Positions 1-50,778 of a stretch of DNA of 50,778 nt are shown one piece after another. The stretch is from a virus, in IMG/VR virus record IMGVR_UViG_3300036806_000033, positions 1-50,778 of that record; one strand, given 5' to 3'. The notes under the pieces were generated by a model. That model saw only the letters and a program-made list of their open reading frames with translations, did no database searches and was not told where the DNA came from. Within the stretch, counting starts at the first letter, position 1. Each line of letters begins with the position of its first letter. The position numbers were made by a program, and so were the translations under genes.

Positions 1-127
1 CGATCACGCTGTGTCCATTCTCCTTGGAATTCTCTGGCTTTGAAGCGAAGGTTTTTAAGATAGTCGAAAAGAACTTCATAGTCACCTCTAGTCTCATCTG
101 TTGATAGACGTTCTAAATATTCTCTTA
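1..127. repeat. Terminal direct repeat, left copy (circle junction)
   Basis: These 127 bases are identical to the last 127 of the window, and the portal gene reads in frame across the join. The molecule is therefore circular, or circularly permuted, with a unit length of about 50,651 bp. A length of exactly 127 suggests an assembler k-mer overlap, so physical ends cannot be inferred. Confidence 0.95.
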
Positions 128-752
128 GTTCACCTAAAGATATAATAGATCTAACAAACTTAGGAGTATGGTAAAATGATTCAGCAGTAGGATTCATCAC
201 TACATCAAGAGGAGATAACCTCTTAATAGCAGGACCAATAAATCCTGTTTGCATCATTCCTGGTAATTGTTCAGCTCGGTTGTCCACCCATTGAACAGTA
301 GCGAAACAATTACCAAAGTCGATATAATCAGCAATAATCTTTTCTAATTCAGTGATGAAGTGAGGCTGATCAATAGCCCAGCCGATATAATTGATAATAG
401 CATCACGTTTAAGAACTTGCTGATCATCTAGTTCATTAGCTTCCCAGTAAATATTCTTACGCTGGGGTAACAATGTAGCGATGTAGTTCGCTAAAAGATT
501 GTCCCGAATTTGACAGGACTTTGGCACCGTTGTTTTGTTCTTCCACGGTAGAGTAGCGTTCGACGTCTGAGTTGTATCCGTTGCGAATATGTATCGACGG
601 ATCTCTTCCCAGTCGTTGACCTTCCGTTGACGTAATACGTTCCATTCTACAAATTTCTCCGTTAACCTAATAGCCAATCTATCAGGTACTAAGAATCCAG
701 TCGGTTGACCAGATCCTATTACATTTTCTAATGAGAGTACAGAACCAGTCAT
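1..752 (-). CDS. Portal (head-tail connector) protein, N-terminal part
   Basis: This is the first 250 codons of a 622-residue portal protein whose remainder lies at 49535-50778; the reading frame is continuous across the circle junction. The start ATG at 752-750 begins MTGSVLSLENVIGSGQ, and the next upstream gene stops immediately before it. The portal ring sits at one capsid vertex, is the DNA entry and exit channel, and docks the terminase. Assignment rests on position (terL upstream, scaffold and capsid protein downstream), on length, and on podovirus-portal features in the C-terminal part, including a Gln/Met/Pro-rich tail. The N-terminal region contains segments such as NLLANYIATLLPQRKN that fit the family style. 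Confidence 0.85.
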   Translation of the reverse strand, partial: MTGSVLSLENVIGSGQPTGFLVPDRLAIRLTEKFVEWNVLRQRKVNDWEEIRRYIFATDTTQTSNATLPWKNKTTVPKSCQIRDNLLANYIATLLPQRKNIYWEANELDDQQVLKRDAIINYIGWAIDQPHFITELEKIIADYIDFGNCFATVQWVDNRAEQLPGMMQTGFIGPAIKRLSPLDVVMNPTAESFYHTPKFVRSIISLGELREYLERLSTDETRGDYEVLFDYLKNLRFKAREFQGEWTQRD

Positions 753-920
753 TTATGGCTGTTCTTTAAGATTCTTTCGTACTTGTCTTGAAATTCTCAA
801 TGCTTCACGTCCTTGCCGATAAGCCGGCGACTCCATAGTATCCGTGTCTTGTACGTTAGGTGTTACGACTGTTCCATCAGGACCAGGAGCAGGGTGGTCA
901 AAGTTTTGATCAATAGGCAT
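753..920 (-). CDS. Small hypothetical protein between terL and portal
   Basis: This 55-residue ORF (begins MPIDQNFDHPAPGPDG) fills the gap between terL and portal with no spare bases: its TAA follows the portal ATG and its ATG abuts the terL stop. The C-terminal half is charged and helical (REALRISRQVRKNLKEQP). It shares the motif HPAPGP with the small protein at 43489-43725. No function is recognised; the packing within the late operon argues that it is a real gene. Confidence 0.75.
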   Translation of the reverse strand: MPIDQNFDHPAPGPDGTVVTPNVQDTDTMESPAYRQGREALRISRQVRKNLKEQP

Positions 921-2486
921 TTATACTACGCCTCCAAAGCGTGGGTGGTATGTAAATAAGGGTTTATCTGTTTTATGTTGGTTAAGTGTCATTGGTGCTA
1001 ATACATTCTTGATTGCACAGGCTAAAGCGTCTTTGCAATCATCATGTGGAGGATTCTGAAGAATAAGTTCTTCTTCTAAAACCTGACAATTGCCCCCCGC
1101 GTAATGCCAGATCTGACGATTCTGGTACCGTGGTTCGAGGACTGCGAGTATACGCTCCGCCTTCGATCCTTCAAACCTAGATGGGGAGTATTCTTCGACT
1201 GAGAGAGAGAGACCAGCTGGTCTGATATAGTTGTCACGTATGTCCTCAACAATCATTCTTTGTCCGGCAGTTGTTTCTGCCATAAGCTTTCTAAAGCCCC
1301 ATTTCTCGTACATCTTGAAGAGACGTTTATAGACTTCAGATATTTTAGTAGTTTTGAATCTTTCAACTTCTAAGATATAGTAGTTGAGTTTCCCGTCGAC
1401 TCCAACAATGACGATTGAAGTATAGTCACTACGTAGCCCTGTGGTATATGCAAAGTCGACTGCCGCAATGAGGTTAAGTCTATTGCCCTTAAAGAACCAT
1501 CTACCGTCTCGTACACTAAGATGGCCGGGTTCATAGTACTGGAAGAGGTCTTTTCCAATTGGAGATGAATCGACGTCATGGGGATCATTATAGTATTGGG
1601 CTCTAAAGTGAGTTTGGTTGATATACTGCGACCGTTTTTCAGCCAATATTTTTTGGTCGAAACCGAACCATTTTCCATCGTAACGTTGCTGCCTAGGCCA
1701 TAAGAATTCTCCGGTACCGTCCCCGAGACTTTCGACGGGATATTCTTTAACATCGTAAAGAGGCCGTCTATGTATGATTTCACCGTAGTCATTATATTCA
1801 TCGACTGTCATTTCTTGTAAATGAGGATAGATATCTTTAGGATGATAACGTGTACCAACAACTAAGACACGTGGGTGGGTACTTTGAATAGACGATAAGT
1901 AACCATATTGTTCTCGAGTCTTTTCACGACCTTCTTCCGTGTAAGCATTAGAAGCAGTGACTCCATCATCGAACACAATAATATCACAATGAAGCCCCAC
2001 AATATTAGTGGTAAGGCCAGCAGTAATAATGGAAGGATCACGAATAGACTCAGCAGCACGTCTAGGATCATCAATTGATATCTCCCGTTCTGTCCATTTT
2101 TCTCGTTTAGCTTCATCTATATGAACCATTTCTGGCCACAATAAACGATAGTTAGTGGAGGTAAATATATCTTTAATAAACTTTAACTGCTTAGTAGCTA
2201 ACAATGAAGTAGAAGAAATATAAAGAACTCTGAGAGTAGGATCTTTAGTAAGTTGCCAAGCTACCCAATAAGCAGCAATAGCACTCTTCATATGGTCACG
2301 TGGTAGTAAAAGAAGCTGATAACTATTAGCGTTAGAAGCTGATAACCACCGACATATTTCTAAATGAATCGAACCTAGTAAACGTAAAGGATGAATAGTA
2401 TTAATAAAAAAGATAAAGTCTAATTCACACTTTAATCTGATTTCACTACGTTGGGCCTCAAGAACGGTCTTCTTAGGTCTTCCCAC
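921..2486 (-). CDS. terL: Terminase large subunit
   Basis: This 521-residue packaging motor has an N-terminal ATPase and a C-terminal nuclease. Visible motifs are a degenerate Walker A (LPRDHMKSA, about 61-69), a Walker B strand (DIIVFDDGV, about 168-176), and a coupling motif GTRYHP at 211-216. The RNase H-like nuclease has acidic residues in AAVDFAYTTG (D344), D354 and the C-terminal HDDCKDA. It cuts and translocates DNA through the portal. Length suits a podovirus TerL. No classical small terminase was recognised next to it; the adjacent 50-residue protein is the only positional candidate. Confidence 0.95.
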   Translation of the reverse strand: MGRPKKTVLEAQRSEIRLKCELDFIFFINTIHPLRLLGSIHLEICRWLSASNANSYQLLLLPRDHMKSAIAAYWVAWQLTKDPTLRVLYISSTSLLATKQLKFIKDIFTSTNYRLLWPEMVHIDEAKREKWTEREISIDDPRRAAESIRDPSIITAGLTTNIVGLHCDIIVFDDGVTASNAYTEEGREKTREQYGYLSSIQSTHPRVLVVGTRYHPKDIYPHLQEMTVDEYNDYGEIIHRRPLYDVKEYPVESLGDGTGEFLWPRQQRYDGKWFGFDQKILAEKRSQYINQTHFRAQYYNDPHDVDSSPIGKDLFQYYEPGHLSVRDGRWFFKGNRLNLIAAVDFAYTTGLRSDYTSIVIVGVDGKLNYYILEVERFKTTKISEVYKRLFKMYEKWGFRKLMAETTAGQRMIVEDIRDNYIRPAGLSLSVEEYSPSRFEGSKAERILAVLEPRYQNRQIWHYAGGNCQVLEEELILQNPPHDDCKDALACAIKNVLAPMTLNQHKTDKPLFTYHPRFGGVV

Positions 2487-2491
2487 AAGAA

Positions 2492-2644
2492 CTATTCTTT
2501 CTCTTCTATTTTAGGTTTATTTTGTTCATTAACCTGCTGTTGTAACTTAACAATTAATCCTGAGACCGTCTTAAAAGGCATGTTGCCTAAAGATTCAGAA
2601 AGAATTAAAAGTTCTTGTTCAGTCAATGTTAAAGTATAAATCAT
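2492..2644 (-). CDS. Small conserved-type phage protein, 50 aa
   Basis: This ORF begins MIYTLTLTEQELLILSESLG and ends in a charged tail. Its ATG overlaps the TGA of the upstream tailspike gene (ATGA), the usual sign of translational coupling, and its stop lies 5 nt before the terL start. The fold looks like a short strand followed by two helices. Similar short proteins occur in many phages next to structural genes; their function is not known to me. It could be a small-terminase or chaperone-like partner, but only position suggests that. Confidence 0.75.
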   Translation of the reverse strand: MIYTLTLTEQELLILSESLGNMPFKTVSGLIVKLQQQVNEQNKPKIEEKE

Positions 2645-4275
2645 GATGCTGCGACTGTCCAATTAGTTCCGTTGTAATAACCAAGTACATGATTAGAACC
2701 TGTTCCAGCTATAGTTGCTCCCCATATAGCTGTAGTACTATCTGTAAAGGAAACTAACATTCCTTCAACTGCCGTAGAAGGTCTATTTGCAAATGTAACT
2801 GCTGTTCCACGTATTGAATTAGTCACTACATTATTGGGGAAAAGAGTAGGCAAGACAAACTGATTATTAGAATTATCTACAATCATATTTCCCACAGTTT
2901 CCCAACAAGGACCATCTCCGAGAAATGGATTACTAGAAGCTGTTGCAGAATTCCAAGTTATTATATTACCAATAGCTGTTGATCTAGAAGCTAAACCTCC
3001 GTTTGAGATAAAAAATGCTGGGCTATGCCCTGCCGCTGGGCTCTGAAATATATTTCCTAATAAATTAATATTTCCTCTAAATTTAAACCATATAACACGA
3101 TCATCAGCATTAATATTATTTGCAGCCCATCTACAACCTATAATATTTATAGGTTCAAGACCAGAACTTGGACCCCCAGTTAATAGTAATCTACTGGAAC
3201 CTTCTGTATTAGAACCTATAATAGATACAACATCATCGGGATTACCGATATCAAAGTCGGCTATAGAACAAGAACCTCCACCACCTCCGTACCACCTAAA
3301 ACTTCCTGAATTATTAGCCGAATTAGTAGCTTGAGTAGTAGAGACTCCTCTTTTACCGCTTAAAAATGTAGAGTTAATAAATGTATGGGTTTTAGATTGA
3401 GAATGTTCTATGCTATAAGCAGCATTAAAAAAGTTTTCAACGATACAATCATAAATTCCATCTAAATCATTATTAACATCACCACCAGCCCCATCAGAAG
3501 TATCATCTCCAATACACCATCTAAATCCTTTAGTAAGACCAGCTGATGCTGAATTAGTACCATTCATGGTTATATTTTGAAAATGTCTATTAGTAGACGT
3601 TGTTCCAGTTGCTGTCTCTAATCTAATACCTTCGGCTAAAGGAAAATTAATAGATGAATTAATTATAAAATCTTTGAAAGAAGAATCTCTACAACCACGT
3701 ATTCTAAACATAGGAGACGTAGTGTCACCTCTCCAAGTAAAGTTAGTTCCTTTTCCTGTTGAAGAAGATCCACAACCCAACCAACTTACAGAAGAAATAC
3801 CTGTCGGATTATATATATTTATAGTTCCTGTTACATTAAATGAACCTACAGGACCTAATATTTGAACATTATTTTTACTTATAGTAAAACCTGGAATTAC
3901 CCCACCAGAAGACAAACCTCTAGCATCTACAATACCTCCTGTAGATGGAAGAGCTGCAATAGCAGCTGCTATTTTATCTCCTGCTGTGTCTCCTGAAAAC
4001 ACTGCTGCGTAAAGGACAGGACCAGATGGACCAAATATAGTATTATTTAAATCACTTAAACGTACAGCTGAATTAGCTGTAGAAGGACTTCCTAGGTTTA
4101 TGATTTCATTAGAATTCATATCCAATTCAGAATTCATATAATTAGGAGATGTACCATCCCTAGATAACGTATTTTCTATTGCTGTAACAGTAGAAGAACT
4201 ATTGTTATTCAGTGTACTAGCCGCAGTAACTAAAGTTCCCTGACTTACTACATTATTTAAAATTAATTTAGACAT
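2641..4275 (-). CDS. Tailspike / receptor-binding protein with beta-helix body
   Basis: This 544-residue virion protein has three apparent parts. Residues 1-80 form an attachment module with the motif LDMNSNEIINLGSPST followed by VRLSDL, typical of podovirus fibre N-termini. A middle region (about 85-480) is rich in short Gly, Asn and Ser turns and repeated hydrophobic strands, as in right-handed parallel beta-helix spikes; it includes GGIVDARGLSSGG and SIEHSQSKTHTFINSTF. The C-terminal tail (GMLVSFTDSTTAIWGATI) is a small beta domain. It probably binds or degrades a surface polysaccharide. The N-terminal module is paralogous to that of the fibre at 45528-46667. Confidence 0.8.
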   Translation of the reverse strand: MSKLILNNVVSQGTLVTAASTLNNNSSSTVTAIENTLSRDGTSPNYMNSELDMNSNEIINLGSPSTANSAVRLSDLNNTIFGPSGPVLYAAVFSGDTAGDKIAAAIAALPSTGGIVDARGLSSGGVIPGFTISKNNVQILGPVGSFNVTGTINIYNPTGISSVSWLGCGSSSTGKGTNFTWRGDTTSPMFRIRGCRDSSFKDFIINSSINFPLAEGIRLETATGTTSTNRHFQNITMNGTNSASAGLTKGFRWCIGDDTSDGAGGDVNNDLDGIYDCIVENFFNAAYSIEHSQSKTHTFINSTFLSGKRGVSTTQATNSANNSGSFRWYGGGGGSCSIADFDIGNPDDVVSIIGSNTEGSSRLLLTGGPSSGLEPINIIGCRWAANNINADDRVIWFKFRGNINLLGNIFQSPAAGHSPAFFISNGGLASRSTAIGNIITWNSATASSNPFLGDGPCWETVGNMIVDNSNNQFVLPTLFPNNVVTNSIRGTAVTFANRPSTAVEGMLVSFTDSTTAIWGATIAGTGSNHVLGYYNGTNWTVAAS

Positions 4276-5004
4276 TTAAAAAATAGGAATATATCCAGTA
4301 GTACCACCACTATCTACGATAGTTAACCATTTTTGAACTGTTGTATGAGCACCTGCTGGACCTACAGAACCTAAAACTGTAGCTACTGTAGTATTAGCAG
4401 AAAAAGAACCTGCATCTACAAATTGAATGGGTCCCGAAGCTGCTGTAGTCGCTAAATTAAAACTTTGAGTATTACCATTATTTCTGAAATTCCATACACC
4501 GCTTGCTGAAGCTCCAAAACCACTGCCGTTAGTCCATTGATAACTGTTAACTCCAGAAGAAACAATAAATGTTGCTGCTCTAGAACTTTGAGTTGTTATT
4601 ATATCAGCTCCTGTTGCTGTCCAAGAATTTGCATTAGAGACGTTATAGTTAAATTTATCAACACCGTTTATTGAAATGCCTAATCCAGTAGTAGAAACAC
4701 TGTATAAACCAGTAGTTGTATTTCCAATTGATAAAGATGGAGTGGCTGCTGCTCCTGCTGAAGAAGTCCTGAGAAGACCCCCAGTCGTTACTGCTCCAGA
4801 AGAACCTGCATAAGTAAATCCAGCATCAGAAGATACTACACCACCTAAATTAAATAGAACTTGAGTAGTTGCCCCACCAGTAATAGTAGAAGTACCTATA
4901 GTAATTCCTCCACCGGCAGTAGCAAGATTACCTGCACCATCAGTAAGAGTTACATAAGAAGAAGCATCGGGTGCAAAAGCACCTTTTAATTGTTTTGCAG
5001 TCAA
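4276..5004 (-). CDS. Tail fibre-like protein, TTG start
   Basis: This 242-residue Gly/Ser/Thr-rich beta protein has segments such as TPSLSIGNTTTGLYS, common in trimeric phage fibres. The first codon is TTG, overlapping the TGA of the upstream 57-residue ORF (TTGA), so translation is probably by re-initiation. Its N-terminus (TAKQLKGAFAPDASSYVTL) is nearly the same as that of the upstream ORF, showing a duplicated module. It ends just before the tailspike start. It may be a side fibre or a trimerising accessory of the spike. Confidence 0.7.
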   Translation of the reverse strand: MTAKQLKGAFAPDASSYVTLTDGAGNLATAGGGITIGTSTITGGATTQVLFNLGGVVSSDAGFTYAGSSGAVTTGGLLRTSSAGAAATPSLSIGNTTTGLYSVSTTGLGISINGVDKFNYNVSNANSWTATGADIITTQSSRAATFIVSSGVNSYQWTNGSGFGASASGVWNFRNNGNTQSFNLATTAASGPIQFVDAGSFSANTTVATVLGSVGPAGAHTTVQKWLTIVDSGGTTGYIPIF

Positions 5005-5174
5005 ATTAGTGTTCCATTTCCATCGGTGAATGTAATATGTTTAGAACCATCTCTAGCTTTAGAACCAAAGAGTTTAGTTCCTCCTCGAGTGAGTGTTCCG
5101 TTACCATCTGTTTGAGTTACATACATACTACCGTCAGGAGCAGTAGAACTTAAAAGAAGTTGTTTAGCAGTCAT
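5001..5174 (-). CDS. Small duplicated-module virion protein, 57 aa
   Basis: This ORF starts MTAKQLLLSSTAPDGSMYV. It contains two copies of a short module, PDGSMYVTQTDGNGTL and RDGSKHITFTDGNGTL, and a third related copy opens the following 242-residue protein. The stop overlaps the TTG start of that protein. It may be a shaft or linker unit, or the remnant of a longer fibre that was split. TAGGATAAA upstream of the ATG is a moderate ribosome site. Confidence 0.65.
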   Translation of the reverse strand: MTAKQLLLSSTAPDGSMYVTQTDGNGTLTRGGTKLFGSKARDGSKHITFTDGNGTLI

Positions 5175-5204
5175 TTTATCCTATACGTGCGCGCTTCCGC
5201 ACTT

Positions 5205-5411
5205 TTACTTTGTTATACTTGCCCGCTTCAAACTATTTAGGGTAGGCATACTTGCCCGCTTCGACCATCTAGTGTTGATAGCATGCGTCGCTATTTTTGA
5301 TAATTGTTTAGAAGATAAGGCTTCTGCTCTGGCAAATCCACCTTTAGAAGCTCCTAGAGCACCTAAAATTCTACCGTGCTCGCCGAGATTTTCCACTTTG
5401 TATGCCTCCAC
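5205..5411 (-). CDS. Small basic phage protein, 68 aa
   Basis: The protein begins MEAYKVENLGEHGRILGALG and contains GASKGGFARAEALSSKQ followed by a TRWSKRA element. This KGG..RA.ALS....I...A...RW pattern recurs in small phage and bacterial basic proteins. The last 30 residues hold two SKRAS/LKRAS-like repeats, mirrored in the DNA by repeated cttgcccgcttc. The start overlaps the end of the upstream repeat protein by 41 nt. Function is unknown; nucleic acid binding is possible from the charge. Confidence 0.6.
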   Translation of the reverse strand: MEAYKVENLGEHGRILGALGASKGGFARAEALSSKQLSKIATHAINTRWSKRASMPTLNSLKRASITK

Positions 5412-7170
5412 GTGTTCCTAAAGCTACTGCTGCATAATGGTGATCCAGCTTTCTAATTCCTTCACGCCAGGGACGTGCGTGAATGTATTCGCTATCAATA
5501 GTTCTTCCACCTACTACTAATTGCGAAGATATGCCTAAAGCTTTACCTAATCCAGAAGCAGTGCCTACGGCTGAGATAGTAGTAAGAGATAATCCTACTG
5601 CAGCTGCAGTTCCTAAACCAGAAGCTTCAGCTAAAGCTGTTGTCGCTCCTGAAGATATTGCTAAAGCTGTGCCAGTACCACTTGAAGATGCTACTGCGTT
5701 AAATGTAACTGCACCAATACTTGTTGCAGTTCCTGTACCCGAAGATGAAGCTACAGCGTTAAATAGAGCATTTCCAGTACCATCTGCACTACCAACACCT
5801 GAAGCAGAGGCTATACCATTAAAGGTAGCCATGCCTGTGAAAGAAGCTGTGCCTGTACCTGTGGCAGAAGCAACGGAGGCTGCTACACTAGCGCCAATAC
5901 CTGTTGCACTACCTATACCGCTCGCAGAACCTAAAGAAGCTGCTACAGAAGCTCCTATACCGTCTGCTGTACCTGTGCCTGTAGCAGATGCTACTGAACC
6001 TGTAGAAAAAGCAACTCCTAAGGCTGTACCTGTTCCAGAAGCAGAACCAACTGCTACAGCAGTACTTGCACCGATAAATGAAGAACTGCCAACACCAGTG
6101 GCTGAAGCTACAGCTACATTTATTCCAGTTCCTATGAAGGAAGAAGAACCAGTTCCTTGTGCACTACCTACCGAAGCAGCTGTTGAAGCACCAATTCCTG
6201 AGGCTGTACCCGTACCTTGAGAAGCTGCAACTGCATTAAATGTAGCTGCGCCTATTACTGTAGAAGAGCCAATACCTGTGGCAGAAGCTGTTGAAGCAGC
6301 TGTAGAAAGACTTATTCCTGTTGCAGCGCCAGTTCCGGTGGAAGAACCAACTGCTACGTTGATTCCTGTACCTACAACTGTTGAAGAACCAGTACCTGTC
6401 GCTGAAGCTACCGCATTAAAAGTAGATTTACCGACAACAGAAGAAGAACCTGTACCGCTTGCCGCTGCTACTGAGGCTGCTGTAGCAGCACCTATACCTG
6501 TAGCTGTTCCTGTACCACTAGCTGAAGCAACATTACTTGCACCACCCGACATGAGGGTGACGCACCACATCTGGGTATCTGTGGAATTGCACGTTGCCGT
6601 CAGCGTTATAGCTGCGTTGGAGCTCAAAACCTGATGCGCGAATAACGCACCATTCCCATCAACGGTGTCCTGCGTCCAGGGCGAAGACGCTGCCGTGAAT
6701 GTGTTTCCAGCAACACCGAAACCGACCGCCGCCTCCGCTGAGGCGGATAAGGTTCCGGTAGATGCGCTGCTTTTCGGGCTAGTGTTCGTGGCATCGTTAG
6801 TGGCGACGTGTTTGTCGAACACAGCGCCGGTCAGTCCTGCGATCTCCCATATCCCGATATCGGCGTAACCTATAGTTCCGTTGAACGTAGCCGTAATCGT
6901 TTTCGATCCGGTCGTGGGACTTAGAAATCCCTGAACAAAGGCTTTGGTCCCGATGTTCGCATTGGAAACATTTCCGAGACCACAATCGACTGCTGTATCC
7001 CCTTTGTCGGTCGTGATTGTAACGGTCGTTGCTGAGGCGGGATCAAAATAACCAGCGACAGCGATTACAGAACCAGCAGCAATCCCGCTGGGGAACACTG
7101 CAACTATTGTCGTCCCCGTGGTCGGGCTAGTAGTGTTAGCGAATTGTCCAGATACGAATGAGATCGCCAT
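5371..7170 (-). CDS. Large repeat-containing fibre/adhesin-like protein
   Basis: This 599-residue protein has two distinct parts. Residues 1-210 form a beta-rich domain (starts MAISFVSGQFANTTSPTTG; includes GYADIGIWEIAGLTG) encoded by visibly GC-richer DNA. Residues about 212-550 are about 17 imperfect copies of a 20-residue unit with consensus close to VASATGTGTATGIGAST. The last 40 residues are basic (TIDSEYIHARPWREGIRKL, then GGIQSGKSRRAR). Gly at fixed positions suggests a glycine-rich helical or beta-solenoid shaft. Its place among fibre genes suggests a tail or capsid appendage. The composition break near 6540 points to a fusion of an acquired N-terminal domain with a resident repeat tract. 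Confidence 0.75.
   Translation of the reverse strand: MAISFVSGQFANTTSPTTGTTIVAVFPSGIAAGSVIAVAGYFDPASATTVTITTDKGDTAVDCGLGNVSNANIGTKAFVQGFLSPTTGSKTITATFNGTIGYADIGIWEIAGLTGAVFDKHVATNDATNTSPKSSASTGTLSASAEAAVGFGVAGNTFTAASSPWTQDTVDGNGALFAHQVLSSNAAITLTATCNSTDTQMWCVTLMSGGASNVASASGTGTATGIGAATAASVAAASGTGSSSVVGKSTFNAVASATGTGSSTVVGTGINVAVGSSTGTGAATGISLSTAASTASATGIGSSTVIGAATFNAVAASQGTGTASGIGASTAASVGSAQGTGSSSFIGTGINVAVASATGVGSSSFIGASTAVAVGSASGTGTALGVAFSTGSVASATGTGTADGIGASVAASLGSASGIGSATGIGASVAASVASATGTGTASFTGMATFNGIASASGVGSADGTGNALFNAVASSSGTGTATSIGAVTFNAVASSSGTGTALAISSGATTALAEASGLGTAAAVGLSLTTISAVGTASGLGKALGISSQLVVGGRTIDSEYIHARPWREGIRKLDHHYAAVALGTRGGIQSGKSRRAR
5510..6540 (-). repeat. About 17 imperfect 60-bp tandem repeats (in-frame)
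   Basis: The DNA here is a run of 60-bp units that encode the 20-residue repeats of the 599-residue protein. Unit copies differ at many third positions but keep the Gly-Thr-Gly core. Opposite-strand ORFs at 5483-6220 and 6278-6634 are by-products of this repetition. Such tracts usually vary in copy number. Confidence 0.8.
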
Positions 7171-7180
7171 TGGCGACCTA

Positions 7181-7630
7181 CTAACTTATAGATGCAACAA
7201 GTGCATTCAAAACAGTTTGAAGACCTACTGTTTGTGCAGGAGTAAATACCGACATAATACGCGTACCATCAGAATTGAGTTTCTCTGCTTGAATAAAACC
7301 ACCTGTATCCTTAGGAAAGTTAGATATAATCCAATCTATACATGCTTGAGACGCATTAACAACAGATGTTATATCACTGGTTAAAGTACCTGCATAACCA
7401 GGGATGTTAGCAGTTGCATATGTATTTAATCCAACAACATTCTTATATGCATTTAAATTTGTAATAACTCCAGACAACTGATCGAGCATTGAAAAGACAT
7501 AAGCAGTGTTGATGTTATTAGACTGAATAACAATTACAGCTGCAGCTGCTTGTTGTTTAATTCCAGCTGCATAGTTCTGTAATTGAGACAAAACAGCACC
7601 TAAAGATGGTTGTGTAGATGCCGGAAACAT
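7181..7630 (-). CDS. Conserved-type virion-cluster protein, 149 aa
   Basis: The protein starts MFPASTQPSLGAVLSQLQNY and is mostly alpha-helical with Ala/Gln-rich helices and a GGFIQAEKLNSDGTRIM turn. It lies between the repeat protein and a 58-residue ORF in the late operon, with 10 nt or less between genes. No catalytic motif is visible. It is probably a structural or assembly component; function not recognised. Confidence 0.7.
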   Translation of the reverse strand: MFPASTQPSLGAVLSQLQNYAAGIKQQAAAAVIVIQSNNINTAYVFSMLDQLSGVITNLNAYKNVVGLNTYATANIPGYAGTLTSDITSVVNASQACIDWIISNFPKDTGGFIQAEKLNSDGTRIMSVFTPAQTVGLQTVLNALVASIS

Positions 7631-7631
7631 T

Positions 7632-7808
7632 TTACTTAACTTCTCTATATGCTTGAATCATCAATTTATGAATCTCTTTAGAATCTGTTATACCTTGTTC
7701 AGAAGCTAATAAAATAGCATCAGACATGGCTTTTTCTCGACGTTGTGAGAGTTCTTTATTCTCCGGCTTCAAAGAAGACGCAGAAACACCTACAGCTTCG
7801 ACTATCAT
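7632..7808 (-). CDS. Small helical protein, 58 aa
   Basis: This ORF begins MIVEAVGVSASSLKPENKEL and ends IHKLMIQAYREVK. It is charged and predicted helical. Its ATG overlaps the TAA of the upstream gene (TAATG) and its stop lies 1 nt before the next start. Operon packing supports it; no function can be given. Confidence 0.7.
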   Translation of the reverse strand: MIVEAVGVSASSLKPENKELSQRREKAMSDAILLASEQGITDSKEIHKLMIQAYREVK

Positions 7809-8245
7809 TAGTCTAATGCAATCGTAGAAGCAGTAGTTAATTGAGGAGTAACGCCATTACCAGTGACGATATTGGGAGTTACTGTACCAGACCAATAGAT
7901 ATCAGAGGCACCACCGCCAGTTTTACCGACTGAGAAATGAGTAACCGTACCTGATCCACCGGTACCTGCAGGAAAGGTAATAGCTGCAACTGGAGAACAA
8001 ACAGTCGGATTAGTCCCGGAAACCGTCCAACCACCTGTATCCCTATTCACATTCACACGTGCGTAAGAAGTATAAGTAGCTTCAGAGGTAGATTGAGTAC
8101 CAGCATCACCTGGATCTGCAGTATGCAGGGCTACAGCTATCTGGGTAATGGGAGAAGCAGTAGCGTTAATAGCAACATTAGCCCAAGTAGTAGCATTGAA
8201 AATTAATTTAAGTATATTTGATTCTGTGACGTCTGCGATAGACAT
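7808..8245 (-). CDS. Beta-rich phage structural protein, 145 aa
   Basis: The protein carries the segment ITQIAVALHTADPGDAG, then a YTSYARVNVNRDTGGW block and a FSVGKTGGGASDIYWSG block. This is the pattern of a widespread phage family of about 140 residues usually found near tail or neck genes. All-beta content suggests a small head-tail or fibre-adaptor protein. Neighbours overlap by single codons on both sides. Confidence 0.7.
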   Translation of the reverse strand: MSIADVTESNILKLIFNATTWANVAINATASPITQIAVALHTADPGDAGTQSTSEATYTSYARVNVNRDTGGWTVSGTNPTVCSPVAAITFPAGTGGSGTVTHFSVGKTGGGASDIYWSGTVTPNIVTGNGVTPQLTTASTIALD

Positions 8246-8391
8246 TAGCCTTTGACTTTCTTTAGATTAGGATTTTTACGTTTAGCTGCTGCGCTAGCAT
8301 TTCTAGAAGAAGAAGCTAGGATAGCGCCTGCACGTTTCCGTGAGACGCCTTCCTTTTTAGCGATCTTCGCTTGTACTGAAGCGAAAGACAT
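8245..8391 (-). CDS. Small basic protein, 48 aa
   Basis: It starts MSFASVQAKIAKKEGVSRKR and ends NPNLKKVKG; about one third of residues are Lys or Arg. The IAKKEGVS...AGAIL pattern recurs in short phage proteins. Its stop overlaps the next start, and it begins at the end of the fibronectin-like gene. Nucleic acid contact is possible; no function is known. Confidence 0.65.
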   Translation of the reverse strand: MSFASVQAKIAKKEGVSRKRAGAILASSSRNASAAAKRKNPNLKKVKG

Positions 8392-8796
8392 TTAGTTTAG
8401 AACTGCTGTGAGTCCAGTAGGAGCAGAAGGATCAGCTAAAGTAGACTTAACTTCAACAGATGCGACGTTACTATCGGCTGAAACATGACCGGCAGTGTCT
8501 ACGACAGCGACGGTAAAGTTATGAAAGCCAACGGTAAGTATATCGGTAGTGAAGGTAGTAGCTGGTCCGACAGCGGAACCAATCATGTGATGTGAAGGAT
8601 CTTCAGTAGAGACATCGAAGATAGAGACAGATGCAATATCTGTAGATGCGAGAGAAGAACCATCAGTGCGAGTTGTGGGGAGTACCCACGTAAGTGTTGA
8701 AGTAGACATGTGTAATATAGCCTTTAAATATGTAGGTTTACGAGGAGGAGATTGAAAAGATTTAATAAGGTTGATTAACCAGTCCCAGAAGGACAT
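8392..8796 (-). CDS. Fibronectin type III-like domain protein
   Basis: This 134-residue protein has residues 30-125 resembling a single Fn3/Ig-like beta sandwich: STLTWVLPTTRTDGSSL, then VGFHNFTVAVVDTAGHVS and a C-terminal ADPSAPTGLTAVL hinge. Such domains decorate phage tails and capsids and help weak surface binding. The first 29 residues (MSFWDWLINLIKSFQ) form an amphipathic helix; M30 is an alternative start. The start is overlapped by the coiled-coil ORF upstream. Confidence 0.7.
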   Translation of the reverse strand: MSFWDWLINLIKSFQSPPRKPTYLKAILHMSTSTLTWVLPTTRTDGSSLASTDIASVSIFDVSTEDPSHHMIGSAVGPATTFTTDILTVGFHNFTVAVVDTAGHVSADSNVASVEVKSTLADPSAPTGLTAVLN

Positions 8797-8924
8797 TTTA
8801 TTTCTTTCAATGTTTCTTGTATTGATTTAAGTTCTGTTAAAATTAAATCAAGTTTGTTGTTAAAATTATGTTCTATTGAAGTAGCTGCTCTTTGCAGCTC
8901 TTTCAAAACTGAAAGATTGAGCAT
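8775..8924 (-). CDS. Short coiled-coil protein, 49 aa
   Basis: The ORF begins MLNLSVLKELQRAATSIEHN and has heptad-spaced Leu/Ile through LTELKSIQETLKEIK. It overlaps the start of the Fn3-like gene by 22 nt in another frame. A short coiled coil beside a small membrane protein may belong to a lysis or adaptor function, but no motif decides this. Confidence 0.55.
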   Translation of the reverse strand: MLNLSVLKELQRAATSIEHNFNNKLDLILTELKSIQETLKEIKCPSGTG

Positions 8925-9095
8925 TTAATGAATTATAGGACCAAAGATACGCCAACCTAATAGAGCGAATAGGATCCATTGTACGACTGATCCAAAGCCT
9001 ATTAGGAAAGGACTATCTCTCCAAGCAGTAAATCCTCCAATAAGAGAGATTCCTGCTAGAATCATTAAGAACCAAAATAAGAGACCTACGTCCAT
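8925..9095 (-). CDS. Small two-segment membrane protein (holin candidate)
   Basis: This 56-residue protein has two hydrophobic stretches: LLFWFLMILAGISLIGG (about 5-21) and VVQWILFALLGWRIFG (about 37-52). A short polar turn (TAWRDSPF) separates them, and the tail is GPIIH. Size and two membrane spans suit a holin or another small inner-membrane protein. It is far from the lysin gene at 44665-45528, which itself carries a holin-like domain, so this role is only one possibility. Confidence 0.65.
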   Translation of the reverse strand: MDVGLLFWFLMILAGISLIGGFTAWRDSPFLIGFGSVVQWILFALLGWRIFGPIIH

Positions 9096-9199
9096 TAGTA
9101 GCCTCTCTTTCGATCCATAGCTTCTTCAGCTTTAGAACCTTCTTTCATTTTCTTAGCTTTATTCTTCATTTTATCTTTATTCATTTGACCTTTAGCCAT
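9095..9199 (-). CDS. Lys-rich micro-protein, 34 aa
   Basis: It reads MAKGQMNKDKMKNKAKKMKE and ends EEAMDRKRGY. The stop overlaps the next gene's start (TAATG). Strong basic charge and Met/Lys repetition are seen; similar micro-proteins occur in structural operons of podophages. Function unknown. Confidence 0.55.
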   Translation of the reverse strand: MAKGQMNKDKMKNKAKKMKEGSKAEEAMDRKRGY

Positions 9200-9213
9200 T
9201 TATATGATATTCC

Positions 9214-9690
9214 TTATGAAGTTGCGAAGGGAGTAGCAAGTGTACCCGTCGCGGAAAGAGTACCTTCAATGTGCCATTGCGTGGGAGAAATAAGTACACA
9301 TTTGAAATAGTCACCAACCGTACCACCACCAGTAGTTTGAGCAGAACCTGCTAAGTTAATAGAACGAATAGTACTACCATTTGCTGCATATCGAGTGACT
9401 GTTAGTGCTTTGTCCATATAGACACCGCCAGCTAAGAAGGTAGTAGCAGCATCAGTAATAACCTTGTAGGTATTAGAAGTATTAACCACTCCTACGAAGA
9501 AATCAAACCTAGTACCGATTGGACATTTAGCAGGAGAAGGTAAAGTAACTGTAGCACCAGTTAGCGTATTAAACACAACATTTGCATTCGCTCCAGAAGG
9601 TAGTAAAGTATTAGCGGTAACAGTTATGGTATTAGATAGATTCATCAAAGCATTGTTTGAAAAATCTATTTGTCGAGAGATATCAACCAT
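9214..9690 (-). CDS. First gene of the leftward operon; virion-type beta protein
   Basis: The 158-residue protein begins MVDISRQIDFSNNALMNLSN, close in style to fibre attachment modules, then has beta repeats such as GATVTLPSPAKCPIGTRFDF and a C-terminal GGTVGDYFKCVLISPTQWHI. Phage capsid-decoration or fibre proteins often have this arrangement. It is the first leftward gene downstream of the 9746-9774 promoter. Confidence 0.7.
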   Translation of the reverse strand: MVDISRQIDFSNNALMNLSNTITVTANTLLPSGANANVVFNTLTGATVTLPSPAKCPIGTRFDFFVGVVNTSNTYKVITDAATTFLAGGVYMDKALTVTRYAANGSTIRSINLAGSAQTTGGGTVGDYFKCVLISPTQWHIEGTLSATGTLATPFATS

Positions 9691-9721
9691 GTGAAATATA
9701 TATTCCTTTAGAAAAGATTAG

Positions 9722-9737
9722 AGCATACGTCTATGCT
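9722..9737. promoter_or_regulatory. 16-bp dyad at the leftward transcription start
   Basis: AGCATA, four bases, then TATGCT form a perfect dyad just downstream of the leftward -10 box, about +2 to +17 of the transcript. It could be an operator or a 5' hairpin of the late mRNA. Its position relative to the promoter is the main evidence. Confidence 0.45.
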
Positions 9738-9745
9738 TGATAATC

Positions 9746-9774
9746 ATTGTATCATAGAAAGAAACAGATGTCAA
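9746..9774 (-). promoter_or_regulatory. Consensus sigma70 promoter for the leftward late operon
   Basis: Read on the minus strand: TTGACA at 9774-9769, a 17-bp spacer, and TACAAT at 9751-9746. This is an almost ideal host-type promoter facing the leftward block, whose first gene starts at 9690. I saw no equally good leftward promoter further along, so most of the late transcription may start here. Confidence 0.8.
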
Positions 9775-9866
9775 CAACTAAATTAGATTATATTAAAATA
9801 AAAAGAGAAAGAAATGCATCAAGACAATCACAACAAGAATATATTGGAAAGAAGAGATATTCATGA
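9768..9866 (+). CDS. Possible first rightward micro-gene, 32 aa
   Basis: The ORF begins MSTTKLDYIKIKRERNASRQ and ends GKKRYS; it is strongly basic. Its TGA overlaps the ATG of the next gene (ATGA), favouring translation. Against it, the start overlaps the -35 box of the leftward promoter and the ribosome site is weak. Confidence 0.4.
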   Translation: MSTTKLDYIKIKRERNASRQSQQEYIGKKRYS

Positions 9867-10066
9867 ATAAACCTATTAAAGTAGTACAAGATTCTACTTA
9901 TCCAGATATGTATAGATTAGAATGGAAAGATGGTATATTATCACAAGACATGTACAATTTAAGCCGTGCTCATGATATTTTACGTAATTACCGAGAATAC
10001 CGTAAAAACATGACTTTACGCAGTGCTAATAGCCTCCCTGGTAAGAGTTTAGATAGTGCCAGCTAG
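9863..10066 (+). CDS. Small early protein, 67 aa
   Basis: The protein starts MNKPIKVVQDSTYPDMYRLE, with a strand-strand-helix pattern through WKDGILSQDMYNLSRAHDIL. It is coupled to the upstream micro-ORF by ATGA. AGAAGAGATATTC upstream gives a moderate ribosome site. Early position suggests a host-directed or regulatory role, but nothing in the sequence identifies one. Confidence 0.6.
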   Translation: MNKPIKVVQDSTYPDMYRLEWKDGILSQDMYNLSRAHDILRNYREYRKNMTLRSANSLPGKSLDSAS

Positions 10067-10080
10067 GGTAGTAGCCACCT

Positions 10081-10233
10081 ATGAAAAACAGCCTTAAATT
10101 GGCATATTTAGCTAATAAACCTAAGACTATTTGGTGGAAGGTAATAGCACCTAAAAATGCGAGATTATCACCAATTCAAAGATATGATTTAATTTATGAT
10201 GAGAAAGATTTAAAGATTAGGAGACTTATATAA
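10081..10233 (+). CDS. Small basic early protein, 50 aa
   Basis: The ORF begins MKNSLKLAYLANKPKTIWWK and ends DEKDLKIRRLI, with a net positive charge. It follows the previous gene by 14 nt. A long gene-poor AT-rich region begins after it. No family recognised. Confidence 0.55.
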   Translation: MKNSLKLAYLANKPKTIWWKVIAPKNARLSPIQRYDLIYDEKDLKIRRLI

Positions 10234-10496
10234 ATTTTTTTGTATATAATTTTTCTGTGAGATATTTTTAAGCAATGATAAAATTTTGTGAGTAATTTTG
10301 GAGAGGTGATTCATTCGGCCCTTTGCACCCCCCGTCACCCCCTCATACCCCGTCAAGGATTATAGCTTAGGCAGCTTTCCAACTGTCGTTATATAGGGCA
10401 ATATACTACGTTCTAAGGCAATATCTCGCGAGGTTATCATATTGTATCATATTGTATAGAAGAGTATAGAAGAGTCATTTTTTAATATGAATTCTT

Positions 10497-10525
10497 TTGT
10501 AACATACTATAAGATACAGTATAAA
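10497..10525 (+). promoter_or_regulatory. Candidate sigma70 promoter
   Basis: TTGTAA at 10497-10502, a 17-bp spacer and TATAAA at 10520-10525. It faces the small genes at 10813 and 10959. Other TATACT-like boxes lie nearby, so the exact start is uncertain. Confidence 0.4.
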
Positions 10526-10644
10526 CATATTGTTCTCATATTGATTATACTGTTTACAACTGTAAGTATACTATAACATACTAATGTATACTATTTAGTG
10601 GCAGGATAGACTGCCTCTTGAAAGTTGTAATGTAAGAGTAACTG

Positions 10645-10689
10645 GTTGTGCAACTTTAAGCATAGCGGTAAGTTGCATGTTGTGCAACT
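10645..10689 (+). repeat. Two copies of an 11-bp palindromic repeat
   Basis: GTTGTGCAACT occurs at 10645-10655 and again at 10679-10689, 34 bp apart. The core GTTG/CAAC is itself palindromic. A further partial copy (AGTTGCA) lies between them. This spacing and symmetry suit operator or initiator binding. Confidence 0.45.
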
Positions 10690-10732
10690 ATAGCGTTAAG
10701 TGTGACGATATGCGACAGTACATAACATGAAC

Positions 10733-10768
10733 AGCCACCTGGCAGACAATTGCTCTGCTTAAGTGGCT
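10733..10768 (+). promoter_or_regulatory. Stem-loop upstream of early genes
   Basis: AGCCAC pairs with GTGGCT and, inside, GCAGA pairs with TCTGC. The helix is followed by only three T, so it is more likely a leader structure than a strong terminator. Confidence 0.45.
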
Positions 10769-10812
10769 TTGCTATGTGTGGAATGTGCAATCAAGCACAA
10801 CGGAGCGAAGCT

Positions 10813-10956
10813 ATGACATTCAAGTATACCAAGCGAGGAGGAATGCGGTTCCTGAGAATAGGACGCATCCAACTAACTATCTGTATCTGCAAAACAGTAG
10901 CTTGGGTAATGCCTGAGATACTGGACCTTAACCGCAAACCTTATCAAGGGAGATAA
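10813..10956 (+). CDS. Small early protein, 47 aa
   Basis: The chosen start (ATG at 10813) follows GGAGCGAAGCT, a good ribosome site; in-frame upstream starts lack one. The protein reads MTFKYTKRGGMRFLRIGRIQ and continues LTICICKTV, like short phage proteins with an xRFxRIGRxxxxxC core. It is basic with a hydrophobic centre. Function unknown. Confidence 0.5.
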   Translation: MTFKYTKRGGMRFLRIGRIQLTICICKTVAWVMPEILDLNRKPYQGR

Positions 10957-10958
10957 CC

Positions 10959-11192
10959 ATGTATTATTGTATCGTGAAACAAGAGCGGCCTAATCTCAAT
11001 GCTTGCTTAGGTAATGGTAAGCAATGCGATATATGTACTAACTATCAATCAGGTAATGAGCGTCCTCAATATCCCGTGCCTGCAATACCTGTTCTATTTG
11101 ATCCGATCACAGCATTCCATCAAGGTAAGGTGTATCACGGCACATTCATTGAACATGCAATAACAGGTGAAACACTGAATTGGTACGAATAG
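10959..11192 (+). CDS. Small early protein with Cys pair, 77 aa
   Basis: The protein begins MYYCIVKQERPNLNACLGNG and contains KQCDICTNYQSG, a CxxC pair that could help bind a metal. Upstream GGGAGATAACC is a good ribosome site. It ends just before the promoter of the 529-residue gene. No family recognised. Confidence 0.6.
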   Translation: MYYCIVKQERPNLNACLGNGKQCDICTNYQSGNERPQYPVPAIPVLFDPITAFHQGKVYHGTFIEHAITGETLNWYE

Positions 11193-11204
11193 CCCTAAAC
11201 CTAT

Positions 11205-11232
11205 TCGACATAACCATTAAACCTATTATAAT
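11205..11232 (+). promoter_or_regulatory. Early promoter, TCGACA-N16-TATAAT
   Basis: The -35 box TCGACA, 16-bp spacer beginning TAACC, and a perfect TATAAT followed by GG. The promoter at 14026 shares the pattern of -35 box, TAACC and TATAATGG with a 16-bp spacer; a looser relative lies at 16976. It drives the 529-residue gene. Confidence 0.7.
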
Positions 11233-11253
11233 GGTTATATTGATAGTTGCTAC

Positions 11254-11299
11254 AGAGCGGCGATGGTATGTGCGCCGCTCTAAGCAGCAATCAAGCTGC
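11254..11299 (+). promoter_or_regulatory. Structured 5' leader of the 529-aa gene
   Basis: AGAGCGGCG (11254-11262) pairs with CGCCGCTCT (11273-11281), nine pairs. A second hairpin GCAGC/GCTGC (11284-11299) ends shortly before the ribosome site. Both lie in the mRNA leader and may control stability or translation. Confidence 0.55.
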
Positions 11300-11314
11300 A
11301 TAGGAGACTACGTT

Positions 11315-12904
11315 ATGGCTACGACAATCACTCTGAAGACTAAGAAGCCCGCCACTGCTAAGGTATCTAACAAGGTAGAGCAACCGGCTATGATCGATAA
11401 GGCATTAGAGAACGCTATTCGTGCGGCATACTCGCAGACATACTATGCTGACCCTGTGCTGCAACAAGGTGATGCGGTCTGCACTCTGTCACCTGAGTAC
11501 ATCACGCAAGTCGTGAACCATGTCAGGGCGCAGAATGCAAACGTTCCTATCACTGCCGCAACGTTCTCCATCAAGGATGGCGCATGGGAACATGAGATCG
11601 CAGGCATTGTGCTTGCGGCTGTGAGTGAGGCGGAGAGCAATCAAGCTAACCAGCAAGATACTTCGCCTGATCTCTCTCCAACCGAGATACGTTCTAGTGC
11701 TGCTGCTGCTGCAATGGTCATGAACAATGACGCTGAAATCAATGACGTGTTGTCGCGTGTTGTCATTAGCGAACACACAAGGCGTACTGCGCCGGCTCTG
11801 CTTGCCTTCAGACTGAAGAATGACTTTGTTCGCTTCGCGGATGACGGCACTCTGCTATGCAACATGATTGAAGGGACGGGACCGGAGTTCGACGGCAATG
11901 CTTATTCCCCTTGGCCGGCAATCGGTACGAAAGAGACCGACAAGGACGGCAAGAAGATCAACAATAACCCAGATATATCGAAGGTTAAGTCTACCGAAAA
12001 CAAGTCAGGGTTTGTCGAAGTCTCTTGGTATTACCAAGCTATCTGTATGTCCACCGAAGGGAAGAAGTTCGCTGCCCTTATCAAGGAATATCATGCGGCT
12101 GCGAATGAGAACCCTTCGGGTAGGTTTGCCGATAAGCACTCGCCTGATTATCTAGGACGTGGTGCCGCATCGAAGGAAGCCATTCGGTGCAAGTCAGCAT
12201 TGCAGGATATGACTAAGGCATTAAAGAAGGCGACCATGATACTCCGTCATATGTGGAGCGTTGACGAAATGGCACCTGAAGGACAGCCGCCTCGTTGCAC
12301 TGCCCGGTTTGACGTTGCTCATACTTGGGACGTGAAAGAGCAATGCTGGAATGATGACGAGACCAAACTGATGGAGTCAGCTGCGCCCATCATCGTCACA
12401 GACAACGTGTCCAGGGAAACCGAACGCTTTGACGTTAACCGTTTCTTGGGAATGGACACATACACGGCAGGCATCAACGGCGGCTCAATGTCGGACCTGC
12501 TAAAGGCCGTGGGCAAGGCAAAGATCAAGAGGACTCCCGGCAGTGGCACAGGACAGACACCACAAAGCCCGATCAACGAAAAGGCCACGGCAATGACGAT
12601 GGATGAAACGTCTACCGCCTTTGCACGTATGGCAACGACAGTCGAGACTACAGCGGCATGGGCCAATTATGAACGCTATCTCTCGACTGCCGATCATGAC
12701 GATGCACTGCAATCGACGTGGCGCATACTGGTTGCGGTGCAAGCCATGTTCCAAACTAAACCCGACTTCCGAGCTAGGATCGTCAAGCTGGAGAAGATGA
12801 AGGCCGAGTCGGTGGACGATATCGCAGGGCTGGGACCGAAGACGGTAGCACCTGCTGCTGGTGGCACACGAGAGAAGTTGATACTTGCTAGCAAGCGTGC
12901 CTAA
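11315..12904 (+). CDS. Large early protein of unknown function, 529 aa
   Basis: The start at 11315 (MATTITLKTKKPATAKVSNK) follows TAGGAGACTACGTT; the longer frame back to 11180 has no ribosome site and crosses the promoter and leader hairpins. The protein is soluble, with an Ala-rich helical N-terminal third, a mixed middle region (YSPWPAIGTKETDKDGK, SGFVEVSWYYQAI, RGAASKEAIRCKSAL) and a low-complexity stretch KRTPGSGTGQTPQSPI before a helical end. No catalytic motif or known family is recognised. It forms a monocistronic unit with its own promoter, structured leader and strong terminator, so it is probably made early and in quantity. Its DNA is GC-richer than neighbouring regions. Confidence 0.85.
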   Translation: MATTITLKTKKPATAKVSNKVEQPAMIDKALENAIRAAYSQTYYADPVLQQGDAVCTLSPEYITQVVNHVRAQNANVPITAATFSIKDGAWEHEIAGIVLAAVSEAESNQANQQDTSPDLSPTEIRSSAAAAAMVMNNDAEINDVLSRVVISEHTRRTAPALLAFRLKNDFVRFADDGTLLCNMIEGTGPEFDGNAYSPWPAIGTKETDKDGKKINNNPDISKVKSTENKSGFVEVSWYYQAICMSTEGKKFAALIKEYHAAANENPSGRFADKHSPDYLGRGAASKEAIRCKSALQDMTKALKKATMILRHMWSVDEMAPEGQPPRCTARFDVAHTWDVKEQCWNDDETKLMESAAPIIVTDNVSRETERFDVNRFLGMDTYTAGINGGSMSDLLKAVGKAKIKRTPGSGTGQTPQSPINEKATAMTMDETSTAFARMATTVETTAAWANYERYLSTADHDDALQSTWRILVAVQAMFQTKPDFRARIVKLEKMKAESVDDIAGLGPKTVAPAAGGTREKLILASKRA

Positions 12905-12920
12905 TCTATTTACCATCGAA

Positions 12921-13088
12921 CTAATGAGGGGGCAGAAATGCCCCCTCTTTTTTTATGTCTTGCGTTGTATACGGTTGTATATAACCGAGCTCTTTTCTCA
13001 ATTCATTAAAACAAAAGACTGATGCATATAATATCATAGGTAGTGCAGCTATTGCACATACTATTAATATAAACTCTATCATTAACAT
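12921..13088 (-). CDS. Small membrane protein of the leftward mini-operon, 55 aa
   Basis: The ORF starts MLMIEFILIVCAIAALPMIL, giving one N-terminal membrane span, then a charged tail (NELRKELGYIQPYTTQDIKK). The last codons (EGAFLPPH) are encoded by the opposing transcript's terminator stem. It is the last of six leftward small genes. Function unknown. Confidence 0.5.
   Translation of the reverse strand: MLMIEFILIVCAIAALPMILYASVFCFNELRKELGYIQPYTTQDIKKEGAFLPPH
12926..12954 (+). terminator. Strong rho-independent terminator
   Basis: GAGGGGGCA, loop GAAA, TGCCCCCTC, then a run of seven or eight T. It ends the 529-residue gene's transcript. The same stem is also the coding sequence for the C-terminus of the opposing small gene. 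Confidence 0.95.
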
Positions 13089-13103
13089 GGTTGGTAGTAT
13101 CCT

Positions 13104-13208
13104 TTACGTGAATATAATATGGATTAAGTATACTGATCCTATTACTATAACTGATAATAGTATACCAGCTATAATGGTGAAGATAATATCTTGTAGGGAT
13201 AGAGGCAT
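13104..13208 (-). CDS. Single-span membrane peptide, 34 aa
   Basis: It reads MPLSLQDIIFTIIAGILLSV and ends VYLIHIIFT, almost wholly a membrane helix. It lies 5 nt after the 40-residue gene upstream. The opposite-strand frame (13087-13302) is less credible because it has no ribosome site. Toxin-like or lysis-modulating roles are possible but unsupported. Confidence 0.45.
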   Translation of the reverse strand: MPLSLQDIIFTIIAGILLSVIVIGSVYLIHIIFT

Positions 13209-13213
13209 TTTGA

Positions 13214-13336
13214 TTAAGTTCCTATCACGAATTGCTCGCGAGAAAGGCCCGGCTTATAGTGTTGTCGTGTGCTCCAAGGAATATCCACTAGGCTACGCTT
13301 AAACACGGCTCTGATACGCTTCTGGGTCTTTGTCAT
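13214..13336 (-). CDS. Small basic protein, 40 aa
   Basis: The protein begins MTKTQKRIRAVFKRSLVDIP and ends SREQFVIGT. Its start overlaps the upstream stop (TAATG). Arg/Lys-rich helix and a Trp-containing middle are visible. No family recognised. Confidence 0.5.
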   Translation of the reverse strand: MTKTQKRIRAVFKRSLVDIPWSTRQHYKPGLSREQFVIGT

Positions 13337-13449
13337 TACTGATATAAGAACATACATTGATTGGTGAAATGAACTGCTGAGCAGTCCCACATAACTGGAT
13401 CATTAATAATATCTAACGAATAGACCGATAAGGTTAACAGACTAAACAT
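13336..13449 (-). CDS. Short hypothetical protein, 37 aa
   Basis: It reads MFSLLTLSVYSLDIINDPVM and ends TNQCMFLYQ. It is placed between two more convincing leftward genes and its stop overlaps the next ATG. It could be translated or be a short spacer; the evidence is mostly positional. Confidence 0.35.
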   Translation of the reverse strand: MFSLLTLSVYSLDIINDPVMWDCSAVHFTNQCMFLYQ

Positions 13450-13450
13450 G

Positions 13451-13642
13451 TTATGTCAAGTTTTCTGGTTCATATTTAGCAATGCAGTATCCTTTATGTT
13501 CTAATTTATTTATAAACTCTCTGACAGTCTGTTGATCAGTATCTAATATACTCATCAAAGCTCTAAATCCAGGAGTAAAGATTTCACCTATTGGTGGAGA
13601 CCAACCAGAGACTTCTCCTGTACCTTCTATATTTAAGTCCAT
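13451..13642 (-). CDS. Small leftward protein, 63 aa
   Basis: The protein begins MDLNIEGTGEVSGWSPPIGE, then FTPGFRALMSILDTD and a helix QTVREFINKLEHKGYCI. The second half resembles a short winged-helix-like region, but the match is too weak to assign DNA binding. Its start overlaps the upstream stop (TAATG). Confidence 0.6.
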   Translation of the reverse strand: MDLNIEGTGEVSGWSPPIGEIFTPGFRALMSILDTDQQTVREFINKLEHKGYCIAKYEPENLT

Positions 13643-13821
13643 TATGCTTCTAGATATAAATCTATCCTCTGTTTAAGTATCTCTTCTGTTGTCCACTGCT
13701 GATTAAGTTCTGGAATGGTAGTAGGGGTAGATACTGTCCAGAATAATGTTTCATTATTGTGATCTGCTGCTGTCTTTACTAGAGTAAATCCTCTGTATGT
13801 TACTGTATGTGTTATCGTCAT
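13642..13821 (-). CDS. First gene of the leftward mini-operon, 59 aa
   Basis: The ORF begins MTITHTVTYRGFTLVKTAAD and contains ETLFWTVSTPTTIPELN followed by a charged helix. Small beta-beta-alpha appearance. It is coupled to the next gene by TAATG. Upstream TATAAT-like box and direct repeats suggest its own control. Confidence 0.6.
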   Translation of the reverse strand: MTITHTVTYRGFTLVKTAADHNNETLFWTVSTPTTIPELNQQWTTEEILKQRIDLYLEA

Positions 13822-13865
13822 TTGTTCTCTTCTATATGCGCCTATCTCTTCTGTGTAAGCGCTCT

Positions 13866-13915
13866 ATTATATATCTAGGTATTTATCCTAGACTCTTAAA
13901 ACCTTTTATCCTAGA
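13866..13915 (-). promoter_or_regulatory. Leftward -10 box with two operator-like direct repeats
   Basis: On the minus strand TATAAT lies at 13871-13866. Two copies of TCTAGGATAAA (plus-strand tttatcctaga) lie at 13882-13892 and 13905-13915, spaced 23 bp, about two helical turns. There is no good -35 hexamer, so an activator or a repressor may act here. Confidence 0.5.
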
Positions 13916-14025
13916 GTTCGCTAGTGGACCTTCAGAACCAGTGCGACAAGAGCGTTACGCGTATCATATTTTGAGAGAAAAAGCAAGCATTATTTTAAAC
14001 TAAGGGAAAATAGTCCTAATCTCAT

Positions 14026-14053
14026 TTGACATAACCTCCTAATGCTTTATAAT
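14026..14053 (+). promoter_or_regulatory. Early promoter, TTGACA-N16-TATAAT
   Basis: Perfect -35 and -10 hexamers with a 16-bp spacer; context tcaTTTGACATAACC and TATAATGG. It matches the pattern of the site at 11205. It drives the small-gene operon that starts at 14095. Confidence 0.85.
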
Positions 14054-14094
14054 GGATAATATGAAGTTGCATCTGAGAAAAAGGAGGAGATCAG

Positions 14095-14385
14095 ATGGAA
14101 ATCACCACACTAAATCCTAAGCCAAGGATATCACCAAACATCGACAATCCCGTCGTCGATATCCTGTACCGCTGTTATCTTGAACAGCGTGGTCGGTTCA
14201 TCCGACACAACGAGATACCACGAGACTCGCAAGCGATGTATCGCAATGATGTCGCCAACATCGTGGACATTTACAATGGTCCGAGTGGTCGCTGGACTGT
14301 TGACGACATTCTCTCTGAGTTTCACTTGGCTGAGAAGGCTAGATATGTGCGACCTAAGTTTCTGTTGGAAACCTACAACATGTAA
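14095..14385 (+). CDS. Early protein, 96 aa
   Basis: The protein begins MEITTLNPKPRISPNIDNPV and is mostly helical (VVDILYRCYLEQRGRFIRHN, WTVDDILSEFHLAEKAR). AAAAAGGAGGAGATCAG before the ATG is a strong ribosome site, and the promoter is 42 nt upstream. It is the lead gene of the second early operon. Function unknown. Confidence 0.75.
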   Translation: MEITTLNPKPRISPNIDNPVVDILYRCYLEQRGRFIRHNEIPRDSQAMYRNDVANIVDIYNGPSGRWTVDDILSEFHLAEKARYVRPKFLLETYNM

Positions 14386-14396
14386 TGGAGGAAAAC

Positions 14397-14690
14397 ATGT
14401 CTGGTGGCTATGTTGCAGTAGCGTCCCATGAAATGGGACACACGCTTGTGTTTGGTCCTTTCTATTATCAGAGAGATGCTCTCGACTTTATTGAAGGGGA
14501 ACGTCATAAAAAAGAAGCCAGACACTATAGTTTTCGTCTGGCCACTATACAGCCTGCTGAAAAGCGTTGGTACGGTAGCGACGGTAACCGACAATTCTAT
14601 AAAAGATTACGTCCAGAATGGAAGCGCAATAAAAAACAATGGCGCGAAGACTGGGCACAGTTAATGATCGACCTTCCGCTAGGAGGATGA
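14397..14690 (+). CDS. Early protein, 97 aa
   Basis: I chose the ATG at 14397 because GGAGG lies 5 nt upstream; the ATG at 14385 is the ribosome site itself. The protein reads MSGGYVAVASHEMGHTLVFG, then YYQRDALDFIEGERHKKEAR and a basic C-terminus (RPEWKRNKKQWREDW). HEMGH resembles the HExxH zinc protease signature only superficially: it lacks the second Glu at the right place. Function unknown. Confidence 0.7.
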   Translation: MSGGYVAVASHEMGHTLVFGPFYYQRDALDFIEGERHKKEARHYSFRLATIQPAEKRWYGSDGNRQFYKRLRPEWKRNKKQWREDWAQLMIDLPLGG

Positions 14691-14746
14691 TCCTCCTCAT
14701 CGTCGAACACCCATTGGTGTTCATGGCCTGCTCAGCTGTGGCTGAG
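14681..14746 (+). ncRNA. Intergenic RNA element: three consecutive hairpins
   Basis: AGGAGG-ATGAT-CCTCCT (14681-14697) sequesters a perfect ribosome site. It is followed by GAACACC-catt-GGTGTTC (14705-14722) and CTCAGC-tgtg-GCTGAG (14731-14746). The gene at 14785 starts shortly after. A 32-residue ORF through here (14687-14785) is less convincing than the RNA fold. Probably a processing or translation-control element. Confidence 0.55.
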
Positions 14747-14784
14747 TGGGTCTTCCTAATGTTTATCATCAGGAGATTTGTGTG

Positions 14785-14988
14785 ATGGCTAAGCTTCGAA
14801 AACTAGCCGGAGAAACAGTCGATGAGATAGCTGCTATTCAGCGTGTGTTGAAAGATCACATCAAAGACAGCACTGTAAGGCATGTTGTTGCACACAGCTG
14901 TGTGGCTGCAGCTAAGGCTGCACGTATTGCATTCTTTGAAGAGAACCTGAGAAGGGGAAAGAACGGAGATAACGACAATGGCACATAA
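14785..14988 (+). CDS. Early helical protein, 67 aa
   Basis: The start at 14785 (MAKLRKLAGETVDEIAAIQR) follows CAGGAGATTTGTGTG. The protein is amphipathic-helical with a central VVAHSCVAAAKAARIAFFEE. It overlaps the next gene by 11 nt. No family recognised. Confidence 0.7.
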   Translation: MAKLRKLAGETVDEIAAIQRVLKDHIKDSTVRHVVAHSCVAAAKAARIAFFEENLRRGKNGDNDNGT

Positions 14989-15295
14989 ACATGGAGCGCG
15001 TAAGCGCTGGAAGCAGGCTATCGCTGGTAAGATTGAAGCTGTACCAGGAACAGTCGTCAAGTCTTTCTCTACCCTTGTCTACCGTCTCCGAGGCGAGGGT
15101 TATCAGTACGATCAGGAGACAGACTTTTGGTATTACATCACTAACCCGGAGGAACGTGATGCGGCGATCGAAGCATACCGCAAAGAGCGAGAAGAAGCCA
15201 AAAGAGAAACAGCGGCGCTTACAAGGCAAGTTAAAGAAGAGCGTCGACGAAGCGCTAACCGTGGACAAATCAAGCTTACCACCATCTCCGCTTAA
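14978..15295 (+). CDS. Early basic protein, 105 aa
   Basis: The protein begins MAHKHGARKRWKQAIAGKIE, contains a beta region YRLRGEGYQYDQETDFWYYI, then a long charged helix (RDAAIEAYRKEREEAKRETA). GGAGATAACGACA upstream is the ribosome site. An overlapping frame at 14991-15347 is a shadow. Function unknown. Confidence 0.7.
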   Translation: MAHKHGARKRWKQAIAGKIEAVPGTVVKSFSTLVYRLRGEGYQYDQETDFWYYITNPEERDAAIEAYRKEREEAKRETAALTRQVKEERRRSANRGQIKLTTISA

Positions 15296-15346
15296 AGCAG
15301 GAGAAGTCCGCCGAGCTAAACGCGGACATAAAATTCTCATAGAATA

Positions 15347-15424
15347 GCACGGCTTAGAGCGCGTCTAAGTCTGTGCATAGGGGACGGAGAAGCCACCCGA
15401 ACGCACCAAAGGCACCCGTCCCCT
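15347..15424 (+). ncRNA. Intergenic RNA element: two stems
   Basis: First stem: GCAC/GTGC and CTTAGA/TCTAAG (15347-15376). Second stem: AGGGGACGG (15379-15387) pairs perfectly with CCGTCCCCT (15416-15424), enclosing a smaller GCC/GGC helix. No T-run follows, so it is not a standard terminator. It lies between two rightward genes. Confidence 0.55.
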
Positions 15425-15468
15425 ACTTATTCACATAGGCTATCTAACTACCTCTTTTGTAATATCTC

Positions 15469-15516
15469 GCACCAGTGAGGCTCCTACGCTACTTCTAGGG
15501 GCATTTAAAATGGAGG
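15469..15516 (+). repeat. Leader repeat, copy 1
   Basis: GCACCAGTGAG, then nearby CCTACG, GGGGCATT, TAAA and GGAGG, just upstream of the gene at 15522. The same ordered blocks occur at 15926-15971 upstream of the gene at 15978. The repeat ends at the ribosome site in both cases, suggesting a shared translational control element. Confidence 0.5.
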
Positions 15517-15521
15517 AAGAG

Positions 15522-15647
15522 ATGGGACATGAACATGGATACAACTACTACATCATACCACTGATTGTGGTAGGCGTGTTATCTTGTGTGGCAGTGGCAG
15601 GACTATTCTTGCTCATTGCAACCAAGTTAATCTCTCTCATGTTTTAG
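15522..15647 (+). CDS. Small single-span membrane protein, 41 aa
   Basis: The ATG at 15522 follows GGAGGAAGAG. The protein reads MGHEHGYNYYIIPLIVVGVL and continues through one membrane span (to about residue 37). Short His/Tyr N-terminus faces one side. Early membrane peptides often alter host physiology, but no role is shown. Confidence 0.6.
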   Translation: MGHEHGYNYYIIPLIVVGVLSCVAVAGLFLLIATKLISLMF

Positions 15648-15656
15648 GAGGAATAG

Positions 15657-15827
15657 ATGGAAGGTCTCACACCAGAATTCGACTATGCTAAAGCTTGTCT
15701 AGATGCAAATAAGAAAATAGTTCATCTCGAGGAAATTCAATATAATTTATTATATTTAATACGCAAGAATTGTGACTCAGATGTCCAACGAATTGCACAC
15801 GCCTTAGTAAAGGATATAAATCAATGA
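15657..15827 (+). CDS. Small early helical protein, 56 aa
   Basis: The protein begins MEGLTPEFDYAKACLDANKK and is a two-helix pattern ending VKDINQ. TAGGAGGAATAG before the ATG is a strong ribosome site. Its TGA overlaps the next ATG (ATGA). Function unknown. Confidence 0.65.
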   Translation: MEGLTPEFDYAKACLDANKKIVHLEEIQYNLLYLIRKNCDSDVQRIAHALVKDINQ

Positions 15828-15976
15828 GCATACATTCAATGCCTCTGACAGCACGACTTGTATTGGAACCCACTATGCACACTGGTAGGTTCTCGCCACA
15901 CTTCGCCAGAATGTTGTGGAAGTGTGCACCAGTGAGCTTCCTACGAGGCTGGCGGGGCATTCTAAAGGAGGTCTAA
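15824..15976 (+). CDS. Possible small basic protein, 50 aa
   Basis: The ORF begins MSIHSMPLTARLVLEPTMHT and ends LRGWRGILKEV; it is coupled to the upstream gene by ATGA. However it overlaps a strong hairpin (15880-15934) and the leader repeat, and a related fragment at copy 1 of the repeat is interrupted by stops. It may be coding, RNA, or both. Confidence 0.4.
   Translation: MSIHSMPLTARLVLEPTMHTGRFSPHFARMLWKCAPVSFLRGWRGILKEV
15880..15934 (+). ncRNA. Long hairpin upstream of the gene at 15978
   Basis: CACTGGT (15880-15886) pairs with ACCAGTG (15928-15934) and, inside, CACACTTC (15897-15904) pairs with GAAGTGTG (15919-15926). The right arm overlaps the start of leader-repeat copy 2. Confidence 0.5.
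15926..15971 (+). repeat. Leader repeat, copy 2
   Basis: GCACCAGTGAG, CCTACG, GGGGCATT, TAAA, GGAGG in the same order as copy 1 (15469-15516), ending at the ribosome site of the gene at 15978. Here it also forms part of a hairpin and of a 50-residue ORF. Confidence 0.5.
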
Positions 15977-15977
15977 C

Positions 15978-16229
15978 ATGATCTGGTTCTACGTAGCGTT
16001 TATCATATCTCTGGCAGCAAACGTAGGTTTCATCATTTACATCGTAATGATGGAACTAATGAATAAATGGGAGAAGAAAGATGCAATTCGGAACATTCCT
16101 AGTAGCGTGCGCAATCAGCCTCGGGCTTTTGTATTTAAGCCGGATAGTCAACCGGAAGGCGAAGCCGTCGTCAAAACCGAAGAACCAAGAATCAGCGACG
16201 CCATCATACGCGGACGCGGAGAAGGTTGA
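15978..16229 (+). CDS. Membrane-anchored early protein, 83 aa
   Basis: The N-terminus MIWFYVAFIISLAANVGFII forms one membrane span (2-26), followed by NKWEKKDAIRN and a polar tail (FVFKPDSQPEGEAVVKTEEP). AAAGGAGGTCTAAC upstream is a strong ribosome site. Topology suggests N-terminal anchor with a cytoplasmic or periplasmic tail. No family recognised. Confidence 0.65.
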   Translation: MIWFYVAFIISLAANVGFIIYIVMMELMNKWEKKDAIRNIPSSVRNQPRAFVFKPDSQPEGEAVVKTEEPRISDAIIRGRGEG

Positions 16230-16253
16230 TATCACCAACCAAGGAGAATACCG

Positions 16254-16496
16254 ATGAAGGTCCGATCCTATAATGTCAAGGTAAAAGGCATTGAAGTAGA
16301 GGTCGAAAAGATCGTGATTACTCCTATCACGGTCGTGCAAACAGACCAATCCAGGCGTGTAATGTGGGTTGGTCACGTCTATTCAGCTGTGTATGATGAA
16401 CCGTTGTACACGACCATTCCAACCCTGACAGCGTCAGGAGCAACAGAGCGCGCCTTCGTGGCATGTATTGTTACCAAACATGGGGAACCGACATGA
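16254..16496 (+). CDS. Early protein, 80 aa
   Basis: The protein begins MKVRSYNVKVKGIEVEVEKI and has alternating beta strands (VVQTDQSRRVMWVGHVYSAV). AAGGAGAATACCG upstream is the ribosome site. Its end overlaps the next gene's start (ATGA). Probably a small beta-barrel or beta-sheet protein; function unknown. Confidence 0.65.
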   Translation: MKVRSYNVKVKGIEVEVEKIVITPITVVQTDQSRRVMWVGHVYSAVYDEPLYTTIPTLTASGATERAFVACIVTKHGEPT

Positions 16497-16678
16497 TTAT
16501 GCAATATCGGTGGTTCTTAGAATTTCGAAGGCAAGGAGAACTGGAGTGGGAAAGAGCAATGTTCGGAACTTACCCCACAGAAATAGTTGCTCTCAAAGAA
16601 TGTCGACGGCTTAATCTTTTACATTCCCCGATATTGCATTACCGTGTCTCATGGGAGGAAGTTCTAGATGACAAATGA
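16493..16678 (+). CDS. Early protein, 61 aa
   Basis: I chose the ATG at 16493, which overlaps the upstream TGA, over the in-frame ATG at 16463. The protein reads MIMQYRWFLEFRRQGELEWE and continues FGTYPTEIVALKECRR. It overlaps the next gene by 11 nt. Function unknown. Confidence 0.6.
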   Translation: MIMQYRWFLEFRRQGELEWERAMFGTYPTEIVALKECRRLNLLHSPILHYRVSWEEVLDDK

Positions 16679-16970
16679 TATCGTCTTAGAAATTCTTAAT
16701 GGTCTTTCCGATGAAGATCATCAAGAGATTTCCGAACTCTCCAAGCCTATGGTTGGAGATGGAGTTTTCTCTCAAGAGAGAGAACTCGCGGGTTTGTATG
16801 CTGGAGGAGAAATCGTCGAGATCATCAAAGACGATGATGAGCCAACCTATCGAATAGCTTGGTGGGATGCTGAACAGGGTGGGTATATGAAAGATACTAC
16901 CGTCTATGAGCGAATGGATTTCTCGTATTTTAAGGACGGTAAAGCCGGAAGGACTTGGTACGCCCTGTAA
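16668..16970 (+). CDS. Acidic early protein, 100 aa
   Basis: The protein begins MTNDIVLEILNGLSDEDHQE and is rich in Asp/Glu (EIVEIIKDDDEPTYRIAWWD). Acidic small early phage proteins may mimic DNA or bind host enzymes, but there is no specific motif. GGGAGGAAGTTCTAG precedes the ATG. Confidence 0.65.
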   Translation: MTNDIVLEILNGLSDEDHQEISELSKPMVGDGVFSQERELAGLYAGGEIVEIIKDDDEPTYRIAWWDAEQGGYMKDTTVYERMDFSYFKDGKAGRTWYAL

Positions 16971-16975
16971 GTCAT

Positions 16976-17007
16976 TTGACTTAAGCCTTGAAAGAGGCTA
17001 GTATAAT
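16976..17007 (+). promoter_or_regulatory. Promoter-like site TTGACT-TATAAT
   Basis: The context tcaTTTGACTTAAGCC and TATAATGG parallels the promoter at 14026, but the spacer is 20 bp and contains a small inverted repeat (AGCCT/AGGCT). The long spacer should make it weaker or factor-dependent. It precedes the gene at 17033. Confidence 0.5.
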
Positions 17008-17032
17008 GGGATAGTCAAACAGGAGGAAAACT

Positions 17033-17440
17033 ATGCGACAGATACCGATGTTGTTGATCCTTGAAATTTTCGATGAAAATGACCTACGGTCGGACAGAGA
17101 GATCAGACATGATGTGGCAAAAAAACTAGACATAGAAATTCTTTCGTCTTCTCTCAGTGACGATCAAATGAAAAGATTATATCACATAGTGGAGGAAAAC
17201 ATGGTTGGAGGACCTTGGAAACGCGCAAAGGCAATCAATGCAAGTTCACCTACAAAATCCTGGATCAGAACCTGTCAAGAGTGTGGATCAACTCAACGGT
17301 ATAAATCTCCACATGATTACACGACAGACTCGTGGACAGAAACAAAATGTAAGAAGTGTCACAGCATAGCTCTTGACTACGGGAAGGAGGAACCCAGTGG
17401 GAAAGAACCGCAAGAAACCAAGAAAGAAGGGGAAGCATAG
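17033..17440 (+). CDS. Zinc-ribbon protein, 135 aa (possible second start inside)
   Basis: Residues 81-109 form a zinc ribbon: CQEC (C81, C84) and CKKC (C106, C109). N-terminal residues 1-55 are helical; the C-terminus is Lys/Glu-rich. The start at 17033 follows AGGAGGAAAACT. A second strong site, GGAGGAAAAC before ATG at 17201 (MVGGPWKRAKA), would give a 79-residue zinc-ribbon protein alone. Such proteins often bind nucleic acid or RNA polymerase. Confidence 0.7.
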   Translation: MRQIPMLLILEIFDENDLRSDREIRHDVAKKLDIEILSSSLSDDQMKRLYHIVEENMVGGPWKRAKAINASSPTKSWIRTCQECGSTQRYKSPHDYTTDSWTETKCKKCHSIALDYGKEEPSGKEPQETKKEGEA

Positions 17441-17837
17441 GCGTTACGCCTTACGTTCTGAAGCTAAACCCTTCAACACTGGACCAACACCTGCTTCTGT
17501 CGAAGCCCATTGGCGTGAAGAGCGCAAAATAGAAGAGCAGAAGCGCAACACACAAAACCAAGTTTCTCTTTCCCAGATTAGAGAGATTTGGAAAGGATCA
17601 AGACGACAAGGTGAAATTGAGTATTACCGAATTGTTGTGAAAGAAATCAAACATTATTACCAACTCGCATTACAATTCAGTGGAAACCAGTTCGTCTGGG
17701 AATACACAGACTGGCGCACCGAGAAGCGTAAACTTTCGATAGTATATGGCTCTAAAGAAAGAGCCTTTGAAGTGATGAACTCCGAGCGAGGCATCACTTG
17801 GAAAACTGAAATGGATTTTGACGGTAACGTCAGATAG
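17397..17837 (+). CDS. Basic early protein with GTG start, 146 aa
   Basis: GGAAGGAGGAACCCA precedes a GTG at 17397; the in-frame ATG at 17373 has no ribosome site. The N-terminus is very basic (GKNRKKPRKKGKHRRYALR), followed by a helix and a beta-rich half (YYQLALQFSGNQFVWEYTDW). It overlaps the zinc-ribbon gene by 44 nt. Nucleic acid binding is likely from charge; function unknown. Confidence 0.6.
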   Translation: MGKNRKKPRKKGKHRRYALRSEAKPFNTGPTPASVEAHWREERKIEEQKRNTQNQVSLSQIREIWKGSRRQGEIEYYRIVVKEIKHYYQLALQFSGNQFVWEYTDWRTEKRKLSIVYGSKERAFEVMNSERGITWKTEMDFDGNVR

Positions 17838-17842
17838 AGCTA

Positions 17843-17947
17843 GTGCTGCCCGTTCTCCTCCCTCGGGCAGTGCGAGGGGGAGAGGTACTCCACGTTCTCG
17901 GACAACGTGTAGAAACAGGCGTTGCGTTCCTGTTGTATCTCTCCCCC
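17843..17947 (+). ncRNA. Structured RNA: hairpin plus three-way junction
   Basis: A first hairpin (CTGCCCG/CGGGCAG, extended by wobble pairs, 17843-17872) is followed by a compact three-way junction. P1 pairs 17876-17888 with 17935-17947 over 13 pairs including one G-U. P2 is CACGTT/AACGTG (17891-17896 with 17904-17909). P3 is AACAGG/CCTGTT (17914-17919 with 17929-17934). No ORF crosses it. It lies between two rightward genes and does not end in a T-run. It could be a small RNA or a leader of the gene at 17996. Confidence 0.7.
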
Positions 17948-17995
17948 GTGTTTACTTGTAGGTGGAATGAAACCTTCTAACTTGAAAGGAGATAA

Positions 17996-18520
17996 ATGAC
18001 CGAGTGGACGGCCCAGAAGGTTGCGGACAGCTTTGATGCTGCCGGAGCCTTCCTTCGTGAGTTCCTTATGCAGTACCCCATCCTAGTTTCAATATTGGGT
18101 GGAGTTTTGTTGGGACTCGTCATTCTCAACCTCGTCATTAAGCCGTTGCGCATCGCTTGGTGGCGTATCTCTATCTGGAGGGCTAGAGTGGCTGGGAAAG
18201 TGATGCATTGGAGCTACGACTCCGATGTTGCTGATGCCATCGTCTCAATCACCAACCGCTACTGGACATCAGGTCGTATGTCTAGCAAGCAACGAAAGGA
18301 GAAGTTGCGCATCCTAGCGCAAGCATTGAACTTGCCTGAGTTGCATCAAGAACGCAAATATCGCTCACTGCATCCGTATTTGCTAGCACAATTGCGAGCA
18401 AAAACGGTTAATGCTTTGGGCGGAGCGGAACGAGCAGCTCAAAAGCTGATCACAGCGAAGGCCAACAAGGCTCGGCCTAAGGTGAAGTTGACAATTGTCA
18501 ATGGCACCAAAGCAGCCTGA
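17996..18520 (+). CDS. Membrane protein, 174 aa
   Basis: The protein has one clear membrane segment at about 27-48 (YPILVSILGGVLLGLVILN), preceded by a soluble helix and followed by IKPLRIAWWRISIWRARVAG and a basic helical domain. AAAGGAGATAA immediately before the ATG is the ribosome site. The C-terminal part (RKEKLRILAQALNLPEL and a Lys/Ala-rich end) looks cytoplasmic. Function unknown. Confidence 0.75.
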   Translation: MTEWTAQKVADSFDAAGAFLREFLMQYPILVSILGGVLLGLVILNLVIKPLRIAWWRISIWRARVAGKVMHWSYDSDVADAIVSITNRYWTSGRMSSKQRKEKLRILAQALNLPELHQERKYRSLHPYLLAQLRAKTVNALGGAERAAQKLITAKANKARPKVKLTIVNGTKAA

Positions 18521-18556
18521 CGTTAACCTCAGCAAATGCTGATTGGAGCGAACCAA

Positions 18557-19894
18557 ATGTATATGTTCTCGAAAAAGGGTCACATCCCTCCGTTAACCGC
18601 TTTCGAAGCTGCGACCAAGGATCACAGAGAAGCCTTTGGCATGGCAGCTGTTGTCGATAACGACATCGTCCATCAGGTCGGCGCTCTGCCGTGGGAAGAC
18701 GACAAAAAGCAAGTGGCTGACCTCCATGCTATGGCCGAGTCCTATAAGGACAACACCTGCTTATACTGGTTCAGCGACAGTGTCGTCCCAACTGAACAAC
18801 CCTTCATCATCTTTGAAGCAGAAGTCGAAGGCAAGACTTCCATTCAGGCCGTAATTGCTCTGGCTGGTGATTACGAAAAGCATGAAGACGAGAACGTGCC
18901 TGAAAGCCCTGAGAAGATTTGTTTTGACAATCTTCTCAAGCCACGGCTAGATGAGATTGCCACTAAGGTAAAGTTCGAACCTGACGGCATCCAATCTTAT
19001 CTCCAAGACAAAGATCAAGCCACTGCGTTTCTCGACGGTGCCACGTCTGAAACATCGGACATCTGTCTGATGTTCGCCAGCGGCGGAGACGAAGGCAAAG
19101 GTTTCCTGATGAATTTCGAGGGCTCCGAAAGCCCTTGCAAGCATTTCTCGTGGGGATACATGAGCGATCCCCTCGGCTATACCGAAGACAAGGCTGGCGC
19201 CACTACCAAAGGTGGCAAGATTTCTTTAGCGCCGAAGAAGAACATTACCGCCGAGATGGATAAAGCCATCGGCACAAAAATACTCATTTCGATGCATCCG
19301 CCGAAGTCTGTCAAGTCTTCCAAAGACTTGGTCACGTGGTATCAGACATGGAACGAAGCCAAAGACAGCAAAGGCAAAGGCATCGTTCCTGAGAACATGA
19401 CCAAGCGTCCGCCGATTGATGTAGATAAAGCAAAGTGGGAAGCCGAGCCCTTTCAGAAAGGTGTTAAAGGAACTACAGCAACCTCTGTTCCACCTACTGC
19501 CGGCACCACCTCAACCAAAATTGCTACGGCTACCCAAAAAACCGGGGTTCATCATGTGACTTTCAACCCTACGCTTTCAGCGGCAGACAAAGCCGAACTG
19601 ACGGGTGGATGGTTGCGTGAAGGTTTTATCAACGATGCCACTACTGCAACCAAATCTCTGGCAGATGCTGAATATAAAGTCCCTACGTTCGTCGAAGTTA
19701 CCGGCATCTCCGCGAATGATTTGTTGCGCCATACACCAACGTCACTCAACTACCTCGTGCGTAAGCATGAAACATTGGCTACCAACCTAATTGTCGAACT
19801 GCTTCGATTGTGCGCCCAAAAGGGCGTTCTAACGGTGAAGTCTCCCACCGATAAGCCGGCTACGAAGATCCAATTGAAAGGCAAAGCTGCTTGA
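18557..19894 (+). CDS. Large early protein of unknown function, 445 aa
   Basis: The ATG at 18557 follows TTGGAGCGAACCAA; an in-frame ATG at 18536 lacks a site. The protein begins MYMFSKKGHIPPLTAFEAAT. Residues 1-270 look globular (IFEAEVEGKTSIQAVIALAG, SDICLMFASGGDEGKGFLMN). A low-complexity Thr/Ala-rich linker (ATSVPPTAGTTSTKIATATQ) spans about 310-330, and the end is helical. Position before the replication genes suggests a DNA-related or host-directed role, but no motif confirms it. GC-rich codon use resembles the 529-residue protein. Confidence 0.8.
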   Translation: MYMFSKKGHIPPLTAFEAATKDHREAFGMAAVVDNDIVHQVGALPWEDDKKQVADLHAMAESYKDNTCLYWFSDSVVPTEQPFIIFEAEVEGKTSIQAVIALAGDYEKHEDENVPESPEKICFDNLLKPRLDEIATKVKFEPDGIQSYLQDKDQATAFLDGATSETSDICLMFASGGDEGKGFLMNFEGSESPCKHFSWGYMSDPLGYTEDKAGATTKGGKISLAPKKNITAEMDKAIGTKILISMHPPKSVKSSKDLVTWYQTWNEAKDSKGKGIVPENMTKRPPIDVDKAKWEAEPFQKGVKGTTATSVPPTAGTTSTKIATATQKTGVHHVTFNPTLSAADKAELTGGWLREGFINDATTATKSLADAEYKVPTFVEVTGISANDLLRHTPTSLNYLVRKHETLATNLIVELLRLCAQKGVLTVKSPTDKPATKIQLKGKAA

Positions 19895-19914
19895 TCGATC
19901 TTCGTTCGGCATAG

Positions 19915-20013
19915 TCCATCCTCACCTGGACCACAGGGCGCCCCTCGCCCTGCGAGGATGGACAGCAGGCGAGCCGTAGCATGCCCATTTCCCCCATGCG
20001 AAAGCTCGCCTGC
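19915..20013 (+). ncRNA. Structured RNA: two nested hairpins
   Basis: Hairpin 1: TCCATCCTC (19915-19923) with GAGGATGGA (19954-19962), enclosing CAGGGCG/CGCCCTG. Hairpin 2: GCAGGCGAGC (19965-19974) with GCTCGCCTGC (20004-20013), enclosing GCATG/CATGC. Together 31 Watson-Crick pairs in 99 nt. No T-run follows, and the next gene starts at 20044. Confidence 0.7.
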
Positions 20014-20043
20014 CCTTTCCCTCCCAGCCGGAGACAAATCCCC

Positions 20044-20715
20044 ATGCTCAGAGAACTTAGCAACATGATCAACGGCAGAGATATGCCGTCGACGGTTTGG
20101 AATGTGGATGCGTTGGTGAACTCTAAATACACTCCTGACCTTCCTCAACTGTTCACCAAGACGCATTGGTGGGTATTCATGTACGACGACTATCCAGTAG
20201 AGGAGGAAGCTCAACGTGTCGCATTCACGAACGAAGATTATCTCCTCTATCGTAAGAAGGAGAATGATGGACTGGTTGCTCTTGCGGCAACGGAGAAAGA
20301 TTCAACAGCTTTACAACGACCTTCATGGGCTGACCCTATACGTCGTTCAGCAGCGTGGACTTCTGCCCCGGCTACCCGGATCAAAGGCACGATCCATTTA
20401 CTCACTCCGGACCAAGTTATTTCAATTGACAAAGATGTCCAAAACGGAGTAGAGTTTGAACGTAGACGTATTACGCTCCTCATTCCTACCCGGCAGCTGG
20501 TCACGTTTCCTGACCATTGGAAAACGAACGGAGGAAAGAAAATTAAACCCTTTTTCCAGATGTTCGTTCATCAGCTGCAAGCCTGGATATGGGAGGGTAA
20601 TCGCGCACTATTTGATCAGCGGATCAATGGCATTGACTATGAACCCGCTGATATTATCACTCCTGCCTCCCTTTGGATCGGCTCATTTTATACAAAAGAA
20701 AAATGTCGAAGATAG
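20044..20715 (+). CDS. Possible gamma-glutamylcyclotransferase-like protein, 223 aa
   Basis: The ATG at 20044 lies after the hairpin pair and follows CCGGAGACAAATCCCC. Residues 113-146 read IKGTIHLLTPDQVISIDKDV then a FERRRI strand, similar to the G-x-(I/V)Y-x-LT...LD...Y.R element of the GGCT/AIG2-like fold. The N-terminal strand WWVFMYDDYP (42-51) could replace the usual YGSL motif, so catalysis is doubtful. The C-terminal 70 residues (FFQMFVHQLQAWIWEGNRAL) are extra. The fold is an inference. It overlaps the primase start by 13 nt. Confidence 0.4.
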   Translation: MLRELSNMINGRDMPSTVWNVDALVNSKYTPDLPQLFTKTHWWVFMYDDYPVEEEAQRVAFTNEDYLLYRKKENDGLVALAATEKDSTALQRPSWADPIRRSAAWTSAPATRIKGTIHLLTPDQVISIDKDVQNGVEFERRRITLLIPTRQLVTFPDHWKTNGGKKIKPFFQMFVHQLQAWIWEGNRALFDQRINGIDYEPADIITPASLWIGSFYTKEKCRR

Positions 20716-22262
20716 TAGAACTCCACAAGCCGTGTCCCAGTCCTAACTGCTCTAGCAGTAATGCGTATTGCAAATGGGATGACGGACACGGCTACTGTTT
20801 CTCCTGCCATTCATTCTTCAAACCAAATGGTGATAGGAGCAACGATCCACAATACACTTACGAGTACCTTCCATGGCGTGGAGTCACCAAAGAGAGCTTC
20901 GAATTCTATGGTGTTAAAACTAAGATAGCACCTAATGGTGAACCTCTGGCGATTGGTTTTCCTTATCCAAATAGCAGTGTCAAACATCGCTACTTAGATA
21001 AGAAAGACTTTCGCTGGTCTGGTGATGTCCAGCCAGGGTTGTTTGGTATGAATAAGTTCACTCCAGGCGCCTCCAAATACATCACCATCACAGAAGGAGA
21101 GTTAGATGCTATCTCACTCAGACAAGCCTTACTTGACGGAAGAGGATTTGGTGGAACCCAAACGCCCCAGTCGTCTACGACGGATTTTCACGTCGTCTCC
21201 GTCTCTTCTGCTTCTAGCGCAGTTAGGGATTGTACTAGTGCTCGATCCTGGCTTGACCAATACGAGCGCATACTTCTCTGCTTTGATGAGGACGCCGTCG
21301 GGCTTGCTGCTGCAAGACGTGTCGCGACGCTCTTTGATAGTCGTAAAGTCTACCATGTGCGTCTTGGACACCGAAAAGATGCCAATGACTTTCTGCAGGT
21401 AGGTGATCCTGCTGCACTCAAAGAGTTATGGTGGAAAGCAAAGAAGTTCATGCTTGACACCATAACCTCCACCTTCGCAGAAATGCGAGCATGTCTGTTT
21501 ACTCCTGATCCACCATCTATTCCTTTTCCGTGGCAGTCATGGAATAACTCCCTGTATGGCTTACGCCAAGGAGAGAGTTATTTGATTACTGCGTTAGAAG
21601 GAGTTGGAAAGACTGAAGTGATGCACCACCTTGAGCATCACCTGCTTAAGGAGACAGATGCCAATGTCGGATCAATCTTCCTCGAAGAGCCTACTAAAGA
21701 TCATTACAAAGCTATCGCCCGGCTGGAATTACGGCAGCCTGTACATCTCCCGAACAGCGGTGTGGACCGCATTGCAATCGCCGAAGCTGTGGAAAAAGTT
21801 ACTCGGAGGGATGAGCGTCTGTTCGTTCATACTCATCATGGGTCAGACAATCCAGATACTATTCTCGACACCATTCGGTTTCTCGTTACTTCGTGTGACT
21901 GCAAGTATATTCTTTTGGACCACATTGGGATGGCTTGTGTTGGACTCGAAGGAGACTCCGAACGAATAGCGTTAGATTATATGTCCAATCGTTTACAAAT
22001 GATGGTTGTAGAACTAGGTTTTTGTTTAATTGTTGCTAGCCATGTTAACGATTTTGGTGAAACTAGAGGCAGTCGAATGATTGCTAAAGTTGCTAACAAT
22101 CGTATCAACCTGTTTCGTGATGTGAAAAATGGAGAAACTTTCACTCATGTTCACGTTGCAAAAAACCGGTTTGGAAGCAAGACCGGACCACTTCTAGACC
22201 TTTGCTTCAATCTTTCAACCTTCTCTTACACGGAATATCAAGAAAGCCTAAACAATGGTTAA
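20703..22262 (+). CDS. Primase-helicase (T7 gp4-like)
   Basis: This 519-residue replisome enzyme unwinds the fork and makes primers. Domains in order: zinc-binding domain with C11, C16, C32, C35 (YCFSCH); TOPRIM primase with EGELDA (131-136), CFDEDAVG (193-200) and KDANDF (225-230); linker; RecA-like DnaB-type helicase with Walker A ALEGVGKT (297-304), Walker B ILLDHIGM and the sensor LIVASHVND; C-terminal RGSRM near the end. The Walker A has Ala in place of the first Gly. ATG at 20703 is preferred over 20673; the ribosome site is weak and coupling to the upstream gene is likely. Confidence 0.95.
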   Translation: MSKIVELHKPCPSPNCSSSNAYCKWDDGHGYCFSCHSFFKPNGDRSNDPQYTYEYLPWRGVTKESFEFYGVKTKIAPNGEPLAIGFPYPNSSVKHRYLDKKDFRWSGDVQPGLFGMNKFTPGASKYITITEGELDAISLRQALLDGRGFGGTQTPQSSTTDFHVVSVSSASSAVRDCTSARSWLDQYERILLCFDEDAVGLAAARRVATLFDSRKVYHVRLGHRKDANDFLQVGDPAALKELWWKAKKFMLDTITSTFAEMRACLFTPDPPSIPFPWQSWNNSLYGLRQGESYLITALEGVGKTEVMHHLEHHLLKETDANVGSIFLEEPTKDHYKAIARLELRQPVHLPNSGVDRIAIAEAVEKVTRRDERLFVHTHHGSDNPDTILDTIRFLVTSCDCKYILLDHIGMACVGLEGDSERIALDYMSNRLQMMVVELGFCLIVASHVNDFGETRGSRMIAKVANNRINLFRDVKNGETFTHVHVAKNRFGSKTGPLLDLCFNLSTFSYTEYQESLNNG

Positions 22263-22280
22263 AATGGGAGAAAAACCGTC

Positions 22281-22718
22281 GTGCCAAAGATAACCGTCTA
22301 TAACAATGCTGATAAACCCCACAAGGGTCGCATTAAGAACTGGACACAATTAGCAACAGAAGGAAACATCATCTGCGGTTTCTACGTAGACCATCCAGAT
22401 TTCAAAAACAAATGGGGGCACACAAGTTCTATCAAGCATATAGCTGAACCAAACCAGTTCGGCTATCGTGAACTTGAAACTAAGAATTCCAGATATACTC
22501 TCGTAGGTAAAGAACTGACCTGGGAAGAGTATGTAAAGGTCCGGCAACAATTGGAAAGTGATCAACATGCTAAAGCGTATAAGTTACTTTCCCCCGATCC
22601 CCGGCCTACACCTGTTCAAACAGTTCTCCAACCAACCAATAACAAATCGAAAAAACTTAATGACAAACCTTATTACTCCAAAAAAACCCAACCTCGTCCT
22701 ATTAACGGGCGGAACTGA
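22281..22718 (+). CDS. Replication-cluster protein, 145 aa, GTG start
   Basis: The GTG at 22281 follows GGGAGAAAAACCGTC. The protein begins with PKITVYNNADKPHKGRIKNW; the middle has GFYVDHPDFKNKWGHTSS and YRELETKNSRYTLVG, and the end is Pro/Lys-rich and disordered (KKLNDKPYYSKKTQPRP). It overlaps the following ORF. It may be a small replication accessory protein; no family recognised. Confidence 0.6.
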   Translation: MPKITVYNNADKPHKGRIKNWTQLATEGNIICGFYVDHPDFKNKWGHTSSIKHIAEPNQFGYRELETKNSRYTLVGKELTWEEYVKVRQQLESDQHAKAYKLLSPDPRPTPVQTVLQPTNNKSKKLNDKPYYSKKTQPRPINGRN

Positions 22719-22998
22719 TGGCGATGGAGATTATCTTACTCCACTGCCAATAGGTACAAAGTTCCTTGCCAAAAAGGAATCGTCCATGTTAGGATACGAC
22801 TTACAGATGTGGACGGTAGTAAACAAGAGTAGACGTTCTCGTTTGCTTACTATTGGTGGACAACCACTCTGGGTACAACCATTTGATTTTTGTCAAAAGA
22901 ATAAACTGATTGAGGTATTAGATGATAATTGGACCGATAGACCGAGAGACTTGGAACCTGCTACGGCAGATCAACACAAGCTTGACGTGGATGCGTAA
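22660..22998 (+). CDS. Replication-cluster protein, 112 aa
   Basis: I chose the ATG at 22660 (MTNLITPKKPNLVLLTGGTD); the track-length start at 22558 would overlap the previous gene by 160 nt. Middle: LGYDLQMWTVVNKSRRSRLL and GGQPLWVQPFDFCQ, a small beta domain; the C-terminus is acidic. The ribosome site is weak. Function unknown. Confidence 0.55.
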   Translation: MTNLITPKKPNLVLLTGGTDGDGDYLTPLPIGTKFLAKKESSMLGYDLQMWTVVNKSRRSRLLTIGGQPLWVQPFDFCQKNKLIEVLDDNWTDRPRDLEPATADQHKLDVDA

Positions 22999-23080
22999 TC
23001 AACCTACTAGCAGATGGGATATATGTATTGAAAAAGAAGGTGCTATTTATGAAGAATTGAAACAACGGTATGTTGCTTAA
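22991..23080 (+). CDS. Micro-protein before the polymerase, 29 aa
   Basis: It reads MRNQPTSRWDICIEKEGAIY and ends KQRYVA. The stop overlaps the polymerase ATG (TAATG), so its translation may set polymerase levels by coupling. Short length limits confidence. Confidence 0.5.
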   Translation: MRNQPTSRWDICIEKEGAIYEELKQRYVA

Positions 23081-25062
23081 TGCGATTAATAATTGACGTT
23101 GAGGCAAACTCTCTTGACAATCCTACTAAGATATGGTGCATTGTAACGAAAGACCTGGACACAGGAGTCGTCGATGTTTATCGCAATCTTACTGAGGATG
23201 CAAACGAGGCTGCTAGGTTCAAAGCCGTCTGGGATCAAAGACCTATTCTTATTGGCCATAATGTACTTGGTTGGGACTTTGATAATCTTGGGCGTTTGCT
23301 TAACCTTAATCTCGACGATATTGATGATCGCACGATTGATACACTGATACTTTCAAAATTGGTGGACTATCCGCGTGATGGCCACAGCATTGAAAGTTAC
23401 GGTGTTGAGTTCGGCTTTGAGAAGTTGGCATTCACCGACTTCTCTAAGCTGAGCGAAGAAATGGTGACCTATTGCACGCGGGACGTTGAAATATCCGAGA
23501 AGATATTTCTGAAGTATCGTAAGGTAATCAACGATCCCCGGTGGAAGCAATCCATACTCACTGAACATCAATTTCAGTGGCGTGCAGTTAACGCTATGAA
23601 GAGGAATGGATTTGCATTTAATACAGAAAAATGTAAAAAACTTCTTGACAAAGTCACAAAAGAGTTAGAAATTCTCGATGAACAAATCAATAAATTTCCA
23701 CCTATCTGGAAACTTCTAAGCATTGTTACACCTAAAGCTACGAAGTTTGGAACTATTGCTCAAAATTCTCTTCCCAAAATTTGGAGAAGCAGAACATGCG
23801 AATTAACAGTTGGTGTACCATTCGAACATGGTGAATGGATCAAATTCAACCCATCATCTGTTAAGCAAGTAGTAGACCTTCTATGGCAGGCTGGTTGGAA
23901 ACCAGAAGATCGCACTAAGACTGCTATTCTCACTGAGCGTGAGTTAGGGAAACTAGAACGCGACAAATCCAAAGACCAGTCTGCCATAGATCTTCTTAAA
24001 AAAAAGCAAGAGAAATTCAAGAAATATGGTTGGAAGATTAATGAAAATAATCTCCATACTTTACCGAATACTGCCCCTGAGGCAGCGAGAACTCTAGCAC
24101 GTAGAATTCTCGTCGAATCCAGACGCCGAACCCTAACGGAATGGCTCAACCTCGTTAAGGAAACAGGACGTATCCACAGTCAGTTCCAAGGGATCGGCGC
24201 CTGGACCCATCGCATGGCTCATCAGAAGCCAAACATGGCGAACATACCGAACCATTTAGATACTCAAAAAAGAGTTCGGTACTTGGGCGCTGAAATGCGG
24301 TCACTGTTTATATCCCCACGAAAAAGGCTGCTCGTCGGTGTAGATGCTGCGGCAATCCAGCTGCGCATCTTCGCCCATTACATCGACGATGCAGCCTTTA
24401 CTAAAGCCCTTGTTGAAGGTAAAAAGGAGAATAAAAGTGACCCACATTCTCTTAACAAAAACACCCTTGGCAGAGTTTGTAGATCAAGAGATGCAGCTAA
24501 GCGGTACATTTTTGCCTTGTTATTGGGAGCGGGATCCGGTAAGCTTGCCGAGATATTGGAATGTTCAGCTGAAGAAGCGGATGCCGCTCTTCAGAACATT
24601 ATGGAGCGATATACCGGGTTCACTTTTCTTAAACAGTCTACAATACCGGCCGATGCCAAGAGAGGGTGGTTCTATGGTCTTGACGGTCGAAAAGTTAGGA
24701 TACCTGGAGACACCATCAGCGAGAGACGGCACCTTGCTATGTCTGGGTATCTACAAAATGGTGAAGCGGTTATCATGAAGATGGCAACTCTTCTTTGGAT
24801 CAAGTATCTCGAAGAAGAGTTTGCTAAACCAGAGTGGAAAGACATAGACCACAACTGGCTTCTAGTGAATTTAGTTCATGATGAATGGCAAACTGAATGT
24901 GACTATTACATGGATGTTGCACTAAAAATTGCGGAACTGCAAGATAAAGCTTTACAAGACGTTGGTAATATGTTACACCTTAAGTGTCCTTTAGCAGGAA
25001 GCTATCGAGATGAGGATCGTAACGATTACACTATCGGCACGAACTGGAAATTAACACACTAG
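23080..25062 (+). CDS. DNA polymerase, family A (T7-like)
   Basis: This 660-residue replicative polymerase has an N-terminal 3'-5' exonuclease: ExoI IIDVEANS (D6, E8), ExoII GHNVLGWDFD (59-68), ExoIII YCTRD (Y131, D135). The polymerase domain carries motif A VGVDAAAIQLRIF (D422), motif B RDAAKRYIF (R470, K474, F478) and motif C VHDEW (H600, D601, E602). Two key positions differ from the family: the steric-gate Glu of motif A is Gln427, and the O-helix Tyr (Klenow 766, T7 530) is Leu482. All metal-binding Asp residues are present, so it should be active. T7 polymerase is 704 residues; this one is slightly shorter. Confidence 0.97.
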   Translation: MRLIIDVEANSLDNPTKIWCIVTKDLDTGVVDVYRNLTEDANEAARFKAVWDQRPILIGHNVLGWDFDNLGRLLNLNLDDIDDRTIDTLILSKLVDYPRDGHSIESYGVEFGFEKLAFTDFSKLSEEMVTYCTRDVEISEKIFLKYRKVINDPRWKQSILTEHQFQWRAVNAMKRNGFAFNTEKCKKLLDKVTKELEILDEQINKFPPIWKLLSIVTPKATKFGTIAQNSLPKIWRSRTCELTVGVPFEHGEWIKFNPSSVKQVVDLLWQAGWKPEDRTKTAILTERELGKLERDKSKDQSAIDLLKKKQEKFKKYGWKINENNLHTLPNTAPEAARTLARRILVESRRRTLTEWLNLVKETGRIHSQFQGIGAWTHRMAHQKPNMANIPNHLDTQKRVRYLGAEMRSLFISPRKRLLVGVDAAAIQLRIFAHYIDDAAFTKALVEGKKENKSDPHSLNKNTLGRVCRSRDAAKRYIFALLLGAGSGKLAEILECSAEEADAALQNIMERYTGFTFLKQSTIPADAKRGWFYGLDGRKVRIPGDTISERRHLAMSGYLQNGEAVIMKMATLLWIKYLEEEFAKPEWKDIDHNWLLVNLVHDEWQTECDYYMDVALKIAELQDKALQDVGNMLHLKCPLAGSYRDEDRNDYTIGTNWKLTH

Positions 25063-25084
25063 TGTTTCGAAATTAAATTAATTT

Positions 25085-25561
25085 ATGGCTACTAAACAAA
25101 TATATTTAAGCGGTAAATGTAGATATTGTCACATTCACGCTCCTGACAGATTTGGCCACTGGTCAACTATGCTTTACTTAGATGATAAATCTAAAACTAT
25201 CTGGCAACAGTTAAAAGAAGAAGGCATTCAAAACCGTATGAAAACGGATCAAGATGGGGCATTCGTAACACTACGGTGTCCTATCGAAAAGAAGATACGT
25301 GGAACAATGACCAAGATGAACCCAATCCTTGCGATTAAGGATCAAGTTCCTTATATCGGAATGATTGGTGATGGTTCAGATATCACGTGTATGGTTACGG
25401 TATATGACTACCGTAAACCGATCACCAACGAGGCAGGTAAAGCAATTAGATTGTCGGCTATTAAAATAAACAATTTAGTTGAACCTACCTTAAAAGCCTT
25501 ACCTCAAGCGGGTCAAGAGCAGGCTGCGGCGTTGATCGGTCAAGCTGACCCAATCTGGTGA
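25085..25561 (+). CDS. Putative ssDNA-binding protein (T7 gp2.5-type OB fold)
   Basis: The 158-residue protein begins MATKQIYLSGKCRYCHIHAP and has the strand pattern of phage single-strand binding proteins: FGHWSTMLYLDDKS, then GMIGDGSDITCMVTVYDYRK and AIRLSAIKINNLVEP. It directly follows polymerase, where T7-like phages often keep replication accessory genes. Unlike gp2.5 it lacks a strongly acidic C-terminal tail (ends AALIGQADPIW). Assignment is by pattern and neighbourhood. Confidence 0.65.
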   Translation: MATKQIYLSGKCRYCHIHAPDRFGHWSTMLYLDDKSKTIWQQLKEEGIQNRMKTDQDGAFVTLRCPIEKKIRGTMTKMNPILAIKDQVPYIGMIGDGSDITCMVTVYDYRKPITNEAGKAIRLSAIKINNLVEPTLKALPQAGQEQAAALIGQADPIW

Positions 25562-25637
25562 GACTATGGAGTATTATTATAAACTCTATAGGCCAGAATA
25601 TATCACTGTAACAATCAGTGATCCAAAGGAGAGTACC

Positions 25638-25826
25638 ATGAGTAAAACCTACGAGACTGTAAAGTGGCGTGTCGCATATAACGAGTTTGACACGTTCGAA
25701 GAAGCTAAGACTGACGCTGACAAGCGAGCTCTGAAAGATTGGGAAGATGTCCCTGTCTGGAAGACCGTTGGTGTGGCAAGGTCTGCCTTCGCGCCTACCG
25801 CAGTTACCTGGACTGACCTCCAGTAA
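25638..25826 (+). CDS. Small protein, 62 aa
   Basis: The ATG at 25638 follows AAAGGAGAGTACC; the in-frame ATG at 25566 has no site. It begins MSKTYETVKWRVAYNEFDTF, with a mixed helix-strand pattern and many Trp (WRV, DWED, VWKTV). Followed by a terminator. Function unknown. Confidence 0.7.
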   Translation: MSKTYETVKWRVAYNEFDTFEEAKTDADKRALKDWEDVPVWKTVGVARSAFAPTAVTWTDLQ

Positions 25827-25863
25827 CACCGTGGCTTGTTGGTAAAAGTAACCCTCTGTAAAT

Positions 25864-25902
25864 CGAAAGGGCATTAGCGAAAGTTAGTGCCCTTTCGTTT
25901 TC
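25864..25902 (+). terminator. Rho-independent terminator after the replication operon
   Basis: CGAAAGGGCA (25864-25873) pairs perfectly with TGCCCTTTCG (25888-25897), followed by TTTT. It would separate the replication operon from the structured-RNA region unless read through. Confidence 0.9.
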
Positions 25903-25916
25903 CAAAGGAGGAAGGA

Positions 25917-26126
25917 ATGCACGATGATGTCAGATATTACAAACGAGTCTCAGTCTGTGAAAAGGTGGCCATTCAAAAGATGGTCAGCGCAGGAAGAGGA
26001 AGACGGAGACGTGTCAAGACAGTCTTCAAATGGCAGTGTAGACCATCTATTCGCATGATCAATGAGGGTGAGTACCCAATCATGAATGAAATTCAGAAGA
26101 TCTCATATAAATTGACGATCTTCTAA
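25917..26126 (+). CDS. Small basic protein, 69 aa
   Basis: The ATG at 25917 follows AAAGGAGGAAGGA, a very strong ribosome site. It begins MHDDVRYYKRVSVCEKVAIQ and contains GRGRRRRVKTVFKWQ, an Arg-rich nucleic-acid-binding-like patch. It is the last gene before the 2-kb RNA region, only 4 nt away, so it could bind that RNA; this is inference. Confidence 0.7.
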   Translation: MHDDVRYYKRVSVCEKVAIQKMVSAGRGRRRRVKTVFKWQCRPSIRMINEGEYPIMNEIQKISYKLTIF

Positions 26127-26130
26127 CGAA

Positions 26131-26268
26131 GTAACCCCGGTAGTCCTGGCAGTATTTGTGTGCTTTTATGCACTGGCCCTGATGACTGGCGCCAGCCTAA
26201 GTCGTCCTAGGCAAAGGAGTGTAGTTGTAGCTGGATGCGCTCTATACGCACAAGGACGCCGGGGTTAC
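26131..26268 (+). ncRNA. 138-nt multibranched domain opening the RNA region
   Basis: The ends pair over ten bases (26131-26140 with 26259-26268), then after a small internal loop over five more (GTCCT 26143-26147 with AGGAC 26253-26257). Inside are GTGC/GCAC, a CTGGCGCCAG palindrome suited to kissing or dimer contacts, GCCTA/TAGGC and TGCG/CGCA. It looks like an independent folding domain. Confidence 0.7.
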
Positions 26269-27280
26269 ACTAATTCAGTTTAGGAACTGCGAAGACTGGT
26301 GAGCATTCAGCCACCGACTAGTGGTTACCTAATCCCGAGAATACCTTCACGACTATGTTAGCCAGATCACGGTCACGGTATCAGCCAGTTGTGATGCCCG
26401 CTGTCCAGTGTTGTCCAATGTAGTGCTGAGTGCGAAGATTTCTCGGCCTACCGAACCCATGGGTACGTATTAAGACCTAGATCGGCACGCGTATGTATGG
26501 CTGAAGTAGGGTGCACTCATCTGAGTGTGATGTAGGGGTGCGATCCCGCCCGTCTTGTATCCCGTGCGGTACGATGGAGGCTAAAAAGTAACTGCATTCG
26601 GGAATAGGAAAGGCCTGCTCTCCGCAGGCTATGGCAAACAGTGAGGACGTGCAGCAGGTGTTCAAAAGACAAGCCAGATAGACGTGAAAGGCGGTGAATG
26701 CCTCTAGTCAATGTGATCCTGGTAACTAGTCTTAGTAATCTTCCTAGATTTTGACAGATACAGGGCCGATTGTGCAGTTAGCCCTGCCCGTTTGGAAACG
26801 GCTGTCTTAATCATGCAGGTTCGATCCCTGCCAGTGGTGTGTAACCGCTGTGGCGTAAAAAGTCGGGGACAAGTTTGTGGTGATCCAAACACTGGCTAGT
26901 TTGGCCCCCCTAGGCAACCGTAAGGAAGATAGCATCGGCAATAAAAGTTCAAACATGAACAGGAGATCATCCCAGTCGACTGAAAACTGTCCCATGGTGA
27001 ATGGATTACAGAAAGATTGTCGACGACTCACCTTAGTAATGGATGAATGAACAAGACAAGCACGGACAAGTAAGGGTTATCCCTCGGAAATCTCATCTTC
27101 ATGAGATACCTAAGATGCTAAAAGAGCAACAGTCCATACTCGACACGGTGCCCGAAAAGGCCTTTCACCAAGAGGATTTATCCCCACCACATTAAGTGGA
27201 GTGGACTAACGTCCGCTTTAATATTGTGGACATGGATGTGCAGCTTTCATCGGGGCAGGAGACTGCTCAAACCCTGGACA

Positions 27281-27374
27281 CGCGCTAAGGGCTGAAACGA
27301 TGTTAAGTGCTCTCCTCAGTCAGTAGACCTGTTAAAAGGTTAAGGTATTGTAGGTTCGAACCCTACCAGCGCGA
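27281..27374 (+). ncRNA. tRNA-like module
   Basis: A canonical T-arm (GTAGG-TTCGAAC-CCTAC, 27350-27366) is followed by CAGCGCG, which pairs with CGCGCTA at 27281-27287 over six of seven positions; A follows at the discriminator place and CCA is not encoded. The D and anticodon arms do not fit a normal tRNA: ACCT/AGGT surrounds a GTTAAA loop, and spacing is wrong. I call it tRNA-like and not a functional tRNA. Confidence 0.5.
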
Positions 27375-27587
27375 ATGCTGATCGCTGACTTAGTATGTGA
27401 GATGGCTCGATCTAGCAACATCTAGGGAGCTTGGGTGAAACCAAGTGTCATTCAGTCTGAATAACTGAATGTTGTGGGAGTGATGAACCATCCGTGGCTT
27501 ATGACTGATCTGCTGTAGGATAATGCTCTAGTTAAATGCTTCGTAATTGGACGATGTCATGAACTGGAAAGCAAGCCCTGAAACAAA

Positions 27588-27633
27588 CTTTGGTGTATAA
27601 TAACGTTCCTCAGGTGGAATAGGAAAACCAAAG
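27588..27633 (+). ncRNA. Nested hairpin within the RNA region
   Basis: CTTTGGT (27588-27594) pairs with ACCAAAG (27627-27633) and encloses TTCCT/AGGAA (27606-27610 with 27621-27625). All 12 pairs are Watson-Crick. Confidence 0.65.
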
Positions 27634-27682
27634 CAAAAGTACCAATACCCCGTTAACTCCGCAGTGAAGTGAAGAACTAGCT

Positions 27683-27780
27683 GATGGGGATAAGAGGCTC
27701 CAGTAGCGTAAGTAGTCTGCCAAGAAAGCTGATCCCAATGTACATGATCAGTGACGGTGATGCGTTTGTACCACCCCATC
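27683..27780 (+). ncRNA. 98-nt closed domain within the RNA region
   Basis: GATGGGG (27683-27689) pairs with CCCCATC (27774-27780), with AGC/GCT pairs continuing outside a single mismatch. Inside, CTGATC (27729-27734) pairs with GATCAG (27746-27751). Confidence 0.6.
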
Positions 27781-28122
27781 TGCTACGAATAGAGGAGCAG
27801 TATAAAAGGTGTGGGAGCTAAATGTGAGATACCGTGTAGGCACGAAACGTGAAAGATAGGCCCTCCTTTACGGGCTGACTTAACCAAAGGAAGAAAATAA
27901 AGATGCCTGAGATGACATAGGAGCCATTCTAGCGGCTATTCACCTTCATCTTTAGCATAATAAAACTTCCTCGCGACTCCAAAGCACGCCAGATTAGCGT
28001 ACACTAGGAGCTAGAAGCGTGTCAGAAGTATTCAGGCTGGTAGTTTCCCAGTTCTGTCGAAAATGGCATTGGTAGCGAGAACGTTAAGTCTCGCTAAATT
28101 CCTCAAACGGAAGGAGATGAAA

Positions 28123-28191
28123 ATGGGCATCACTCTGGACATGCGAGATGAGATAACTGTTAAACAACCTTGGAGCACGGGTCCGCCTTAA
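28123..28191 (+). CDS. 22-aa ORF with a strong ribosome site (leader peptide candidate)
   Basis: GGAAGGAGATGAAA precedes ATG; the peptide is MGITLDMRDEITVKQPWSTG plus two Pro. It lies immediately after the RNA region and before hairpins that precede the gene at 28273. A Pro-Pro end may stall ribosomes, so a leader-peptide role is plausible. Confidence 0.45.
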   Translation: MGITLDMRDEITVKQPWSTGPP

Positions 28192-28194
28192 GAT

Positions 28195-28249
28195 GCTGCG
28201 CGCGTAGAACATGCCGCAGCGGGGGAGGAGGCTTAACAGCCACTCCCCC
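28195..28249 (+). promoter_or_regulatory. Two hairpins upstream of the membrane gene
   Basis: GCTGCG/CGCAGC (28195-28220), then GGGGGAG (28221-28227) with CTCCCCC (28243-28249) enclosing GGCT-taac-AGCC. The pair follows a short ORF, an arrangement known from attenuators, although no T-run is present. Confidence 0.55.
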
Positions 28250-28272
28250 CACATTCATAGGAGACTGTCGAC

Positions 28273-28581
28273 ATGAACCAACCAATCATCATAGTTCCTG
28301 GGGGACAAGGCGGGGGATACAACAATCACCCTCGTCCACCGAGACGAAGGAAGAACAGAGCTGACAAAAAAGCTGACTCTGAAAAAGAAAAGAAAAAAAA
28401 GGAAGCTGAAACTAAAAAACAGTTGCGTTTGCGTATATTTTATGCTATAAGCATTTTTGTTCTCCCACTATTCGGCATTTCTGCCGCATTCGTTCTCCTC
28501 GCCGTTGGATTAGGTGCAGTTAAACTCACAGAGATTTCTGCATATCTCCTACGACTCATAGTTAATCAATCAGCACATTGA
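28273..28581 (+). CDS. Membrane protein with charged N-terminus, 102 aa
   Basis: It begins MNQPIIIVPGGQGGGYNNHP, continues with a highly basic stretch (RRRKNRADKKADSEKEKKKK), then a hydrophobic region at about 54-95 that could hold two spans (IFYAISIFVLPLFGISAAFV). TAGGAGACTGTCGAC precedes the ATG. The stop overlaps the exonuclease TTG. Function unknown. Confidence 0.7.
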   Translation: MNQPIIIVPGGQGGGYNNHPRPPRRRKNRADKKADSEKEKKKKEAETKKQLRLRIFYAISIFVLPLFGISAAFVLLAVGLGAVKLTEISAYLLRLIVNQSAH

Positions 28582-29534
28582 AAACAATACATACTCTAAT
28601 ACCCGACATTTACAAGATCGTTAACACGAACTGGATGACGGATGAACTAGCCAACATACTGGCTAGGGACATCGCCAGTCGACTAGGGACCGGTAGGCAG
28701 GCGCGAAGGGCTCTGCGCCTTTCTGAACTCAGGCCTAGATGTCCCAAAGCCTTATGGCACAGTGTCCATACTCCTGAACTCGCAGCGCCGCTCCCGCCGT
28801 GGGTTCATATAAAGTTGATGTATGGACACATTCTTGAAGCCCTTGTCTTAACGCTAGCTAGAGCCGCTGGACATAAGGTTGAAGGAGAACAAGATGAATT
28901 GGTCTGCTGTGGGGTCGTGGGTCATCGGGACGCTGTTATTGATGGCTGCGTGGTCGATGTTAAGTCTTCTAGCGTTCTGGCTCTGGACAAGCTCAAAACT
29001 GGGTCCATTGAGCAGAACGACGGGTTTGGTTATCTTGATCAGCTTGACGCTTATATTGGCGGGAGTGCAACTGACTCACTTACAACCGTGAAAGATAAAG
29101 GCTATCTATTGGGCATTGGTAAAGAATTAGGACATTTAGCATTACATGAACACAAGTACAGAGCCAGTCATATTGAAGAAAGAATTCGGGATTATCAAAG
29201 GATTATTGCTCTCCCTGAACCGCCGAATTGCGAATGTGGAACTGAAGCTTTCACAAATGGAAACACGAAGCTTGATACCAGAGCAAGTTACGATGAAATG
29301 CGCTACGTCTGCTGGCCAAAACTTAGAACCTTTATCTACGCCAAAGGTCCAGTCTACCTGACCAACGTAGTTAAAGCACCTAAAGACGTCCCGGAGCTTG
29401 ACAAACACGGGAGGATATGTTATAATGGGCTGTATAATGTTACGTGGCCGATGCAAATGTCTGAACCCGTGGCAGGAGTGCAAGCACATTCATCCTCTTC
29501 AGCGTCATCCCAAACCGGAAGACTACTACAATGA
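28578..29534 (+). CDS. PD-(D/E)XK exonuclease (RecB/Cas4-like), TTG start
   Basis: This 318-residue nuclease has the superfamily core: E87 in GHILEAL, GHRDAVIDG (115-123), VVDVKSSS (125-132, catalytic Asp127 and Lys129), then QLDAY (155-159), the Q-x3-Y motif of RecB/Cas4-type nucleases. Cys residues near 219-221 (NCECG) and C252 may bind a metal. It probably degrades host DNA or processes phage ends in recombination. The start is TTG coupled to the upstream TGA. A perfect promoter lies inside the 3' end. Confidence 0.85.
   Translation: MKTIHTLIPDIYKIVNTNWMTDELANILARDIASRLGTGRQARRALRLSELRPRCPKALWHSVHTPELAAPLPPWVHIKLMYGHILEALVLTLARAAGHKVEGEQDELVCCGVVGHRDAVIDGCVVDVKSSSVLALDKLKTGSIEQNDGFGYLDQLDAYIGGSATDSLTTVKDKGYLLGIGKELGHLALHEHKYRASHIEERIRDYQRIIALPEPPNCECGTEAFTNGNTKLDTRASYDEMRYVCWPKLRTFIYAKGPVYLTNVVKAPKDVPELDKHGRICYNGLYNVTWPMQMSEPVAGVQAHSSSSASSQTGRLLQ
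29398..29426 (+). promoter_or_regulatory. Perfect sigma70 promoter inside the exonuclease gene
   Basis: TTGACA at 29398-29403, 17-bp spacer, TATAAT at 29421-29426, followed by GGG. This is full consensus at both boxes. It should give a separate transcript for endonuclease I, Pth2 and downstream genes. Confidence 0.8.
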
Positions 29535-29649
29535 GTTGCCCAATATCGACTATGTGCTAACAATAATACAAAACGCCGATGGGGCAACTTCGCAATTCTT
29601 TCGAGAAAAAGACACTCGAACATTTAGAACAAAAATCTATCCATGTTGA
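29425..29649 (+). CDS. Possible Cys-rich protein in an overlapping frame
   Basis: The 74-residue frame begins MGCIMLRGRCKCLNPWQECK and has five Cys and two His in 22 residues. It overlaps the end of the exonuclease and the start of endonuclease I in other frames. The ATG lies on the promoter -10 box, so only the internal ATG at 29437 could be on the new transcript. Weak evidence. Confidence 0.25.
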   Translation: MGCIMLRGRCKCLNPWQECKHIHPLQRHPKPEDYYNELPNIDYVLTIIQNADGATSQFFREKDTRTFRTKIYPC

Positions 29650-30130
29650 ATACGAGACAGAAAAGTTTGATTATGTCGTCTACGGCACTTACTGGTCAGA
29701 CTTTAAAATTCACCGAGTTCTTCAAGAACCATTATATGTTGAAACCAAAGGTTACCTAAGACCTGAAGATAAAATCAAACTTAGGGCAGTTAAGATCACT
29801 CATCCGGAATTAGACCTGCGTATACTGTTTTATGCCTACAAAAAGAAAGATACCCGTTGGGCAGACAAGTATCAGTTTAAATACGCGATCGGTACAATTC
29901 CAGATGAATGGTTAAAGGATGCAGAACATGTCACTCAAAATGGTGATTGCAGTCCGTCAAGACATTCAAATGAACAAAGGCAAGACAGCTGCACAAGTAG
30001 CCCACGCCGCAGTCGGTTGCCTCGCAGACGTAAAAACAAGACATCCAATCGTAGATCGTTGGTTATCCACAGGAGAAGCAAAGATCGTGGTCAAAGCAAC
30101 AGACTTGCAACAAATATACGATCTGGCTGA
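29579..30130 (+). CDS. Endonuclease I-like Holliday junction resolvase with basic tail
   Basis: Residues 4-115 match the T7 gp3 pattern: SFEKKTLEHLEQKSIHVEYE, then YWSDFKIHRV and LYVETKGYL with catalytic D41, E55 and K57 (E9 as the fourth acid), THPELDLRILF, and the end IPDEWLK. It cuts branched DNA during packaging and helps degrade host DNA. Unlike T7 gp3 (149 residues) the frame continues to 183 with a strongly basic tail (SSPRRSRLPRRRKNKTSNRR) that lies inside pth2 in another frame. No ribosome site is obvious. Confidence 0.85.
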   Translation: MGQLRNSFEKKTLEHLEQKSIHVEYETEKFDYVVYGTYWSDFKIHRVLQEPLYVETKGYLRPEDKIKLRAVKITHPELDLRILFYAYKKKDTRWADKYQFKYAIGTIPDEWLKDAEHVTQNGDCSPSRHSNEQRQDSCTSSPRRSRLPRRRKNKTSNRRSLVIHRRSKDRGQSNRLATNIRSG

Positions 30131-30278
30131 TCTTTGTCAGGCTCAAGGTTTAATGTACAACACTGTAACAGATAGTGGTAAAACTGTCTTTCATCAACCA
30201 ACAGTAACGTGTATCGCAATTGGTCCTGATACCGTTGAACAAGTTGACTTAGTGACCAAAGGACTCAAACTCCTATGA
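29928..30278 (+). CDS. pth2: Peptidyl-tRNA hydrolase, Pth2 family
   Basis: This 116-residue enzyme type releases peptides from peptidyl-tRNA. Signature MVIAVRQDIQMNKGKTAAQV (5-24) with AHAAVG (25-30), then AKIVVK (51-56), a DSGKT turn (82-86) and TVTCIAIGP (92-100) are all characteristic of Pth2, the form usual in Archaea and Eukarya. The ATG at 29928 follows AAAGGATGCAGAAC. It overlaps the endonuclease I tail by 203 nt and is coupled by ATGA to the next gene. It may keep host tRNA in circulation during rapid late translation. Confidence 0.9.
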   Translation: MSLKMVIAVRQDIQMNKGKTAAQVAHAAVGCLADVKTRHPIVDRWLSTGEAKIVVKATDLQQIYDLADLCQAQGLMYNTVTDSGKTVFHQPTVTCIAIGPDTVEQVDLVTKGLKLL

Positions 30279-30418
30279 ACGAAATAGCAAAGATTGGTTA
30301 TTTCACTTTAGGTCTAATCTTAGGTGGAATGATCATGTGGATGGTAGACTACTTTGTCTACTTTGAATACTTCAAAGCAATCCTTCGTATATGTGGAGCA
30401 CCGTGTGCGAACACTTAA
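30275..30418 (+). CDS. Small membrane protein, 47 aa
   Basis: The protein begins MNEIAKIGYFTLGLILGGMI, one membrane span, then aromatic VDYFVYFEYFKAI. The start overlaps the pth2 stop (ATGA). Function unknown. Confidence 0.6.
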   Translation: MNEIAKIGYFTLGLILGGMIMWMVDYFVYFEYFKAILRICGAPCANT

Positions 30419-30443
30419 GCATCCACATAGCCGGTTAGAACGG

Positions 30444-30575
30444 ATGGAGGCGAGTAAGCAACATGAACGCCCAAAGGCCGGTACCAAAGGTCCACGTATC
30501 CGAGAAGTCTTGGAAGACGCGGAAACCAAACAACAACTCATACGAGTCAAGAATTTTGGAGAAGTCGATCTCTGA
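30444..30575 (+). CDS. Small charged protein, 43 aa (start uncertain)
   Basis: Frame reads MEASKQHERPKAGTKGPRIR and ends VKNFGEVDL. In-frame GTG (30393) or TTG (30354) would lengthen it, adding VEHRVRTLKHPHSRLER, which looks like real protein, but none has a clear ribosome site. An overlapping frame (30463-30768) also exists. Confidence 0.5.
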   Translation: MEASKQHERPKAGTKGPRIREVLEDAETKQQLIRVKNFGEVDL

Positions 30576-30768
30576 TGATCACATTCTCTCTTTCGTAGAA
30601 ATCTACTTTCGTTCTAGAACGATGGGACTTATACGAAAAGATGATGAAGTAAAAAAGAGATGGTTAGACGTGAATGATAATGGGGACATTGTGGTAAAAT
30701 TCCTCCTTCGCGGTCCTCCAATGAAAATAAATAAGAAGGGGGTGAAGATTACCATCATCAATGCATAA
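30556..30768 (+). CDS. Small protein, 70 aa (start uncertain)
   Basis: The convincing part is DDHILSFVEIYFRSRTMGLI followed by KRWLDVNDNGDIVVKFLLRG. A TTG at 30556 is the best start that limits overlap; an ATG at 30463 would overlap the previous gene almost entirely. Its stop overlaps the next start. Function unknown. Confidence 0.5.
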   Translation: MEKSISDDHILSFVEIYFRSRTMGLIRKDDEVKKRWLDVNDNGDIVVKFLLRGPPMKINKKGVKITIINA

Positions 30769-30991
30769 CTATCCTAAAGAAACTAAATACGAAGACAGTG
30801 CTGCGCAGGTCAGACGTCGAGAAGCTCGCAATCGAGCTAGAGCTAAAGCAGCTAAAGCCGGTAAAGTTCACAAAGGTGATAACCGAGAGGTAGATCATCT
30901 TGGATTCCATAGAACTGGATCACTTGACAAAGTGAAGACAGCTGTGGTATCTAAACATGCTAACAGAATTAGACAACCTAAAAGAAAATAA
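30761..30991 (+). CDS. Basic HNH-fragment-like protein, 76 aa
   Basis: The protein begins MHNYPKETKYEDSAAQVRRR and has an Arg/Ala/Lys-rich helix, then GDNREVDHLGFHRTGSLDKV and VVSKHANRIRQPKRK. The VDH and N-R spacing resembles the core of small HNH proteins that lack the Cys pairs. Nuclease activity is doubtful; nucleic acid binding is likely from charge. Strong GGGGGTGAAG lies upstream. Confidence 0.6.
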   Translation: MHNYPKETKYEDSAAQVRRREARNRARAKAAKAGKVHKGDNREVDHLGFHRTGSLDKVKTAVVSKHANRIRQPKRK

Positions 30992-31001
30992 GCGTCCAGC
31001 G

Positions 31002-31086
31002 GTCGTGCGCACCGGATGCAAAATGCTCCTAGCACGACTAGGGGCTACCAATTCCTCGAAAGAGGAACAACCGCCCAGCAATGGGC
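31002..31086 (+). ncRNA. Intergenic RNA element: three hairpins
   Basis: GTCGTGC (31002-31008) pairs with GCACGAC (31032-31038). TTCCTC-GAAA-GAGGAA (31052-31067) is a perfect GNRA-loop hairpin. GCCC/GGGC closes a third (31073-31086). The gene at 31107 follows at once. Confidence 0.6.
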
Positions 31087-31106
31087 CAACAAAGGAGTAA
31101 GCAAAA

Positions 31107-31253
31107 ATGAAGCTTACCACGCTCGATGCCAACACCCAGACTAAGCCGGTGAAGGCAGACCCTAATACTGAGATGAACAAGCCTCAGGTTATGGTTGAGT
31201 ACCAGGATGAGACCGATCTTAACGGTCAACCCCTGCCTACCCCTGCTCAGTAA
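31107..31253 (+). CDS. Small acidic protein, 48 aa
   Basis: AAAGGAGTAAGCAAAA precedes the ATG. The protein reads MKLTTLDANTQTKPVKADPN and ends QPLPTPAQ; disordered and acidic in composition. Function unknown. Confidence 0.6.
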   Translation: MKLTTLDANTQTKPVKADPNTEMNKPQVMVEYQDETDLNGQPLPTPAQ

Positions 31254-31262
31254 TGAGCAATA

Positions 31263-31307
31263 GAGAATAGATGAGAAGTGACCTTGACAGACTTTTCATC
31301 TATTCTC
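31263..31307 (+). terminator. Stem-loop, possible terminator
   Basis: GAGAATAGATGA (31263-31274) pairs perfectly with TCATCTATTCTC (31296-31307), followed by a pyrimidine-rich TTTCTTTC. It could end the preceding transcript partly, since another gene starts at 31328. Confidence 0.55.
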
Positions 31308-31327
31308 TTTCTTTCAGGAGAAAGACA

Positions 31328-31792
31328 ATGAGTTACGACTGTTACGAATGTGTCATCGAAGTCGATACCGAAGATTATATCGACCGACCACAACGAAAGG
31401 AGAAAACTACAATGAATGATTTCCGATCTTATCTTAACCGACGAGTTGATCGCGTCTTTGAAGATGGAAGGATTACTCTAGCCAAGAAGTTTTTCTTGCT
31501 AGAGGATAATCCTCCGCAAACGGCTGAAGCCCTTGTTGAAGTCATCAAATCTGGTAAGTATCAACTGCCAACCAAAGATGAAAAGACTGGGTTGACGTCT
31601 TACGGTATGGGTCCCTACGGGATTATCTTCCGTGATCCTGCTAATGTTGCTGATCCTACTGGATTTGAAGCAGCGTTGAAGGAGTTGAAGAAGGAAAAGA
31701 TGAAAGCTCTTGATGTTATCAATATCCTGGATGAGGTTACCTCTAAACAGGCTCTTGATAACTTCATGACTTACGTTGAGTCCTTGAACTAA
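31328..31792 (+). CDS. Last rightward gene, 154 aa (two possible starts)
   Basis: AGGAGAAAGACA precedes ATG at 31328 (MSYDCYECVIEVDTEDYIDR) and AAAGGAGAAAACTACA precedes an in-frame ATG at 31412 (MNDFRSYLNRRVDRVFEDGR), so two forms of 154 and 126 residues may be made. The body is helical (TLAKKFFLLEDNPPQTAEAL, ALKELKKEKMKALDVINIL). Function unknown. A terminator follows. Confidence 0.75.
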   Translation: MSYDCYECVIEVDTEDYIDRPQRKEKTTMNDFRSYLNRRVDRVFEDGRITLAKKFFLLEDNPPQTAEALVEVIKSGKYQLPTKDEKTGLTSYGMGPYGIIFRDPANVADPTGFEAALKELKKEKMKALDVINILDEVTSKQALDNFMTYVESLN

Positions 31793-31840
31793 CCTACCCC
31801 GCTCCAGTGGGCGCTCCAACGCTCTAGCGGGAATAGAAGA

Positions 31841-31876
31841 AGCCTCGGTGGCCTTTCATGGCTGCCGAGGCTTTTT
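31841..31876 (+). terminator. Terminator at the convergence of the two blocks
   Basis: AGCCTCGG (31841-31848) pairs with CCGAGGCT (31865-31872), with inner GGC/GCC pairs, followed by TTTT. On the other strand the stem is followed by TTCTTCT, so it may act for both converging transcripts. Confidence 0.9.
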
Positions 31877-31902
31877 CATGTCTAAATTCTAAATAAGGTC
31901 TG

Positions 31903-32040
31903 TTATGCTCTTCCACGGCCTACGGCCTGAGCACCTTTATGTTTACTATTCCATATTTTAGCTGCTTTAGTTTTAGCTGCTTTAGTTGACATTCCTTTAG
32001 CAATAAAGGAATCTCTTATTTTTTCATATCCTGCTGGCAT
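31903..32040 (-). CDS. Small basic conserved-type protein, last leftward gene, 45 aa
   Basis: It reads MPAGYEKIRDSFIAKGMSTK and ends GAQAVGRGRA. Short proteins with this A..KIWN..H.G.Q.VGR pattern occur in many phages. Its start overlaps the upstream stop. It is the terminal gene of the leftward block. Function unknown; DNA contact possible. Confidence 0.75.
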   Translation of the reverse strand: MPAGYEKIRDSFIAKGMSTKAAKTKAAKIWNSKHKGAQAVGRGRA

Positions 32041-32540
32041 TAGAATTTCTTTCTTTTATCATTATCATTGGCTGGCTTAGGAGGTTTACTTAATCCACCA
32101 GCTATATTAGGCACAGTTGTTCCTAAGTTAGGTGGAATATTATCATTCTGTGCATATACAACTGGTTTACCTAAATCTTTAGAACGTATATAATCTTCCT
32201 CTCCAGGTCTTATAACTCTACCTTTTTCTCCTGGTGAAGGTATTTTAAAAGTATCTAAAATCTGCTGATCATTACGTTTATCCTCAATATACTTTTTATA
32301 ATCTTTCATAGTATCTGAAGGTACCATATATCCTTGAGGAGGTAAATCAGTTAACACTTCACTTTCCCAATCTCCTTTCGGAGTAGGTGCATTAACAGGT
32401 CCGACTGGAGGTTTAGGTTTATCAGATTTAGTGTATCCATATAAAGCATTAAACCCCTCAGCAATATATTCTGAAGGAGAATTCCCCATGAAATTCTCTA
32501 ATGAATCATAACGTTCACCGCTAGAAGTAGTTATAGACAT
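32040..32540 (-). CDS. Virion-cluster protein, 166 aa
   Basis: The protein begins MSITTSSGERYDSLENFMGN and is Pro/Lys/Asp-rich and probably poorly folded (KSDKPKPPVGPVNAPTPKGD; ends PPKPANDNDKRKKF). It follows the gp15-like gene with a 1-nt overlap. It may be a minor virion or ejection component; no family recognised. Confidence 0.65.
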   Translation of the reverse strand: MSITTSSGERYDSLENFMGNSPSEYIAEGFNALYGYTKSDKPKPPVGPVNAPTPKGDWESEVLTDLPPQGYMVPSDTMKDYKKYIEDKRNDQQILDTFKIPSPGEKGRVIRPGEEDYIRSKDLGKPVVYAQNDNIPPNLGTTVPNIAGGLSKPPKPANDNDKRKKF

Positions 32541-34741
32541 TACTTACCCTCTTCATATGCTTTCTTAATACGAGCTTTAGCTGCAGCAATATCTTCACCA
32601 GGCTGAAGCGTGACAGGTTTCGCACTTGTAGACTTCTCAACGGCACCTAACATCTCAGCTGGGATACCAGAGAAACCTTCAAAATTGAAGTTAAGTTCTC
32701 TAAGCTTTTGTAAGGTATAAACCGTTGAAGAATGTCCATCTTTCTTAGCTATATAATTAAGAGAATCTAATCCAGTATTAACCTGATCAATAACTCTTTT
32801 TACAGCTGGAGGAACGTCTTTAAAAGTAGTTGTGCCTGCCTTAGGTTTAACATGAAAATGACCTTCCTTGTCATCCCAACCAAAATCTAAATCTTTAAAA
32901 TATTTATTCTCAGTAAATTGATCTAGCTGTTTAAGTTGACCAGTAAATAATATATCTCCATGTTCATGTTCAACATATGTCTTATACATATTCCATGTTT
33001 CAGGACCAAGACGTTTCATCTCATCAGCATTAGCATCTTTAGTCATACGCTTAAAGATTGCCATACGTCCTGGCTTATATTGTAATACTCCATTACGATC
33101 ACGTTCATAACTGTCGTTAGGAAAGTTCTTTAAGAAACCTTGGTTAGCTGCGTCAAAGAATGATTTAGCAACATTACGCTTTTGATTATCATCTCTTAAA
33201 CCACCATCTTTAGCAGGCTTACTAATTAAATCTACTTTTTCAACAAGACTTCTAGCTGCCTGAGGATTCTTACCATAATCTATTAAGACTTTAGCTGCAT
33301 CATTAGCAGGAGTTCCTTTAGTGACCATTCCTACTTCACGATTCTTATCCCAGGCTTGCAATGCTTCAGATACATCTGGATGATTTGCTTCATATAACTT
33401 CTGTCCCCATTCCGGACTTATCTTAGCAGCTGCTCCAAGATTAATCATGTGAGGACCTAAATCTTTATCATCTAACATGGATTTAGTGGCTGCTTGAACC
33501 ATAGCATTATGTTGAGCAGGTATATAAGAAGCTAATCCAAAATCTTTATTTTCTACTGCTTGAATTACACGATCAACAGCCCCTAATGCAGTTTGAATCT
33601 GTGCTCGTCCTTTAGCTGCTCCATCTTCTCCACCGGCTCCAAGTAATGTAGCTGTAGTCTTACCACTATTTTTTTCAAGAGGTCTAAACAACTCTTTTTC
33701 CATAGCTGCTTCTTGCTGATCTCTGAGCAAATGAAGAGTCTGTTTAAGTTTCTCAACCTCTAAAGGATTAGTAGCAGCAGCACCACCTGCTTGAATCTCT
33801 TGAACACGTGCATTTATCTGCTCCAGATTCTTGTATCCTGCTTTGTCATACATGGTTTGAAAACCACCATTGACAACATTAGAAGTATAATCTGCCCAAG
33901 ATTTACCAGCTGCATCTTTAGTAAATTTATTACTAGCATCAAGCTGTTCAACACTAAGCTTTAAACCATCCTTAGCCGACTCATAACGTCTGACTGCTCT
34001 TTCAAGAACAGGAATAGCTGTTCTATCTCCAGCATGTAAACGATCTACTAAAGTATCAATACCTGGAACATCTGAATGAGAATGCGCATAACTAATAGAA
34101 TTCTTTAAGTCTTCGTCTTTACCAGCATTAGCTGATAAGAAATATTGTTGAAGAGCTTGCATTTTAGCGTTAGCAGTATTACCAAAACCTGCTCTAGCAA
34201 ATTCATGGTCAATATAATCAACATGATCTGGAAATCTAGCACGTAATGCTTTAGCTTGTCTGTCTACTTCGGCTGTTAATAGAACACTATTAATTTTAGT
34301 ATCCAACTTTGCTTGAGATAATTGTCCAGCAATTTGTGGAACAGTTCTAAGATCAGTCGGAAGAGTCTTCTTATCTACACCAGGTTGTAGAAGTTCTATA
34401 CCAGCATTAGGAGCATTAATAGAAGTTTGAAGTTCTTTATCTCCTATAGTCTGATTATAAAAGTTCTCATATGCAGCTGTAGCTTGATCTCTAGCTTTTT
34501 CAGCCAATTTTATTTCATTCTCACCTTCAAGACCAGGAGAATTCTCAATCTGTTGTCTAGTCTGAAACTCTTGAACCTTACCAATGTCCTTAACCATCTC
34601 ACCAGCATGAGCTAATCCTTGACCTACTCCAGTCAAAGCTGTGCCTATAGCCTTATTACCTTCCACAGGTGATATAGGTCGAGAATAATTCCGAAAGTCT
34701 TCTTCCTGAACTTGTTGTGGATTTGGGTTAAATACGTTCAA
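32540..34741 (-). CDS. Internal virion (ejection) protein, gp15-like by position
   Basis: This 733-residue protein begins MNVFNPNPQQVQEEDFRNYS and is almost entirely helical, with Gln/Ala/Lys-rich heptads (GQGLAHAGEMVKDIGKVQEF). Length and place between the giant virion protein and the end of the operon match T7 gp15, which forms part of the tube for DNA ejection through the cell envelope. No enzyme motif is seen. It overlaps the HNH gene by 4 nt. Confidence 0.75.
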   Translation of the reverse strand: MNVFNPNPQQVQEEDFRNYSRPISPVEGNKAIGTALTGVGQGLAHAGEMVKDIGKVQEFQTRQQIENSPGLEGENEIKLAEKARDQATAAYENFYNQTIGDKELQTSINAPNAGIELLQPGVDKKTLPTDLRTVPQIAGQLSQAKLDTKINSVLLTAEVDRQAKALRARFPDHVDYIDHEFARAGFGNTANAKMQALQQYFLSANAGKDEDLKNSISYAHSHSDVPGIDTLVDRLHAGDRTAIPVLERAVRRYESAKDGLKLSVEQLDASNKFTKDAAGKSWADYTSNVVNGGFQTMYDKAGYKNLEQINARVQEIQAGGAAATNPLEVEKLKQTLHLLRDQQEAAMEKELFRPLEKNSGKTTATLLGAGGEDGAAKGRAQIQTALGAVDRVIQAVENKDFGLASYIPAQHNAMVQAATKSMLDDKDLGPHMINLGAAAKISPEWGQKLYEANHPDVSEALQAWDKNREVGMVTKGTPANDAAKVLIDYGKNPQAARSLVEKVDLISKPAKDGGLRDDNQKRNVAKSFFDAANQGFLKNFPNDSYERDRNGVLQYKPGRMAIFKRMTKDANADEMKRLGPETWNMYKTYVEHEHGDILFTGQLKQLDQFTENKYFKDLDFGWDDKEGHFHVKPKAGTTTFKDVPPAVKRVIDQVNTGLDSLNYIAKKDGHSSTVYTLQKLRELNFNFEGFSGIPAEMLGAVEKSTSAKPVTLQPGEDIAAAKARIKKAYEEGK

Positions 34742-35061
34742 TTTAATTCACCTTTTACATACTGTAAAGCTCGACTTATTCCTTCTTCATTGTCACCTAA
34801 CATTCCAAGACCTATGTTACAATTCTTACATAACAATCCACGAACTTTATCTGTTTCATGATCATGATCTATATGTAAATGTTTTTGATCCAAACTTAAA
34901 AAGAAAACACCACATATCGCACACTGACTATTCTGTTTATCTAAAAGATTATAAAATTCTTCTTTAGTTAAACTATATGTATTAAAAACAGTTTTCCATT
35001 TACGCTGTTCTTTATTTTTCAAATACCAATTTGCCAAATCTTTTTTATTTTTATAAGCCAT
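34738..35061 (-). CDS. HNH / recombination endonuclease VII-like nuclease
   Basis: This 107-residue protein has a complete treble-clef nuclease core: C47 and C50 (CAIC), HIDHDH (63-68), VRGLLC and C78/C81 (CKNC), then NIGLGMLGDNEEG, the pattern of phage endonuclease VII (T4 gp49-type) and its free-standing relatives. The N-terminal helix is basic. It sits between two ejection-protein genes, which suggests either an inserted homing nuclease or a resolvase. All catalytic residues are present. Confidence 0.85.
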   Translation of the reverse strand: MAYKNKKDLANWYLKNKEQRKWKTVFNTYSLTKEEFYNLLDKQNSQCAICGVFFLSLDQKHLHIDHDHETDKVRGLLCKNCNIGLGMLGDNEEGISRALQYVKGELN

Positions 35062-35064
35062 AGT

Positions 35065-38000
35065 TTACTTCTTCATATTTTTCATTATATCATTGTAGAT
35101 ATTGTTCATACGATATCTATCTTCAGGATCAACATTCTGTATCCAGTAATTCCAAAGTTCACGCTCAGGTAATGTTCTACCTGACAACGCAGCATTCCAT
35201 GCTTGTGAATACTTTTCTTCTGGATAACCAGCAATCTTTAAGGCAGCTTTAGCATTGTTAAAAAAGACATTAGCTTGTTGTGGATCTTTATTCTTAATAG
35301 CATCTTGAGCTCTATGAACATTTTTAATAAAGTCATTCAAACCATGTTTCTGTAATTCTTCTCGCTGATCCTTAAGTCTATTCAAACTTTGTGTATCAAT
35401 AATTTTTGGTTGAAGACCAGTCGCAGACATAAAAATAGCATCCATTACAGAAGTATTATTCTTTAATGGAGTTTCATTCTTTGACATCCACACACCAGTG
35501 TTTACTGCCATATCTGTACGCCAAAGATTGTTTACTTCTGCGAAGGATTTAAATGGTTGTATAAAATCAGCTGAAGTCATACCATATTGTTTATCTGGTC
35601 CTCTAAAGAAATTACCTACCCATTTCCAATAACCATCCATACCTTCCCAAGCTCCGCTCACAAGTGAACCTGAAGCTCCTGCATATGTTTCTAACACAGT
35701 TTTATCTTTAGCAAAGAAATCTCTAATAACATCTAGACCTGGATTACCATATCTTTCAGGTAAGTTATAAGTATTTCCTGTAACTAATTTTAAGAAAGCT
35801 GAAGGTAATCCTTCATTAACCAAAGATGCTACCGATAACTCATCTGGATTATACCCAGCCTTCTGAATAGAATCTTTCCAAGAGTCTCCAAAATAAGAAA
35901 CACCACTAATACCAGCAGCTACAGGTAATCCATAAGCAGCCCAATAAGTTCCAAACAATCTAATTTTCTGCGGAGGAGTCAAACGATGACCTAATGCAAG
36001 TTCAGTAAGACGCATAGAATAACCAAGGAACTGCGTGGGAAAAGACAACACACCTCTTTGTAAGCCAGACTTAGAAGCTAAAGTCATATTACCAGCAAGA
36101 TCATCAGCACGCTGAAGAACTTTAGCTCTGGCTAATTCATCAAATCTGCCTACAGGGTTTGCATCACGCCATTCTTTGAAAGACGTATACCACGCTCCGT
36201 AACGTCCCATACGTTCACCTTCTTTAAAGGGTAAGTCACCCATCTCAAGAAAGGAACGTCCGGCTGATCTAAATATACCGTCTGCTTTAGTGTACCCATA
36301 CATGGAATTAGTTTCGTTTGAAACATAATCAAATCCAGTTCCTTTAATAGCGTTGTTAGCTTCTAGGAATTCACCAGGTTTCCAACCAAATGCTTGAAGC
36401 TTACGATCCATTGTACGAAGAATAGCTGGATCTTTATTAAACCTAGACCAAGTATGCATCAAGGCAGCTGAACCGCCTTGTGCTGCTTTACCCCAACCAG
36501 CTACACCTGCTATAGTCACAAAAGTATTAGCTTGCACAAAGAACTGTGGAAGACTGAACATACCTAAACCAGCTTTAAAGGCCATATAACGTAAGAATGA
36601 AGGACCATCTTTAATTGCTGTCACACCCCATTTACCTATGGTAGCTGCAGCATATTTCTTATTCCAACCTCCTGCTCCATAGATGTCATCCATGAAACGA
36701 TCCTGCATCGCTGCAAGAGTAGTATCCCATACTGAAGGAGTACCATTAAACTGTTTAATCATCCAACGTTCTGCTTCTATCTGTGAAGCTTTAGTCTTGG
36801 CAACACCACTCTTAATCTTCGATTCCATAAAATGATAAAACGGTGCTGACATAAGATCAGGTTCACCAAGACCACTTACATCTAAATGTTCTAAATTACG
36901 TCTAATCCAATTCTCCATAGAAGAGATCTTAACATCATCCATAAACATCGAATTAGTTATGCGAGATAATGCACGATTCATACTCGTGATAGGATCCATC
37001 GGCTGTGCTGGATCATAGCTATATTGAGGATTATAACGAGTACCTTTATTATTCATCTCCATGACTTCATAGGCATCACGTTGTCCAGTAAACTCTATTT
37101 GAAACTGTCGTGCCGGAGATCCAAATCTAGTACCATCTCTAAAGTTAAAATCTTTATATTTCTGAGCCAAAGAATTATCCATGTCGATAATTCGCTTATC
37201 TTTAGGAACTACTCTAAAGTCTTCAGTTAGATTAAACCTAGGACGAATCTTTTCTCCTCCAGGTCCTCTCTTTTCTTCAAACCAACTCTTAAGTTCTTTC
37301 CAACTAATAGGTAATTGTTTAGCTGCTAATTCAGCTTCTGCATCTCTTTTATTTAATAAATGATTTCTTACTTCATTCATAATCTTAGAAAGATCTTCAC
37401 CCATCAATCGATTTTGAAGAAGCATAGCTGTCGCATCACCTTCATACCAATGGTAAGTAGTATCACCCACAGTATTCCTACGAATGTCTGCTTGCTTCAT
37501 ATACCAAGGATGTTCATATAAAAGATGAAAACCAGGAAGACGAGGTATCTGATCAAATGAAAGTGGACGTGTTTCTACATTCTTAGTTATAATATACTGA
37601 GGACGTTGAGTCTCAATACCACTAAATCCATTCAAAGGATCTTCATGAGTCCGCCAAATCTTAACTAACTTATACTGACCAGTTTGAAGTTTTGGTATAA
37701 TTTCATTACCAATAGCTGATCTCGCAAAAGTATCTGCCTTCTGAATCTTTAATTCTTCAGCATGTTCACCAGTATAAGCAATTACTGCATCACCAGGTAT
37801 ACTCAATCGTGCAGTAGATCTTTTTCCAGGACTTACTGCGACTGTATACGTTCTACCACTCTCTCCTGTAAACGTCCTAGTTTCAAAAGGAATGTTATGA
37901 GCAGTTGTTAAAGTACGTTCAACCCTAGAATCAACAGGAGCAGCAGGAAGTTCTCCAGCTGCACGTTGAGTAATTATCTCACCTTCAGGTTTAATAACTG

Positions 38001-40275
38001 CACCGACTATCCATTTAGAATAAGTCTTACCATCTAATCCAACAGTATAAAAACGATGTTCTTCATTACCAGCCCTAGCTGAATTCTTAATCTCCATCAA
38101 ATTACGAAAATTATAGTCAGCAGCCATACCGCGCTTAGCTGCAAAGTATCCATCATATTCAACAGGATCAGGAACACGTTTAAAGTTCTGCATATAATAT
38201 GCATAGACATCTTGAGGACTATCTAAAAACTTCCCAGGCTTACCAGTATCAAGATTCATCGAACGTTGAAGATCATCTAACATTCGTTGAAACTGAGAAC
38301 CTTTACCTAGATTTGCAAATACTTCTTGCGGACTTGCACCTCTAAGTCTAGCTTTAGCTGCTTGAACATCTGAAGATATATGCTTTTCTAATATTTCACG
38401 CATAGCTGCAGGACCATAGATAGCAATCTTACGATTCATATTCTCTAAAGAAGGCAATACTTCATCAGGAGTTCTTCCCCAACCTAAACCTAAACTGTTA
38501 AGAAGACCATGATTTCCAGCTTTAGATTCTTCTGTTTCAATCACACCATCTCGAATATAATGTTCAATTTCTTTAATAGGCCGAGAAACATAGGCATAAT
38601 ATTTACCACCGACGTTTCCTATTGATACACCACTCTCACCAGGCTTAACACCTTCAAGCTTCTGACCATCAATCATAACAACTCTAAGACCGTTATGTTC
38701 AACTGTATTAATAGCTTCTTCTTTATTGTTAAATAACTCTGCAGAATTACGACCAAAGACAGTATCTACGTCATAATTACCAGTTAACTTATTAGGTTTA
38801 GGTAAAGACATATCAATAACATTATCAGATAGACCCATCGATCTACCTTTAATCTCATCCCAAACTTTCTCTAAAACCTTACGATTAGCTAACACATTTC
38901 CAATACGTAACACTCGCTGCATAGCAAGTGTAGTATTCATAAACTCTCCGACAAAATTATCATGCTTCTCTACTAAACGATTAAATATCTCACGAGCAAG
39001 CTGAGGTTTAGTAGCTGCTAATTCATTAGCTTTCTTATATTCATCTAATTGAGTTTTTATTTGTTCAAGATTAGCAAGAGCTTCTGGATCCTTTATATCC
39101 TTACCAAATTCAAGAGTTTGCTCCATACCCTTAATTACTTCTTGAACACGTTCAGGAGTATTAGCAACAGCTAAATCTCTATCACCTTTCATCACACTCA
39201 TCATACCTTCCATCGCTGTACGCTCTGGAGTCATACGTGTGGCTTCTTGATCAACAATGCGGTTAACAGTCTGTTGTAAAGCTGCATCAACAATACGTCC
39301 TGAAGCCTCAGGAACAGATACTGAAGGTGGAACTATGTCACCTTTAGCCATTTCATCAGTAATATTATCAACTAAACCTTTAATAGCTGAACGTCTAACA
39401 GCCACCTTAGATAATCCTTTACCTAATATGGCAGCTGATTTAACATCTAAAGCACTTAAAACAGTCCAAGCATTATTAATGAATCTATCTGAAAGAGACT
39501 GACCATACATAGCCTGTGCCCAAGCAACAGCCATAGATGGATTATCTTGTTTAAGTTGCTTAAGTTTAGTTTGGTATGCAGAAGCAAACTGATCATCATC
39601 AGGAAGATCCCAAAGACCTATACGTTGCTTCTCTAACTGTTCTCCAAGAAGACCGCCTTCAAAAGCTCCAACTCCAGGGACATTACCTCTAAGTTTAACT
39701 TCTGGATAAATCTGAGTAAAAGACTTAAGTTGATCTAACCCCCAACCAAAATATGATTGAGCTTTATAAGTAGATTGCGCATCAATTAGTCCATTTAAAA
39801 GAATCTGACGACGAGCTAATATACTTTTACCTGTTCCTAAATCATCTGCCATTCCGACAGGATCTTCTTTAGCTGCATCTCTAAGTTCAGTAGAAGCTTC
39901 ATCTACAGAATTATCTGTATAATCTACTAGACTATTAACAGCTTTATCTGCGTATTTACGTTCAACTACATCTACCGGATTCTTAGCAGCAAGCATTGAA
40001 GATAAAGTATTCGCATTAACTGAATAAGGATTACGTCTTAGAACCGAAGCAATATCATCTGTCTGAGTCTTAGTCTCTTCTGCAGCAAGACTACCTCTTA
40101 AATCATCTTCATAACCACCAGTTAAAGAATTATAAACATCAGCATAAGGTTTATCAAACGACCAAGATATTCTACCAGCAAGTGGACTAGCTACGTCAGG
40201 AGACATAGGCATCTTAGCCGATGACAATGTCAACGCTGGGGTGTCTTCAAAAGTTTGATCGAGAGGTGCGTACAT
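35065..40275 (-). CDS. Giant internal virion protein, gp16-like by position
   Basis: At 1736 residues this is the largest gene. It begins MYAPLDQTFEDTPALTLSSA and is mostly helical in the first 480 residues, with mixed beta segments in the middle (GESGVSIGNVGGKYYAYVSR) and a hydrophobic region towards the C-terminus (AGLGMFSLPQFFVQANTFV, and GLPVAAGISGVSYFGDSW). T7 gp16 (1318 residues) has the same position and a membrane-active C-terminus; I do not see its transglycosylase motif. Probably ejected with DNA to form the transenvelope channel. No break in the frame. Confidence 0.75.
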   Translation of the reverse strand: MYAPLDQTFEDTPALTLSSAKMPMSPDVASPLAGRISWSFDKPYADVYNSLTGGYEDDLRGSLAAEETKTQTDDIASVLRRNPYSVNANTLSSMLAAKNPVDVVERKYADKAVNSLVDYTDNSVDEASTELRDAAKEDPVGMADDLGTGKSILARRQILLNGLIDAQSTYKAQSYFGWGLDQLKSFTQIYPEVKLRGNVPGVGAFEGGLLGEQLEKQRIGLWDLPDDDQFASAYQTKLKQLKQDNPSMAVAWAQAMYGQSLSDRFINNAWTVLSALDVKSAAILGKGLSKVAVRRSAIKGLVDNITDEMAKGDIVPPSVSVPEASGRIVDAALQQTVNRIVDQEATRMTPERTAMEGMMSVMKGDRDLAVANTPERVQEVIKGMEQTLEFGKDIKDPEALANLEQIKTQLDEYKKANELAATKPQLAREIFNRLVEKHDNFVGEFMNTTLAMQRVLRIGNVLANRKVLEKVWDEIKGRSMGLSDNVIDMSLPKPNKLTGNYDVDTVFGRNSAELFNNKEEAINTVEHNGLRVVMIDGQKLEGVKPGESGVSIGNVGGKYYAYVSRPIKEIEHYIRDGVIETEESKAGNHGLLNSLGLGWGRTPDEVLPSLENMNRKIAIYGPAAMREILEKHISSDVQAAKARLRGASPQEVFANLGKGSQFQRMLDDLQRSMNLDTGKPGKFLDSPQDVYAYYMQNFKRVPDPVEYDGYFAAKRGMAADYNFRNLMEIKNSARAGNEEHRFYTVGLDGKTYSKWIVGAVIKPEGEIITQRAAGELPAAPVDSRVERTLTTAHNIPFETRTFTGESGRTYTVAVSPGKRSTARLSIPGDAVIAYTGEHAEELKIQKADTFARSAIGNEIIPKLQTGQYKLVKIWRTHEDPLNGFSGIETQRPQYIITKNVETRPLSFDQIPRLPGFHLLYEHPWYMKQADIRRNTVGDTTYHWYEGDATAMLLQNRLMGEDLSKIMNEVRNHLLNKRDAEAELAAKQLPISWKELKSWFEEKRGPGGEKIRPRFNLTEDFRVVPKDKRIIDMDNSLAQKYKDFNFRDGTRFGSPARQFQIEFTGQRDAYEVMEMNNKGTRYNPQYSYDPAQPMDPITSMNRALSRITNSMFMDDVKISSMENWIRRNLEHLDVSGLGEPDLMSAPFYHFMESKIKSGVAKTKASQIEAERWMIKQFNGTPSVWDTTLAAMQDRFMDDIYGAGGWNKKYAAATIGKWGVTAIKDGPSFLRYMAFKAGLGMFSLPQFFVQANTFVTIAGVAGWGKAAQGGSAALMHTWSRFNKDPAILRTMDRKLQAFGWKPGEFLEANNAIKGTGFDYVSNETNSMYGYTKADGIFRSAGRSFLEMGDLPFKEGERMGRYGAWYTSFKEWRDANPVGRFDELARAKVLQRADDLAGNMTLASKSGLQRGVLSFPTQFLGYSMRLTELALGHRLTPPQKIRLFGTYWAAYGLPVAAGISGVSYFGDSWKDSIQKAGYNPDELSVASLVNEGLPSAFLKLVTGNTYNLPERYGNPGLDVIRDFFAKDKTVLETYAGASGSLVSGAWEGMDGYWKWVGNFFRGPDKQYGMTSADFIQPFKSFAEVNNLWRTDMAVNTGVWMSKNETPLKNNTSVMDAIFMSATGLQPKIIDTQSLNRLKDQREELQKHGLNDFIKNVHRAQDAIKNKDPQQANVFFNNAKAALKIAGYPEEKYSQAWNAALSGRTLPERELWNYWIQNVDPEDRYRMNNIYNDIMKNMKK

Positions 40276-40814
40276 TAATAACCAGGTGCTCCTGGGTTAT
40301 ATTTAGATGGAGTACCATAAGAGACTAAACCTTGTCCTAATGAGAAGGCTCCAGAACTCATAGAACTAATACCACCAGCTGTAGCTGCTTGACCTTGATA
40401 CTTAGACAAAGCCAACTGTTGATTAGTAATATCTTGATTATATGTAGAAATAGTCTCACCAATCTTAAGATTTTGATTAATACCTAACAAGTTAGTTCCT
40501 GCTCTACCTTGGATCTGACCGTATCCACCTTGGAGACCACTACCAAACTGAGCACCTTGTCCCGTGGCTGAAGTTAATGCCAAAGATCTAGCACTCTGAG
40601 CATTCCGAATAACCTCAGTCTGTGCACGTCTAGCATTCAACTTCATCTGAATAAGATTCTGTTCATTAATAGCTTGCTGGTCTTTAGCTATGTTTTGATT
40701 AGCTTGGCTGATACCTTGCTGAGCTTGATAACCCATATATGCACCAACACCTTGACCAATTAAACCTCCAGCTTCTAATCCTAACCCAGCAGGGCTTGCC
40801 ATATCCGTAAACAT
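40275..40814 (-). CDS. Internal virion protein, gp14-like
   Basis: The 179-residue protein begins MFTDMASPAGLGLEAGGLIG, with an N-terminal Gly/Ala-rich hydrophobic part, a long Gln-rich helix (GYQAQQGISQANQNIAKDQQ) and a Gly/Ser-rich end. T7 gp14 has the same order (small hydrophobic N-terminus, Gln/Ala helices) and sits between the nozzle gene and gp15. It likely inserts into the outer membrane on ejection. It overlaps its neighbours by one base. Confidence 0.7.
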   Translation of the reverse strand: MFTDMASPAGLGLEAGGLIGQGVGAYMGYQAQQGISQANQNIAKDQQAINEQNLIQMKLNARRAQTEVIRNAQSARSLALTSATGQGAQFGSGLQGGYGQIQGRAGTNLLGINQNLKIGETISTYNQDITNQQLALSKYQGQAATAGGISSMSSGAFSLGQGLVSYGTPSKYNPGAPGY

Positions 40815-43168
40815 TATATTCCTACGTTGATATTCTCATAAAGAGCCCAACCACTAAAATCAAATGGTTGTCCATCTTCTGAAGTTATTTTAAGTTGTAA
40901 AGCGTTACCGCGTCCTCTGATTCGAACTCTGTTAAACATCTTATCGTAATTGCTATCTATCAAAGTAAAGATCTGAGTATTAGTCCATTTACCTGAATTA
41001 CCAGTAGCAGAATAGTTCCAAAGGCCATTGATCTTGTAAGAGCCATCATTTGAATTCAGGAACATATAGACATACGGCACTTGGAACTTCATAGCAGCTT
41101 TGCCATGTAGCATGTACCCAGTCGTGAATGTAGAAACAAAGTTTACTGGTGTGCCGCTGGCAAAGTCTGTAAAGGTAGAAAAATCGTTCTCTTCTGCAAA
41201 TGTAACATTAGTACCAGAAGAAACGATATATTTTACGGTAGGGTCAGGAGCTCCAGAGGAACCAGGGCTAGAGACATAGATAACGTCATGAATACGAGTG
41301 TTGCCGGAAAAAGAATAAACATAGAAAGCCTTATTAGCTGCATTGTGAACCAATGCTTTATCATATTGATATCTATCTGTTATAGAAGATTCAGGTGTAC
41401 TGCGAAATAACCATGTCGTCGTATATTCTAAGGGATTGTAGGCTCCCCGAGCGAATTTCTTCGATGCCAAGGGTATAGAGTTATAATAGGATGCGATCGT
41501 CCCGATAACGAGATTGTTGACTTCCAAACCTCCTCCTTGCTGACTGGGAGTGACGGTGTAAATTCCCTCCTCGTTCCAAAAGATCGGCCACCCCAAGACG
41601 TCGACAAAAGATGTCGAGGAGTCGCAGCGTACGCCGGATATCTTCGTGACAGTATAGTCATTCGCAATAAATCCTATTCCTGTAGATCCTGTAATAAACC
41701 AAATACCATTAGCCGCAAATACAAGCATTCCATTCTGTACTGGAAATAGTTTATAAATCTGACCTGATCCTTGAATATAAATCACTCCACCGTCATCTGG
41801 AAGCTCATCAAAAAAGTCTGGACCAGTAGGATCATTTTGTTGATAACAATATCCTACTTGATTAACATTCGTTATAATACGTGAGAAATAAATATTCTCT
41901 GTCCAAGTATAAAATGGAGCATCTCCAACAGCTTGTTGTGAAGCATTTATACCCGTATACCAAACTCTACCTTGAAACCACGCTCCATTAGTAGGACGTG
42001 CTAAGGTAATTACATCAGTTAAACCTAAAACACTTGAAACAGTAGATCTAGTCTGATTAAATGCATTTAAAATAATTGAACCTTGTGGTGCTTGATTATT
42101 ATTTAAAACAACATAATCTGTTGTTAAAGACGGTTTAAAAGTACCATCAGGAGTAGCAGCAGTTACATTAGTTGATCTATATTGCCACCATTGTTCTGCA
42201 TTAGACGGATACGCATTTAAATTAAAAGCTGCAACAGCCGTATCTCCTCCAAGACCAACTTTAGCCTTAGTAAAAAAAGTATCTATATAATTAGGAATAG
42301 GTGTAATAGTCCAAGCATTAACTGTTTGACCTACACCAAAACTAGAAGTTTGAGCTATAGTTAACACATTACCTACATAGGAAGTAACAGTACCTTTAAT
42401 AAAAATAGAAGGATTGGTAGGCCAAAAAGCATTAATTACCTGTCCTACAATAATAGATAAACTACTTGAAGCAACTGTAAAAACAACAGTTGGCGTACCA
42501 CTTGCAATAACTATACTTGTTGTAGATGAAGTAGACCAGTCTGATCCCCAACCTTGGTTAAGTAAATTATATTGATGCTCTGGAGTAAGTGTTGAAGGTC
42601 TAAAATTAAATGCGACACCAGGTTCAGGTATACCGGCAAAGTCTCTCTGCTGTACAGTAATTGCTGTGGCAGTCATAGTAGAGACACCATTATATAAAAC
42701 ATAAAATGGTTCACAGACTGGATTATAGACAAATAAATAGCCGTTCCCCGCAGCGTATGTACATTCATACTGCGATGGATCGGCTGCACTTCCTGAGACA
42801 AGGAAGGTAGATATAGAGATTGTAGAAGCTAACTTCTGGGTAGAGAGAGGAGAAGCAACACTAGCAGCGCTAGACTTATAAAAATATAGATTAGATCCAA
42901 TTTGTTGCACTACCATCTGGGTTGAACCGTCTCCGCCTACATTCTCCCACTTAAAGGATGATTTAGCCGCAGCGGAGACTCCGATAGCATTGAGTTGAAA
43001 ATTACCTTCGTAATTAATGCCACCACGGCGAGTGACGTCCCCAATGACGGAGTAAATACAATTGTCAGTGTCTGTGACAGCATTCTCTGGAAAATTAAGT
43101 CCAGTGAACTCGGTCTTTAAACCACCTATAAAACTATTCTGTACTTGTAAGTTATTATTCTGAGGCAA
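40814..43168 (-). CDS. Tail nozzle protein (T7 gp12-like, tail tubular B)
   Basis: This 784-residue beta-rich protein begins MPQNNNLQVQNSFIGGLKTE and NFPENAVTDTDNC, the usual start of the family, followed by RRGGINYEG. It contains CTYAAGNGYLFVYNPVCEPF, typical of gp12-like nozzles, and later LPDDGGVIYIQGSGQIYKLF. It forms the lower tail tube with tail tubular A upstream. Length is close to T7 gp12 (794). Confidence 0.9.
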   Translation of the reverse strand: MPQNNNLQVQNSFIGGLKTEFTGLNFPENAVTDTDNCIYSVIGDVTRRGGINYEGNFQLNAIGVSAAAKSSFKWENVGGDGSTQMVVQQIGSNLYFYKSSAASVASPLSTQKLASTISISTFLVSGSAADPSQYECTYAAGNGYLFVYNPVCEPFYVLYNGVSTMTATAITVQQRDFAGIPEPGVAFNFRPSTLTPEHQYNLLNQGWGSDWSTSSTTSIVIASGTPTVVFTVASSSLSIIVGQVINAFWPTNPSIFIKGTVTSYVGNVLTIAQTSSFGVGQTVNAWTITPIPNYIDTFFTKAKVGLGGDTAVAAFNLNAYPSNAEQWWQYRSTNVTAATPDGTFKPSLTTDYVVLNNNQAPQGSIILNAFNQTRSTVSSVLGLTDVITLARPTNGAWFQGRVWYTGINASQQAVGDAPFYTWTENIYFSRIITNVNQVGYCYQQNDPTGPDFFDELPDDGGVIYIQGSGQIYKLFPVQNGMLVFAANGIWFITGSTGIGFIANDYTVTKISGVRCDSSTSFVDVLGWPIFWNEEGIYTVTPSQQGGGLEVNNLVIGTIASYYNSIPLASKKFARGAYNPLEYTTTWLFRSTPESSITDRYQYDKALVHNAANKAFYVYSFSGNTRIHDVIYVSSPGSSGAPDPTVKYIVSSGTNVTFAEENDFSTFTDFASGTPVNFVSTFTTGYMLHGKAAMKFQVPYVYMFLNSNDGSYKINGLWNYSATGNSGKWTNTQIFTLIDSNYDKMFNRVRIRGRGNALQLKITSEDGQPFDFSGWALYENINVGI

Positions 43169-43171
43169 TGA

Positions 43172-43489
43172 TTATTCTTCAATACGGGTTATAGAGAGGT
43201 TCCTCTGCTTATAATAATCCTCAACATCTGTGACACAGCGACTAAAGTGTGTCCAACGTTGGTTTAAAGCAGGAGGAATAGCTCCCATCTCGTATTTAAG
43301 ATACCACAGACCTTCTCCATCGCGTTGAGCATGGAGCCTGTTTCCACCTTTAAAGAGGCGGGGGTCGGCTAGACCAAGTGAGTTTTTAGGAGCTTGTTCG
43401 TCAATAAGTTGAAATGTAATTATACGATCTTCGCTACGGTTGGTCTTGATATGGTCATCAGTCGTAGAGTTATGAAATAGTGAAGCCAT
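43172..43489 (-). CDS. Small tail-cluster protein, 105 aa
   Basis: It begins MASLFHNSTTDDHIKTNRSE and contains GGNRLHAQRDGEGLWYLKYE, a recurrent podophage pattern between the tail tubular genes. One-base overlap with the upstream gene. Possibly a tail assembly factor; function unknown. Confidence 0.7.
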   Translation of the reverse strand: MASLFHNSTTDDHIKTNRSEDRIITFQLIDEQAPKNSLGLADPRLFKGGNRLHAQRDGEGLWYLKYEMGAIPPALNQRWTHFSRCVTDVEDYYKQRNLSITRIEE

Positions 43490-43725
43490 TATCTATCCGG
43501 TTTTGGAACTAGAGTAAGAGCAGGTTTACCCAAGTCCTTGCTTAATTTTTTCCAACTTTGATCAATCATGGCATCCATATAAGGATCAGATATCTGCTTA
43601 CTTTCTCGATTATCATTAGCCGCTTTAGGCGTATTCATAGCTAATTGAGTACCTTTATGTTCATATTCAGCTTCTCCAGGTCCTGGAGCAGGATGTGGAA
43701 GTTCTTCATGGTTTTCTGTTTGCAT
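43489..43725 (-). CDS. Small tail-cluster protein with HPAPGP motif, 78 aa
   Basis: I chose the ATG at 43725 (MQTENHEELPHPAPGPGEAE), which starts 1 nt after the tail tubular A stop; the longer frame would overlap that gene by 100 nt. The end is LGKPALTLVPKPDR. It shares HPAPGP with the 55-residue protein at 753-920. Function unknown. Confidence 0.6.
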   Translation of the reverse strand: MQTENHEELPHPAPGPGEAEYEHKGTQLAMNTPKAANDNRESKQISDPYMDAMIDQSWKKLSKDLGKPALTLVPKPDR

Positions 43726-43726
43726 T

Positions 43727-44491
43727 TTATTTCCTTCCGAAATGAGGTAAAGCATCAAAGTAAGTAGGAGCGTTAAACAGTCCTTTGTTCTTCTGAACTG
43801 AAGACCACTGTCGTTTAGTTTCCTGGTCAATCTTAGGATTAACAGTTTGCTTAAGAGTTACAAATGCATTAGACTTGGCTTCTGCAAGCAACAATGCAAA
43901 ATTTGCATCATCAATATCTGGAACAAAAGTATCCGTCATGGTAAATGGCACCATGATCTGTGCAGATACCATAGAATTACTTGTTTGTAAGGTAGACTCT
44001 ATAGCTGAATTATACATATCAAACAGAATGTAATAATTCTCTAAGATTGCACATGTCTGTGGTTGCTTATCATTAAAGAACCTTAAGTTGAAATTATAAG
44101 GAGGTTCATTAAATGTCCAACTACCAACATTAGAATCATTCGGATTCATCTGATTTATTGTAGATAAGAACTGTTCTAATGGAACTATCCGAACATATTC
44201 AAACTCTAATACAGCTAGACTAGGATCAGCATTGTAATATTTAATCCAATCTATCTGATTAGTTCCAGCTGGAGCATACATCAAGACAGGTTTAAGAGAA
44301 TCTCCTGATGCATTCAATTGAATAAGACGATGGTGTTCAGGTAAAGAAGACCTAGAGACAATATCATTATACTTAGTCTTTACAATATTAGCTATTTGTA
44401 AAGACTCAGTAGTATCTGAGATAGAGTTTACTTCATCCGAATCTAAATCAGATAAAATATTCTGAACTATCTCTAATAGAGTCATACTCAT
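43727..44491 (-). CDS. Tail tubular protein A / adaptor (T7 gp11-like)
   Basis: This 254-residue protein begins MSMTLLEIVQNILSDLDSDE and NSISDTTESLQIANIVKTKY, the helical start seen throughout this family, with ALLLAEAKSNAFVTLKQTVN near the end. It forms the gatekeeper ring between portal and nozzle. Order with the gp12-like gene agrees with T7-like phages. The start abuts the 58-residue ORF. Confidence 0.85.
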   Translation of the reverse strand: MSMTLLEIVQNILSDLDSDEVNSISDTTESLQIANIVKTKYNDIVSRSSLPEHHRLIQLNASGDSLKPVLMYAPAGTNQIDWIKYYNADPSLAVLEFEYVRIVPLEQFLSTINQMNPNDSNVGSWTFNEPPYNFNLRFFNDKQPQTCAILENYYILFDMYNSAIESTLQTSNSMVSAQIMVPFTMTDTFVPDIDDANFALLLAEAKSNAFVTLKQTVNPKIDQETKRQWSSVQKNKGLFNAPTYFDALPHFGRK

Positions 44492-44668
44492 TTAAGGACC
44501 ACTGTGCCAATCAAATCCAGGTCCTTGATCAGTTTGTTTAACAGTATTCACAATCTGAGCATGAGCCTGTGGATTAATTTCAGAAATGAATTTCAGTATT
44601 GCCGGAAGATTCCTAAGAACATACGGCAATACTGTTTCAATAATGAAGGCTATTAATGCTGGACTCAT
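44492..44668 (-). CDS. Small hydrophobic lysis-region protein, 58 aa
   Basis: The protein reads MSPALIAFIIETVLPYVLRN, then LPAILKFISEINPQAHA. Its ATG overlaps the lysin stop (ATGA). The amphipathic N-terminal half could be membrane-associated. It may be a second holin or antiholin, based on coupling to the lysin. Function not established. Confidence 0.6.
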   Translation of the reverse strand: MSPALIAFIIETVLPYVLRNLPAILKFISEINPQAHAQIVNTVKQTDQGPGFDWHSGP

Positions 44669-44883
44669 TTAGTTAATTCAGCAATAGCACCAGACTTCTG
44701 GACTTCTGCTGGAGTAGAATGCACGTCAGAGTCTTTAGCGAACATCAAGCCGATAGCAGCAAGAACTGCAGGGATTACAGTTGAAAGGTGAGACCAATCA
44801 AGAGTCCCGGTTGAAGTAAACATAGTACCAATAGCAGCAAGAATTGCGGCAATACCAGCAGTTGTAGTTTTCCAATTGAACAT
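44665..44883 (-). CDS. Candidate internal-start holin, 72 aa
   Basis: AAAGGA (44896-44891) lies 7 nt before an in-frame ATG (44883) inside the lysin gene. The product would begin MFNWKTTTAGIAAILAAIGT with two membrane spans and a polar, acidic end (KDSDVHSTPAEVQ): the size and shape of a holin. This is an overlapping same-frame product, not a separate frame. Confidence 0.5.
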   Translation of the reverse strand: MFNWKTTTAGIAAILAAIGTMFTSTGTLDWSHLSTVIPAVLAAIGLMFAKDSDVHSTPAEVQKSGAIAELTK

Positions 44884-45528
44884 TTTATTATCCTTTGTAG
44901 TGGGAATTGTAGTGGGAGTAATTTTTATAATAGGCGTTCCAAACTTAATAGTTGGATCTAACTGCATCATAATTTTTATGATAGGAGCACAGCCTGGTTG
45001 CACATCAATTGTAGTAGAACTGAAGACTCCATCGGCAACGTATTTACCTGTAGTGTATTGATCAGAACCTGACCAAACATAAGGACTTGGTATACCTTTA
45101 TTATAATAACCAAGACCGTTATATTCTTCTAACAGAGTTAAAGCTCCGCCAGGAGACCAATCCTTCCATTTAGAAGCATGAGGAGCACAATCAATTAATG
45201 CATCTAAAGCGCCACGATAAAAAGCATCGTGACCAGGAGGATCATTAGGATGATTAAGAAAGGGTCCGCGCCCTTTTGGAACATGAGTAGAAACTTGAGA
45301 GAGAGGATCACCTTGAGCTAATTGCCTAGAGAAATTCTGAGAAGCTTCACGTTCATGAATAACAGCAATAATAAACCAGGGAACTCCTGTTGTTGCTTCA
45401 ATATATTGATAGCGTTCTTTAGCCATAGGATTAATCAATCTTTTAGCAACATTAGCTAAACCATCGACACGAGATGCATGAATATGCATATTATCCCAAC
45501 GTTGTTGATTCTTTTGAATTAAAGACAT
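44665..45528 (-). CDS. Lysozyme-like endolysin fused to a holin-like membrane domain
   Basis: Residues 35-170 match a lysozyme-like peptidoglycan hydrolase family: VPWFIIAVIHEREASQNFSR with the probable catalytic Glu61, GDPLSQVSTHVPKGRGPF, LEEYNGLGYYNKGIPSPYVW and KYVADGVF. There is no signal peptide. After a Thr/Pro linker (about 200-215) come two hydrophobic segments (about 223-237 and 251-264). A strong internal ribosome site before Met216 suggests that the C-terminal part is also made alone. The fusion lies in a single unbroken frame. Confidence 0.8.
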   Translation of the reverse strand: MSLIQKNQQRWDNMHIHASRVDGLANVAKRLINPMAKERYQYIEATTGVPWFIIAVIHEREASQNFSRQLAQGDPLSQVSTHVPKGRGPFLNHPNDPPGHDAFYRGALDALIDCAPHASKWKDWSPGGALTLLEEYNGLGYYNKGIPSPYVWSGSDQYTTGKYVADGVFSSTTIDVQPGCAPIIKIMMQLDPTIKFGTPIIKITPTTIPTTKDNKMFNWKTTTAGIAAILAAIGTMFTSTGTLDWSHLSTVIPAVLAAIGLMFAKDSDVHSTPAEVQKSGAIAELTK

Positions 45529-46667
45529 TAACGAACCCTTCTTGCTCTAAGTATTCCATAAGCACTTAAGGTACTTGCACTAAATGTACCTTGAACAACA
45601 AGATTAATTGTTTGAGAGCCTGACGAAGAAAATCGAAGGGGTCCTATTAATTGATTAACATTTGCTGTCGTAGCAGTATTTGTATTGTTAAGAGTACTTT
45701 GAATTACAATATTAGTTCTACCATTCGTTTGATCAAATGTTACAGATGTCGTAGACAATCCTGTAATAGTGCAAGACAATGCTGTAGAAGATGTCCCAAC
45801 AAAAGTTACATTACCAGCAACTTCCCAATCACCTGCTCCTAAAGTAAGACTTGTTAAATTTTTAGCATTAGAGTTTAAAGTAGCTCCGCTAGTTAAAGAT
45901 GTTGCTGAACCTAAAGCAATAACACTTTCTTGGTATTCTTGAACATTACCGGCAGCAGCATTACTACCATTAGTAACTCCAGTTAACGTCGGAGTAGTTA
46001 ACGTCGCGGTAATAAGAGTTGGACTAGTAGCAAGAACAACAGCACCAGTGCCGGTGACTGTAGAAGAAGTAACGCCTCCAAATTTGATAACATTTCCAGT
46101 ACCTGCTGTATCTAGAGTTTTATTAGTTAATGTATCTGTAGTAGCTTTGCCAACAAGAGTATCGGTAGCGGCAGGAAGAGTGAGGCTACCAGAAGCAACA
46201 ACAGTAGCTTGAACGGTTGTGGTTCCACTAGTAGATCCTTTAAAATTTATTAAACCATTATTACCAGCATTAGCTCCTACCGTAATAGGAGCAGCATTAG
46301 TAAAAGTGTTAGTACCTGAGAAAGTATTATTACCAGAGAATATTTCATTCCCTGAGTATGTATTGTTTCCATTAAGAAAACCTACGACTGCCCCCGAGGT
46401 ACCTGTTGGAGGGACAGAAGAAATTATAGTAGACGTAGTAACATCTTGTAATCTAGCTGGAGATGTGGCTGATCCAGGAGAAGGTAAATTATAAATCTGG
46501 TTACTATTCATATCCAGATTATTCATCATCTGATTAGGAGTAGTACCATCACGAGATAGAGTATTATCAAAACTAGAAACAATTGTATCAGAATTAGCGT
46601 TGACTTCAGAGACGGCTGTGTTTTCATTCTGAAGATTCGCTAATTGTGTTAAAACAATCTTAGTCAT
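45528..46667 (-). CDS. Second tail fibre with paralogous attachment domain
   Basis: This 379-residue protein opens with MTKIVLTQLANLQNENTAVS and then NTLSRDGTTPNQMMNNLDMN and QIYNLPSPGSATSPARLQDV, the same module as in the tailspike at 2641-4275 (there NTLSRDGTSPNYMNSELDMN). The rest is Thr/Ser/Gly/Asn-rich beta (NNTYSGNEIFSGNNTFSG) ending in a compact beta domain and LRARRVR. Likely a short fibre or an adaptor-carrying fibre. It ends at the lysin start with a 1-nt overlap. Confidence 0.8.
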   Translation of the reverse strand: MTKIVLTQLANLQNENTAVSEVNANSDTIVSSFDNTLSRDGTTPNQMMNNLDMNSNQIYNLPSPGSATSPARLQDVTTSTIISSVPPTGTSGAVVGFLNGNNTYSGNEIFSGNNTFSGTNTFTNAAPITVGANAGNNGLINFKGSTSGTTTVQATVVASGSLTLPAATDTLVGKATTDTLTNKTLDTAGTGNVIKFGGVTSSTVTGTGAVVLATSPTLITATLTTPTLTGVTNGSNAAAGNVQEYQESVIALGSATSLTSGATLNSNAKNLTSLTLGAGDWEVAGNVTFVGTSSTALSCTITGLSTTSVTFDQTNGRTNIVIQSTLNNTNTATTANVNQLIGPLRFSSSGSQTINLVVQGTFSASTLSAYGILRARRVR

Positions 46668-46909
46668 TTAACTAATCCTTGACCATGTCTAAGTTCATAT
46701 AAAGTTTTTTCCATTATGTCTAAACGTTGTGTTTGTAATGCTAAATCAACTATAACTTTGTTAAGAGATTTTAATTCTAATTTAATATCAACTACATCTT
46801 CTCTAAAATTAGTTGTATCGTTCTTTAATCTCCAATATAGCCCCGTTAATGTAAATACTGTTGTTGCCATAATTAGAAGAGAACCAATGTTAATAGTCCA
46901 TTCAAACAT
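46664..46909 (-). CDS. Single-span membrane protein with coiled coil, 81 aa
   Basis: The N-terminus MFEWTINIGSLLIMATTVFT forms one membrane span, followed by a coiled coil (VVDIKLELKSLNKVIVDLAL). This topology fits an inner-membrane spanin subunit or a holin-like accessory. The closeness to the lysin gene, two genes away, favours lysis. No outer-membrane partner is obvious. Confidence 0.6.
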   Translation of the reverse strand: MFEWTINIGSLLIMATTVFTLTGLYWRLKNDTTNFREDVVDIKLELKSLNKVIVDLALQTQRLDIMEKTLYELRHGQGLVK

Positions 46910-46927
46910 TTATTTTCCTTAATAGTA

Positions 46928-46943
46928 GGGGGCTTGCGCCCCC
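46928..46943 (-). promoter_or_regulatory. GC-rich tetraloop hairpin after the capsid cluster
   Basis: On the minus strand GGGGGC-GCAA-GCCCCC, six G-C pairs with a GNRA loop, between the 180-residue head gene and the 81-residue gene. There is no T-run, so it may reduce read-through or stabilise the capsid mRNA 3' end. Confidence 0.65.
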
Positions 46944-46949
46944 CACATA

Positions 46950-47492
46950 TTATTGGGTAGTCACAGTACCAGAGCGATACCGAATACGAACCTTGATAAG
47001 ACCCGTTGTAAAGGTCGAACCAGTGATCTTAGCGGTAAAGTAGCTCGGAGCATTACTAGTTGTAGTAGTAGTGCCTAGAACTGAACCAGCCTTAGCAACG
47101 CCAGGGAAATAAGTAAGCTTATTGCCCAAGACAGACCAAACGCCAGTCACTTCAGCTGCGATAATAGCAGCATCTGTGGCATCGGCACTATCTCGTGTTG
47201 AAGACTTAACGAGTCCAACAGAGAAGGTAGTACCAGTAGCGCCAGCAATCTGAACGTCAATATCGGCAGATTCAACCCACACGTTTAAAGGCATGTAGAC
47301 TTGTTCGTCGATAATCTGTGCAGTTGTAGTGAGTTTAGTCAAATCTAGCATAAACTCGATTTCACGAGTTTCACTAGGATTCCTATATTCACCGCCTGTA
47401 GCAGGAACAGTTTTATCCGTTCCATAACGTCGGAAGAGACCATCGTTATCGAAATAGTTCTGAGTACCCGTCAGAGATGTAAGTACAGTCAT
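46950..47492 (-). CDS. Head-associated protein (decoration or minor capsid), 180 aa
   Basis: It begins MTVLTSLTGTQNYFDNDGLF, then a beta-rich body (VYMPLNVWVESADIDVQIAG, TFSVGLVKSSTRDSADAT) and ends IKVRIRYRSGTVTTQ. It follows the major capsid gene by 12 nt. This position and size suit a decoration or capsid-stabilising protein. No family named with certainty. Confidence 0.7.
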   Translation of the reverse strand: MTVLTSLTGTQNYFDNDGLFRRYGTDKTVPATGGEYRNPSETREIEFMLDLTKLTTTAQIIDEQVYMPLNVWVESADIDVQIAGATGTTFSVGLVKSSTRDSADATDAAIIAAEVTGVWSVLGNKLTYFPGVAKAGSVLGTTTTTSNAPSYFTAKITGSTFTTGLIKVRIRYRSGTVTTQ

Positions 47493-47504
47493 AGAGTTCT
47501 CCTA

Positions 47505-48464
47505 TTAGGTGACGATGGTGGTATCGGTCATAATCTGAATATAATTCTCAGGACGATACAGCTTATAACCGTATTCGGTAATCGTCATATACTCCTCTTG
47601 CTGGAGATCTTTGTTGAACTCCGAGTAGACGGTAGGCATTTGACGGAAGCAACCGACGAAGGGCATAATGTCCCCGGCGGCAGCTGAGAAGAATTGATTA
47701 GCGACACCATTGGTGAGCACCACGCTGTTTACCGTTTCCGATATACCACGTGGCAGATAGTTAGAGACATAGACGTCAAACCCGTAAATATTGTACATAA
47801 ACTGGAAGCCAGTCATTGCACTGTTATTCACAATTGGCTGCCAACGTTGGTTGGGAGTCAAAAGGTTAACGAGGTTAGTCTGTGTCTGTAGTGTGTAGGC
47901 AACGGAAGGATCGACTACGCAACAGAGATTACGAAGAGGAACGTTAGCACGTTGAAGTGCAAACTGCGCCTTAGCGAAATCCTGTAGAGCAATAGAGTTA
48001 CTTGTACCTGAGCCAACAAAGCGGTGATTACCACCGTTGATAGCATTCAAATTCGAAGCAGTCTGTCCAGCATTACCACGGCTGAGAATACGAGCCTCGA
48101 TACGCTCCATGAGGGCACGGTGCTGTCGTGGAACGAAAGCAGCCATGACTTCCTGGGAGTACCAAGAATCACGCTTAAACTTAGCAGAGATGGAATTTGC
48201 ACTATAGATATACTGATCAATGGTAAAGGTAAAATTACCTGTGTCCATCTTATTATACTTTATAGCATTACCTTCTGCAAAGTCCGCGGTTTCAGCTTCA
48301 CCGAGCGACGGAATATTCAGCGTAGTGCCGTCCGTAAAATCGGGAATCATGCGAACAAACTTCGTCGCATTCAGATCATCAAGCAAAAGCTCTTTAAGTT
48401 GTCGTTCCCACACGTTGGAACGAATCAAATGTTCGTTCGTAAGTGTAGTAAAACCACTAGCCAT
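47505..48464 (-). CDS. Major capsid protein
   Basis: The 319-residue protein begins MASGFTTLTNEHLIRSNVWE; LNIPSLGEAETADFAEGNAI, FTFTIDQYIYSANSIS and the C-terminal YMTITEYGYKLYRPENYIQI fit HK97-type capsid proteins of podoviruses. Place after scaffold and before the decoration-type gene is the standard order. AAAGAAATTT upstream is a weak site, but translation is probably high from context. Confidence 0.9.
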   Translation of the reverse strand: MASGFTTLTNEHLIRSNVWERQLKELLLDDLNATKFVRMIPDFTDGTTLNIPSLGEAETADFAEGNAIKYNKMDTGNFTFTIDQYIYSANSISAKFKRDSWYSQEVMAAFVPRQHRALMERIEARILSRGNAGQTASNLNAINGGNHRFVGSGTSNSIALQDFAKAQFALQRANVPLRNLCCVVDPSVAYTLQTQTNLVNLLTPNQRWQPIVNNSAMTGFQFMYNIYGFDVYVSNYLPRGISETVNSVVLTNGVANQFFSAAAGDIMPFVGCFRQMPTVYSEFNKDLQQEEYMTITEYGYKLYRPENYIQIMTDTTIVT

Positions 48465-48489
48465 TGTTAAATTTCTTTATGTTGTTAAG

Positions 48490-49281
48490 TTATGTGAGAG
48501 AGAACGGCTTTGAGAAATCTCTGTGATAATCACCATCTTGAAAGGCATCACCTTGTTCAATGGCATCACGTTGCATCTGTAGAGCAGTTCGTGGGTTATT
48601 GTAGGTGTCTGGGTCTGTCTTCTTCATTTCTTGATAGTAAGACCAAGTACGCTTCTTCTCTCCTTGAGGCGCAAAGCGCTGTGTGGTAGTAGGAGCATGC
48701 ATGTTTACTGGTTGAACTTGCTGATCAAGACCTAAGGTTTTATACAAAACAGAAGGATGATCTTTAGCTAAGCTATTCAAGAACGTCGGAGAAACTCCCA
48801 GTTCATCTGCTTTTGCTTTTAGAACTTCTGAAAAATTACTTCCAAAACGTTCTGTCAGCTTTCCGCGCACTTCTGCGACATTCGCAGTCTGACGTTTATG
48901 AGTATCCCACTGGCTGATCTTAGTGGAAACTAGTTCGTCGATCTTGGTTGAATCAAGTGCTGGGGCTATAACCTGCGACTCTACTTTGCTCTCCGGGGTA
49001 TTTGGAATAGTGGTAGTAGTTGGGTTTTTATTAGTAAGTTGAGTAATCAACTCTTCGAGTCTTGCCCTTGTCTCGAATTCTTTCTTTAGTTCTTGTCGTT
49101 CAGCTTCCTTTTGATCTAGGCGCTTTTCGAGAAGACTGATATATGTATCTGCGTGATACTTGCTTTTGGCAAGATCTTCAGGCGTTTTGAACTTCTTGCC
49201 TTCACCGACATAATCAGGAAGGTAGTTCTTATTAGGGTCTATTACAATTTCATTATTTGGTAAAAACAGGTCGTCGGTCAT
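48490..49281 (-). CDS. Scaffolding protein
   Basis: This 263-residue, highly charged protein begins MTDDLFLPNNEIVIDPNKNY and has a coiled coil (SLLEKRLDQKEAERQELKKE), a disordered Thr/Pro linker and a C-terminal RTWSYYQEMKKTDPDTYNNP region that typically contacts capsid. Position between portal and capsid protein defines the role. It overlaps the 93-residue gene by 29 nt. Confidence 0.85.
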   Translation of the reverse strand: MTDDLFLPNNEIVIDPNKNYLPDYVGEGKKFKTPEDLAKSKYHADTYISLLEKRLDQKEAERQELKKEFETRARLEELITQLTNKNPTTTTIPNTPESKVESQVIAPALDSTKIDELVSTKISQWDTHKRQTANVAEVRGKLTERFGSNFSEVLKAKADELGVSPTFLNSLAKDHPSVLYKTLGLDQQVQPVNMHAPTTTQRFAPQGEKKRTWSYYQEMKKTDPDTYNNPRTALQMQRDAIEQGDAFQDGDYHRDFSKPFSLT

Positions 49282-49534
49282 CTGTATCTCTTTGATCTAG
49301 GAGACTTTTGAATTGAGATAAACACTGTTTAAAACCGTTATAATGAGCTTGTAAGTGACTCCAGTTTGCACAATCATATACTTTAGGAGACTGTTCAGAA
49401 CGTTCTACGGCGCTTTCGAACTCGTCGCACATCGCTCTAAGTCTATCTAAGACTGATCGTGCTCTGTAGATGCTTTCCTTAAAGTCTTCTTGATCTTTAG
49501 TTTCTTTAAGATGTTGCGTCCATTTAGTCAGCAT
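49253..49534 (-). CDS. Small helical protein between portal and scaffold, 93 aa
   Basis: It begins MLTKWTQHLKETKDQEDFKE and is fully helical (YRARSVLDRLRAMCDEFESA). It directly follows the portal stop and overlaps scaffold. Podoviruses often keep a small head-assembly protein here. Function not identified. Confidence 0.7.
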   Translation of the reverse strand: MLTKWTQHLKETKDQEDFKESIYRARSVLDRLRAMCDEFESAVERSEQSPKVYDCANWSHLQAHYNGFKQCLSQFKSLLDQRDTDDRRPVFTK

Positions 49535-50778
49535 TTATCCTGGTCCATTGGTCATGGGTTGCGGTTGCATTTGTTGGGCCATCTGTGGAACAGGAGACCC
49601 AGGTTGTATATCAAAATCATCACCCATGCCGGTCGGCGTACTAATCATCTTCTGCGTTTGCTCTTCCAAAGAATGAGAAAGCTGTTGCATCTCTGCTTGT
49701 TCAGCCAGAGCGATATTAGGTGTGACGATATGATAATCTTTCATATTAAAGGAAGTCTCAAACATCTGTGCGAGTTTGACTCCTGAGAAATGTGGTTGAA
49801 CTATTGGCCAGAGTTGACTGCCAGCGAGGGAGGTGAGATTCTGTACCAGTTCTGCTTGTTCTGCAAAGTGCCTTGCTGCAATAGGCTTAATACGGCCAAT
49901 ACCCGTGATATCCTCCACGGTAAGCTCCTGAAAAGTGGCCGCTTGGAGTTTATCGTTAAATACCTGGATAATCTGAACACCAGTAAGATTACGTCTAGCT
50001 AATTCAAGCATAGCGTTAAGCAAAGGCTCAACAAGTTGTATTTCAAACTGTTTTATTTTGTTTTGAAATAATCTTGCAGCTGCATTCTCAAGTCGCTGGA
50101 CTTCGTATTTTGTTTTTTCGCCAGGGCTTCTAAAACCCATGGCTTCTCGCGGAGCTCCTGCCATTTCCTCCATGAGGCGTTCAATACGGTCGAGTTCAAG
50201 GTTGGCATTGAGAGCATTAACATCTGGTGAAACAATGTCTACATCACCTTCTTCAGTAACGTAAATCTTTTCACCTGGTTGCCAAGTAAAGTCATCTACG
50301 AATCCTTTAATCTTTTGCACTGGGAAGGCTGTGAAGTCCCAGACATCCGCTTTGAGATTTTCCACATGGTCCATGCGATACTGCATTCCGATAAGATTAT
50401 CGAGAGGGCCCATACCCCAAAGATTATCCTGTTTTCGACGCCATGGAACATGGAATATAGGAGGGTAACTATAAAAAGAAGGGTTGGGACGGTTAGCGAT
50501 GAGCTTATGTCTGTCCACAACTGTAATAATTCTATTCTTTTGGAATTCATCATTTACATAATCATACCAGTCGCCATAGAAGGTAATTACTTCACAGTAG
50601 TCAGAAAGCAAGTAATTACGAAAACTAGTAAAGCCATCCATAGCATAAAGGCGATCACGCTGTGTCCATTCTCCTTGGAATTCTCTGGCTTTGAAGCGAA
50701 GGTTTTTAAGATAGTCGAAAAGAACTTCATAGTCACCTCTAGTCTCATCTGTTGATAGACGTTCTAAATATTCTCTTA
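49535..50778 (-). CDS. Portal protein, C-terminal part (continues at 1-752)
   Basis: This is the rest of the 622-residue portal. Visible parts: NPSFYSYPPIFHVPWRRKQD, LIGMQYRMDHVENLKADVWD and PREAMGFRSPGEKTKYEVQR, followed by a long helix and a Gln/Met-rich tail (VPQMAQQMQPQPMTNG). The last two fit podovirus portals. Met at 50641 would be only an internal Met; the true start lies at 752 across the junction. Full length is close to other podovirus portals (about 530-720). Confidence 0.9.
   Translation of the reverse strand, partial: REYLERLSTDETRGDYEVLFDYLKNLRFKAREFQGEWTQRDRLYAMDGFTSFRNYLLSDYCEVITFYGDWYDYVNDEFQKNRIITVVDRHKLIANRPNPSFYSYPPIFHVPWRRKQDNLWGMGPLDNLIGMQYRMDHVENLKADVWDFTAFPVQKIKGFVDDFTWQPGEKIYVTEEGDVDIVSPDVNALNANLELDRIERLMEEMAGAPREAMGFRSPGEKTKYEVQRLENAAARLFQNKIKQFEIQLVEPLLNAMLELARRNLTGVQIIQVFNDKLQAATFQELTVEDITGIGRIKPIAARHFAEQAELVQNLTSLAGSQLWPIVQPHFSGVKLAQMFETSFNMKDYHIVTPNIALAEQAEMQQLSHSLEEQTQKMISTPTGMGDDFDIQPGSPVPQMAQQMQPQPMTNGPG
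50652..50778. repeat. Terminal direct repeat, right copy (circle junction)
   Basis: Identical to bases 1-127. See the left copy. The portal frame runs through both copies, proving the join is biologically sensible. Confidence 0.95.

Follow-up and report, generated by a model that had tools for sequence, protein, structure and literature searches.

The interval 26131–28094 of the window (the whole stretch of DNA analysed, a virus record of 50,778 bases) is, judged by comparative sequence analysis, a giant noncoding structured RNA region that can be extended to about 28250. It very probably belongs to a new lineage-specific family of giant structured RNAs held in a fixed cassette in a clade of podovirus-like phages. 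The cassette order is the giant RNA, a mini-ORF ending mostly in [R/Q]PP-stop and, in most members, a small protein with a hydrophobic segment. Sequence comparison shows an RNA that is noncoding, structured and under selection for pairing, together with a fixed cassette order and the mini-ORF. A preliminary description of this DNA had proposed one or more giant structured RNAs, possibly of a new family, and the lack of an Rfam match, dozens of homologous or syntenic regions and the covariation reported below support that proposal.

Genome setting and extent of the RNA region

The gene plan of the window is T7/SIO1-like, with terminase, primase-helicase and family A DNA polymerase genes alongside genes for a Cas4-domain exonuclease, an endonuclease and an internal virion protein. 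A 79-aa ORF, which ends at 26126, and the 102-aa gene p102, which begins at 28273, flank the flagged stretch, all on the plus strand, and the ORF list bore out the preliminary description of tightly packed flanking genes on one strand and of a region lacking a protein gene, as no plus-strand ORF of at least 60 aa was listed between 26126 and 28170. The end at 28094 had been set too early: an ORF for a peptide, led by a ribosome site, starts at 28123, and hairpins kept in the nearest relative, L005, reach 28250. The RNA region is about 2.1 kb long, or about 4 % of the virus record, and its main features are as follows.

26131..26268, plus strand: domain 1, an RNA domain of about 138 nt closed by a 10-bp helix (26131-26140/26259-26268), predicted by comparison with L005
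26340..28110, plus strand: core of the giant structured RNA, predicted from the L005 consensus fold and a noncoding substitution and indel pattern
28111..28116, plus strand: Shine-Dalgarno sequence AAGGAG of the mini-ORF, read from the sequence
28123..28191, plus strand: mini-ORF MGITLDMRDEITVKQPWSTGPP-stop, ending CCG CCT TAA, conserved in relatives
28197..28250, plus strand: a pair of neighbouring GC-rich hairpins that separate the mini-ORF from the next gene; both are kept in L005, the second with two compensatory pairs
28273..28581, plus strand: p102, a small basic protein with a C-terminal hydrophobic segment predicted by an automatic hydropathy rule

Coding potential and folding of the window RNA

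The nearest relative used for comparisons was L005 (IMGVR_UViG_3300036900_000099), with a polymerase 77 % identical to that of the window; the window's own subfamily consists of these two sequences only. An unrecognised and perhaps recoded protein-coding region has in its favour the short ORFs in the mechanical ORF list and nothing more. The 588 substitutions between the two cores are spread evenly over the codon positions (202/197/189) and 28 of the 37 indels are not multiples of three and so break the frame, whereas the Cas4-like gene, compared between window and L005 as a control, gave 66/27/102. Protein-like codon conservation, which the preliminary description had named as evidence against an RNA, was not found, and the even substitutions and frame-breaking indels contradict the coding reading, to which we attach a negligible probability.

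The single sequence folds only modestly better than dinucleotide shuffles, with a z-score of -2.87 for the first half alone (0 of 20 shuffles as good) and -2.24 for the second half alone (1 of 20). Domain 1, which is 87 % identical to L005 (128/147 aligned bases), gave a consensus fold of -115.6 kcal/mol against -59 to -77 in 20 column shuffles, with five compensatory pairs against 0–3 in the shuffles and no broken pair. For the core, at 68 % identity, the consensus fold reached -1765 against -1468 to -1506 in six column shuffles, with 98 compensatory pairs against 60–78. In each of three alignments, the plus strand, which G-U pairs favour according to the preliminary description, gave a better fold than the minus strand. 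Among four helices named in the preliminary description, 26131/26259 held up with compensatory changes and 27588/27627 was also retained, whereas 27678/27774 and 27898/27947 do not pair in L005.

The L005 consensus fold also predicted long-range helices in the core (26645-26658/28169-28184, 26932-26940/27718-27763 and 27060-27066/27699-27707), which are weak evidence because nearly all of their pairs are unchanged in L005. These helices bear on whether the region consists of several separate structured RNAs side by side instead of one giant molecule, a reading that we consider possible but doubtful. In L005, the 138-nt domain 1 and the core are parted by an insertion with a small ORF, pointing to two or more RNA units, possibly domain 1 and core, and the order of shared motifs differs between subfamilies. 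Against separate molecules, the predicted helices would join distant parts of the core.

Covariation in other subfamilies

Covariation was also assessed in alignments from other subfamilies. Alignment A3 comprised seven phages of another subfamily over 1717 columns including the mini-ORF; these were seven of nine first-aligned rows, L017, truncated by its contig, and the divergent L083 being omitted. Its consensus fold was -441.5 kcal/mol, whereas 24 shuffles with gap patterns kept averaged -278.6 (sd 10.5), and 129 of its 312 pairs were compensatory, against 41–69 in the shuffles. Alignment A5 covered a module of 100 columns, an anticodon-arm-like hairpin together with a T-arm hairpin, in 11 of 12 candidate sequences (L030 left out). 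A5 reached a covariation score of 0.709 against 0.258; no shuffle out of 500 scored as high, and slid versions gave 0.10 to 0.14. Ten pairs were changed on both sides, a number reached by 9 of 500 shuffles. The covariation check proposed in the preliminary description thus favours a structured RNA, as the homologous alignments (A3, window with L005, and A5) covary well beyond controls.

A covariance model of the A5 module, searched against 56 sources, listed 25 matches at E up to 1. Six of these were in loci outside the training set and all inside the RNA interval, namely L040, L078, L050 and L072 at E below 1e-5 and L035 and L081 at E below 0.01. At E up to 1, the window gave no match to the module, and L005 gave a weak one (E 0.45). 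The listed matches also included one on the minus strand of L027 (E 0.087), one in the outgroup contig L088 (E 0.42) and two ordinary tRNAs.

Distribution among related phages

A search of IMG/VR with a polymerase profile (A1) was used to collect the same locus in related phages, giving 80 loci taken from 165 matching stretches. At least 64 regions of at least 1.1 kb, the window included and with some near-copies among them (e.g. L028/L029, L065/L066 and L072/L073), lie in the same place beside related polymerase genes. For relatives with both flanks, the distance from the 158-aa gene to the Cas4 gene was about 1.5 to 4.1 kb, small genes included. Among outgroup contigs, the same interval measured 0.24 kb in L087, 0.53 kb in L088 and 0.91 kb in L089, and 0.50 and 0.26 kb in L084 and L085, where it was measured from a start that was assumed because the first flank was unmatched. 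The outgroup contigs have no room for the RNA at that place, and in the named phages CRP-5 and CRP-13 annotated genes fill the interval. The outgroup (L084–L089) was set apart by interval size, and L086 ends 404 bases past its polymerase.

A quick maximum-likelihood tree of the polymerase placed 55 rows with a region of at least 1.1 kb on one side of a branch with SH-aLRT 99; on the other side were six rows, among them L086, whose contig is too short to judge. The rows L039, L041, L085 and L094 were left out of this tree, as their polA has internal stops in the frame read. The region, more than twice the typical GOLLD length in the window, is kept at one place across a whole clade.

Regions of different subfamilies mostly lack blastn similarity beyond short blocks, and the RNA therefore evolves much faster than the polymerase. 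Because few bases can be aligned between subfamilies, probable common descent across them leans on synteny, shared motifs and one module. Positions 25880–28300 had no DNA match in 50,697 phage records, and a search by exact 27-mer found no new IMG/VR member of the window subfamily. One relative, the Dependentiae MAG contig L094, was found in a genome collection. An exact search for a conserved hairpin returned eight stretches, four of them known contigs and one a new member, L097, with the flanks and the mini-ORF present; the remaining three (L100, L102 and L103) have neither the flanking genes nor the mini-ORF and are perhaps chance matches.

Mini-ORF ending in Pro-Pro-stop

A Shine-Dalgarno-led ORF of 8–33 codons ending X-Pro-Pro-stop was found near the RNA 3' end in 60 of the 62 regions of at least 1.4 kb, against 2 of 62 in a reverse-strand control; the contigs of the two misses (L012 and L024) stop before that place. 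Such a short ORF with its own ribosome site and a terminal Pro-Pro is the pattern taken to mark an arrest peptide. The residue before the prolines was Arg in 25 of the 60, Gln in 21, Glu in four, Met in three, Gly and Lys in two each, and Val, Ile and Asn in one each. Of the 60 ORFs, 52 had CCT as the second Pro codon and 59 stopped with TAA; by comparison, the 32 window ORFs taken as genes had TAA in 18, CCT for 241 of 511 prolines and no Pro-Pro end. Synonymous changes were noted by eye in the peptides of the A3 subfamily.

A C-terminal Pro-Pro before the stop arrested E. coli ribosomes in all contexts tested, according to one report (PMC3834316). In the same report, about 30 % of a Pro-Pro-stop transcript was cut at the stop codon in E. 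coli cells lacking tmRNA. The mini-ORF resembles YbeL-PP of E. coli in its C-terminal Pro-Pro before the stop, and YbeL-PP arrest can give stop-codon cleavage (PMC3834316). Unlike YbeL-PP, an altered E. coli protein used as a model, the mini-ORF is conserved, carries mostly Arg or Gln before the prolines and lies at the end of a structured RNA. From this likeness we infer that ribosomes may stall at the Pro-Pro-stop of the mini-ORF.

Downstream gene and possible cis-regulation

In the loci looked at, the mini-ORF is followed by a GC-rich hairpin and then by a gene whose product has about 100 residues. The automatic hydropathy rule assigned a strongly hydrophobic segment to the downstream ORF in 49 of 59 loci, counting the window; for L082, among the 49, the ORF is clearly the wrong one, and L013, among the ten misses, does have an evident homologue. 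Only 35 of the 59 loci show a net charge of at least +3 before the hydrophobic segment, which counts against the membrane-anchor role considered below for p102. Inspection by eye of the outgroup interval in five contigs and two phages revealed no comparable protein. Neither p102 with three relatives against PHROG nor p102 with one relative against Pfam gave a significant match, and its membrane segment is predicted by hydropathy alone.

The position of the RNA upstream of p102 is compatible with a cis-acting leader, in which the RNA and the Pro-Pro-stop peptide would control p102 and the downstream nuclease genes; this we regard as unlikely overall, as we do the specific mode in which stalling would alter pairing of CCTTAA with the p102 ribosome site. 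The mini-ORF end (CCNCCTTAA) looks like an anti-Shine-Dalgarno sequence, and the preference for CCT and TAA goes beyond what coding requires. In the window, pairing is possible between 28186-28195 and 28252-28261, a segment beside the p102 ribosome site, which is weak support because the pairs do not vary. Across 58 loci, however, this pairing was strong in some and near zero in many, with a mean of 2.4 expected pairs for ribosome sites that were picked automatically and may in some cases be wrong. In addition, a structured leader of more than 1 kb is far larger than such control needs.

Shared motifs and tRNA-like elements

The following elements within the region recur in, or are compared with, related RNAs. 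T-arm and D-arm are descriptive terms for these elements, as is the likeness drawn to tRNA-Leu.

26566..26595, plus strand: hairpin with the shared GGAGGCTAAAA motif (26576-26586) in its loop; helix kept in L005 with one compensatory pair
26815..26831, plus strand: T-arm-like hairpin 1, GCAGG TTCGATC CCTGC; stem identical in L005
26832..26868, plus strand: possible capped hairpin CAGTGGT/ACCGCTG, then TGGCG..., noted by eye; loose likeness to the permuted tRNA-like module of relatives
27064..27074, plus strand: GGACAAGTAAG motif, also in L005, L007, L008, L010 and others
27350..27366, plus strand: T-arm-like hairpin 2, GTAGG TTCGAAC CCTAC; present in the consensus fold
27986..28000, plus strand: hairpin ACGC-CAGATTA-GCGT with a conserved loop; strict loop context in relatives

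The 64 regions contained 136 T-arm-like hairpins where about nine were expected, with 12 on the reverse strand and 7–11 in first-order Markov shuffles. Among regions of at least 1.4 kb, 53 of 62 held at least one such hairpin and 44 at least two. In T-arm-like hairpin 2 of the window, a single pair differs at both bases from L005, where the stem reads GGAGG/CCTCC; the bases of hairpin 1 pair with other partners in the window/L005 consensus fold, which counts against that hairpin. The exact GGAGGCTAAAA 11-mer was found in 10 of 33 sequence clusters (shuffle maximum 3–4), while GGACAAGTAAG with at most one mismatch was found in 10 of 64 regions (shuffle mean 3.0) and is weak on its own. The strict CAGATTA loop context occurred at 16 sites, one in each of 16 regions; 14 sites had a stem of at least 4 bp, and 11 stems were distinct. 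The control for this hairpin had a mean of 5.4 and a maximum of 10. The TCTCATTAG loop occurred at 43 sites, of which 26 had a stem of at least 4 bp; 20 of the stems were distinct, and the control averaged 2.4 with a maximum of 7.

Twelve RNAs carry a D-arm-like element (TGGCG...GGC..ACGC) no more than 90 nt after a T-arm, the reverse of the order in tRNA. For a D-arm pattern drawn up after seeing the same data, and with the near-copies L066, L073, L029, L012 and L011 left out, 12 of 16 occurrences sit 12–90 nt downstream of a T-hairpin, in stretches that make up 6.7 % of the sequence. Within the hand-chosen set A2, 12 of 27 candidates picked for clean modules, the D-stem changes from GCG/CGC to GTG/CAC in three of the 12. 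Long-range pairing of at least 7 bp around the permuted module was found in 6 of 16 cases (control mean 1.4, maximum 5), a modest excess. The copy in the window does not fit the strict pattern shared by the 12 other RNAs and is absent from the L005 consensus fold, and a search with the permuted-module pattern returned the contigs of L065 and L066 again and no others. A general rule of a T-hairpin followed by a flush hairpin found no support, as it held in 61 of 127 cases, where controls averaged 45 and reached maxima of 62 and 63.

Such a number of T-arm-like hairpins could also be read as the functionless remnants of tRNA genes in a decayed array. ARAGORN reported tRNA-like folds inside the region in L021 and L056. 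When introns were allowed, it also reported a fold resembling tRNA-Leu in L005, interrupted by a 123-nt intron, and one resembling tRNA-Asp in L013. Nine gap regions gave no tmRNA or tRNA without introns, and the window gave no tRNA with introns allowed or not. This absence and the covarying stems speak against a tRNA array. A decayed array is highly improbable, as compensatory change keeps the stems, which decay would contradict, and the clean modules are permuted, with the T-arm ahead of the D-arm.

Putative function of the cassette

For the cassette as a whole, we tentatively favour a membrane-anchored RNP resembling OLE/OapA, combined with a Pro-Pro-stop ribosome stall at the RNA 3' end, although this model is itself more doubtful than not. 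The giant RNA would fold into an RNP, which p102 would anchor to the inner membrane as OapA does for OLE RNA. A ribosome terminating at the Pro-Pro-stop would stall at the RNA 3' end and could guard that end or help to set it. A report on OLE (PMC12265935) gives oapA as the most common immediate downstream neighbour of ole, and describes OapA as a membrane protein whose basic patch binds OLE RNA and which is needed to bring the RNA to the membrane. The cassette is similar to OLE in having a large structured RNA and, downstream, a gene for a putative membrane protein that might bind it. It differs in that OLE is about 600 nt and bacterial and the region is from a phage, and in that OapA has four predicted membrane helices and p102 is too short for four. 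As a first guess, the RNP might act on the host by ribosome capture or by taking over host translation. A point against the 3'-end idea is recorded in PMC3834316, namely that the full-length Pro-Pro-stop transcript predominates in E. coli where tmRNA is present.

The chief rivals of the membrane-RNP model are the cis-acting leader for p102 discussed above and a ribosome-capture RNA, in which a ribosome would be stalled on the mini-ORF, tRNA-like modules would dock and host ribosomes would be sequestered. The stall-type ORF at the RNA 3' end and the T-arm- and D-arm-like modules are in keeping with capture, as is a GOLLD ribosome pull-down mentioned in a cryo-EM paper on ROOL and GOLLD (PMC12286853). 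Capture nevertheless seems quite unlikely to us, as the acceptor ends of the tRNA-like modules are capped and one ribosome per RNA would demand a very abundant RNA. A further scheme, a wholly new kind of phage RNA machine in which a kilobase-scale RNA made in part of permuted tRNA-like elbow modules would load a ribosome on its own 3' end and hold it at [R/Q]-Pro-Pro-stop while tethered to the membrane by the small protein, is very doubtful; if true, the phage would assemble a membrane-bound RNA-ribosome complex during infection. Cloned parts in laboratory strains give access to binding, localisation and ribosome stalling, which makes the roles of giant phage RNAs directly approachable.

Comparison with known RNA families

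Among known large RNAs, GOLLD is ornate, large and from phages and prophages, with many members exceeding 800 nt (PMC12286853). The region, measured by its extent in the DNA, is more than twice as long as a typical GOLLD. Whereas GOLLD often, but not always, lies beside tRNA genes, the window has no tRNA gene, and the region is followed instead by the Pro-Pro-stop mini-ORF and a membrane-protein-like gene. ROOL is likewise a large phage RNA with a complex fold, and its abundance equals that of 16S rRNA in one or more strains of Ligilactobacillus salivarius; its solved example is 659 nt, and a comparable cassette is not described for ROOL in the accessible part of the source (PMC12286853). The functions of GOLLD, ROOL and OLE are poorly understood, and a further family of giant ornate RNAs would be valuable because it has two built-in handles, a conserved stall-type peptide and, usually, a membrane-protein-like gene. 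Searches of open-licence PubMed Central papers turned up no description of this giant RNA.

In tmRNA and permuted tRNA genes, tRNA-like elbow parts are joined to a short reading frame, an arrangement to which the region bears a likeness. Unlike in tmRNA, the clean modules here run in the order T-arm, capped hairpin, D-arm without a free acceptor end, and the mini-ORF has its own ribosome site. A tmRNA was rejected, as neither ARAGORN nor Rfam gave a tRNA-like domain with a free acceptor.

None of 4227 Rfam families reached its gathering score in the window, and the covariance models tested on the window and ten relatives gave no match that would support membership of any Rfam family. GOLLD had no gathering-score match in the window and none at E up to 10 in 25800–28300, and in the ten relatives there was no match to GOLLD, ROOL or OLE at the Rfam gathering score. 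The RNA is accordingly not filed as GOLLD, ROOL or OLE, because the tested covariance models do not match. Group I and II introns and HEARO, whose models we take to be among the 4227 families, were rejected in the same way for the window. The only above-gathering match in the ten relatives was an ordinary tRNA elsewhere in L007. Under permissive filters, 25800–28300 gave three sub-threshold Rfam matches (E 0.1 to 8.3), the best of which, at 25842–25902, is a terminator-like hairpin upstream of the RNA region.

Surroundings of the giant RNA region and an insertion in L005

Upstream of the giant RNA, the 79-aa ORF is preceded by a hairpin (window 25864-25903) that looks like a terminator and carries a T-rich tail, and a hairpin resembling it was found near position 10740 of L005, the nearest relative of the window among the IMG/VR loci of related phages (L-numbers). 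In L005, an inserted small ORF with a ribosome site (11275-11432), which has no counterpart in the window, separates domain 1 from the core. A tandem repeat with a unit of approximately 113 nt and copies 72.6% identical (L005:13410-13870) is located among small ORFs upstream of the homologue of p102, the small basic protein encoded downstream of the RNA. Consecutive prolines are abundant at the N-termini of p102 homologues, which are small membrane-protein-like products (e.g. L025, L041, L044 and L055), and recall the Pro-Pro of the mini-ORF.

tRNA-like folds and tRNA genes in relatives

When introns are permitted, ARAGORN predicts a fold resembling tRNA-Leu(gag), interrupted by an intron of 123 nt, within the giant RNA of L005 (11730-11946), where it overlaps the first T-arm hairpin of that RNA. 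The tRNA-like folds predicted by ARAGORN inside the RNA region of L021 (12425-12496) and L056 (12065-12160) have the normal rather than the permuted order of parts and appear degenerate. A repeated hairpin element, AGTATCCTAGAAA, adjoins the tRNA-like module in several subfamilies:

L040:5082-5125, hairpin element
L054:11400-11450, hairpin element
L072:13137-13170, hairpin element

Ordinary genes for tRNA-Leu(taa) or tRNA-Ile(gat) are located upstream of the polymerase in L007, L008, L011, L026, L034, L036, L056, L061, L072, L075, L081 and L082.
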